From contig NC_049996.1 of NCBI RefSeq assembly GCF_000003815.2, positions 10,407,545 to 10,471,544 on the forward strand: DNA of 64,000 nucleotides, in the 5' to 3' direction. A model generated the notes under the pieces. The model ran no database searches. It was given only the letters and a program-made list of their open reading frames with translations, and was not told where the DNA came from. Shown here in pieces: positions 1 through 64,000 of this stretch. The first letter of the stretch is position 1, and every line of letters begins with the position of its first letter. This DNA comes from Branchiostoma floridae. Taxonomy: Eukaryota; Chordata; Leptocardii; Amphioxiformes; Branchiostomatidae. A program made the position numbers and the translations under genes.

Positions 1-58
1 TGCTCTTAATTCTACCTCCTGCACATCATAATAACCTCTGATCTTCTTTATTCTCCAG

Positions 59-1582
59 TTTAGCAGAGACGGAGTCGTGAAGTTTTCCTTTACACAAGCA
101 GTCTACTCAGTAAACCTGGGCGGCCAGAAGCCCTGCACACATCAGGGCCTGACGGTGTCGCCTAAGATCGAACGCAGCAGCCAAAACGTCACCATCTTCA
201 AACGGTTCCACAAGGGCGTGACCCGGAAGTACACCACCATCGAGGCTTCCGGTGTGGTCCCAGTCAAGGAGGGAGAGGTCCTGTACTTTGATGTGGAGAC
301 AATGTTGGGATGTCAAACATGGTAAAAGTTTAGTCTAAATCAACGACACAAAATCACTACCTAATCCAACATAGTATTTATACTAGTCAATCCTGGTCGG
401 CCAACCACCTGACACAAGAAAACAGCTCGAGGCACAAACCACATTAAAACAGTGATACCCACCATGTCAACTATCCTCAGCAACCATTTTTTCCTTAGTC
501 TCTTCAGTCTTACCGAATTCGAGTAGGACTGTATTCTAGAGTTAAAAACTTGACCCTCTTTTACATCTTACTTTCAAATTCAACCAAATTGCACCCTTAA
601 ATACTCTTGTGTTCCAATGCCAAAGACAATGATGACAACAACTATAAAATTAACCTGATGCAGATTCAAGAAAAACTCTTGATCTTACTACTGTATTAAT
701 TCACCTGCATTTCCTGGTTACCAGGTACTTCGGCGCCACGAGAGAAGAAGACAAGAACGGCATCGGTGTGGCCAACGTGCTGTGGGTTCCCACGGAGTTC
801 TCGGCGTCCTTCCGTGCCGAACTGGTACCCGACATCGACTGGTCACAGAACGAGACGGAGCTGCAGTTCCAGTACATCAGCACCAGTCGCGATGGTGTGT
901 TCCGGATGGAGGATGGTAGTCATCTCACGTTCAAACAGTCCGGACACGCCAACATCAACTTCTACATGAAGATGCAGCACTCCTGTGACTACATCAAGCT
1001 CATAGCCTTCTACTACACTGTGGACAGTAAAAAGGCAGTAGCCGTCGCACAACAGGTACGCACCGTTTATACTGTTCAGCATTTTCCTATGGCAACAATG
1101 GTAAACATCACCAAAGCCTATTCCGGTTATAACTTTACAGTAATATGATAGCAGGGCAGATCATCTTTGTTGGTACGATCCAAAAGTCTTACTGTGAATT
1201 TGGAGATTGTGACTTTCATACAACACAAGCAAGTAGGTCGACGGATGTGCGACCGAAAATTCGAGGTAAGCAATTCGCTTGTGTTGAACAAAAGTTACAA
1301 ACTGTTAACTTCACGGTAATACATATGTGATTTCTAAATGGTTATGTTTGCACCAATTCAATACTTGTCACAGCTTTCATGGTGCACTGATATGTGGTAA
1401 ACAATCCCGTTGCCCAGGTCCTCGGTAACACGCAGGGCATGTGGGACGGCGTGGCGCTCAGCAGCTCGCACAAGGTGGAGGAGGACTCCCGGATGTACCT
1501 GAAGCTGTTCTGTGTGAGAGGAGAGGTGGAGAGGGTGGCCTGGGAGTGGAACACGCTGTCTGTCATGTGGATCCACCAATGA
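59..1582 (+). CDS. C1q/TNF-like jelly-roll protein, last three exons (5' partial)
   Basis: Coding exons are 59-321, 725-1055 and 1418-1582. Each is bounded by AG/GT sites, the phases agree (TG|G rebuilds Trp at the first junction; the second junction is phase 0), and the gene ends at TGA 1580-1582. The first exon opens after an acceptor at 57-58, so the gene starts left of the window. The second half reads GVFRMEDG, then HLTFKQSGHANINFY, then WDGVALSSSHKVEEDSRMYL and finally WEWNTLSVMWI. This resembles the strand order of TNF/C1q jelly rolls: a 'G-Y-phi-x-Q' strand early and a hydrophobic last strand at the C terminus. The first exon has a similar shape (VKFSFTQAVYSV, VVPVKEGEVLYFDV), so there may be two tandem sandwiches. 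The family call rests on pattern only. The protein is probably extracellular, but the signal peptide would lie outside the window. Confidence 0.6.
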
Positions 1583-1639
1583 TTCAAGCAGGCCTGATGG
1601 GCGTGTAGAAAACCTTTTCTTGTCATTTCACCTTGTTGG

Positions 1640-1930
1640 TACATGGTGAGCTTACCGGCAATAGGTACCTTTGTTGATGAGCTTACCGGCAATAGGTACA
1701 GTGGTGTCCATAATGCTCAGAACTTCATTTAACAATGTTGAAGAGCTTATTGGCAATAGGTACCTTTGTTGATGAGCTTACCGGCGATGGGTACAGTGGT
1801 GTCCATAATTCGCAGAACTTCATTAGGCAATGTTGATAAGCTTTACCGGCAATAAGTACATTTGTTGATGAGCTTACCGGCAATTCGTACAGTGGTGGCC
1901 AAAATGCTCAGAACTTCATTAAACAAACAT
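1640..1930. repeat. Minisatellite, ~95-bp unit, three copies
   Basis: Blocks beginning GAGCTTACCGGCAATAGGTA recur at about 1648, 1743 and 1838. Each holds the same core twice and ends in GCTCAGAACTTCATT. The array begins about 60 bp after the stop codon of the preceding gene, so it probably lies in that gene's 3' UTR. Confidence 0.85.
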
Positions 1931-3895
1931 ACAAAGACAGCAAATCCAGTGATTTTGTGTCTGCCAATTCGTTTGCTATATCTTAGCAGATACCCACTAT
2001 TTATCTATTCGCCAAATGAGTTTAGTTAACATGACTATACTTTCTGGCGTATCATGTATGATACAACCTTCCCAAGTAATGCTTTGTGTTGATCGCCAGT
2101 ATATGATATCCATTTTGAACTAAACTTGGATGGTAGTGGTAGTTCTTTATAAACTTTATATTGCACTATGTAGCTATAGTTTATATGCATGTTTGACTCT
2201 ATCCATATTTGCGCAGCAGCAACATAGGTTCTAGTTCATACACATGTACAGGAAATAATCTCAAATCCTTCAGACTATTTTAATGAATAGATAACAGGTC
2301 AAATGATACAGGGAAGGGACTGTACGAGTTATCTCAAGAAAGATATCACTACATCTATAGATACCTTTGCTGAAATAACTCAGATAGCGCCCCCGTGGAG
2401 TCTTTTCTGTAGACATATGCTCAGTTGAGGTATGGCTGTGGACTACCAGGGGTAACCAGACTATCTCTGCAGGGATATTTGGTAATGCCCCAGCTTATAT
2501 GATAGTGGTCTACAAAGAAAAAAAGCATTTGCAGCTGTCCGTGTCGCCAAATCTACCCTAGATAGGCTGTCTGCTGAAGCTCCAGACAACTAAGTTGGTG
2601 CATCATCCAACATCTTTTTTTTTTAATTTGTTAACCTGATTATCCAAGTGTATTGATTTAAGTACAACTTTATCAAAAGACTGTATTTTGTCTGTTTTAT
2701 TTTTACAATTAATCGGACAGAGCGTGGTGTTCTTTTATTGTGAAGTATGTTTTCCAAGTCTATATATTCTTAAGGTTTATGCTAGCTCAGTGTGCATAGT
2801 ATTAATATTTACGTGTATATTGCAGTTTCAAAGATGTGAGTTCTTAAAAAAATGTAGGTAACAGTTAACTAAAGATATTTACCCCTACAGGGGTGACCAA
2901 ACGATAATTAAGGTATTATGGTTATATCTACATTTACGAAAAGGCTGAGACGGTTGTAAGAATTATTTCCATTTGCAAACGTTATCATTATTCGTTCTTG
3001 AAACATCACAGTAGTTTTCATCATGCTACCCTAAAATAGGTATTTTTTTCTCTGTGTGGTTAAAATTGTACTATTTCTGTAACGGTTAGGTTTAAAAGTG
3101 GAGTGTTATCATTTATGTACAGCGAAAGGCATTGTAAATAAGGCACTGGACTAACTTAAGTCAGTTTATGAGACGTATGTTACCCTTTTGTATTTCTACT
3201 TGTAAATCAGCAACATGTTATTCTTAGTAAGCTTAAGTTGTTGTTTGATGGTATGAGAATCAGATTGACTGAGTGCTTTGATATTTTTTTGCAGGGCAGT
3301 GGCATATTTGACAATGAATGGAGATATCATCTGACTACAACTAGCTTTGTGTTATGCATAATTATGTTATCAAAGAGACTGTAAGTTTATTTGTCATGTC
3401 TGTTTCTTTGGAGTCGTTTCATTTCGTAAAACATTGCAGAAATGCTCAAGGCACGTAATTGATGATGAATAAAGGTGATCATTAATAGACATGAATTATG
3501 CTTCCTTTACATACTCAATGAGGAAATGCTACAATAGCCTTCTTTGCTAAAAAAAGACTTTCATATTTGGGTAGAAGACATGATCAACTCCTGTGATTTA
3601 TGCAAACCAGGACATTTTTGTATAACCAATGAGAAACATTTATGATACATCAGTCAAAAGATTGACATATTTGCCAAAGGAATGAGTTTGTTTATGACCA
3701 ATGCGGCTATTTTACCAAGATCTGAAGTGCCCGAAAGTCAAGATGTTGAAAAGCCACCTCACAAATAAAAATGGAAACTTGCAATGAATCCTGAAATCCC
3801 CAGGTTTTATCCTGTTTAAATTATTAACATGCCAAAGTCATAAACAAGCACAGTCAAACCAGCCCGAGCGACCATCCCTCAGACTAGTTATTTCT
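1931..3895. other. Intergenic, no gene seen
   Basis: AT-rich DNA without convincing exons on either strand. It holds the remaining 3' flank of the jelly-roll gene and the 3' flank of the prokineticin-like gene that is transcribed towards it. Confidence 0.5.
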
Positions 3896-4807
3896 TTATT
3901 TCCCGTCAAACATGTCCAGAAAGCCCATACCGCCGTGATCGTCCACATACTGCCGTGTACGACAGGTCCCCACCGCGTAGCCACCTGGGTTTGGGAAGCA
4001 CAGCAGCCCGTCGGCGCACTGACAATCGTACACCGACTGGAAGGGTACCCCTGTCCGGCACTCCTCCCCCTCCTGTAGGTACAAGCCACACTGGCCCGTA
4101 ACGGCTGTGGGAGCAGGAAATTAGAAATGAACTGACCACGAGAGATAGCTTGTCGCGAAGACGAGAAAACCGGAAGTTTCATTGCAGTACTAATGAAAGC
4201 AGCTAAGGGGGGCCAAAACTTTGTGGTCTCATCAAGACATAAACAAATCTTTATTGAGACGACAAAAATACAACGACTTTTGTAAGGTCTATATCAAGTA
4301 TCAAACAACACATCCATCTCTAGGTATTGTGTCTGGTATCATGTACGAAAAAGTTCGTTATCGATTCAAAAGTGAGGCTTTTTCACGCTTACCAAAATCA
4401 CTTGCCCAATGGAAGACGACCGTTCCATCCACACGGCAGCATCCCCTGATGAGGCAGTCAACGTTTGTCGAGCATGTTGTCTGAACCTGATGTAAACAAA
4501 AGTACTACTGCCTCTAAATAGTGGATGTAAATGTATCAAAGCATTTTCTTACAAATTTTTCAAACGAGATACCCTGGAATTTCCAAACTTGCTGAAGAAA
4601 TTCAATACCTTGGCAGAAATAACGTTACATCTTTATTAGCCATATGGCAGGTCACAAAAACACAATTTGCCTCACAAGATAAGATGTACTTTATAAACCC
4701 ATGACAGGATCGTCCGATAATACATAACAGACCATTACCTGAAACTGTGCCTGTGTCACTGACAGGACACAGACAATGAAGACTGCAAAACTCCTCACTG
4801 GTTGCAT
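3896..4807 (-). CDS. Secreted ten-cysteine protein, prokineticin/Dickkopf-Cys2/colipase-like
   Basis: Three exons on the minus strand: 4807-4739 (ATG plus a 23-residue signal peptide with hydrophobic core FAVFIVCVLSV), 4486-4393 and 4104-3896 (TAA). All donors are GTAA-type and all acceptors CAG. Phases agree (0, then G|CC making Ala), giving 123 residues. The mature chain has ten cysteines spaced as in prokineticins and Dickkopf C-terminal domains: C-x5-C, a CC pair (GCC), VTGQC, LQEGEEC, DCQC, then GLLC and GTC. The run EGEEC followed by CxC and LLC is the closest point of resemblance to the prokineticin/AVIT family, although the AVITGA N terminus required for vertebrate receptor activation is absent. 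A short Asp/Gly-rich tail follows the last Cys. The likely role is a secreted ligand or modulator; its partner is unknown. A possible AATAAA (3900-3895) overlaps the stop codon. Confidence 0.8.
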
Positions 4808-5189
4808 GGTGTACAGTACTGGTGTAACGTTAACACACCCAGGTAAAATGGCGTGAGAAACTACAGGTGTGACATGTAGACCGCACCTTATATGTAACTG
4901 TTACAGACCCTGACCTTGTTTACAGTACATATGACAGAGGACTGTATCCAAAAATACCAAGTTAATAATCAACAAAGCAAACCAAGATTTTGCAATGCAC
5001 TGGCCATTTTGAGAGACACTGAGATCCTCGAACAATCCATGACATCAAATATCATTGCAATCGAATTGTACACACAATACACAATGCATTCGCCCTCCAT
5101 CCTGAAATATTGATGAAATAAATGTAAATGTCTTAATCCATTCAATGATTCATCTATCCTTCCATTTATGCATTCATTTTTATACTTTA

Positions 5190-5475
5190 CTTCAGTTTTT
5201 AGCCGGGAAATACAGAAGATCAAAGAAGGGTCCGCATCTGAGGCGTCGCCAAAATGTGGTAGAACTTGCGCGTACTGCAAGCCTTCTTCCCGATCTCCTT
5301 GTTCTACCTCATCAAAGCTTAATAACGTGCAGTCGTGGATCCTAAAATGTACTTGTGCTGTCCTCATGTGCCGTGTTGGCTCAGTAGAGTCTGAAGCAAA
5401 GATTTTTCCGTCAGATTGCCATTTTGCTACCGAATCACCTTTGAAAAGTCAGAGTTTCCCGCCATGTCGATATAG
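5190..5475 (-). other. Possible degraded or unfinished exon with Tudor-like start
   Basis: On the minus strand one frame reads GDSVAKWQSDGKIF and runs on for about 70 residues with protein-like composition (SDADPSLIF near the end). The opening resembles the first strands of a Tudor domain. An ATG at 5465 (MAGNSDFSK) lies just upstream, but in another frame and followed by a stop. No firm donor is visible at the other end. This may be a pseudogene or one exon of an unresolved gene; the function call is weak. Confidence 0.25.
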
Positions 5476-5479
5476 AAGA

Positions 5480-5836
5480 GTACACTGAATTTAGGGGACA
5501 TATGGATCGATACGATAATGCTAAATATGATAAAATATGAGGAAGTTAACAGATATTTCATCAAAAATTCTTATATTATATAGAATAATTAATGGTAAAT
5601 TGTAATATTTTTGTATTGATTGAAAATCTTTAATGTATCTAAGTTTGCAGTCGTCCCCCTATGAAAAAGTGTAACACGCTAATCATATTTCCCACTAGGC
5701 TGTGCGAAACAGACGACAGGGAAAAATGGGGAATGAAAATCACGAGATGAAATGACGTAATTCCAAACGTTTTTTTAACCTTTGTAAGAGTCTATGACAT
5801 TCTGAAAACGCACAGGAGACCATACAGCACGGAAAG
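5480..5836 (+). promoter_or_regulatory. TMEM41A promoter region with CRE-like TGACGTAA
   Basis: The sequence immediately upstream of the TMEM41A start codon contains TGACGTAA at 5753-5760, a full ATF/CREB-type site about 80 bp before the ATG. No TATA box is obvious. The motif match is seen directly; its use is inferred. Confidence 0.35.
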
Positions 5837-15316
<9,480 letters not shown>

Positions 15317-15365
15317 AGTGCCCTGATATACATGACATTGTACACGTACAATTGCCACATTGAGG

Positions 15366-15367
<2 letters not shown>

Positions 15368-15421
<54 letters not shown>
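15368..15421 (+). repeat. (AC)n microsatellite
   Basis: About 26 uninterrupted AC dinucleotides, starting 50 bp after the TMEM41A stop codon, in the presumed 3' UTR. Confidence 0.98.
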
Positions 15422-15423
<2 letters not shown>

Positions 15424-17109
15424 TACAAACACATTCAAATATTTGGAAACCATTGCAATTACTTTGTATTTTGTAGGTGATAATAGTCAATGCTGCAAAC
15501 AAAAGCTCACATACACACTAAAACCCAGAGCAGGTAAGGTGCAGGTAGGTATAAAGAATACCTGCACAATTCCAGTTTAACCAATTTATGCAATCTAATA
15601 CCTAAGTGTACACTATGGCTTGACTTTGACTTGACTTGACAGATAATAACATACGTGTGACACGTCTAACTGACCAAAGTTTTTTTGCATATCAAAAAAC
15701 TCTCAAAATGGTTCAATGAAAATTAGGAAACTGACTCTTCAAAATCAACATACCAAGGTAGCTGTATTAGTTACAACAAGGTTAGACAGATATGTAGGCT
15801 AGGATAATGTGACCAATGTTATTTAACAAACTTGTTAATTGTATCCATGGGACAATACATAGGGTTTTGTGACAAGTTATGTCACAGTTGTTGTCATATG
15901 CTAACAGTGGCATCAAGCATTCCAAGTATACTGTTGAGATTGTAAATTTATAGACATTTTATGACTCAGAATCATGAAGAAATAAGTGAAAATGTGGTTA
16001 GTTTGTGGCTGCTTTTAAAGTGAGAGGTGCATAGAAAATACCTTTCTTGTAGTTGTGCCATTTTGTGCAAAAAATAAATTTTATCTTAAGTACCATGAGA
16101 AGGAAACAAGTTTGTCAATGGAGAATCTTGGTAGTGCAATGGGCTGGAAATTTATGGTTCCAGGCAATGTCATGGTTATGTACAATGTACACGACTTGTA
16201 CATTCCAGATATACTTGTTAAGTTTTGTTGCAACTCTTAACAGTTTGGTTTTTCATTTTACCTCCGATGTTAAATACTTTGCGCACAGTTTTATTTTATT
16301 CCTTAAGTTGTGACTGTCCATCATCAGTGCAATGTATAGTTATTTCACATTGTCATTTTATTGCAATATTGAAGATAACATATTCAGACAATGCTGCTTG
16401 TAGTTCCTAATTTGATGTAGTTTTAGTTTCAGACCTTGCTTTGGTCACCTTGCTTTGTATTTTCTTCAGATGTTTTATTAAGTTGTGTTGTATGATTTAA
16501 ATTTTGTTATTCCTACTTGTCAGGTACAGAAGGATTTGTCCATGATTAGGTCACCTTTGTTTGTTTGTTTTTTTGTTTATTTTCAAACGCCTTTCACGTG
16601 TGTACTGATACACTGACTGTTTATTTCACTCAATATCATTCCACTACTTTGCCTCACATATTATCATTATCATCATCCTCAATGTATATTATAGTGACCA
16701 GTATATTATTGTCCAAGGCTAAACCATCTAAAACATTATTGATGTAGGTCTTTCTTTAGTTCCTCGCCTTTTTTTTCTTCAGTGGATTCCCACATAACAG
16801 TCATCTACTGCTTTGCGCATCAAATTAGATTGTTTAAGAAATACCTGTGATTTTGTTGCTGGCATGCTGCAAATTTCCTGTATACATATTGTAGTTAAAG
16901 GCACCACATGCAGCCACCAATTTAATCATGGTCTTTTTGTTCGCAAAAATTGTTGGTGACAGATACGTTAATGAAGGTTAGACATCCAGGTAATAAGATA
17001 CGCCAAAAAACAGCTTTAGGTTATTCTACAAACCAATTAGATACCCACCTTTAATGTAGTATTCATTTGTAGAAAAAAGTTTAAAACTTTTATTATCTCT
17101 ATTATATAT

Positions 17110-17490
17110 TTTGAAGCAGCTCATGTGACATGTAAAACATGGCATAGGAGTTATAAAACATCTCTGTCTTATCCATGTGATCTATGTCTTCTATAACACA
17201 AACCCTTGGCAATCTAGTAAGCATTTATATCCTTTGAAGCAACTCATGTGACATATGAGACATGCTCTAGGAGTTGCAAAACATCTGTATCTTATGCATT
17301 TCATCTAATTATCTTGTGTAACACAAACCAATTCCTTGCCAATAAGCATTCTATATATTTTGGAGCAGCTCGTGTGACATACATGTATGAAATATGATGC
17401 AGCAGTCTTATCCATACCATCTTAGGTAACACAAACCAATTCCTTGGCAATCTAATAAGCCTTCTGTATCCTTTGAATTAGCTCATGTGT
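17110..17490. repeat. Minisatellite, ~120-bp unit, about 3.5 copies
   Basis: Copies start near 17117, 17238, 17366 and 17478 with GCAGCTCATGTGACAT or close variants, followed by AACACAAACC and CTTGGCAATCTA in each. Confidence 0.75.
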
Positions 17491-18316
17491 AATTGAATAC
17501 AGGATAAAGAGCAAACATGTGGTGCTTTTGCCTAGTGACTGTAATGTGATTAATCCTGTTTTTAATGGGCGTATAACAAAATCAAAAAAGAGGGAAAACT
17601 AGAATAGAGAGACAAGACGTTTTTTCACTATCTGATCACACAGGATGTGGATATGGCTGATGTTGTCCCACTCCTCGGTCACATACATAAACCTTTTTAC
17701 CATGAATGGAATTCAATTTGTGGTAGAAGTGCCGTACGTTTGAGAAAACTGAAGGGCAATAGTTAAACATATAGAACCGTGGTCACAAACGCCTTACTCT
17801 CAAGTTACAGTGGTGTATATATTGAAAGAAGGTGATAGCATATGTCTTATATACATATTGATATACTTGTTATAACTTGCCAGCAAAGTGTATTATTTCA
17901 CTAATGTTGATTTTGTAGCCACCATCTCCTAACAGTGTACATATTTGCTTAATATGTAAATTTTGGAGTTATGCCATTTTAGATGGTCTATGGTGATTTT
18001 GACCAATGAATATAATATTAGGAGTAGGACAAAGCCAATAATGGTGTGGTTGTACATGTGTTGCATCAAAATCTGTATGATGCCCATTGCACATGATGTG
18101 TACATGTACCTGTGTAAGATGTACATGGGAATTCTGACTAAAGTATAAGTTGTTTTCAGGGAGTGTTAGTCAGAGTTGACATTTCCTGTAATTTCCATGT
18201 CAACATTCTATTTATGCGCTGTTTCAGGCACATAATCAAAAAAGGATACAACGATACGACGACGTTTCAGGGCTTTGAAAGTGTGATTGGATAAAAGTTG
18301 AACTTAACATTCAAAT

Positions 18317-18591
18317 GCCACACCAATTTTATTTGCCGTTTCTCAAATTTCCGGACCCTATTTTTCCGATTTGAAAAAAAAAAAGGTTTCAAATTGAAGC
18401 CACACCTCATAATTTTTCTTCAAACTTTGAACTTTGCTACCAGGGACCTCTTAAATGTTGAAAGTTTAGGTTTTCCTGTCCAATCTCTCCTACCCCGACT
18501 TTTTGAAAATTTTATATATATTTTTTTTTTGCCAACCGACCCAATTTTTGAAAAAATCTGAGAAACAACAAATGAAATTGGTGTGGCCTAA
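18317..18591. mobile_element. MITE, ~275 bp
   Basis: The left end GCCACACCAATTTTATTTG is answered by CAAATGAAATTGGTGTGGC on the right, an inverted pair that continues into TTTCTCA/TGAGAAA. The interior is AT-rich and non-coding. Confidence 0.75.
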
Positions 18592-20540
18592 TGTCTATAT
18601 GTATAGGAACATGCAAGCAATTCTAACACACTATCAAATACTTGGCATGTTGTGGTAAAAAGCATAAGGACGTGTAAAGATGTTCTTCCAATGTGGATTT
18701 ACACATGTATGAGGGTTGTTTTCCAATTCATCAACCACCCAAGGCTAGGAAACACACCTATAGTATTTACTCTCTCATCCAACTGACTTACAAATTAAAT
18801 CATGGTGAAGGAAATTAATTGTGGCCTTCTCATAGACTTGCTGTTTTTTAGATAAGGTTATGCTGGTGATATTCCCACTTTTGAATGTGCAACAACATAC
18901 ACTCTTACATAGGAATTAAACACTCAACACTGGAACTTGTCTTGACTGAAAAGTCATTCCTTTATTGACACATACAAAACAAGACCAGAATAAAGAGACT
19001 TTAGGATTTCTGTTACATGTACGTAGTACACTATACATACAAATACACAAATGAACACTTTTTTGGAAACAGCTGCAAAAGAGTTTTTGCAACTGAAATC
19101 CAACTGTCCTGAAAGTTTTAAGTATGTTTGGTACCGTATGACAATGTATGATGACTTCTAGTGTACGATTAGCTGGCAAAAAGTACAAGTCTCTTTCTAT
19201 GCCCAAGTCCAAAGTGAACCATAGACATCAAATGTGCCTCTGCACTACTTAAAATGTAAAACAATTTAAGTCATACATCTGGTATACTTCTAAAGAGAGA
19301 TTTATAAAGACATGTTTTTCCTTCCGATATAGAATTTGGCCATCTCATTATCATGATTATGCTTTTATGGCAATACATAAATATATATCTTTATAATATT
19401 CCTGGATAAAATAAATCTTTAAGTGTAATAGACATCTTTTTAAATACAGAATTAATCTACTTCATGAGGTGACACAAACTCATCTCCTATGTAGTATATC
19501 ACAGTAGAGATTGAAATTCAAGACAATCTGCAATCTTCCTTGCCCTAGGACAGATTGGAATTGCAATTTTCCAAAACATTTTGATGTCTAGGATTATCCA
19601 GAATTCCAATCTCTATTGTGAGATATCTATACAATTGATTTTAGCCCCCTCCCAAAAAGTATATACAACTTTGATAGTGATTGTCAAGGGGAGGGGGGTG
19701 AGATCCTTCAAATCCAACTCTTTAAGCCATGTGATGTACACATAAAGAAGTTAGAGTCCTTTGTAAAGCTGGCATTGAAAAATGAGAAAGTACATTGAAT
19801 TGAAAGTTAAACTGACCAAGAATGAGAAATGTTTCACAAGGTCCATATATGGAGCAAAAACAAGGTAATTTTTTTCTCTATGGCATCAGATTAAAAATCT
19901 CTAGAGGTTGTCAACCGTAGTATTGAGTTTATTTGTCCTTGTGATGATAGCAAGCAGTGAAACTTTCAAAGGAGCATTTTTCTGTTCCTCAGAGTAAAAA
20001 AAGGTGGTGTAAAGTGTATTTCTTGGCACCCAATATCAGCTAAGTTGCCTGGGTTGACCATGTATTGCATTGTCTGCAATTTCAATAAATCTAAATCTAA
20101 GATAAATGGCGACAAGTCTGTATAGCCTGAGTTTTAGTCAGATTCAGCTTTAGCTCCAACAAATGGACTCAACCTCAGTATGGCTGGATTCCAGTCTATG
20201 GTACCTGCTCCTTCAACCAAGACTCAGTACATGAACTAACATCCATATAACGTTACATTTTTCATAACATCATATCATTTACACACCAGTAATCAATAAG
20301 TAAATACACTGATGACGTAAAAAAAATCAGCTCTAATTGAGGGTCTGCATGCGCTTTTCTGTCAGGCGTAGGCCGACTATTTTGATTTCCTGTAATTTGT
20401 AGGGAAAGCTGTAATTCACATAATTCGTAGTGAGGAAACCAAATTTTTGTGATAATTGCCTTGAAGTTCCTCCAATTTAGTGTAATACGTAGGTTGTTCT
20501 TCTGAATTTAATTCTAGCGGATCATGCACGCTCCGGTCGT

Positions 20541-20640
20541 NNNNNNNNNNNNNNNNNNNNNNNNNNNNNNNNNNNNNNNNNNNNNNNNNNNNNNNNNNNN
20601 NNNNNNNNNNNNNNNNNNNNNNNNNNNNNNNNNNNNNNNN
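20541..20640. other. Assembly gap, 100 N
   Basis: Exactly 100 undefined bases, the usual placeholder for a gap of unknown length. On the left it follows a repeat that begins GAGGGTCTGCATG at about 20340. Confidence 0.99.
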
Positions 20641-20974
20641 ATATAAAGTACTTACAATTCAATATATATCAATCTTTTTCCACAACAAAAAGATGACAAA
20701 AAATATCTGAATAAGACCAGATAAAATGATTTTGAAAAGTTTGGGCTTAACAGTAACTGTTTGTATCAGACTGACAACATTGAACATAAATTCTAAAAGA
20801 AAACATTATAATGTCTTTCTGCAGTAGACAGCCATTTCCTTATATTGTATGTACCCTTGCAATTGCCACCTGATGTCATTACACAAGCACACATACACAT
20901 ACACATACCTTGCACATGTACATGTACATACCTTGTTTTGAAATAAGTACAACAAAAACTTAATCTTTTACTTA

Positions 20975-21090
20975 ATGTAAAACTTGATCTCAAAAGAACG
21001 AAATTGGATATGCTCTCTTCTTGTCCTTAATGTAAAACTTAATCTCAAAAGAACGAAATTGGATATGCTCTCTTTCTGTCCTTGGTGCTT
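20975..21090. repeat. Tandem duplication, ~51-bp unit
   Basis: The string CAAAAGAACGAAATTGGATA followed by TGCTCTCTT occurs twice about 51 bp apart, with related degraded copies of TGTCCTTGGTGCT spread to about 21370. Confidence 0.7.
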
Positions 21091-23623
21091 AAGTTGTTGC
21101 TCTGGTCAGACTATCCCTGTCCTTGGTTCTCAACTTAACTCTAATGTCACACAAACTAAGGAATCCTTAAAGGACCTTTATAGAAGATATGCCCTCTTCC
21201 TGTCCTTGGTACTCAAATTGTTGTTCTGGTCAGTCCTTGGTGCTGAACCAAACTCAAATGTCATGCAAATCTAGGAACCTGTAAGAAACTTAACAGAGGA
21301 CATACCATTGCTGTCCTTGTTACTGAATATGCTGTCCTGGACAGAGTGATCCTGTCCTTGGTGCTGACATTTTGTCTAGAGGATAGATGGCATTTGACTT
21401 GCCTGGCTGTCAGTAGTCAACACAGTCAAGACCTCAGTAAACCTGCTATCATCTCTCTGAACACGCTTAAGCAGCTACTTTTCCATTAACCCAATTTTAT
21501 TAATAGCTGGTAAAAGATGGTCTTTCCGTGCCAGGCACTTCTCTTTGATATTCGTGAGTTATCATATCCTCTTATCTCTAATGTAATTTTCAAGATCTGG
21601 GTGGACTATGTATAGATCTGGACTTTTGATGCTTGTAGCTGTGCAAATGTATCCTCCTTTGGCACAATTTGTATAGCATACATGTACATCATACATGTAT
21701 TTTGCATTTCACATTTTTTATCACCCAACTCTGCTCATGTTTCCATGTATTGAGTTTATCGAAGATGCTGTCAAGGTCTCCTTTATCTTTCTCCATGATT
21801 GAAGCCTGAGGTAGGTAATTGCAAATATATAACAGCAGCTGATTTTTAACCTGTTGCAGCCAGGAGCAATTGACTTCTTTAGGATTTGTCAACATGATAC
21901 AGGTAGAAAATTGCTTCCTGAGGCATTACTGTCTAATGCCAGGGGGCATGCCGGATGGGTTGAGATTACTGGTTAAAATTAGAAATTTGAAACAGGCTTC
22001 CTTCCAAGAACTGCCCCACAGCTATGTTTATTCATGAGTAATGATACATATCACTCTGGATTGTCTTGGGACATTTTAAGATGTCAATCCAGAACCAGAC
22101 TGAAGGTTTGATGCACTCACTCTTGGATGGACCCCATCTCTTTAGATAAGTGTGGTCCAAGGTTCCTTATTTGTCCTTGTGGTGTAGCTGTCCTTGAACA
22201 CAAGCTTTTGACTTTACCTCACATACAAGAGAGACATCCCAACCAAAGCTACAGTGTAGACATAGCAAGAATAACTCCATCTTTAAACCCAACAAATGAA
22301 CTGGCTGTAGAAGCATATTAAAGAAAACTGCTTCTTATAAACAATGATTGTCACTGCCACTGTACAATTTCCATTGAAATGCCTTTAAGAATGAGACTGT
22401 CAAAAAACTTACTTACACTAGCTTACTCCCAATAGTGATACTGTTGACTATTAGTTTCACAGGTCAAAATATCTTTTCTCCAAAACACCCTGTATTGTTA
22501 CAACAAAGTTCTTTAGATTTAGTCCTTGGAAATGATTAACTGAAAGTGATTTCCAATCATTTTAGCTTAAATAGACTTAATGAACAGTTGAGCCTCATCT
22601 TCCACTGGTTGCAACAGAGAGTCACGTTATATACAGTATATACAGGTTAGTTGTATCAGGAAATTCCTTGTTCTTTTTGGAAAATACAGTGGACATAGTT
22701 AGTGTCCCATCCTAAGGACTGCAACCATTCCTAGTGGTTCAACTTCAGTTTAATTTGCCTAATTTCTGGTATGAAAGGCCTAGGACTTTAAAAATGTCAA
22801 AAAATCTATGGATTTTTAAGGCCTCGCCTTATTTCCTATTCGTGTCTCTGTAAATGGGTCAAGTTTGGGACAGCCTTGATTGTGTCATGTACAAAATTCA
22901 GCAGTCTTGGAACTGAAAGAGTTCCCATATATCCTGTAGGCCTCACGTAACATCTTATAAGAATTTCCTATTTGAATCTCTGTGCGCAGGTCAAGTTTGG
23001 ACCAATCTTGAATGTATAATATACAGTCGTCTTGTGACTCAAAAAGTTCCCGTACATCTAATAGGAGTTACACCCCTATGTTTTGACACCCCCTGTAAAC
23101 ACAGGGCAGTCCCCAGGTCCTTGCCATGGCAGTGCTCGAAATACTTTTTTGCCTTCTTCAAGTTCTTCAAATCAGCTACTTATCCATTATCTTTTCTTCA
23201 AATAAACTGTAACTGCTTGGTATGTTTTAACTTATCAAGAAATAAATACAAAAGCTTATGCATGTAGGTGGGTGTTCCAACAGCAAAATTTCAGGTTTGG
23301 GGTTCTACCTGGGTTTAGAATTAAGTTGCACCAAGCAAAAAGTGGTTGCGTTTGCAAGTGTGTATTTCGAGCACTGCACGGCCACACCTAAAATCCTTTG
23401 ACAACAAGAACGTGCCAGTTTACAGCCATTATAGGGGTTAACATTATACCCTATGTTCTGACACTCCTATGTTTCAACACCCCCTATATATTAAACCCTA
23501 ACCCTAAACCTATGCAAAAAAAACATAAGGGTGTCAAAATGCAAGGCTTTGTGGTTCCCAGGTTTGTGCCATCCTCACAACTGAAATCCTTGAATGTAAG
23601 TTCATCTGTGATGGTAGTCAACA

Positions 23624-23906
23624 TTATGTTACAGTTTTAACACCATATATCCGTGCACAAAATAAAGCGCTTACCAACAAGCTTTCGATCAGTCCTCTGA
23701 TCCTTCTCANNNNNNNNNNNNNNNNNNNNNNNNNNNNNNNNNNNNNNNNNNNNNNNNNNNNNNNNNNNNNNNNNNNNNNNNNNNNNNNNNNNNNNNNNNN
23801 NNNNNNNNNCAGAGCCTAACTTGAGAAGGATCAGAGGACTGATCGAAAGCTTGTTGGTAAGCGCTTTATTTTGTGCACGGATATATGGTCTTAAAATTGT
23901 AACATA
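23624..23906. repeat. Long inverted repeat flanking a 100-N gap
   Basis: Arms of about 85 bp (23624-23709 and 23822-23906) are near-perfect reverse complements, with the gap at 23710-23809 in the loop. The right arm ends 27 bp before the GPCR stop codon, so a GPCR transcript would carry it as a long hairpin at the start of its 3' UTR. The string CTGAAATCCTT occurs on both outer sides (23581 and 23908). A transposon with long terminal repeats is the simplest explanation. Confidence 0.8.
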
Positions 23907-23932
23907 ACTGAAATCCTTTAGAATGTGCCAGT

Positions 23933-26900
23933 CTACAGCCTGCTGGAGGTGTTGGTGGATTGTTGGAGGCAGAAGGAGGGGGGTCCTGGGACCTCCTGTA
24001 TGGGGGGTAGAGGCAGGGTGTCCTTCTTTTTTGATTCAGCATTGTTGGGCTGTGTCTTCATCCCCAACAGTTTGCGGAAGGCACTGAAACAAATAGGACA
24101 TTATAGAAGTTGCTAGACTTTCTTTCCAACACTGAATTAATACAGGGACTTACCCTAAATTTTCGGTCAAACTCTGTCGACCTTGTTCACAGAATGATCC
24201 AAATAGGACATGATGTTTTCATTTTTTCTATGTTGTTCCTCAATATTTTCTGCCCACTACACAAGATGAAAATATGCACCTGATGAATGAAATTCAGTGT
24301 AAAAATTAAATAACCATTATGGTTGGTATGAGAATTGACTGATCCTGACTGTCCATCATAATTACATTCAACCAATAATAGCATAGCAGTTAGTAGTTTG
24401 GCCAATGAGAAGTGGCTGCATGTGCATTAAATTTTTTTTCTTCTATCTTTTTATGTAGGATGCTTTAGGCAGGGCTATGAAATTGATCTTGTCATCAGAC
24501 AAAATGTAAAAAAAATAAATAAATAAAAATAATTTAATGCAAATACAAAATGTCTAAGCCTAAACAAGGTTATTCTAAACTTTATAACACCAAACACAAG
24601 GTTTTAGACTGTCACATGCATTAGCAATCCTAACAATTCTTCTTGTATGAAGAATTTACTCACGTTTTGAACTTCTTGTTCATGAAGCCGTAGACAAGGC
24701 AGTTGACGCTGGAGGAGCCGTGTGCCATTATTGTGGCCATGAAGTGAACAGCCTGGAAAATAGTTGGCAAAATGAGTCATGGCAAAATGTAGAAGAACTT
24801 TATTGCACAACAATTGTAAAGGATATGTTGCAATTTGTACATACAAAACAGTTGAATTACATGAATATCTAACAATTAGACATCATTTTATTGTAAGCTG
24901 GTACCATATACTCTGACATAGGTACAGTATAGGGATGGTTTATTGGCCCAGTCCCATTAGATTATGAGCACTTTGACAGAGAATCAGGTCATGTTTGCAT
25001 ACTATGTAAGGATGATATCCCATCTTTAGTTTCCAAATGTTGTGCAGGTAAGGATAAAAGAATGTCAACGAAAAATTTCTGATGCAACGTTGACCAACCA
25101 TCAAACAGAAACTAATGAATTCTTAATTGAAACCACAAGACATTACAACTCCTGTATTTAATGCCAGGTGTTGCATTGCACCTGACGTACCATGCATATG
25201 TGATCAAGTGTAACAGGTGTCAAGTTATTGTTCACAGCTGCCATTGCCACTGACCACAATTTCACCAACCAGGCTGATTGCCCAAGTCCTGTATGCACAT
25301 TATGTTCTGGGAATTTGACAGTGGTTTCTGTCTAGGGAGGTTGAGCTAGTAGAAAGTAGTGCTTAGCTAAATTGCAATTGGATACGCATCAGCTTCTGTC
25401 CTCTTGGGGCTTGGTTCTGATGCTTATGAACACCTAAAGCAACTGGACGGCGCTGCCTATGTCTAAAGTGGTTATATCACTGGACGGCGCCAAATTACGT
25501 ATGGTGCAGCATTTGTTGTCTGAAATTTTTGAGTATTTTGAAATTTGTGCCGAATTTTTCAATGCAGTTTGGAATGGCTCATTGAGATACCCGCTTAAAC
25601 AAGACAACCTTTTACCTAATACTGTATCTCCATAGGTCGGAAAGCCATTAGACTTCTATTTATGTAGCTCCCCTAGCTCAGTACGGGGGCACTCAGACAA
25701 TGGTATGTGTGATCTGGAATGGCGCGACAGAACTCCATTTCCGGGCAATTTCTATAGATTGCAAAACCTTCTGTCAATGTTCATTTAATTGCAAATCATT
25801 TCAAGCCATTTCCTTTATAGAATTAGTAGCTATAACAGGTTTCCCATGTGAAAATCATGGACAATTGAGCTGCAAGCAGAGTAGGTCAACTCCAGTTTTC
25901 TGTCTGGCTTATTCTTTATCTTTTATCATCATCACGGGCGAGTTGCCCGATCCAGTTCTACTCTTTCCTTCCAGTTCTACTCTGTCCCCTTAGGGTTCTT
26001 TAAATCCTCGACCCACAGCCCCACATCACGAGCAAGTTGGTCTATGTAGGTTAGTCGGTGTCGCCTTCATCTTATATAAATCTCGCTTTTATATTTCTAG
26101 GAAATGAGCATAAGGAATTAAGCTTGTGAAATGCTTGCTGATGATCTCTGACATTTTCAAAGATTTGCACGCCTGTGAAGTGGATAAATTCACCATAAGC
26201 CATTAAGCTGATCCACCCCCTACATTATAATCTAACATTAACCTTTTAATGTTAAATTATTTGTGACGCATGGTTGATCACTCTGTCCTATGTAGCAGAT
26301 TACTTGTTCTTCTGAATTCTTCATTTCTATTGATAAATTTCCATTGCCCAAAATGCACGCGGTTTGTGCTGATATTTCCACCCCATGTCAATTGAATACA
26401 ATGGAACGATCCTATGAAATTTTTCCTAAAACCCCTTGCTATAATAGCCTCCATAGCCGACTTCGAGTAGGGTTGGCTTTTATTTTATTTATAAGGGGGT
26501 GCACCTTTGAGGTGGGACGAAACTCCCTTTCATGACATTAGAAACCCCTATTAGTCAAGTCCTACACCCCGCTCAAAGTCTGCAATAACAAGTCGGTTAA
26601 CTGTTAAATATTTGTGTGGGCTTCCTGAATTTACAGTAAAGCAGCCCTATCAAATTGCCAGGACCCCCCATTTAGAAACTCAAAGTAGCACCTGTTGCTG
26701 TACTCTTAGGATTATGTTCCCACTCTTGAAAGCAACCTGAACGAGGTGACTAGAATCTTATTTTGTCTGTCTCTGGAGGTCTGAAAGCTGAGCCCCCTAT
26801 GTGTTTCTATGAAGGAATCGTTGCAGTAATGATTTTAAGGGATTCTAACAAAGTGTAGATTTTACTATGTATGTGGTTTTGTATTTCTGCTCACCATGAA

Positions 26901-29900
26901 AAAAACATCTGACACATTTGTTGCTGCACTTCTTTTGCCTGACTTTGTTCTCATTTCTACTTGGACACCCCATGTACGTGTTATATCTAACTGATGGGAA
27001 GAACGAGAACTGTGTATAACACCAGTCTGGCCCATCAATAGGTTTTTAGTCAGGATTGTGGAAATCCCCAAGGTGGCGGGACTGGTGTTAAACACTGAAT
27101 TTGAGGCCAAGCCCATCAGTTAACTAATTTAGCCCATGTCATACTTCCCCTAAGCTTCTCTAGTTCATCAGCTCTACTTTATTTTGTCCTGAAAGTCTAC
27201 AATCTTTCTCATTGCTTGACATACTGTGGCAGACAGTTTCAGGTCGCCACAAAGCCCATAATCTTGTCAAGACATCCCCAATATGTCTGCCTGGGCAGAA
27301 TAGAAGTCTGGCCGTTTTCATTCAGGCAATTAGAACTCAAGAGAGCACATGACATACTTCTATTTGCCATAGGGAGGCTCCAAGATAGGAGAGGTCACAT
27401 GTGTATAGAATAGTACCCACGATTTTTTCCTCATTTCCATGAAATAGTCCCACACTTTTTCTATAGTCTCAGACTACTGTAAATGCAGAAATGTTCGCGG
27501 TGGATTAATGTCCGCGGTTTTCAGGGTGACCACTTCACCGCGAACTTAAATCCACCGCGAACATTTTTCTATTATGGTATTAGACTGCAGTCTAACGTGT
27601 TACCGCAAAATTAAAACCACCGCGAAAAGTCCTTTTTCCCGCAACCGCAAAATTAAATCCCCGCGAACTTAAATGCATTTACAGTATGTGGATATATAGA
27701 CAGAAAATGGGTGCATCTCATTGGCTGAGGGGAGGTAGCCATGGGCTAATCTCAGTTGACTCTCGCTTACTTACCCGTGGCCAGTGGTCATCGAAGTCGG
27801 CCAGGACCACTACAGCGTAGGGGAGCCAGCATATGTAGAACATCACACACACAGCCACCAGGGTCTTAATCAGGCGGATCTCTTCATAGTTCACATTGTT
27901 GTTCATGTTCCTGGTTTATTTGGAAAACAGTTTTATATCATGAGGAAAATAGTGGACAACCTTTAGGCAACTGTACTTCATGTTGACAAATTCTAGACGA
28001 ATTTCAAAAGACATCCAGTGTGAAAAGTACCACCGGAATTCCAGCAATTAAGCCATATTATAGTGGCAAATAGCTAGATTTACCGATAACGTCAACTAAA
28101 GTCTCTGGTATGTTTGTGTTGCAATGTTTTTGATTTGAAATGTAATCACTGTTCAAAAGCCTTTACCCTATGAATACAAGCAAAGAAGCTTAAAGATAAG
28201 TGTTCTTTGTAGGAAAATCTTAAGGCCACATGGTCCGTACACCTGAGGCAGCATTAGTGACAAAGCTTTAAAAACTTCCTACAAATCTTTTAAAAGGTTG
28301 AGCAACTATGTGATGTCAGAGAGTGATTTTACATATGAGAGAAGTGTTTTTTTACAAGACTGAGGGCATATCCTGTTTGCTAAGGTCAAGGGAACTGACA
28401 TTTTCTCATGGCATACTGACCTTTAAAATGAAACAGAAACAAGTTGTGCCTCAAAACTTGCAGACCTCAAAAGGCACAGAACTTTACAAAGGAAAGATTG
28501 TTATGATTAAAGCCCTCTCTGTAGAAAAGGATTTGGCAATACGAAATCAAACAGCAAAACATCAGGCTGACAAGTCGTAAAAAGTTTGTGTTTTTTGTGT
28601 GTGACTATTTTGATGCATACAAGAGTTTAGAGACTCAACCCCGTGTGGGATATTTGGAGCTTTGGTAAATAGCATGTTTTATCCTGTCTCATTGATATGG
28701 TAATAATGTTGGAAGTTCATTGGAGCCTTGTACAGCCTTAAGAGGCTTAAAGGGCACAAGTTTCCCTGCTGTTTCAGTAGTAGAGTATATTTCAGGTATT
28801 ATTTCAATAGTTGGTTAGTTACTTACTCCTTGGATTTTTCTTATTTTCTGATAATGCACGCCAAATAGCAATTACTCGAGCAACTGGATATGATTTTCCA
28901 AAATCATATCCAGTTGCTTGAGTATTGCTATTTGGCATGTCTAACTTTCTTCGATGTGTCTATAGTAACTTGCTTTTTTTCTCCTGTTTGATCTTATTTT
29001 CTCATATAATGTATTGCATGATAAGTATCATTTTTTGTCATAACTAATACGTAATTAGTGGCAGATAAGGGAAAACGTCTAATAAACCTTTTGGCGTCTG
29101 GTTTCTCTAGCATGTTGTACTAACTGTATGTAACATTATGTGCAAATAAACAATAATAAACCATATAGAAGAAACAAAAATAGTGCTATTTTTCATGGAG
29201 GTACCAAACTCACCCTTTGGGGTTGGCCAGGTGCACGGCCACGCGGACCTTGCTCTGGTGCACGTGGTAGAAGATCTTACTGTAGGAGCACACCACCACC
29301 GCCAGGGGGAGGGAGATGCCGGCGATCACCAGGAACAAGGTATAGCTGGGGAAAGGTGGGAGAGGTTTTCTTTGTCATGAGATGTTCCTTTTGTTTTTCA
29401 CCATTACAGTTGCTGAAATAGCTGTATGAGATGCTCATAAGGTATGTTAAGTGTGCAAAGTATTGGGATAGTGGTATTGGTTAATTTCTTTCTCCCTTTG
29501 CAGCACTTGCATATGACCTAGGGGAGCTTAGACATTTAATTAGACTGCGAATATCAAAACGAGTTGGACTTAAACTTTAAGAGTTAGTCTTGGGTTCAGG
29601 CTAGAATTAGTATTCAAATGTTTGAGGCAGAATAGATGATGACTGTATCGTTATAATAGCAACTGAACTCTTCATTGCACTACAAGTGTGTTGTACAGAA
29701 CACCTCATGGCTCTGACTCATGTCAAACCTTACCTGAAGGTATGATTCTGGTCGTAGGTACAGCCCTTGGTCCTGAGTACCAGTTTCAAAGCTTACCTGG
29801 AGGTATGAGTCTGTCGTAGGTACAGCCCATAGTCCTAAGTACGTACCTGTATCATGTCAAACCTTACCTGAAGGTGTGGGTCCGGTCGCACGTACAGGTT

Positions 29901-32900
29901 ATGCTCTTGATGAAGTACCAGTGCCATGTAGATACAGCCCATGTCAAACCTCACCAGAAGGTGTGGGTGCGGTCGTGGGTAAAGCCCATGGTCCTTAGTA
30001 CCAATTTCAAAGCTTACCTGGAGGTATGGGTCTGTCGTAGGTACATCACATGGTCCTGTATCATGTCAAACCTTACATGATGGTGTTGGTCCGGTCATAA
30101 GTACAGCCCATGGTCTTGATGAAGTATCTGTGATCATGTCAAACCTGAAGGTGTGGGTCCGGTCGTAGGTACACATGGTACTGAGTACCATTTTCAGAGC
30201 TTACCTGTAAGTATGGGTCTGTCGTAGGTAAAGCCCATGGCCCTGAGTACGTAGTAATGTCAAACCTTACCTGAAGGTGTGGGCCCGGTCGTAGGTACAG
30301 CCATGGTCTGGATGAAGTACCTGTATCATGTAAAACCGTACCTGAAGGTGTGGGTCCGGTCGTAGGTACAACCCATGGTCCTGACTACGTACCTGTATCA
30401 TGTCAAACCTTACCTGAAGGTGTGGGTCCGGTCGTAGGTACAGCCCATGGTCTTGATGTCGTACGAGTGCCGTCCCCAGCCCAGGAGCAGCGGCAGGTCG
30501 AACAGGAAACTGTAAAACCACGACACAGCCACGATCATCAGGGTCTTCGGCTTGGTGTAGACGCTGGAGTGCCAGTGGGGCTTCACCACGAACAATAGCC
30601 TACAGATGAAGACAAAATTGTACGAGTCACCGTCACAAAAGTTGGAGAATTTATTGTTGAGAGGAGAAGTTCCTTTACAAGGCTATGGCAAAACCATCTA
30701 CCTAGTATTCTATTTATAATTTCATCATTTTCATCGTTTTTAATGGGGCCTGCAAGTTTTATATAGACTCTAACAATGCCATTCTAGTCTCTACCAGACT
30801 CCCGCCTGGCCATGGCCGAGTAGGGGACTTTGGTCAAGTTAGGAATAAAAGCATAGTAGGAGTTAATTGGCCTTGGAGTGTTGGCCAGCCTGGCTTAGGT
30901 CGCAAAGTGTACTCCTTGGCCGTGTTGTCTGTCTTATTTGGCCACTTTCTACTATTTTTCCAGCGACCCGTGGAGCCTGGTAGAGCCCAATAAAAGTCAT
31001 TTGAGACCGAACTGCTTATCACACTATACTTTCGCTATCAAGGAAACCGACAAAAACTTTATTTGGTAGCTGCTGCCGAAACACTGGCAGATCTTCCGTT
31101 GACAAAATCATAACTAACGGCCAAGGCTTTTACGATAGACGATATTCCTTGAGATTATTAATGACTTCCTTTGGCAGGCTACACACGTAAGATTTACTTC
31201 CATATGCTCTCCCGGGAAGCATTGCACTGTCTACTGATTTCTATCTTCAGTTCAACCGTTTGAAGCTAATCAGAGACACTTGAGCAGGATTTCCATCTCG
31301 ATGATTGATAACTCACGCAAAGAAACCCGACCTCGTAGGGTAACCGTCCGCCTGCTTTTCAGCTTGAAAGCTTTCATGCCGCGCGGACGACTTTTCCGAA
31401 CATCGGGGGATGTTACCTCGGCGTTTCACGATTATGTTATGGCGTCTTTTTGTCGACGGGTATAGGGTTGATGTCCACTACGAGTTTTAAAAAATCCGGA
31501 GCCCGGACATGCCCCCAAAATAGCCCAGTAGCCACAGTCACTCATTGGCGAAAGTGCCAAAAATAGTCCGCAAATTGCCCGGCGGAGCCTTTATTTTCGC
31601 GATCGTGACTGTAGCATTACCCTCATATTCAGTCTACTCCTGAACGCGGTGGAAGAGAGCTATTACAACATTTTGGCAATCCAATAGGCAGAAGTGAAAT
31701 GTTAAGAGGATGAAAACCTCCCCCATCAAAGAATTTCCATCGCCCTCCGGCTCCCTTGATAACATGAGGACAGATTGCTACCAGCAACACCAGTCCCGTG
31801 TGCCTGTCTACGCGCTCTAGGCACTGTGCCATAGGTATACGTACTTGGAAAATTGCAATTTTGAGAGCTTTTAGTCCGTGGATTCGGTGACACTTAGCAC
31901 TCTTGGCGTCCTCTACTCTCTGAGTGGAATCTTGCCGCGATTGTAGTAGTTGATCCTGTCAAAATGATGTCAATTCATCTTGCTTATCAGGGCTACAATC
32001 AGCCCTTTCTATGTACAACTGCGAAATGTCTGTGTGTTTTACGCCCCGATTTTTCTTGGTTCTTTGGCATATCGCCGCTGAATGTTGATGCAGAGAGATG
32101 TTGAAGATTAAAGCTTTACGTGAATCTTTCATGTCGAGGTACCACAGGATATAAAACACCTGCTGGGACTAGCAATTTAGACTCCCCTTTACACGTCGCC
32201 AGACCGACCATTCATTTGAACCTGCCTTTCTTTCTAATGCAAGGAAAACACCGTGCAATCGAAAATGAAAGGAAAAATCTCATTGACCATGACTGCTTGG
32301 TTTGCGTCAATAGCTGTTTCCTTCGAGACATGTTGATATCAAGCAATATTTACCCATGCCTTGTCAATAATTGGGTTGAGCCTAGTTAATTTTATTGCGA
32401 TACCCTTTAGCCGCTATGTCCTTTTAGGGGCTAATCTTCCAAGGCTTCTTTGTTTTTGTTTGAACCTTTGTTTATTCATGAAAACTGAAGGGTCGGCTCA
32501 CATACTATAGTATGCATATGCACTCACAGAGAAGCAGACGCAGAATATAGAAACACAGTTCAGTATGCGGAATAAGATACAAAATATGGCATCAAAACCT
32601 AAAAGCATCTAACTCATACGATATCAATCATGGCATTGGATACGGTATTTACATCCATTGATAGAGCATTCTATAGCTTTACAGGTCTGTACACAAATAT
32701 CTTTATCCTACTTTGCTTTGGGGTTTGGTAATGGGGGTTTGCACATTGACTGTCTTAAAGGGGCATTCCACTCCAGAAAGGAGTGTTATTTTCCAATAGA
32801 TAATGTATCAATTGATACATGATCAGCCGACATTTGGTGGAATTCCACTTGTGGCGAAATAAGCAACGTGTGTTTGTAAAACAATATGACACTCACTACA

Positions 32901-35900
32901 CCCATACAGACCCTACCCATGTATTCCCTATACGTGTAGACACTTCCTTTATCGTGAATATTTTCGGCATAAATGAGGGGCGCTTAGCAAACCAAGAAGA
33001 TCAATTGTTCACAAGATATCAAAGAACACATAACAGGTCGTGTTTTTCTTAGCGCCCTTGAAATAAGCTTTGTAACCTAACTTAAGTCAGGCGTTGTCAG
33101 GCACATTGTTTTCAGCCATAGGTATCTGTTAATGTGCTGTAGCACCAATTCTGAAGTTCCAATGTACTTACTCTTGATTTGTCTCTTACCAATAAACTGC
33201 CTTAATCTAGGTGCATTCGAGTGATCGGTACATTTCAGTGCTCGCCTACAGGCTTTGTTTTGCATTTGATGACTCTAAAGTTTTGACGACAAATATTACT
33301 GAGGAATATCCTACAATTAGTCACGCATGGTCACCAGACTTGCGAAGGCCACAACACTTGCATGTCTGTAGAGTTCGGTACCGGATTGGTCCATGGTCCA
33401 CTGAATTTACGTACATCTCTAACGAAGTCTGAGTGGAATGGAGACCTCTTAACCACTTTGAGTAACGCCTGAGACAGTAGAAAATTAGATATATAGGCAG
33501 ACCTGTACAGAACTTAATCCTTCCTTTCTTATCGTTCGGAGCAGACAGGGGGAAGCAAAATTGGACATGACATCCTAGCCCGAAGCCTGAGACAATCCCA
33601 TGGTGAATTCTCGCAGTTTCCTATTTACCGAATGCACGGCGTCTGTCATAGATGACCTTAATTTTTTAAGTCTTCTCCGGCGGGGAAAGACAGACCGTTA
33701 TACCCGTCTGTCAACTCATATTACACACTCAGAGGATACCGGTGTACTGTTACAAAACCTTGTCTTGTTGGACCCGTCCGGAAAAACCTGGCCTGAAAAA
33801 ATCAGTAGACCAGATGTTGGCCGATTAGAAAATGAACAGATTATACCGGCAATATGGCTGCAGGTCTTTGCGTGTTTTGGGGCTTCTAGAGAATAACAAG
33901 AGCGAAGAAGAGGAGAGTTATTAGTCATTTTACCAAGTTTCTGCAGTCAAACTTTCAATTTAACTTCTAAATTAACAGAGGTAGTTAGCGTTGTTTACAT
34001 GAAGATAGGATACTCAACCAAACAGAGTAATTCAACAAAATATGGACCGTTGTTTTGATAATGAGTATAGCCCATTTACAAGTTTCCACAAACAATTAGG
34101 TTCAGGTCCGGACCTGGACGGTACCTATACCCCGTAGTGTGTACTACGCGTGAATGAATAGAAAATGTGACCAGAGATAGGGCTAATACGCTGTTGCTTC
34201 AAGTTGTTTTGTTTCTGTTGAAAGCAGTTAGAATTCCTCAGTAAAATGTAAATTATATATATTCAATATTCACTTTTCTTCACAAGTAAAGTAACGCGTG
34301 TTCTGATGAAGCTCAGTGAAATGCCGTTTCAATAGCAGATGTGAAATGCTACTCTTTAAGCAGGTTGGTTTTTGTCGTCTTTTAGGTATTTTCATCAGGT
34401 TGTTTTCCTGGCGGACCCCAAAAAACTCACAAGACAGTCAGAAAGCCTGACAAAAGCTCATAAAACGACGTAAAAAAACCCAGACAGAGCCTAACCTCTA
34501 CAAGGAGTAATGAAATGCTACTAATCTCCAAGCAGATCTTGCGGTGGCGAAGCGGTGGCCAATTAACTCCTTTTGCCGGTTAAACTCCTTCCCCAGCTTA
34601 TGATACTATATATCTTATGCCACCGCAAGATCTGCTTGGACATTAGTGAAATGCGGCCTCGCCGCGGCCGGCGTGTTAGCCAACACATGCACACAAGGGC
34701 GGGCCCGAACTCTAAAGTGTTATTTTGGTTACACGTACAGATATCTAACGCTTGAATCCATTCCGGCGACTGTAGTCCACACGTGAATCGTCTTTGATCA
34801 CCCTTAATGCTATAGCAATGTCGCTGCTAAGGTCGAATGAAGACACTCTACCAAGGGAAACTACGTCAAGACTTATTCATCTTGGCTACTCCATTCTGAA
34901 GGCCACTTGCATATCTCTCGACATTGGCGTAATGGGATTTGTAGTGCGGTCATTGCTGGGGTTTCAAAAACGATGTTTATATCTACAGCCTGCGGTGTCA
35001 CACAAGGTGATCATTAAATGGGGTTTAAGGGGGGATTTGTAGGTAGTCGTACGTAATACCGACGTCGTATGTGCGTGAAAAAATCATAAGGGATCACAAC
35101 AACAAATTTTCCATACAATTAGTGGGTTAAACATAAATCCCGCGCTTACAATACAGCAACACAAGCCAAGTGCTGAATTAAAACAGTGAAAAAACGTCTT
35201 GTCCCTCTTGTCTAGTCTTCTTTCTTCTTTGATTTTGTTATACCCCATTTAAAAACGGGACCATTTGATAGCTTTAAGCAACACTTAGATGCTAGACGTG
35301 CAAAGGTTTGCTGTGTCTTGTGGCAGGTAGTAATACATGTACATGTGTAGCAAGTTGCTGTCGCACCGCGTGCTTGCGAAGCTGTTGAGTGTTGTGTTCC
35401 ACACAAGCTTAGGGCGGGAATATCAGCTATTCAGATACAGATACAGAAGCTGGTGTGTTACGCCGAAGGAAGATTATACCGTCTTTACATGTACATAAGC
35501 TGGTGAGTTACGCCGAAGGGCGATTAAACAGATACAGAAGCTGATGTGTTATGCCGAAAGGACGGTTGTGCCTTCTCCCCAGGTAGATACAGAAGCTGGT
35601 GTGTTACACCGAAGGAAGATGATACCGTCTTTACATGTACATAAGCTATTGGGTTACTAGCGCGCCGAAGGGCGATTATACAGATACAGAATTAAGCTGA
35701 TGCGTTATGCCAAAGGGCGGTTATACCGCTATAAAGCAATTACTTGACAAGTTACTTTCCAGATAAGATTTTGGCAACGGTCAGACGTTTCAAACAACAT
35801 CCGTTGTTTTTTGTCAGTGACACTGGAGAAATCTTGTTGGAGCGAGATTTTATATCCTATCTGTGAATTGATACGCAAAAGAGATCTAGTTGGGTTTGGG

Positions 35901-38394
35901 ATGAATTAATATGCGGTTATACCCCTGTCACATCATCCACGATCTTCGGGCGTATCGATGGAAGATCGTCCATATTTATGATCGACAGAGGGTTGCGCGT
36001 ATTTTTCACCTGAAAACCATCCCTGTCACTTATAAGCTGTATTTTGCACCTTGTACAACTGTTGTGCAATAAAGTTATGATTATAAGCGAGGCTCGAGCG
36101 ATTGCCGCAGAATCGTCGTCCTATCGATTTTCGCCAAATGTGACAAGGGTATTATACCGGCTCTCCAGATACAGAAACTGGTACTTACCGGTTGATGCTG
36201 ATGTTGGACACGCTGTAGAGTGAGCAGATACAGCTGGTCATGCAGATGACACCGACAACCTCACAAACCACGGGGTGGTCCTGCAGGAACCTCTGCAAAT
36301 AAAAGACATAATAATGAAAAATTTTAAAAAATTACGACCGTTGTGTGCAGATGTTGGCGCACCGAATCCGTGTGTGTTTTTGGCACCATATTTTGTCAGA
36401 TTAGCCGTGTGCCTCGGTGGGTATATCGTGTAAAGTGCCTTTCCCAAGAGCACAAGGCCGGGGAATGGCGTATCGAACTCGCGACCTACCGATTCCGTCT
36501 CCAACGCTCTAGCCACTGCGCCGCGCCACACAGACCCCACCAAGAGACATAATCCTTCTTCTAATACTTACTCCTCCATATATGTCATGGGCTGCCTTAT
36601 ACAGAAATGGACCAGACCTTTTAAGGCCACTTATCTGCCGTACCATATAAATTTGCCCTACTTCTTCAAACATACCAAATTTGCACTACTTCTTCAAACA
36701 TACCAAATTTGCACTACTTCTTCAAACATACCCATCCTCTTGATTGTACCTTTCTGATTCTGCTTACACCTTCCACTATGTTCCGCGTGTCTAAACTGTA
36801 AGTCAGTTGCCATTTGAGATGTTTGTTGTTGAAGGTAGGGAACCCGGTCGGGAGAATGCATGAAATATACTCAAGGAAAGCGACAGAACGTCGCGTCAAT
36901 GCGAGTGGACAACAAGACAAGACCAAAATCCGTACGATCACAATTTGAAGGTATTGTTGGGGTAATCGTGCGTATGTCGTACAACATTGGGCAGGCTTGT
37001 CTTATACTGTATTAGATCCACGGCATGTTGGCGGTTTGTTCTGTCTCAGCCTGCTTCACAATCTAACAGCATTGAAATCGTACGACAAATGTGACGACGC
37101 CGTTAAAAAGACGTTTCCAACGTTTCAGACATTACAGAAGTTCATATCAATGAATGAATGAATGAACGTTATTGCTCGATAGTTGTGCACGGTATAATGT
37201 ATTGCAACAAAGCAATCATGCAACTGTACACCAAAGTAATAATTTAATGTAATGTAATGTTTTATTCAGGAACTCGCAGGCGACAAAAGTACACCCGAAT
37301 TTCGTCCTTACTACAAGACTTGACAAACAACTAACCACATGAAAACAACAATACAGACTTTCTTATTAATAATTCAGACAAAACACATCTGATCTTACAT
37401 TTTCAACATTACTGTTCTTCAGTCTATGACCACAGAAATATGAGACGTAAATGTCGCGTTGACATAAATACAGAGGTTACGCTAATGTCACATTTCCAAA
37501 CCGGGGCCCGGCCAGGCTGCTTGTGGAAACGAAGAACAGAAATGTATAGTCTGTAATTTCCTGATTTTTACAATGTACTGTTATGTTCACGGTTTTCACT
37601 GTGACGACTGCAACGTGATTTTATCATTACTGATAACAAATAATTCACAGCCTATTTTATGTGTACTTGCTGTGACAGTGAACATTTAGTTCCGAGAACA
37701 AGTTAAATTTTCTCGAACCGTGAAAGTTTGGTACCGAGAAGAGAAAGTGGATTACAGTACGTAAAATATGCACAACTCACGCCGACGACTTTTCTCTTTA
37801 CGTCTTGTGTACTTTGGTATCTTTTATTTCATACTTTTCGTTCCCGAAACCAAGGGCTCCGGTTTGGAAATGTGACATAGGCCTTATACGTTTCAATCAC
37901 ATATATGATTTAAGAAACTTTTACTTTCTTTTCTATACACTGCTTATTGGAAGTTGAAAACTGTTTCTCTCTGACTTATGTTGTTTTTTTGTGCATACAT
38001 ATGGTTTCATGCGTTTTTTGTGAAATATGAATACAGATTATGTTTAAAAGATAAGTAGATAAAAGGAATCCTTTACCTGATCTAAAATCCCGACGATATT
38101 GAAGGTGTCCACGATAGAGGAGACCATGAGATCGGCCACGGCCAGGTTAACGATGAAGATGTTGGAGACTGTGCGGAGACTCGGCGTGGTGTACACCGCC
38201 GAGATGATGAGGCAGTTCCCGAAGGTCCCGCCTGTGATCAGCACCACCAGGAGGACGGTGGACCCGATCTTCACTCCCATACTCACCTCTTCGATGTCGT
38301 AGTAGTCACCCAGCAGGGCAGAGTCGTTCACCGGGGTGGAGTTGAACGCCGCCCCCCACTCTAACGGCAGGGTGTCGTTGGTGGTGGCGTCCAT
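23933..38394 (-). CDS. Class A (rhodopsin-like) GPCR, melatonin/GPR84/moody-like
   Basis: Seven coding exons on the minus strand: 38394-38077, 36292-36189, 30599-30414, 29345-29214, 27910-27775, 24752-24664 and 24083-23933 (TAG). They total 1116 nt (371 residues), with every GT/AG pair and phase consistent. The ATG sits in CGCCATGG, a good Kozak context. Three N-glycosylation sequons lie before TM1. TM1 has GNCLIIS, TM2 NLAVADLMV. Cys3.25 is in HPVVCEVVG and pairs with GCTYDRT in loop 2. TM3 ends ISINRLL, TM4 has VSWFYSF, TM6 CWLPY. TM7 reads SSVNCLVYG and helix 8 KKFKTAFRKLL. The Asn-Arg at the end of TM3 and the overall shape fit the melatonin/GPR84/insect-moody group, but Tyr of NRY is Leu and Pro of NPxxY is Cys. 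The ligand is unknown. Confidence 0.9.
27477..27684. mobile_element. MITE, 208 bp, TA target duplication
   Basis: Starts CTGTAAATGCAGAAATGTTC and ends in the complementary GCATTTACAG, flanked by TA on each side (27475-27476, 27685-27686). The interior repeats GCGAAC/CCGCGAA words in both orientations. Termini and TA duplication point to a Tc1/mariner-type MITE. It sits in a GPCR intron. Confidence 0.8.
28858..28940. repeat. Near-perfect palindrome, ~37-bp arms, almost no loop
   Basis: CCAAATAGCAATTACTCGAG at 28861 begins an arm that folds back at about 28899 to end CTATTTGG near 28936, with a single mismatch and one 1-bp indel. It lies in a GPCR intron. It may be a tiny MITE or a head-to-head duplication. 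Confidence 0.85.
29728..30413 (-). repeat. Array of ~10 copies of the GPCR exon-3 splice-donor region
   Basis: The real exon 3 ends (minus strand) with codons for TYDRTHTF and the donor CAG|GTAAGG at 30414/30413. Further into the intron the same ~45-bp stretch recurs about ten more times, near 30340, 30270, 30205, 30140, 30070, 30015, 29945, 29870, 29800 and 29735, spaced 60-80 bp apart. Each copy carries diverged versions of the coding end, and most keep a GTAAG-like donor. The array looks like a minisatellite that captured the exon edge. Confidence 0.85.
34528..34639. mobile_element. Small MITE with 20-bp perfect TIR
   Basis: CCAAGCAGATCTTGCGGTGG at 34528-34547 is exactly reverse-complementary to CCACCGCAAGATCTGCTTGG at 34620-34639. 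ACTAAT and ATTAGT continue the match outside with small gaps. It lies in GPCR intron 2. Confidence 0.8.
35425..35735. repeat. Imperfect tandem repeat, ~50-bp units
   Basis: Units of GATACAGAAGCTGGTGTGTT + ACGCCGAAGG + a GATTATACCG-type end recur about six times, with a larger ~150-bp period (the TACCGTCTTTACATGTACAT block occurs twice). Confidence 0.75.
35917..36160. mobile_element. MITE with GTTATACCCCTGTCACAT-type ends
   Basis: GGTTATACCCCTGTCACAT at the left is answered by ATGTGACAAGGGTATTATACC at the right with minor differences. The inside carries CG-rich GATCGTC/GACGAT words. It lies about 25 bp from GPCR exon 2. Confidence 0.6.
36345..36535 (-). mobile_element. tRNA-derived SINE
   Basis: On the minus strand a tRNA-like head, GGCGCAGTGGCTAGAGCG (A box) then GGTCGCGAGTTCGATACG (B box), is followed by GTGCTCTTGGGAAAGGCACT. 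The last string also occurs downstream of SINE heads near 54.9 and 63.2 kb. Confidence 0.65.
37145..37215 (-). mobile_element. LINE 3' tail
   Basis: On the minus strand a short non-coding stretch ends in (ATTC)n, like the 3' ends of the LINE copies near 42.9, 52.9 and 63.9 kb. Confidence 0.5.
37484..37880. mobile_element. MITE, ~400 bp (copy A)
   Basis: AATGTCACATTTCCAAACCG at the left end pairs with CGGTTTGGAAATGTGACAT at the right. The right third matches copy B at 61072-61220 (TCTTTACGTCTTGTGTA and TTTTCGTTCCC words). Confidence 0.75.
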
Positions 38395-38489
38395 GGCGTG
38401 GACAGCCTGTTGAAGTGCGCGCGCACTGCTCGCACGGGTGGTGAACAGATAGCTGATAAACCTTCCCACACACAGACACCAGTAGGCTT

Positions 38490-38542
38490 CGTGACGTATG
38501 CTGATATAGGCGTGACGTATGGCGACATAGGCGTGACTCAGG
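38490..38542 (-). promoter_or_regulatory. GPCR upstream cluster of CRE and AP-1 motifs at 21-bp spacing
   Basis: About 100-150 bp upstream of the GPCR start codon, TGACGTA occurs at 38492 and 38513 and TGACTCA at 38534, exactly 21 bp apart. They lie in a 21-bp tandem unit (CGTGACGTATGCTGATATAG). The motifs are seen directly; cAMP/stress-type control is inferred. Confidence 0.45.
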
Positions 38543-38544
38543 CG

Positions 38545-40960
38545 GAATGGACCAATGGAGGCCTTAGCTTCTGTGTCCTAGTTGACGTGACTGGCTTGTA
38601 ATCATTGATATTCAAGACATTATTAAAATCATAGCCAATAGAGTGATGTACTGTTCCGTCACATCTTGTTGAAATATGGTCTCTTCTTGTTCCTTTAAAT
38701 GGTAAAGGAAAACAAAAATGGCATGTTAAAAAAATTGGATACACTTTTCTTTGTGTTTTTTAACTGCTTGTATAGATCGGCAGTCGAGATTTTGAGGGAT
38801 TGTGGATTATAATTAGCTTTCATATCTAGTGCTTTGACAGTGTCAGATTTGGTTGTTCTGTCAACATATTAGTGAATGAATAGATTATACCGGCAGTACG
38901 GTATATTCTGTAGACATACTATGCATCGAGTTGTCACTATTCCCGCGCGCCCTCACAGTTCACAGGCCACCATATAATAGGTTTCATTACTCACATGAAT
39001 AGTAACTGGAACATTTCTTTTCACAAGAGAATGAAAACTAGAGGACAAACGAAATCCCATTCATTAGCAGCTTGTTCGACATATTTTCCTCCCCATCCAA
39101 TCCCATCTTCTGCATCAGTTGTAATTAGCCACCTGGGGAGACCATTAAGTACAGTTCAGCAAAGATACATCATCTTGTATCCAACTTCCACCCATACACA
39201 CGTGTAAATCCACTTGAGTTTTTTCCATTTGCAATGATTTCTGACTTTCTTGTATCTTGTTACTATTCATTGAAGATACATAAATTCATGTAATATTTTT
39301 GTTTACATTTATTTGCTACACACTTCAGTTCTGTATTGACTGCGTTTGTACACCCAATTGTTTTCCCTTTTCCACTGGATCCGTGGATTATGTTTTGTCT
39401 ATGTCCTTATATTTCATTTGTGAATTGTGTATTTGTAGGTGAACTACAATAAAATATTTAAAAAAAAAAGACACATCTCTTGTGGCGCTATTAGATGATG
39501 GGGGAGACGCTAGAAAGTATTGCTGCTTTTGCCTACATATTTTACACACTATGTGTCTTTACGGGGTAAGGTTTTCTTGTTTTTAGTCCAGGGGATTTGA
39601 TTCCTTTTGAAACCATGACGATTAATGTCCATAACCAGATATGAAAAACATAAGCTGAGCTGTGGTTTTATAGAAAGCCCATAAGAGGTCCAAAATCGAG
39701 CTTGGTCTTTCTTTTTTGCCGACATCTATCAACAAGCTATAATCCGGATCAACCCACAGCTTCTAAACATATCCTACCAAACAACCATACACGACGATAT
39801 AGAAAAAACGTGACCTTTTCTGTGAAGGCAATGAAGTAATATGAAACATCAACAGGAATGGAGACCTTCGTGTCGAACTTTCTGGCACCTGGGACCGTGC
39901 TCTACCACGCCCGCAAGACAGCACTATAGTTCCTGTACTACAGGAGCTAATTGACTAACAAGCATCAACCTTGTATTGGCTTTGTAAAAGTATTAGTTTC
40001 ACGTTAAACTATCTAGAATTTGTCTTCACCACACTTGCTATCAGTTCTTAGTTTTTAGTTAAATCATATATATATACCTTGGTTGACGAAAGGCAGTGGA
40101 TTCTAGCCGAAACATCTGGCTGTTACCAAAATCGATGCAGTTGCTCGTCGAGTATCTGTTAAGTTAACTTGTGTAGACGTAACATACTTTGCCAGACATA
40201 AGATCTACGTGTCTGAAACACAGCGGCGTTAACTCAACAAAACGGTGTTAAGCCATCTTTCTGTTCTCAGTTCTATACGTGTTACTGTATACTTCAACTG
40301 TAAAATTTCAAGATAGAAACCCTGCGTGGATTTACCAGTCACCATCGGAGGGAAATGGAGTCTCATAAAGTACGTACGAGGTGTCTATGGAAACGTGACC
40401 AAAATACCATGTTTAACTCAGTAGGAGGTAGGCGATTCTAAGAAGGAGGTCACACAGACGTACAGTGTTTAGATTAATAAGTCTGGCAACGTGTACGTAC
40501 GAAAACAAACAGTATTCTACAAGAGTTCGGAGACTTTATACCTCAAGGAAATGTTTAGAGCTTTTGTAGATTTATAGCCTTATCTTGTCTCATTAAGTAT
40601 GCAAATAAGGTTCTAATTAGCATGATTTACTTTATTTATGTTGCTTTTCTTAACTAAAGAACACAGATTTTATGTGTAGAAGTTCCTTCGTTTAGCAAAA
40701 ATCCAAGTTAACATTTTGTAATAAATTATGTTTCTTTCTCATTAACATAATCAATTAATCATAGTGTACGCTTTTAACTAGCTCACGCATGTCACAACTA
40801 GAAAATCCCACCATTTACCACTACAGAATTATGGCACTTTCACATTAATCATAGTCTGCCTTATTTGTATAATTAGTATCTGTTGATGTTTCACCTGCCA
40901 TAAATTGAATACTTTACCTGTATAAATTTAGAAAGATATATTATAGAATAAAACTAGAAT
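38545..40960. other. Intergenic, no gene seen
   Basis: AT-rich DNA without splice-bounded frames. Nothing recognisable apart from scattered repeat fragments. Confidence 0.5.
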
Positions 40961-40962
40961 TA

Positions 40963-41215
40963 CAGTGGCAGAGGGTTCGCCATGTATTCTGTAGGTCGTG
41001 AGTTCAATCCCGGCCGAGTCATACCAAATGATTTAAAATGGTACATGCTGCTTTCTCTGCTTTTGGGAAAGAGTATGGAAGTTGAACACACACCACTACC
41101 AGTGGACTAGCCCCTGCTGTAGTGATTGCAAAAATGGGTGTGGCCCAGGGCTACTGAAACGGAAATGGGCGCCGCCCTATGCGCCATCAGGGAAGGACTT
41201 TGACTATTTTACTTG
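40963..41215 (+). mobile_element. tRNA-derived SINE, ~250 bp
   Basis: Head with A box (AGTGGCAGAGGGTTCG) and B box (GGTCGTGAGTTCAATCCCGG) at tRNA spacing. A ~180-bp non-tRNA body follows, ending near GCCATCAGGGAAGGAC. Confidence 0.65.
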
Positions 41216-41599
41216 ACTAATTGTTTCCTCGATGAAGATGGCTGTTGTCTGTGATTTATGAAGTAAACAGGGACAGTTAGTGTTGTTTTGAACAGAATAT
41301 GTTCGAAAACGTTTCTACAATGATGTGAGATCGAAATTTTATGCCCCCTGACACCGTAAGTAGTTTTTGTTATACATGTAGACCTTACAAAAGTCGCTGT
41401 ACTTTTGTCGTGTCAATAAAGATTATTGTTATTGTTATCTTAGGCCACAGTCGCCACACTGACTTGATTTCATGGATGGCATCCTCTGGAGACCCCAAAG
41501 CGCGAGGACTAACAAAAAGAGAAAAATCTAGCAAAAGCAAATGGCGCTAAACCACAGGACAGGATCCATTAAAGTCAGATTACAGAAACACTGAGGCAA

Positions 41600-42035
41600 T
41601 TCGATGTTATCAATGATGTTCAGCACCTAGTACAGGCCTTTATGCACGTGTATTAATAATGTTAAGCACCAAGGACAGGCCTGTAAGCCTGTGTATCAAT
41701 GATATTCAGCACCAAGGACAGGCCTGTAAGCCTGTGTATTAATGATGTTCAGTGCAAGGCCAGTGACAAGTGTCTCTTTATTGATGGGGTTCAGCACCAA
41801 GGACAGGCCTTTATGCCTGTGTATTAATGCTGTTCAGCACCAGGGACAGGTGTATATGTCTCTGTGTTGATGGGGTTCAGTACCAAGGACAGGCCTATTT
41901 GCCTGTGCGTTGATGGTGTTCAGAACCAAGGACAGGCCTATAAGCATCTGTGTATAGATAGTGTTCCGTACCAGAAGCCTTGTATACCTCGGTGTGTTAA
42001 TGGTGTTCAGCACCAAGGACAGGCCTGTTGGCCTA
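41600..42035. repeat. Minisatellite, ~55-bp unit, about eight copies
   Basis: GTTCAGCACCAAGGACAGGC followed by CTGTAAGCCTGTGTATTAATG recurs from about 41615 to 42035 with substitutions and indels. Confidence 0.85.
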
Positions 42036-42867
42036 TGTCGTCGTGTGTTATGTTTCATTTTACATTATGGTTTCACTTCAAGCGTGAACAACAGCTAAAG
42101 GTTACACGTATGTTTTGACGCCTGCTTGAAATTGGAGACTGAGTCGGATTATTTCAAGCATCCTGGTAACCTTAACGTTAATCGTTAGCGACGTTGAGCT
42201 AATCTAAAAAGCCTTGCGTTGGGACTTGTAGGAGAAATGTCAAAAGCACTTATAACTGCAACTCTATCTGCTCGTTAGATTGAAGCATGGCGACAGTTGA
42301 TATTTAAAAAAGTTTGCACAGGGGTAAAGGCATAGATCCTCTTTAGATTGAAATATCTCAATTTGTTGTTGAGACTTTTTAGAGCGACCCATGTGATTTC
42401 AAGATGCCAAATTTCAAGTCATTCTATGAAAAACGAGCCTTTTAACTATAAAACCAATTGCATTACTTTATTGAAGGACCCTCGTAGTACCTAGGTCACA
42501 AGTGAAAATCGTCCGACGCTGGAAAAATTGCACGACCATGGGCGATGGCTGATTTTACTGATCGTGCGATTTACGGGATATGCTATCGCAGGTACATCGT
42601 ACGATGTATGTGACCGGGGTTTAAGTGATCATAAGAACCCGCCAGTTTCATTTTCAACATTGTACCAAAGTCTGTACTACCTTAGCGCACGTCTCAGTTG
42701 GGTAAATCCTCTCATGGACGTAAATATAGAAGCACAGGCACTAATTGCTAACTGTGTTTGCCTGAGTGAAATGATTCGGCCTCTGCCCAGCAGAAACGAC
42801 TCCTGTCGTGTGTAAGAACTAATAGCCCGTGGTTTTCACACAACGAACGCCGTGAGCCGACCTGTCA

Positions 42868-43924
42868 ATGAATGAATGAATGAAGACCTTTATTGTACAT
42901 TCATACCCACTGGGTTTAGTACAGGTCACAACAAATGATACAACATGATATAATGATACAATGAATCTACACTACTCAAGGATCGTATTCTACTGCGTAC
43001 ATTCGGCTTTCTCGTTTCTTTGTGATATTGAAAATGTAAGAACAGATATGCTTTATAAGTAAAGGCTTGTCTAGATTCATAAGGAATATAAATTTGTCTA
43101 TATTACTTAGTTGTATGAAGTGGGGGAACATGGATTCTATTAGTCTGTAGAGTTCAGCTCTCTCTTTCTTGTACAAACTACATTCTACTACAAAATGATG
43201 TTCGTCTTCTAACTTATCTAGATTGCAGTATCTACATATTCGTTGTTCTAGAGGAGTGCGGTTATGTCTTCCGGTTTCGATGTGTAATTTGTGGCAACTG
43301 ACTCGTAGTTTTGTGACGGCCGTCCTGTGCCGAATATTGTCAATATCCAGGTATTGTTCCACATTATAAGTGGACTTGAACAGTCTGTAAGACCTCAATT
43401 TGTTTTTAGCGGATCCACCTTTGTTGTCATTGTGTATCTCTCTTAGAAAAGTTTGAAAATAAATGTCTTTCAGACGCTGATTGATAGAATTGATAATTTG
43501 AGACGAATTTGTATTGTGCTGTAGAGGACAATGCCATACATAACCATAGCCGCATTCCTCCAGTGACTGGCGAACTCCTGACGCCCAACACTTGGCTCCA
43601 GCCTTGTCTAAATCTATCTGGCAAGAAAGAGCGTCTGACTGGAAACTGTCTGCTGGTACTTTCTGGCGAAGTCTAATTAAGTGTTTAATAGCATTTAGGG
43701 AGGCTTCCAAATGAATGGGGAACCTCCCTAACTCGGCTCTAGCGGCGAGGCCACTTGTGGATCTTGGCACGTGTAGGGTTTGTCAATGGACCTCCTTCTG
43801 GTGGGATCACACGTGTATATATATTCAAGTCCGTATGAGGTCTGCATAGAAGTCTTAGCCTCCACAAGGCTCCACGGGTCACTGTTGAAATGATAGAAAT
43901 TTGAGAAATATAGCCAGATAGCAT
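42868..43924 (-). mobile_element. LINE 3' part: end of the reverse-transcriptase ORF, 3' UTR and (ATTC)n tail
   Basis: A 264-codon frame (43770-42976) begins VPRSTSGLAARAELGRFP, a motif of the post-RT region in many non-LTR elements. It carries a C-terminal zinc-knuckle-like set (CRYCNLDKLEDEHHFVVEC) and ends KHICSYIFNITKKRE. Upstream (to 43924) the frame is broken by a frameshift. After the stop come AATAAA and an (ATTC)n tail near 42870, typical of CR1/L2-like elements. It is a 5'-truncated dead copy. Confidence 0.85.
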
Positions 43925-43999
43925 GCCAGAGGAGTTAGCTGGTCGCAGACATTACTCCTCGGACAGATAATTCTGACATGTTAACTTATGTGTCTATAT

Positions 44000-45915
44000 T
44001 TCTCAAATTTCTACTACTTTTTTTAGCGACCAATGGAGCCACTTAGAGGCTAATAATTCATACGGACTCGCACGTGTATGTATACGCACGTGTGAACCCG
44101 GCTTTACTCATGTTACTGTTACATGTACATAAAAAAGTAGCACAGGTGCTTTGTGCTGATTAGTGCTATTATTTCAATTTGAGACAATTTAGAATCATTT
44201 GATGCCGAGTGATCCTACTCTGTGTATCAATGGCACTTTTTCAGAGGGGTTTGAGGCGATGTACGAATGAAAAATGCCGATTTTTTTTTGTTTCTCCAAA
44301 AGGCACAATTATGTTTCAGTTGAGGCCAATTGATCTGTACAGCCTGTAAGGTAGCACTAACTTCACAGGCACGTGGCAGGGGCTGTTTATAACACACTGG
44401 GCGGCTTGTCACATCTAACCTTTACGCATCTGGATACAGGCGTCGTCTAATGAGGATGGTGGCAATATTGGCGGCACGAGTTGCACTCTTTGAAACTTCT
44501 AGAGAAGAACAAAGTTTTTAAACTCCTCAACCATGAGTTGTTACTAGATCACTGTGCGATGGATGAAGATAGATATAGTGTGATTCAAGCGCAATCTAAG
44601 TTTAGTTTATGTTTAGTTAACTATTTATTTCAGGCATTAGCCCATTCAGAAATACAATTTGTACATTTAAAAACAATGATCTACTTAGAATTAAAATAAA
44701 ACAATCTATACAGTATCTCATGGCCTGTGCACCACGTAGCAATAGTGTTTCCAGAACTTGCTCGAATCCCCTTCTGGCATAACACATTTGTGGACAAAAT
44801 GACATTATGCAAAATCTCTCAGAAGCAACTGGATAAGGTACACATCGCTAACAGGTTCAGATGTTTCCGACAACATCTAGTGAAAACAGAGATGAAAGAA
44901 AGTGGACGTTTTCTGAAACGTTTATCGAATCGTCTGATGCATTTATACTACAATGTACATGTACTGTAGCCTGGGTACCATCCAATTTCTACCGGGGCTC
45001 CTTACACTCATGTACTGTACTATGTGCCTGGATTTCTACTCTCCATCGACGTATGTTTCCTTAATTCATTTCTGTCATTTCCAAGATGGCATAGTCACAT
45101 AATCAGCTTAATAATCAACTCAACTCGGCATATGGCCGCATCAATGGTTTCAGATTATCTTTCATTTAAATTTGGAGATGAACCGCTTGATGTTTTTGAG
45201 TGATGATATTTGGCGTATTAGTTTACAATTTTGCCTCTGGGATTCAAGACGATGTAACACGGGATAAAAGAAATTTGAAAGTACCCGTAAAAACAAGTCC
45301 TAAGTGTCCTGAATTACAGTTAACCTTTGGTTCAATTGAGGCCAATTGATACTATGTAAAAGTTGGAATAACGAAATTATTATGAACATTGACGCTTCCC
45401 TTTTCCGCGTTGAATTCTAATGTGAGAATCTATGTTCAAATCGCTTTCATTTATCTCCTGATGTTACATGACGAATACAACTCACTGATCTCCAGGCTTC
45501 AGTGTTATCGTAATCACATATCTCTTTTTGATGCATTTTAATCATCTTACATATGTTTTTTTTCTTTGATAACCCGCTCAGATAATCTGGGCTTCAAACG
45601 CAAATGCGCCCACGTCACTGTGGTACAATTTCACAAAGCCGCAAAGAACAGTCGCGGCTCAGTGTGATACGTATACATGCTAAACGGATGGACATGGATT
45701 ACATGAAAGGGCTTCAATTATCAATGCAAAGTCTTTTGATATAGTAGTGACGATTGATCTGAAAAGACTTCTAATGTACTCTGTGTCATCACGTTTCACT
45801 ACACACGACACATCAATGAAGAACAAATTAGATCGAGAAACAGATACTCCAAGAAACATTAAACCACCTATAACGAAGAAGAGTACCTGAAAATTCCGAA
45901 CGAACAATAAATATC
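44000..45915. other. Intergenic, no gene seen
   Basis: No recognisable exon. A short inverted pair (AAATTTGAGAAATATAG near 43892 and its complement near 43996) straddles the left boundary and may be a MITE. Confidence 0.45.
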
Positions 45916-46369
45916 TATTATTACCAAACTACGAATCAGCTGCCACAAACTCAGTGTTTAATCAGGGAGGCACAACCGCACACTTCTGGAGCAAAGAATC
46001 TGTCAGTTCTGTAACCTGAACAAGGTCGAAGATGAAGCCCACTTTTTACATGCTTGAAAAAAGCATGTACTGTTTCTGGTAGGGATCTTTGTGATTCCGG
46101 ACCTATATCTTTAGAACCTCTGGATGGATTGCGATTTCCTTTGCTGTGGGGATAGAGTGTGTGACCTATTGTGCTATTAAGTAGATTAGAAGTTTGCTGT
46201 TGTTTTGTGGTTCGTTTTTTTTTTAAATATTTACACCCCTTTTCCTGTTATGGAGTGACCTGGCCTCATTCCCTCTGTCTCAACCTCCTTGGGGACAGCT
46301 AGCAGCTGTAACATCTGTTTTGTGTTTTCAGTAGCATGGGAGTGTGTGGAAGGGTCGTTTCCAGTGCTA

Positions 46370-46947
46370 CGAGGGGCGTGCAATAAGTAATGGTCCTGAC
46401 CCACTTCCAGTTGTCTGATCTAAATGAAATTTTGTATGTGTAATAATTCATATCTCTATGGGTTATGTTGCAAAAGACAGCTCTGAACTAATTGTGGTTT
46501 CTGATTTACTGGTGTTTGAACTTAGTCAGGTGCGAAATGGACCAGGTGTGAAATGGAACCAGTTGAGTGTCGCGCAGTGATCCGGTTTTTGTATTTCAAA
46601 GGACGCACACCAAAGAAGACTTTTGATGAAATAAATGAAACTTATGGTGATGATGCCCCATCATATGACCTTGTAAAACGCTGGCATCCTGAATTCAAAC
46701 GTGGCTGGAAGTCTGTGGAAACAGCTCCCAGACCTGGTCGTCCCTCTTGTGCCATTGATGAGGCATCAGTTGGAGGACCAACCTGGGGTGTCCTACAAAA
46801 TCGGTGTCCAGAGCTGCATCAAACGATGGGAGAAATGCATAACTCTGGGTGATTCCTATGAAGAGAAAGACTAATAACTGTGCCAAGTTTCATTAATCTC
46901 CTGCTATGGGAAATGGGTCAGGACCATTACTAATTGCACGCCCCTCG
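46370..46947 (+). mobile_element. Internally deleted mariner transposon
   Basis: Ends CGAGGGGCGTGCAATAAGTA and its inverted partner TAATTGCACGCCCCTCG, with TA on both sides (46368-46369, 46948-46949). The frame from 46553 encodes the N-terminal helix-turn-helix of mariner transposase (MEPVECRAVIRFLYFKGRTP, TFDEINETYGDDAPSYD, APRPGRPS). It then jumps, out of frame, to remnants of the C terminus. The catalytic DDD region is missing, so the copy cannot encode active transposase. Confidence 0.92.
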
Positions 46948-46983
46948 TATATCTCCAGAACAGAACGTGTGATTGTGATGATA

Positions 46984-47045
46984 TTTACCTCCATGAAAAA
47001 TGGAGGTATAGTTTTTGGTGTGTCTGTGTGTGTGTCTGTTTGTGT
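46984..47045 (+). repeat. Hairpin-bearing repeat (ACCTCCATGAAAAATGGAGGT)-type
   Basis: A short hairpin, ACCTCCAT + GAAAA + ATGGAGGT, is followed by GTGTGTCTGTGTGTGTGTCT. A similar hairpin, ACCTCC(GTGAAAA)GGAGGT, lies at 61488 in the caspase intron. Confidence 0.6.
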
Positions 47046-47960
47046 TTCCACATATTTGTGGTCAGCATAACTTTAGAACCTGTTGATGGATTGTAATGAT
47101 ATTTGGTATTTGGGTAGGTGTTTGAAAGACGAAGGTCAAAGTCAATTTTGGATCCCCTGGTGTGTGACCTTGGTACTGCAACAGAACTTGGATTTTTGTA
47201 TCTTTTGACATGGATATGCTATGGTCTTGATTTTTTGGTGGCACATAGCTTGTGGTGTAAGGAAGAAGTGTTGTATGTTTGGGCCCTCTAGCAGCTTGCT
47301 CTAGAACTGCTGGGGCATTCTGGTCAAAATCTTCCAAGGAGCAAAAAAGAGCAACTGTGACCATCGCTGTCACCTCTGTATGGTGTGAACTATTATATAC
47401 ACATTGAGTATGTATGTGCCAGGTGCAGGTGTAACAATACGAAATAAAAATGAAATGGTGAGGACACCAGAAAGGTGTAGTTTTGGATCTGACTGTTTAC
47501 CATAGGTAGATATATAACTTAAGAACAATGATGGAATAATTTTGCCAAACGTCAAACCATATCAACCCCCACAACACACCATGCACACCATCACAAAATA
47601 AAACATTTCAAGCAGGTTTGAGTTTTCAGACTCTTGTTGTTAGATTGTAGTTTATATAGTAACGATAGAAGTATTCTTGTTAGCTATATTATAGGAAAGT
47701 TCCCTTGCTTTGAATCTTTGTCCAGTTTTGAAAAATTCATTTTTCTGATGAGTTTTGATCAAACGACGTTATTCAAACACATCTTAAGCTACATATTTAA
47801 CATTACTATGAAACGAAAAGAAGCCGAACAAATGTATTAGACTAGTTTTAGAATCCATGTTTTAGATTAGTCTTAGAAACCATGCTTACTGTATTACTAC
47901 CCTTTGTATCTATATGCCTGTACTTAGCCCGATAGGGCATGAATGTGCAATAAAAGCTAT

Positions 47961-49120
47961 TATCATTATTATTAAAAACATGCGCAACGGAAACGAACAG
48001 TCTGTTGTTGGTCTATGGCCCCGCAATGCTACCATATGCTGCAGTTGTGAAGAATCGTTCATGCCATCCAGGCATCGGAGTTAAATGTCACTTGGCATAA
48101 ACACACCGAGAGTTAGAAATATGTGAACCATAAACAATTGAGCAGTCGGTTCCACTCATCGTCAAGACTGCCGCTACCTTGTTTGACAGTTTTATTCTCC
48201 GAAAGGCGAGAGTTCGTAGAAAATCCATCCGTACGGATCAAGGTGTGCGTTGGAGTGAAACGTAAAGGAGGAAGCTTCTCTCGGTCTTTAAGCGTTCCTT
48301 CTTGTCACTGTCAGAAGCTAAATCGAAGGTGATACTAAAAGCACGCAAGTGAGGTTAAGATCAAATGTCACCCGTTGTTGCCAGTCAGAAGAAATATCCT
48401 TCAGACTGAATGCCTCCTAACTACATAAATAATCACTCCGTAGCGGCGGCCTCATGTTTTCAGGCTGACGTAGATGCTAAGATGTCCGGATCTAGCTTCA
48501 TCCGGCTTTTTCAGACCACCAGGTGGTTAGAACGATTTTTTGCACTTAGAAGGATGAAAACTGCAGGGATGTACCTCACTCATGTGTAAATAGTATTCAA
48601 CATCTCACGCAGTGATTATAAGAAATCATGACGAAACGACGTCAACACCATCTCTTTCAAAATCTCAAACAAAATGGACCTCTGTAATTAAAAAACGCCA
48701 GGTAGCCAGAATACAAGTCACAAACATTATCTACCACTCAAAAATTAGCATGCCCGATGTATTTAAAAGATGATTATATTTCTAACTACCATTCAAATTT
48801 GATCAGTACTATTTGTATCATCATTTCACAATCTTCTCTAATAGCTGCCTAATATCTTGTCTCCATATGGATTGTGATATTTAATCAGGAAGTTAGGACA
48901 TAAGCTTGTTACAAGCTTTACTCTGACAGCTGCTTCATCATTGTCTCTCGTGATAATCGGTCTTCTACACTCTATACCATACATCAGGTACCCAAAAGCA
49001 AAGATGAATTGTTATGTGCACAACAACTTGATTTTTCTCTACAGACGTTTCGACAACATGTCTGCTGTCTTAATGAGTGTAAATGATTTTACAATGTTTT
49101 TTCTTTCATTTTTTAAACAC
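47961..49120. other. Intergenic, no gene seen
   Basis: No supported feature. Short frames lack splice sites and recognisable content. Confidence 0.45.
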
Positions 49121-49124
49121 TGAT

Positions 49125-49345
49125 GGAGACAGCAGGTAGATTGCGTACGTATAGGAGATAGATCGCGTACCTACAGCAGATAAATTGCGTACGTACAGCA
49201 GATAGATTGCGTACCTACAGCAGATAAATTGCGTACGTGCAGCAGACAGATTGCGTACCTACAGCAGATAAATTGCGTACCTACAGCAGATAGATTGCGT
49301 ACGTACAGCAGACAGATTGCGTACCTAAAGCGGATAGCTCACTGA
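49125..49345. repeat. Minisatellite, 24-bp unit, about nine copies
   Basis: Units of the form ATTGCGTACCTACAGCAGAT follow one another with alternating variants (CGTACGTA versus CGTACCTA; GATAAATT versus GATAGATT). Confidence 0.92.
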
Positions 49346-49574
49346 AGTTGGGGCACGTTGGCGGCGTCACTGCGTTCTGAACTGGATTCGTATCATGGAC
49401 ATATCATGGAAAACGTACAAGAACGACGAAAGAACAACAAAACACACAAAGCGTAAAAAAAATCATTTTCCATCGATTAAATTTGCTGAGCGCTCTGTCA
49501 AATCGGTCGGCAGCAGCGACGACGCCATGTATCTCAGCTTCAGTTAAATACCCGGTTAGGAAAACTGAATGGAT

Positions 49575-50180
49575 GTACCAACTTGATGGCACTATCTACA
49601 TTACAACCTCTAATGATTTAGCAGGCTGTGATGTCAAGGAGGTGATCGAAGAGGCATCCATGTGCATAGGGAACGTTTAAGCAATCAATTTGCGGAAATT
49701 GATTTACGAACTTGATGAAACTATCTACATTATGACATCTAATGGTTCATCAGAGTATGATGTCAAGTACGTGAAGAGGTATCCATATGGAACGTTTAAG
49801 TAATCAATTTGCGGAAATTGATTTACGAACTTGATGAAACTATCTACATTATGACATCTAATGGTTCATCAGAGTATGATGTCAAGTACGTGAAGAGGTA
49901 TCCATATGGAGCGTTTAAGTAATCAATTTGCGGAAATTGATTTACCAACTTGATGACATTGTCTACGTTATGACATGTAATGACTTATCAGGCTATGATG
50001 TCAAGTACTTGAAGAGGCATCCATATGCTTCTGGAACCTTTATTCAAATTTACGGAAATTTGATTTACCAACTTGATGAAACTACGCTATAACTTCCATG
50101 ATGTCAAGTGCGCGTATACGTGAAGAGGCATACATATGCATCGGGAACGTTTAAGCAATCAATTTGCGGAAATTGACATC
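49575..50180. repeat. Minisatellite, ~120-bp unit, about five copies
   Basis: Each unit has ACTTGATGAAACTATCTACA, GATGTCAAGTACGTGAAGAG and GGAACGTTTAAGTAATCAAT followed by TTGCGGAAATT. Two neighbouring copies near 49700-49940 are nearly identical. Confidence 0.9.
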
Positions 50181-50184
50181 GCTT

Positions 50185-51280
50185 TGTAACGATAATAGGG
50201 AACATGTGGCTTGGAGTACGGCGATGTGGAGTCCCCTAGAGACGTGACGTCTGTACCAGCAAGGCTCCATTGAGATGTCAATCATTTACGTAAACACCAA
50301 CGGTAAGAATAACTCTCTTATCCAGCGAGTCACGAACATATGCTGTGTTATTCTTACAGCTTGAATAGAAACCTTCTGGAACTGAATGATGTGTCAGACT
50401 CACTCCTTTTTTTCTCGTTTCATCAATGATTTAAGGAACAGAATGTCCAAATAAGTCGTGAGAAATCGTCAGTATGGGAGGCCTATATAGAAACACAAGT
50501 GCGGCATTCTCACGGGTGCCAGAGTCCTTACATATTCCTGCATGCAGGACGGGTCAGACCGTTACTGAAGCCTAGCGGGTACAAAACTATGAATAATCAA
50601 TTTCACGACTATGTCGTTTATGCCAAACAAGCAGCAAGCGTATAGTCACTAGAATTACTGTTTGTTAAGAAAATATTGTAGCAAACACCTTATAGTGTCT
50701 AACTTCTAGTGACATAATTTCGTCTTTCACATTAGTTTGTAAAGAAACTGTCCTTTGATTTTCTGATGTTTGGGTAGTCAAAAACTAGCCTTAGTCCACT
50801 GTCAAAGATAATCGAATTCTGATTTCTGTATTGTGCAGAAGGATGATATTGTCATACAGCGCCATGACAAGTCGGGGGTTTATTAGTGCATCCAACTTAT
50901 TTTGAAGATCATAACTATTTCTTTATGTTGTTATAATCTGAATAATATCAAAGAATTCCCCCGTATGTCTTCTGAATGTGTTTCTATCATGAAACGCCAT
51001 TCCTATCCGTGCACACGTACCATAAGGCAGCAGCCTCTCGTATCTATTCAAACTAGGACACAGGTCAAAACAACAAGGATCATCTTGTCTCCTTAAAAGC
51101 CTCGAGTAAATGCTTACTTTAGTCTCTAAGTCCCTGGAGGGACTGCAATAGTTCTCCGATACCGATCATGAATTCTGCCACACGCTTTGACCCGCCCTTC
51201 TTCCCATTGGATCTAGGTCTCCTCTACATGCCCTCCGGCATGTAAATCAAAAGGCTCACCATACTCAAGCCCTGTCAAAT
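50185..51280. other. Intergenic, no gene seen
   Basis: Nothing recognisable beyond short low-scoring frames. Confidence 0.45.
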
Positions 51281-51475
51281 AAGGGAGCGGTCACATAGGT
51301 CGTACGATTGCTAACTTCGGGCATTTTGGAGGGCAGAAATGTACGTCTCCTGCAAAGTTTAACTGTCTTGCTACACAAAATGCCGTTTGGGGATCAATGC
51401 CGGTGGTTGGTTCTGTCACAGCCTCCTATGGCATCAAAATCGGACGACGATCGCACGACCTATGTGACCGCACCC
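51281..51475. mobile_element. MITE, ~195 bp
   Basis: GGGAGCGGTCACATAGGTCG at the left is answered by the inverted CGACCTATGTGACCGCACCC-like end at the right. Fragments with CGTACGA and GTGACC words at 42505-42620 may be relatives. Confidence 0.7.
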
Positions 51476-51479
51476 TAGC

Positions 51480-52850
51480 AGGAAATTTGATCGGCCGACG
51501 AGTCTGCGAGCAATTCGCCCGGTTTTCTCTCGATCATCGCGCGATTTTTGGAGATCTCGGATCATCGAGCCTTTTCCAATGTCATGGGGTAAATGTAGAG
51601 ATTTTCATGTGAAAAATACGCTCAGGTCTCAAGTCATACTTTTACGTATTTCGCAATATCTGAATGATAAAAAAAATCGGCGAAAATAGCACAACACTGC
51701 CGCAGTGAACAAACCCGACAGTGCCGCACCGGTGCCCCAGGTGCAGTGAGATATCACATTAAGAACCGTATCTGATAGGGCAATCGCTGCAGGATGCCCG
51801 CACTGGTCACATGCTAGATACTTCTGATAGGCAATGATACATATATTACGCGAGGGGGGAAACAAAATGTTGGAAAGATGTGCTTGTGGATCCGTATGTC
51901 CCATGTGAGAGGGATGTGGAAAGCCTGGGTTGAAAAGAAGCACTTTATTTTGCTGAACGGGTCACGGCTTGAAGAGGATATCTATGCGAAGGTCATGCAA
52001 TGCCATCGCGGTCGTATTTGTTGTGCTTGTAAAGAATTGCTCCATCACCAAATACATCTTTACAGTCACCCTCTAAGGATCCATTGAAGTCTTTATTGAA
52101 GTCTGGGGCTAAGTACATGTCGATTAAACGGATGTATGAATAGTGGGACCAGGTTGAGACGAGGGTATGCGTGTATCTGCATCGGTCTTCGGCAATTTTG
52201 TCGGTCACGTTCTAATTTCTTGTACCTAACACGGCTTATACGAAGACACGCGGTTATTGTTGATTATATTACATCGGAAGTAGACCTTTCACGCACTACA
52301 TTCAATTGCACGAATATAATAATGGTTGATACTGTGGACCTACCGGAAGGACCACAAATAGAACAGTCTTGAATTACCGTTTTGCTTATATCCTGATTGC
52401 TCATGTAAGCAAAATCAGTTGGGCGACTCTGAGATGCTGACATTTGCTTAAGGAAAGGCCAGTTGACAGTCCTCTTAGCAGTCACTATTCAGCACTGCTA
52501 CTAGTAACAGTATTGCTGAAACTCTGTTTTTCGAGAACGCAATGAATAAATATGTACAAAATATAATAATGTGTTGTTCCTGCAAATGACAGCTATGTGC
52601 ATTTTTTTATTTTCCTTTCTAATCAGCGTAGTAGACTGTAACAAACACGGTGCACGTATGCATAAAAAGATTATTAAGAAACACGTCTGAAGATAGGGTA
52701 CGCCCCAAGTTTGGGCATCCCCTGTAAGAAACTGCATCTATTGCACACCAATTCTACACGACATCGAGTATTACATCTTTTATTTCTTACCAATTTTAGG
52801 AGACTAGGCTGTTCTATAAGAGACTATGTAGTACAGGATTATACAACTGT
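51480..52850. other. Intergenic, no gene seen
   Basis: No supported exon or RNA gene. Confidence 0.4.
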
Positions 52851-52854
52851 ACAA

Positions 52855-52925
52855 TGGATGAATGAAGACATTTATTGCACATTTTTGCCACACCGGGATA
52901 ATAAATAATAAGTACATGTCACAAC
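52855..52925 (-). mobile_element. LINE 3' tail
   Basis: On the minus strand GCAATAAATGTCTTCATTCA and a short ATTC tail match the 3' ends of the LINE copies at 42.9 and 63.9 kb. Confidence 0.65.
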
Positions 52926-53689
52926 AAGACATGTTGAAAAGATACAGTTAACAGATACAAAATGAGACTATTGCTGGATAAGTTCAACTTCTCCTCGCTT
53001 TTCTGTTATAGTGGAGATAAAAGAGTCTATCTCCGCCTTAACCCTTGCTGACCCCTCGCCAATCCCTTCATCCCGATCTAGCTGGAGGTCAATGCCCCAG
53101 TTGAATGGTTTATATCGTTTCGGCATCAATGCACATACTAGTCACCAGGGCGCTATTACAATGGCAGGGCCTCATTTAATGTTGGGCGATCCAAAGAGAA
53201 TGTCTCCGTTAAATGCCGTAACTTTTAACATCAGAGACCCACAGAAAAGGGGAGAAAACTTTGATTGTTATAAAACAGCTACAGGCTAAGTAAACGAGAT
53301 CACAGGGGGATCACATCAGCAGTTGAGTGTACAGGACGAACGGAGTTAACGACCGCTGACATTCCCTTGAGGCGATGTTATATAACCTCTCGATGTTAGG
53401 GGGCGCTCGTGTACGCTCCCTAAGGGTGCTGACCATCCCAAGGGCCGCTAGGAGAGCGGTGTAATCAGGCTTACCAACCCACTAATACGTTCCCTTGCTA
53501 CTCAGATGTCAAAAGCTTATTGGACTTTGGGGACCTATCAGACGTGTATTGTTCAACAAAATGTAGTAGGACGAAACACGTACGTGCCGAAGCGGTCGAG
53601 GATGTGGTCAAATGATCAGAATTTTCAAGGGTGATTTTAATCGCTGGGAGCAATGCTCTGCTTTGTCAAAGAGGGTCAGCAAATATTAT

Positions 53690-53709
53690 AAAGAGAGAGG
53701 AGAGATATA

Positions 53710-53740
<31 letters not shown>

Positions 53741-53782
53741 AGAGAGGAGAGAGAGAGATAGATAGATAGAGAGAGGAAAACA
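53690..53782. repeat. (GA)n / (GATA)n microsatellite
   Basis: Interrupted GA dinucleotides with a short GATA run, about 90 bp. Confidence 0.95.
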
Positions 53783-53992
53783 CACAGACAAACAAACGAC
53801 ACCGAAAATGAATGTATCCCTTTGGCGAAGGTAACAAACGAGTAAAGCCGCGGTTAAATCAAAGTAACGTTTGAACTCTCCTTGCTTCAAGAAAATATAT
53901 GGCTATCGTTTGACTGCAAACCAAGCGGGAGTGCTATATTTTACTCATATACACGGAAGTAACAGCAGCTATAGGCCCAGTCACACCCACAA

Positions 53993-54583
53993 TCACGCCC
54001 ACACCCACGCCTGACCATAAATTTTCGTCAGCAAGCTGAGTGCATTCTTTGCACAGTTGTGGTTATGTCGTATGGTAAAATCCAGCCTTTGTACATGTAA
54101 TGGAAAAGGTTTCCGTATAAGCATACACTCATGTCGACAGTTACATATAGTTCTACCGAAGCCTCTGAAACAAAATACAACAAAAGGTACGAAAACGTTA
54201 ACCATACTTCGAAAGTGACCTACCGCGTCTTAACAGAGAAGGAAGTGTCATTTGGACTACGGTTCATGTGACAAGCGTCTTTAAAAGGCGTGTTTCTTCC
54301 CAGAACTCGATGACTTGCATTCCCTATCATACCAATGATGTAACATGATACGGTTCACTGGCGACGTCAGGTCAAAACACTATGTGCACTGTTGTGTACA
54401 ATAAAAAAGGGTGCGCGGAAAAGCGCTTTAGATTTTACCTGCAGGTAAATGCATTTGGACTGCTGCCCATAATGTCCATAATGCGTATTTCCGGATGACG
54501 ACACGAAGTTCTACAATCATCACATGAGCGTTTGTGACACACTTGTTGCACACAGGAGACAGTTTTGTGTCGCAATCTCTTTA
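53993..54583 (-). CDS. Cysteine-rich protein, two 3' exons (5' incomplete)
   Basis: Exon 54583-54439 follows a plausible acceptor (CTGTTCTGTAG). Exon 54164-53993 (TGA) follows a strong acceptor (TTTTGTTTCAG). The junction (AG|A, Arg) keeps the frame. Together they encode about 104 residues with cysteines in VSCVQQVCHKRSCDDCRTSC, then FTC, then ICNCRHEC, then NHNC. Such CxC-x3-C patterns occur in several secreted growth-factor and matrix families, but no family is identified. Upstream exons, expected above 54.6 kb, were not found, so it could be a partial gene or a pseudogene. Confidence 0.45.
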
Positions 54584-56093
54584 CTACAGAACAGGTGGGC
54601 GACACTGGAGCTGTTGTGTTCACAGGTTTGTCTGATTGTATCGTATACCCTGTTAAATCACCTCAAGACGTAGCACGGTTTGTACAAGCTGCATGTACGG
54701 ACATACTTATTTCATCCACTCACACCGGGAAGAACTCCTACTTTTGTTGTGAAACCTTAGTTTTCTTTGATTTGGTCGAGTTGTGTCTGTCCTCACACAC
54801 GGGACCTCCATTTAACGCACTATCCTAGGGACGTCCCTAACTGAAGCTCATTTTCACTTAAAATTTAAATGAAGCGAGGGAAGTTTTGTGAAGTGCCTTT
54901 CCCAAGGGCACACCGTAAGGGCTTGGCACGGAATTCTACCCCTGGACATCTGAGCCAATGATTTTGGGTAAACAACCTGCCACTAAGCCACATGACGCCA
55001 CAGATTTGCATATGTTTTCATTTGTTTTGTTGACATTTCTTCCATGACATTGTTTGTACCACGCTGTGCTATGCGTGTGCCTCTAATAGTAGGTCAATTG
55101 TGTGTCCCACATTATGTCAGAGTCTGTTTTGGCTAGGCTTATCCGATCCAGTCACAACTATAAATACATGCGGTAGACATTGGTCGAAACTGCAGGAAAA
55201 GGTGTGGTCTGGTACTCTCCAAGCAGAGGTTGAGTCGCGGAGATATAGTACTGGTCGGGAAATGTACTGGCGCGCTCCTCTGACCTGGGACATCCCTTAA
55301 CTTGTATTTACTTCCGCCATGTCGTGGCCAATTTGTGACAGTTTTATACATATGCATGTATTGGTGGCAACACTGGTCACACCACCTCACACCACCTCTA
55401 GTTTTCTTAAGACAGGCTTTGTGACGTCATTTTAACCACTAGGGGATTTTTCTATCATGTGCAAATTCGTGTACACTAGTGCTTAGTTTTAGTTCCGCAT
55501 TGGAGAAGTCTCTCTACAACTATCGGTCGTCTCCAGCTTTGCATTCAGGATTCAACTGGTATTGTGATGCCTTCTTCTTTTGATCTTTCTACTTAATTAA
55601 TTCTAATATGTCGAACGACGTCGACTGTCTTCTCCGTCTTGTTCTGTTGTAGGAACTAACTAAAGGTTTAAAGTTGTTTCAGCTTGGTGGTGGCAGGAAG
55701 TGGAGTTGGGGCGGGTTTAACTTTTTGGGTTGACTTGGCCCGGCCGGGTCCAAGGTTCTTTGGCATGTCGGGGATACTGACGGGAAGTTTCGTCAGAGTT
55801 CCCAGAAAGTTCCAAGAATAGGTTATGAAAGGGCAATTGTTGCAAATGATTTTTAAGTTCTAATTTTTCTTTTAATTTCGTGGTAAACGCATATTTGTTC
55901 CTTAATATGGGAAATGGCATAGACAGAATGGAATTAGCAAGAAATTTACAATCAACTATAATAAATAAAAAAAGAAATTCTCAAACAAATATTTGACGGA
56001 AGTATGAAATCTACGGTTTCTTGTTAACGTCGTTGTAAAACGGTTTTTAACTCTAAGATTACATGTATTTTCTTCTTCACACTTCTTTCGCAG
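54584..56093. other. Intergenic / first intron of the Roco-caspase gene
   Basis: No coding exon was identified. The only recognised element is a SINE remnant. An upstream non-coding exon and promoter for the Roco-caspase gene are expected here or further left, but neither can be pinpointed. Confidence 0.4.
54885..55010 (-). mobile_element. tRNA-derived SINE remnant
   Basis: On the minus strand an A box (TGGCTTAGTGGCAGG) is followed by a decayed B box and the shared string GTGCCCTTGGGAAAGGCACT. Confidence 0.5.
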
Positions 56094-56132
56094 GTTCACA
56101 CTTCGTGGCGGTGAGGTGACACGAGCGCCACC

Positions 56133-59100
56133 ATGTGGCGACAACACGTCATGACAGAACAGATCTTCCGAGAGGACAAGGAGAGGGAAACGTACCGTGA
56201 CGTCAGGGAGGGGGAAAAGCGCGGGAAACTTCCCTTCAACAGGAGCAAGGTCCTGTTCGTAGGAGACACGTGGCAGGGGAAGACCAGTTTGAAGAAACGA
56301 CTGACAGGACAGGAGTTTGACCCCCACGAGGGGCGGACTGAAGGGATACAAACTAAGATGGTGGAGACACAAGAGGTGGACCAGACCTGGGCAACGCGTC
56401 ATCACAATGAGTCAGACTACAGCAGGAGTCTGGCTTGGTTCGTCGCACAAAGAAGTAAGAAACGTCCGAAGAAAGGCGCCACGAAAGATCTCGGTAGTTT
56501 GATGAAAACTGCTTCGTTTTACTTCGTTCTGTCGTTTCTGGCGGTGACGGCGCTGGAGTTTGGGTCTAGAGTAGGGTACGCTGTGGCGTCCCTACTTTTG
56601 ACCAGTACAATCTTTATGATGCATCTGAACTCTGATTTCTACCACGTCACGAGGATTGCCTCCGCTATCGCTGTGAACAGTGTCTTCATAGGCGTCATGA
56701 AAAACGGCGTGGAAGATTTGTACCAATCTATTGGTCCTATCCTGTCGATGGGACCCTTCTCTCTACAGGGTTTTGTTTTCTGTGTCACGGTAACGTTCGT
56801 TTTCTGTCTCACAGAAGGGTTTGTAGTGTTCCCCTTCACCTGTAGGGTTATGCACATCATGCTGTGTTTGGTCGCGCCGTGTCCGGAGTTTGGAGCTGTC
56901 GGGATCCTTCACTTCAGGACGACTGACACTCCAGCCGGTCATGAACTTCAACATGCATTCTTGTTCGAACCGCTAGGGAGCGTTATTGGTCTAACTATGT
57001 TTCAATTCAGACACATTCTCATCAAGACCAAGCTCGGGACTATCTTTACCTACCTCTTATTCNNNNNNNNNNNNNNNNNNNNNNNNNNNNNNNNNNNNNN
57101 NNNNNNNNNNNNNNNNNNNNNNNNNNNNNNNNNNNNNNNNNNNNNNNNNNNNNNNNNNNNNNTAAGGATGATGCCCCGTGGGTCTTCATCTTGGCATCGG
57201 TATTTCGTGCACAATCAAGGCTCAGAAATGGCTTTCGTCAAAAATGACGGCACAGTACTTCTGGGTTGTTCAGCTGGTATCCTTCCCTGTACAGATAGCA
57301 ACGATATTGACCATCGCAAACCTGTTTGGCTGGCGTTTCTATACACTGAAAGATTGTCCTCTCTCCGCAATGGTGGCGGTAGCATTCTTTGTCTGCACAG
57401 ATTTATACGATAAGAAGAGCGTTTTCTTCAACTCTGAGTATCCCGTTGTTCATGACAAGCTTGTCGAAGAGGAGACATTGGCGGCTCAGGTACCAGTCAA
57501 GCTGACGCTGATGGATTTTGCGGGAGATGAGGACTTCTACAGCATGCACCATTTCTTCATGGCACGAGAGGCTGTTTACGTGCTGGTGTTCAGTCTAGCG
57601 GAAGCCGCTAGGGGGCCCCACCGCACGTTTAGGAGGCTGCTGTTCTGGTTAGATTCCATCGACACCCATTCCGCCGACACGGACTCTCTCGTCTTTGTGG
57701 TGGGGACCCACAGGGACAGCGTGTCGTCTGCCCAGCGACAAGAAGTGGCCTCTTTCCTCAGAACACACCTGTACACCTGTACCAAGTACAGCGGCCGACT
57801 TGTGATCAACACCGCAGAAACACCGTACTTTCCCGTAGAAAACTCCGCATCGCTAGAGGACCAGGACTTCGCGCGCTTACGGACAGTCATGTGGCAGAAA
57901 ATGCAACAGGTGGCCTACATGAAGAGGGAATGTCCAATCAAATGGCAGCGATTCTCTGACGTCATCGGCACCCTACAGACCAATAGGGACCCGCATGTGG
58001 TACCCTACCATGACCTGTTTGAGAAAGTGCGTAAGGAAGACATTCTGGAGGATGAAGACGACTTTAGACGAATGTTATCCTTCTTTAACAGATCCGGACA
58101 AGTTATCTATCATGAGAAAGACGCAGTGTTGAGTCAATACGTGGTGGTTGACCCACAGGTATTGGTAGACGCCATGAAAAGCATCACAACTCTCCCCAGA
58201 CATACCGCAGAACTACCGACGTATCGTGAAAGACACGCGATGTTGCGAGCCCAGGGCATCCTGGATGGAGACTTTCTCGCGGAGGTTCTGAACGAAGTCA
58301 AACCCGATCACGCCGACGTCCTCACGACTCTCCTCGTGTCGCACGACTTTCTCTGCCCCTTACCCCAACATCCCGCCGACAAGAAGTCACCACTGATGAA
58401 ACAGAGATACCTCGTCCCACCCATGTTGCCTCGTTACGAAACTGACCAACCGGGAGGCTTGTTCGAAAAACACCACGATGACGACAACGTTGAATACTAC
58501 ATCGATTTTGATTCGTTCGAGCCTAGCCCTGTGTTCTACAGGTTGGTCGCCAAGCTTGTTTGTGAGACGGACTTCAAGATCCGAGCTCGAGGAGCGCCGT
58601 TCGTCTTTAAGGACAGGGCGTGTTTTCAACTCCATCGCCTGTTCTACTTCACATTGGAGCTGGTCCGGGCAAGTACAGACCAACACCTCATCCAGATAAC
58701 CGTCAAGAAGACTTCTTCTACAGCTGCGGACGGACAACTCATTAAAGAACTGCACGGGAAGCTGGAGATGATCAGGTATGTGTGGCAAGACATTTTGTCC
58801 CAGACTCAACTGTATTCGCAGGTGGTTTGTGTCTCATTAAGAAGTGATCATAAATGTACCGTGGTCGGTAGGAGTTAGGTGTTAGGTTTGATGTAAAATG
58901 TTAGCTGTGCATTCGTCCCAGACTGAGACCTATTAGCAGGTGGACCATGGCCGTTAGGTGCTAGGTTTTCAGTTGTTTCAAATATAACATGGCACTATAT
59001 AACATAACACTGAGTTCCCAAGGGAGACACGAAATGAACCCCTGGTGCAGGTTTTATTTCAAGCGAACTGTAGATAGTTTATCATGAAAACACAGTGAGC

Positions 59101-62100
59101 TATCAAAATTGATGTCATGTAGTTTTGTAAGGTTCTCTGTTAGGTTTGGAAACGCTGTGTCCAATATCTTGCCAATTAAGCGGCCTTTACTGTATTGTGA
59201 TCAGGCAGAGGGATTTCCCGTGTCTGACGTACACCATGGGCCCGAGGTGCCCCCATCCTCCCCCGCACTTGGACCACAGTACCGAGCCGGGCGCCGTGCA
59301 CGTGGTGGAGGTAGTGGAGTCAGGAGAAGAGTTCCCCGACTCTACCCAACCACTGAAGCTGTTGTGTCGGGATCGGGAGGTCGTGGTCGACATGAGCGGT
59401 GGGTTTCGTGCTTTCCTATTTGAAGTATTTCCAGTGTTAAATCAATGTATGTATTTCCAATGTATAATTGTACACCTTTGACATATAATTGTCACATCCA
59501 TGACATCTGTTTCGTGGTCGACATGTGCTGTAGGTTTCTTTCTTTCCTATTTACAATGTATAGTACTCACATCTGTTGTTGTCATTTCTACAAACTAGGT
59601 GTAGTCTCCAAGCCTAGTCCAAGCAAATCCTATGATCCAGTTTACGTTTGGTGTCTTTTTATGCGTTTTGTCTGGCTTTCTTTTTTCGCCTCTTTTTCTT
59701 TTTGTCTTTCTGTAGACAAAAAGAAAACCTGACAAAAAAGCAAGCTCCACAAAACAATGTCAAAAAGACGCCCAAAACAAGTCGGAGCCAAACCTCTACA
59801 GGGAAAGTACCATGGGAGTTCGTTAACGGCGTTTCTCAGTAGTTTTTGGCGACGCCTCAGGGGCGAGCCTGTATTGTGTGCAGTTTATTGTACAGTCTGC
59901 AAGGTTTGGTGTGTCTTATGTTCACCTCCAGGAAGAAACAATCGTTGCCATGGCAATAATGTTTGTATTGCAATTCTTTAACAGGACTGAGGTCCAGGCT
60001 TCCGCTACATCAGCCAGTAGAGCATGAAGAACCTTCACATCCCTTCCAAGTGCCGACACAAGAGAGGAGCTTCCAACCAACCGCGTCTGCATACGCCGGT
60101 AGGTGCAGGCATTCACAACCGTCCACCATCGTCATACAGGAAACAGCGCCGCCTAGCGATTTACTCCCGAAGCCCGACGAGCACGGCCTTTACGACGTCA
60201 AACGTTGGCTTCAAGTTGCGCAAGACCCCGAGTCTGCATTCGACAAAGGAGAGGTAAAATTTGAGTAGAGATATTAACATGTCAACTATGCAATTAGAAT
60301 TGTGCAGACTGTTAAGAGATGGATGTAAAGCAGAGACGGTGGGCGCGATAGACTGCCTGTAACATATGATCCACTGTTCGCGGAGTCCTTTGTGCTATCC
60401 ACATAACTTGGTGTCACAGAAGGTTGTTTATTCATTGACAAAGATTGGAGCTGTTTAGTCGAAAATTTAGGTAAATGTAATTTTCGTGTTGGAAATTACC
60501 GTTCAACCTTTTCCAGAATGACTTCTACCAACACAGATGAACTTTCGTGTTAAGAAACGAACACTATCTCTTATCCCCCAGTGTTACCCCATGTGGAAGA
60601 GGCCCAGAGGAGACGCTCTCATCATTAACAACAGGGACTTCGTTACCATGGCGACCCGTCACGGGACAGATGTGGACGCTGAAAACCTGGAGCGACTGTT
60701 CGAGGCGCTGTACTTCACCACGGAGAGATGGAACAATCTCAGGGCGCCGGTGGGTAGTAGTTAGATAACCTGTGTTACGGTGACAACTGCACCGGTGCCA
60801 GTCAACATGAAGTCTATATGCTTGTTTCTCAAAGTTAGAATACCAGAATGAATATCCAGAATGTCTATTGTATAATGTATAATGTGTATAATTATGCTGG
60901 GATGGTTGGCATCACATCATCACCTCCTATGGCAACACATCTATAACCATGAGAGCCAAACATGACTACAATGCGTACTGTCAATGGCTATCAGTTAATG
61001 AAAGTCAGTTACTCCTAACAATATCTCTTCGTTTTTTTCTGGCGGTTTTAAACGTTACGCCCTTTGAAGGTTAACGTCACATTTCCAAACCGAAAACGAA
61101 AAATATGTACGTAAAAATATACACAAATAATGCCCACGACTATTCTCTTGTTCTTTATTCGTCTTGTGTAATTAGTTTGGTCTTTACTTTTCGTGCCCAA
61201 AAGCTGGAAATATGACATAGGCCTTACCTGTGTCGTTTTAGGTGATGAAACTGGTTCTGGAAGACTTTGCCCAGAGAAGCCACGCGCAGTCGCAGTGCTG
61301 TCTGGTCGCCATCCTGAGTCACGGTGGAGATGAAGGGGTGTACAGCACGGACGAACAGCTGCTGTCGCACGCCGACATCCTCAGCAAGTTCGACGGGAAC
61401 AACTGTCCAGACCTCAGCTCCAAACCTAAAGTCTTCTTCATGCAGGCTTGTAGGGGAAGTGAGTATCATGTCATCTGGTACTTTTTTACCTCCGTGAAAA
61501 GGAGGTATTCTAGTCAGTCCACAGTGTTATGAATATTGCATGGAATATTGCATGGTGACAGTATGTAAGGCGGAGGTGGTGTAATAGGATACCAGGAGAA
61601 TTGGAAGTAGGATCTTGTATTATTGTAGTTGAGACCCAGCATTATTTATATAACATAACAAGCAGAAGAATTTCGTCAATGAATCTTTACTATACTTTGT
61701 CTCTTGAGGAGTTTTCTTCACAAGGTTTACCTTAAAGATGCACGGCGTTACAGCAATGATATTAAGCTGAATAACGCAGACAGCTGGAATGATTAAAATT
61801 GTATTACCATATCAAAGGCATACATTAATGATTTGAACGAGGATAGATAATCAACGATTTGTAAAACTGTAACGTAACAGTCTTGTTTTGTCAAAGCTGA
61901 CAAAGACCGCGGCTCTCCCGCCACTGACTCCGGAGAAACATTCCGGAAGCACGAGACCGCCAGGACCAGTCCGGATACGCACCGGACCTTCTCCACTCGG
62001 GTGCCGAACCTTACCGACGTCTACCTCGCCTACTCCACCACTCCGGGTAAGGATTGACTTACTTACTTAGGCCCTTTGCCCCAGTCGGGCATAGGCCACC

Positions 62101-62790
62101 AATGATCGTCTTCCATTGTACACGTCTCTGGGCCTTCCTTCTCGGGTCATTCCAGCTGTTACTGATGCTCCTCATCTCTTCCTCAGTGTCCCTTCTCCAG
62201 CTGTTCTTGGGCCTTCCCCTCTTTCGTTTGCCCTGTGGGTTCCAAGTTAGGGCCTGGTGTGTTATGTTCGTTGGTGGCTTTCTTTCCAGGACCACTTCCT
62301 CTTGACACGAGATTTGAAAAGAGTGGAATAATAGAAGTTGGATCAATCTTGGAATAGTACGACTAGAAATTTTGCTTCTACCTGCGGTTTTTGCAGGTCA
62401 CGTCTCCTGGCGGGACTGTGAGGGCGGGTCGTGGTTTATCCAGGTGCTGGTGTCTGTGTTCCTGAAGTACGCCGCTACCAAAGATATCAACCAGCTCATG
62501 ACAAAGGTAACTAACTCTATCGTCAGTCAGTCAGTTAAGGTAGGTTTGAATTCAATAATCTTGACATTAGAAATTAAGTAGAGAAATTAAGTAGAGATCA
62601 AACTGACGGAATTCAACCAAAATTATACAGCAAAATTTTATTTTTCATTTTTTTTTAAATGTTGTTTCCCTCCTAGGTTAACCACGAGGTATCCCGAAAG
62701 TTCGAGTCGGACAAACATGACAAACAGATGCCTGCTCCCGTCAACATGCTCACAAAGGACCTCTTCTTCTGTTCGGGGTGGCACCGTTAA
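56133..62790 (+). CDS. Roco (Roc-COR) GTPase fused to a caspase, with membrane segment inside Roc
   Basis: Eight coding exons: 56133-58775 (contains a 100-N gap), 59205-59398, 59985-60253, 60582-60749, 61242-61458, 61897-62046, 62397-62506 and 62677-62790 (TAA). The ATG lies in GCCACCATGT with an in-frame stop upstream at 56112, inside an exon opened by an acceptor at 56092. Order of parts: P-loop GDTWQGKT (residues 44-51) and switch-I-like RTEGIQ; six or so hydrophobic helices; G3 DFAGDE (57514); G4 THRD (57706); COR (CPIKWQRF, YHDLFEKV, SGQVIYHE, YVVVDPQVLV); a Cys-rich COR-end exon; a linker; then a caspase domain. All exon junctions from 58775 onward keep phase. Roco proteins are GTP-regulated dimers, often with Death or kinase partners; the caspase would be the effector here. 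An ATTAAA is at 62942. The start is firm; sequence around the gap is not. Confidence 0.85.
56485..57420 (+). other. Multi-helix membrane segment inserted in the Roc domain
   Basis: Between the P-loop (56262-56285) and the DxxG motif (57514) lie about 340 or more residues where typical Roc domains have some tens. Hydrophobic stretches include SFYFVLSFLAVTAL, VASLLLTSTIFMM, GFVFCVTVTFVFCL, CRVMHIMLCLVA and, after the gap, FPVQIATILTIANLF and AMVAVAFFV. A 100-N gap (57063-57162) lies within. Frame before the gap (that of 56133) differs from the frame used after 57250; just after the gap another frame, KDDAPWVFILASVF, is also open. Confidence 0.65.
57063..57162. other. Assembly gap, 100 N, inside the Roco-caspase first coding exon
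   Basis: Exactly 100 N, therefore of unknown true length. It may hide an intron or several helices. The second gap of this kind, at 23710-23809, lies within the inverted repeat at the GPCR 3' end. Confidence 0.99.
61072..61220. mobile_element. MITE (copy B), ~150 bp
   Basis: AACGTCACATTTCCAAACCG at the left and GCTGGAAATATGACAT at the right correspond to the ends of copy A (37484-37880). The right end is 22 bp before the caspase exon at 61242, that is, over or beside its branch-point region. Confidence 0.65.
62056..62330 (-). mobile_element. LINE 3' end (RTE/craniate-like C terminus)
   Basis: On the minus strand a frame reads HQALTWNPQGKRKRGRPKNS, WRRDTEEEMRSI and VGGLCP-like IIGGLCPTGAKG. 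This is the characteristic C terminus of a group of non-LTR retrotransposons. An (AAGT)n tail follows at 62056-62070. It is severely 5'-truncated and lies in a caspase intron. Confidence 0.8.
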
Positions 62791-62941
62791 AGGCTTAGGA
62801 GTCCCACTTGGAGAGAGGAGCTCTGCCGGGCAGTTTACGGGCTGTTTTGGGGGGGCATTTTCGGGTGTGACACCAACGTGGCCCCGTGGGGCAGCTTGCG
62901 GCTCCCGGGGTATTTCTGGGCCCGGCCGGGTACCGGGTTGA

Positions 62942-62947
62942 ATTAAA
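62942..62947 (+). terminator. Candidate polyadenylation signal of the Roco-caspase gene
   Basis: ATTAAA about 150 bp after the caspase stop codon; no better hexamer nearer the stop. Confidence 0.3.
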
Positions 62948-63194
62948 GTCTGACTTAAAATGAACCCGGGACCCGGTAACAGATAGGCGCCCTTATGGGG
63001 TAACAAACCAGGTGTGTACTGAAGAGAGCAAGATTCATATCTGGTATATTTGATCCACTCATACCAGCATAGACCCCTGCTCGTTTCGATAAGGTGGTGT
63101 GATGGGTTCTACAAAATGCTGGAGGTCCTGAAACATGCATGTCAGACCTCCATTTACCGTCATATCCGAGGGACGTTCCGTGGGACATATTTTT

Positions 63195-63300
63195 ACATTT
63201 GAGTGAAGTGAGAAATTGGCGCAAAGTGCCTTTCCAAGGGCACAACACGGCAGTATCTCCAGGTTCAGAGTCAACAACCCTAAACACATGACCACTGTGT
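63195..63300 (-). mobile_element. tRNA-derived SINE remnant
   Basis: Carries TGCCCTTGGAAAGGCACTTT (minus strand), the string shared with the SINE copies at 36.4 and 54.9 kb, next to a decayed tRNA-like head. Confidence 0.4.
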
Positions 63301-63749
63301 ATACACTATTACATTGCTTGCATACATCACAAACATCATGATATGAAGATATGAAGGTTATAGGTCAACTTTAACAGGTTGACAGGTCTTACGTCATTTC
63401 CTGTTTACAACAGGTAAACAAACAGACGGAAGTTGTCTGAGATTGCAATCGGGTTATTTCAGGTCATGACGTAGTGTTCTTTATCACTGTGGGAAAACAA
63501 CTGCCGCTAACAACAAGGAATGCAACGTTAGACGTACTTTCCCTTTTATAACAGCTATTCACTCCTTAAGTGTACATTAACTGCAACGTGAATGGCCTTG
63601 TACGTGGGAGAGTAATGACGCCATATCCCGTAATAAAACAGAGCTGAACGCACGGGTATTGTTTACTGAACACGAATGAGACACTGCGATTTGTACCGTT
63701 ACTGATTAACTCTTTCTTATCAAAATTAAAGGCTGCCGAAATAAATGAT

Positions 63750-63972
63750 GGAAGGGGCGGTACAGTATTTTTTTGTTCCGTCATTATAAAACCTGTATTA
63801 TTGATTACATCTGCAAAATATGTTTGCAAATGTCTTAAGAAGCGAGAAGAAGTTGAACCTGTACATACTAGCACATAGTAGTCTCTATAGATGAAACTGT
63901 GCCTTATCGTTACGACCTGTACTTAGCTTGTTGGAGCATAAATGTACAATAAAGGTCTTTCATTCATTATTT
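63750..63972 (+). mobile_element. LINE 3' end
   Basis: A short frame (AKYVCKCLKKREE) resembles the final codons of the LINE at 43 kb. The UTR CTGTACTTAGC...GTACAATAAAGGTCTT and a terminal ATTC run follow. The copy is 5'-truncated. Confidence 0.6.
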
Positions 63973-64000
63973 GTGTATTACTTGTTAGACACACAATACA

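Follow-up and report, generated by a model that had tools for sequence, protein, structure and literature searches.

The locus considered here raises a simple question: are a Roc-COR GTPase module and a caspase, which follow each other on one strand of Branchiostoma floridae DNA, parts of a single protein, and what would such a protein do? The sequence comes from an assembly of 513 Mb in 431 contigs, and by the window we mean the whole stretch of 64 kb that was analysed (C18:10407545-10471544). Our answer, which we consider rather probable, is that one gene would encode a membrane-bound Roco protease, that is, a Roc domain split at the interswitch hairpin by a multi-pass hydrophobic domain, followed by COR, a linker and an intact caspase. 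That Roc-COR stands within one gene in the place of a death-fold prodomain is, in our opinion, the best reading of the domains and splice phases, and it is supported by the paralogues described below.

Gene model and reading frame

At the DNA level the joined Roc-COR-caspase gene model holds (Table 1). An open frame of 941 residues, in eight exons, begins 3' of a 100-N gap and reaches the stop at 62790. The spliced borders carry AG and GT and the phases are consistent from 57172 to the stop, so that the agreement of splice phases claimed in a preliminary description of this DNA is borne out; its remark that the exon at 59985-60253 has no in-frame ATG is also correct. The transcript would presumably run through the whole model.

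Table 1. Features of the Roc-COR-caspase locus, in window coordinates
Feature	Position	Strand	Content
Exon 1, before gap	56133..57062	+	Start codon, Roc G1 (P-loop GDTWQGKTS), beta2, start of hydrophobic multi-pass insert; open frame of 310 aa
Assembly gap	57063..57162		100-N run
Exon 1, after gap	57172..58775	+	End of insert, Roc G3 (DFAG), G4 (THRD), COR-A; 534 codons open
Exon 2	59205..59398	+	Conserved tail behind COR; phase-1 donor at end
Exon 3	59985..60253	+	Linker of about 90 aa, without known domain and without in-frame ATG
Exon 4	60582..60749	+	Start of caspase domain (PRGDALIINNRDF); ATG at 60591 is the earliest in frame within the caspase part
Exon 5	61242..61458	+	Caspase large subunit; SHGG and QACRG (catalytic His and Cys motifs)
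Exon 6	61897..62046	+	Inter-subunit linker with several Asp; small subunit begins
Exon 7	62397..62506	+	Small subunit, SWRDCEGGSWF
Exon 8	62677..62790	+	Remainder of caspase, with the stop codon
Candidate poly(A) signals AATAAA	63632, 63740, 63948 (63632..63953)	+	Motif search

In all eight window exons the codon score of the gene's frame exceeds those of the other two forward frames. It is weak in the exon at 62677 (0.041 versus a 99th percentile of 0.147) and slightly below the 99th percentile of non-coding sequence in the exon at 61897, and in the last two exons a reverse frame outscores the coding frame. Exon 3 does code in the expected frame: its score is 0.098 versus a 99th percentile of 0.039 for 269-bp non-coding pieces of the window, and in the six window introns scored (the set without 62507-62676) all six frames stay below 0.039. 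The exon has no Pfam match up to E 1, and no second copy was present among the genome matches found, which counts against it, as no relative confirms it. On the gene strand there is no AATAAA between 58776 and 62790, only one variant ATTAAA at 61792; given a total of 42 AATAAA in the 64-kb window, 4 kb without any is only mildly unlikely by chance.

The weak point of the model is the gap in the first exon. The reading frame differs on its two sides, and a TAA and a TGA stand in the downstream frame directly after it (57163-57171). Hence the join of the two Roc halves is unread, which counts against the one-gene reading. The preliminary description had listed P-loop, DFAG, THRD and COR motifs as those of a single first exon; the motifs are all present (COR as COR-A), but the continuity of the exon did not stand, since P-loop and DFAG lie on opposite sides of the gap. 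With the gap excluded, the spacing from G1 to G3 is 379 aa, close to that of the relatives (see below), so little sequence should be missing in the gap; the comparison predicts some 2-24 residues, joined in frame. The preliminary description had overlooked this break in the reading.

The caspase part

The caspase domain matches the Pfam profile over positions 2-233 of 233 (C14, E 5.9e-57), and the catalytic His (SHG), the catalytic Cys (QACxG) and the substrate Arg (SWR) are all in place. The earlier claim of a full caspase in frame is therefore confirmed, and the domain search of the joined model that it proposed does return Roc, COR-A and a full-length caspase. The caspase part was aligned to caspase-9 and caspase-7. 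Among the best 60 of 238 PDB matches, caspase-9, -7, -3 and CED-3 come first with near-equal scores, so the caspase class cannot be told from them.

No CARD, DED or Death prodomain was matched by Pfam in the joined model or in exon 3, and by tblastn the Death and CARD exons of the relatives gave window matches of E 1.7 at best. LRRs are also absent from the Pfam results for the window model. The in-frame ATG in exon 4 could start a bare caspase, and this counts against one gene. The nearest caspase paralogue lies on C14 near 21.35 Mb with no COR match nearby; six of the open frames around it (five upstream, one between its exons) gave no Pfam match. A megablast of exon 4 against phages returned no match, as expected.

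A Roc domain opened by a hydrophobic insert

Pfam finds Roc in the window as two pieces, profile positions 1-46 (aa 39-84, E 1e-6) and 53-119 (E 8.8e-9). Both exceed the Pfam cut-off, they lie on opposite sides of the gap, and a hydrophobic sequence separates them. By alignment the insert sits in the beta2-beta3 turn, which is the interswitch hairpin of Roc. Three segments of the window insert before the gap and one after it pass a hydropathy cut, and in seven relatives four to seven segments between G1 and G3 do so; the cut is simple and crude, and gives segment counts rather than a topology. The module looks like a membrane protein, a feature that the preliminary description did not notice, nor did it notice that Roc is split. 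Pfam searches with four of the inserts gave no family up to E 1, except for residual Roc/Ras in one.

The split is not peculiar to this locus. In six of the seven relatives (those with both motif patterns matched) the distance between G1 and G3 is 381-403 aa, versus 47 aa in L031 and L032, which have an ordinary Roc, and in L003, L006 and L010 Pfam likewise breaks Roc into two pieces. Since relatives in the same genome carry the split inside one uninterrupted exon, it is no artefact of the gap. For the relative on C17, the P-loop half had no match in the 4.4 kb and 1.2 kb examined (L002, L034), which counts against our reading; the split is stated here for the relatives named above.

The window Roc keeps G1, G3 and G4. 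The same three motifs are kept in the C12 relative (L003), and G3 and THRD in that on C17. In eight of 11 relatives the G4 aspartate is absent; nucleotide control therefore cannot be assumed family-wide, and an ordinary GTP switch is argued against in much of the family. The closest PDB sequence match of the Roc part is LRRK2. An AlphaFold2 model of 57172-58773 alone had a pLDDT of 40.5, and no fold was read from it.

COR-A follows Roc directly (E 3.9e-10, above the Pfam cut-off). For COR-B, a Pfam search up to E 0.1 finds nothing in the window, a point against our reading; COR-B is matched in L031 and L032, and below cut-off in L006.

Relatives ending in Death or CARD

Eleven close Roc-COR relatives (E 1.2e-29 or better) are present in the assembly, on C17, C12, C1, C15 (six of them), C8 and C2, the closest being that on C17 (L002) with 41% identity. 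A 3' exon was read in ten of them (the set without L005): nine are Death-like and one, on C12, is a CARD. Six of the ten were run against Pfam: L003 matched CARD (E 1.5e-12), and L002, L004, L006, L008 and L012 matched Death; the domains of the other four were assigned by eye.

Splicing was modelled in four relatives. In L002 the Roc-COR exon has a phase-1 donor, and the Death exon continues the frame from it. The path in L003, L004 and L006 consists of a phase-0 donor, a 67-bp linker exon and a phase-1 entry into CARD or Death. The phase-1 donor of the window gene is followed by the linker exon 59985-60253, behind which come the caspase exons. The tail in exon 2 is 49% identical to that of the C17 paralogue over 62 aa, and the latter also exits at a phase-1 donor, some four residues beyond that of the window when counted by eye. 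That Death or CARD exons stand behind the same Roc-COR in paralogues strengthens the one-gene reading of the window.

These paralogues (C12, C1, C15, C8 and C2, with C17 lacking a located P-loop half) share the COR and tail, the insert where the exon is complete, and, in the four modelled, the phase-1 entry into the last module. The difference is that they end in Death or CARD, whereas the window gene ends in a protease. Probably the gene arose when the Death/CARD module of its sister proteins was swapped for a caspase behind a phase-1 intron.

Caspases behind COR elsewhere in the genome

We compared 91 COR places (84 COR-A matches and 7 further LRR-Roc-COR matches) with 94 caspase matches. 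A same-strand caspase lies within 4 kb downstream of seven COR places, versus 0.033 expected under uniform placement; no pair is on opposite strands, and two, both on C10, are in reverse order, which counts against our reading. With 48 selected caspase places the counts are seven downstream, none opposite and none reversed. Five of the seven places belong to one duplicated LRR-Roc-COR family on C14. A caspase follows five of the nine LRR-Roc-COR matches of at least 62% identity (query included) and none was matched behind the other four, a proportion limited by the sensitivity of the genome caspase search.

In L031 two caspase exons continue the frame of the LRR-Roc-COR exon across introns of 206 and 303 bp, and in L032 the path runs in phase through a small exon to the caspase with introns of 178, 138 and 310 bp. 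Introns this short leave little room for separate genes. The C14 genes (these two, and three by position) resemble the window in that a caspase follows Roc-COR, and in the two that were modelled the frame runs through. They differ in their N-terminal LRR and uninterrupted Roc, whereas the window gene has no LRR and a split Roc. Taking the window and these genes together, the joining of Roc-COR to a caspase in the lancelet genome is, at the sequence level, well supported and recurrent. A further COR-caspase pair on C10, 2980 bp apart, was not counted as a secure fusion on account of an N run between the two and their reversed neighbours.

The C14 caspases also sit elsewhere in the caspase tree than the window caspase. 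The tree was made from 38 large-subunit pieces and 72 columns, with the window on a long branch. The window caspase adjoins the C14 caspase near 21.35 Mb (98/95), the LRR-Roc-COR caspases form a clade with support 96/91, and the C10 caspase is in a third place; hence COR-linked caspases occupy three places, or two (the window and the C14 LRR clade) with C10 set aside. A single origin of all fused caspases is not favoured, as the tree needs three changes (from 72 columns, the window being a long branch). Roc-COR joined to caspases of different branches suggests that the shortcut was reached more than once, although one gain with later losses may be an alternative origin.

Alternative explanations

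Could there be two neighbours instead of one gene, a Roc-COR gene whose last exon is that at 59205 or one still unseen, and a caspase with a short prodomain that begins at the ATG 60591 or in an unseen 5' exon? This ATG lies only a few residues ahead of the caspase domain, and several upstream ATG frames have possible phase-1 donors; exon 3, in contrast, is coding, has no ATG and matches in phase. The solitary state of the closest caspase paralogue on C14, with no COR match near it, would fit two genes, but in the C17 paralogue a phase-1 donor behind the COR tail leads on to a further coding exon, and elsewhere in the genome a caspase follows Roc-COR across introns of only 138-206 bp. As no AATAAA separates Roc-COR from the caspase either, we regard two genes as improbable. 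Still more improbable, in our opinion, is a damaged or mis-assembled locus, either a decaying copy or a chimera at the gap. The 100-N gap, the change of frame and the stops at its edge do speak for damage, but a decaying copy would have to explain 941 open residues past the gap with all caspase motifs intact, and a chimera would have to explain a G1-G3 spacing outside the gap that is so near to that of the relatives.

A different doubt concerns not the gene but its GTPase: the gene may be fused as we propose while nucleotide cycling has been lost or is irrelevant, and clustering by the membrane domain alone unites the caspases. The extreme spacing of G1 and G3 in six of seven paralogues, when set beside the 47 aa of L031 and L032, and the G4 aspartate missing in eight of 11 relatives argue for this. 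On the other side, G1, G3 and G4 are retained in the window and in L003, and G3 and G4 on C17, and an insertion in a surface hairpin is one that the fold may tolerate. We consider this explanation unlikely, though less so than the two above, and prefer a single gene whose Roc-COR would control its caspase.

A possible mechanism

Arf GTPases are known to couple nucleotide state to the membrane through their interswitch hairpin, and by analogy the insert site in Roc would allow a similar coupling. For the two Roc halves to form one fold, the insert must begin and end on the same side of the membrane, and an even number of spans is thus predicted. The membrane domain would sense or localise, and a change there would reshape Roc at its switch region; COR-mediated pairing would then be altered through the nucleotide cycle, and pairing would join two caspase domains, leading to activation by induced proximity and to self-cleavage in the Asp-containing linker. 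The recruitment of an adaptor through Death or CARD would be skipped in the window protein, while the sister proteins would use their Death and CARD ends to bring in partners, caspases perhaps among them.

Two elements of this scheme have precedents. Roc-COR is a main pairing module, and a bacterial Roco is a monomer with GTP and a dimer when nucleotide-free or with GDP (PMC6337361); a caspase catalytic domain can be activated by forced pairing, as cited in PMC2575513. The preliminary description saw here a GTP-switched dimerisation module in the place of the prodomain. The replacement gains support from the Death and CARD paralogues; the switch may run opposite to what was implied, given the bacterial dimer in its nucleotide-free or GDP form (PMC6337361). 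A nucleotide-controlled protease is plausible.

Relation to known proteins

The joining of such modules is not unprecedented, receptor-caspase shortcuts of amphioxus and bacterial Roc-COR-caspases being already known. The amphioxus 'shortcut' genes of 2008 include TNFR-caspase, confirmed by cDNA in B. floridae, and LRRs-caspase (PMC2575513), and there, as in the window gene, a receptor-type module is fused straight to the caspase. They differ in that the words roc, gtpase and gtp are absent from the main text of PMC2575513, whereas in the window gene the module consists of a split-Roc GTPase bearing a membrane-type insert; the LRR-Roc-COR-caspase genes on C14 may be the LRRs-caspase of that paper. 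For amphioxus, at least 45 caspase genes have been reported, with novel architectures, and the available text of that report does not mention a GTPase, one of its two matches to 'roc' being a company name (PMC3196919). In bacteria, caspase is among at least 24 C-terminal domains of AP-GTPase (Roc)-COR proteins, as described in 2021 (PMC8195603). The caspase effector stands behind Roc-COR there as in the window; these proteins have N-terminal LRRs and no membrane insert is mentioned in the available text, whereas the window gene has the insert (PMC8195603). Consequently the order of domains, for which the preliminary description knew no named animal counterpart, is not unique: five LRR-Roc-COR genes in the same genome precede caspase exons, two of them spliced in phase, besides the amphioxus LRRs-caspase (PMC2575513) and the bacterial proteins (PMC8195603).

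In the available text of the Aplysia and anemone papers, Roc-COR is joined to TIR, Death and other domains and to no caspase; the compared literature also includes PMC9334734, PMC5094078 and PMC11378527. Neither an animal Roc-COR-caspase nor a Roc with a membrane insert was found among the matches listed from the open-access literature, subscription papers being mostly outside this scope. What would be new, as far as the sequences indicate, is a split, membrane-type Roc with an exchangeable Death, CARD or caspase end.

Roc-COR has been tied to cell-death or immune signalling in Roco proteins of the DAPK1 and MFHAS1 type. To our knowledge these have neither a caspase nor a membrane insert in Roc.

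Implications of the hypothesis

Our broader hypothesis, which we offer tentatively, is that there is an animal class of GTPases whose Roc carries a polytopic membrane domain in its interswitch hairpin, which would let events at the membrane act directly on the nucleotide switch. To this module lancelets would attach Death, CARD or caspase, and the window locus would encode a membrane-gated, nucleotide-controlled, adaptor-free caspase. Initiator caspases are normally activated via separate adaptors; here, if the hypothesis is true, a membrane-embedded GTPase module would be joined directly to the protease and a single protein would be a death switch. Given Roc-COR and a protease in one protein, a simple cleavage assay would show how Roco pairing is coupled to output. 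Of greater importance, in our opinion, is the wider family, as a GTPase opened at its interswitch hairpin would, if true, represent an unusual coupling between membrane and nucleotide.

Relatives with a split Roc domain

The window gene has eleven close Roc-COR relatives in the same assembly, and eight of them (L004-L007 and L009-L012) have S, K or N where the G4 motif of the GTPase should hold its aspartate; this aspartate is retained in the window gene, in the relatives on contigs C17 and C12, and in L008. Six genes of the split type, in which Roc lies in two pieces around a multi-pass hydrophobic insert, are clustered on C15 at 12.97-13.01 Mb (L005-L009, L012). All five genes of this cluster whose 3' ends were examined (L006-L009, L012) have Death-like terminal exons, and L005 carries a run of N inside its insert. 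The C12 relative (L003, C12:21728078-21729358) ends its split-Roc COR protein with a CARD, the sole one among ten relatives examined.

Another split-Roc paralogue, L011 (C2:677175), has its frame disrupted within the insert; perhaps it is a pseudogene or an assembly error. On the reverse strand of the C17 locus (L002), at about 3200-3650, several tandem near-copies of the start of the Death exon lie upstream of that exon and have acceptor-like ends. They are possibly repeated exon fragments.

Other features of the window

Additional features and assembly gaps in the window
Feature	Position	Strand	Evidence
Rhodopsin-family receptor exon	38044-38577	-	Pfam 7tm_1, E 1.7e-9
100-N assembly gap	20541-20640		N run
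100-N assembly gap	23710-23809		N run

Caspase exons beside other Roc-COR genes

Two caspase-like exons on C10 (L065, C10:16992224; L066, C10:17039249) read QASGG and QATVG at the catalytic motif, the cysteine being gone. Judged by these motifs, they are likely dead caspases adjoining COR genes.

LRR-Roc-COR genes stand in arrays on C14 at 1.94-2.05 Mb, 2.90-2.93 Mb and 18.61 Mb (L031 and L032 included), and caspase exons lie downstream in five of nine close relatives. The main text of the 2008 amphioxus paper (PMC2575513) does not mention Roc; the C14 LRR-Roc-COR-caspase genes are possibly its 'LRRs-caspase' genes.
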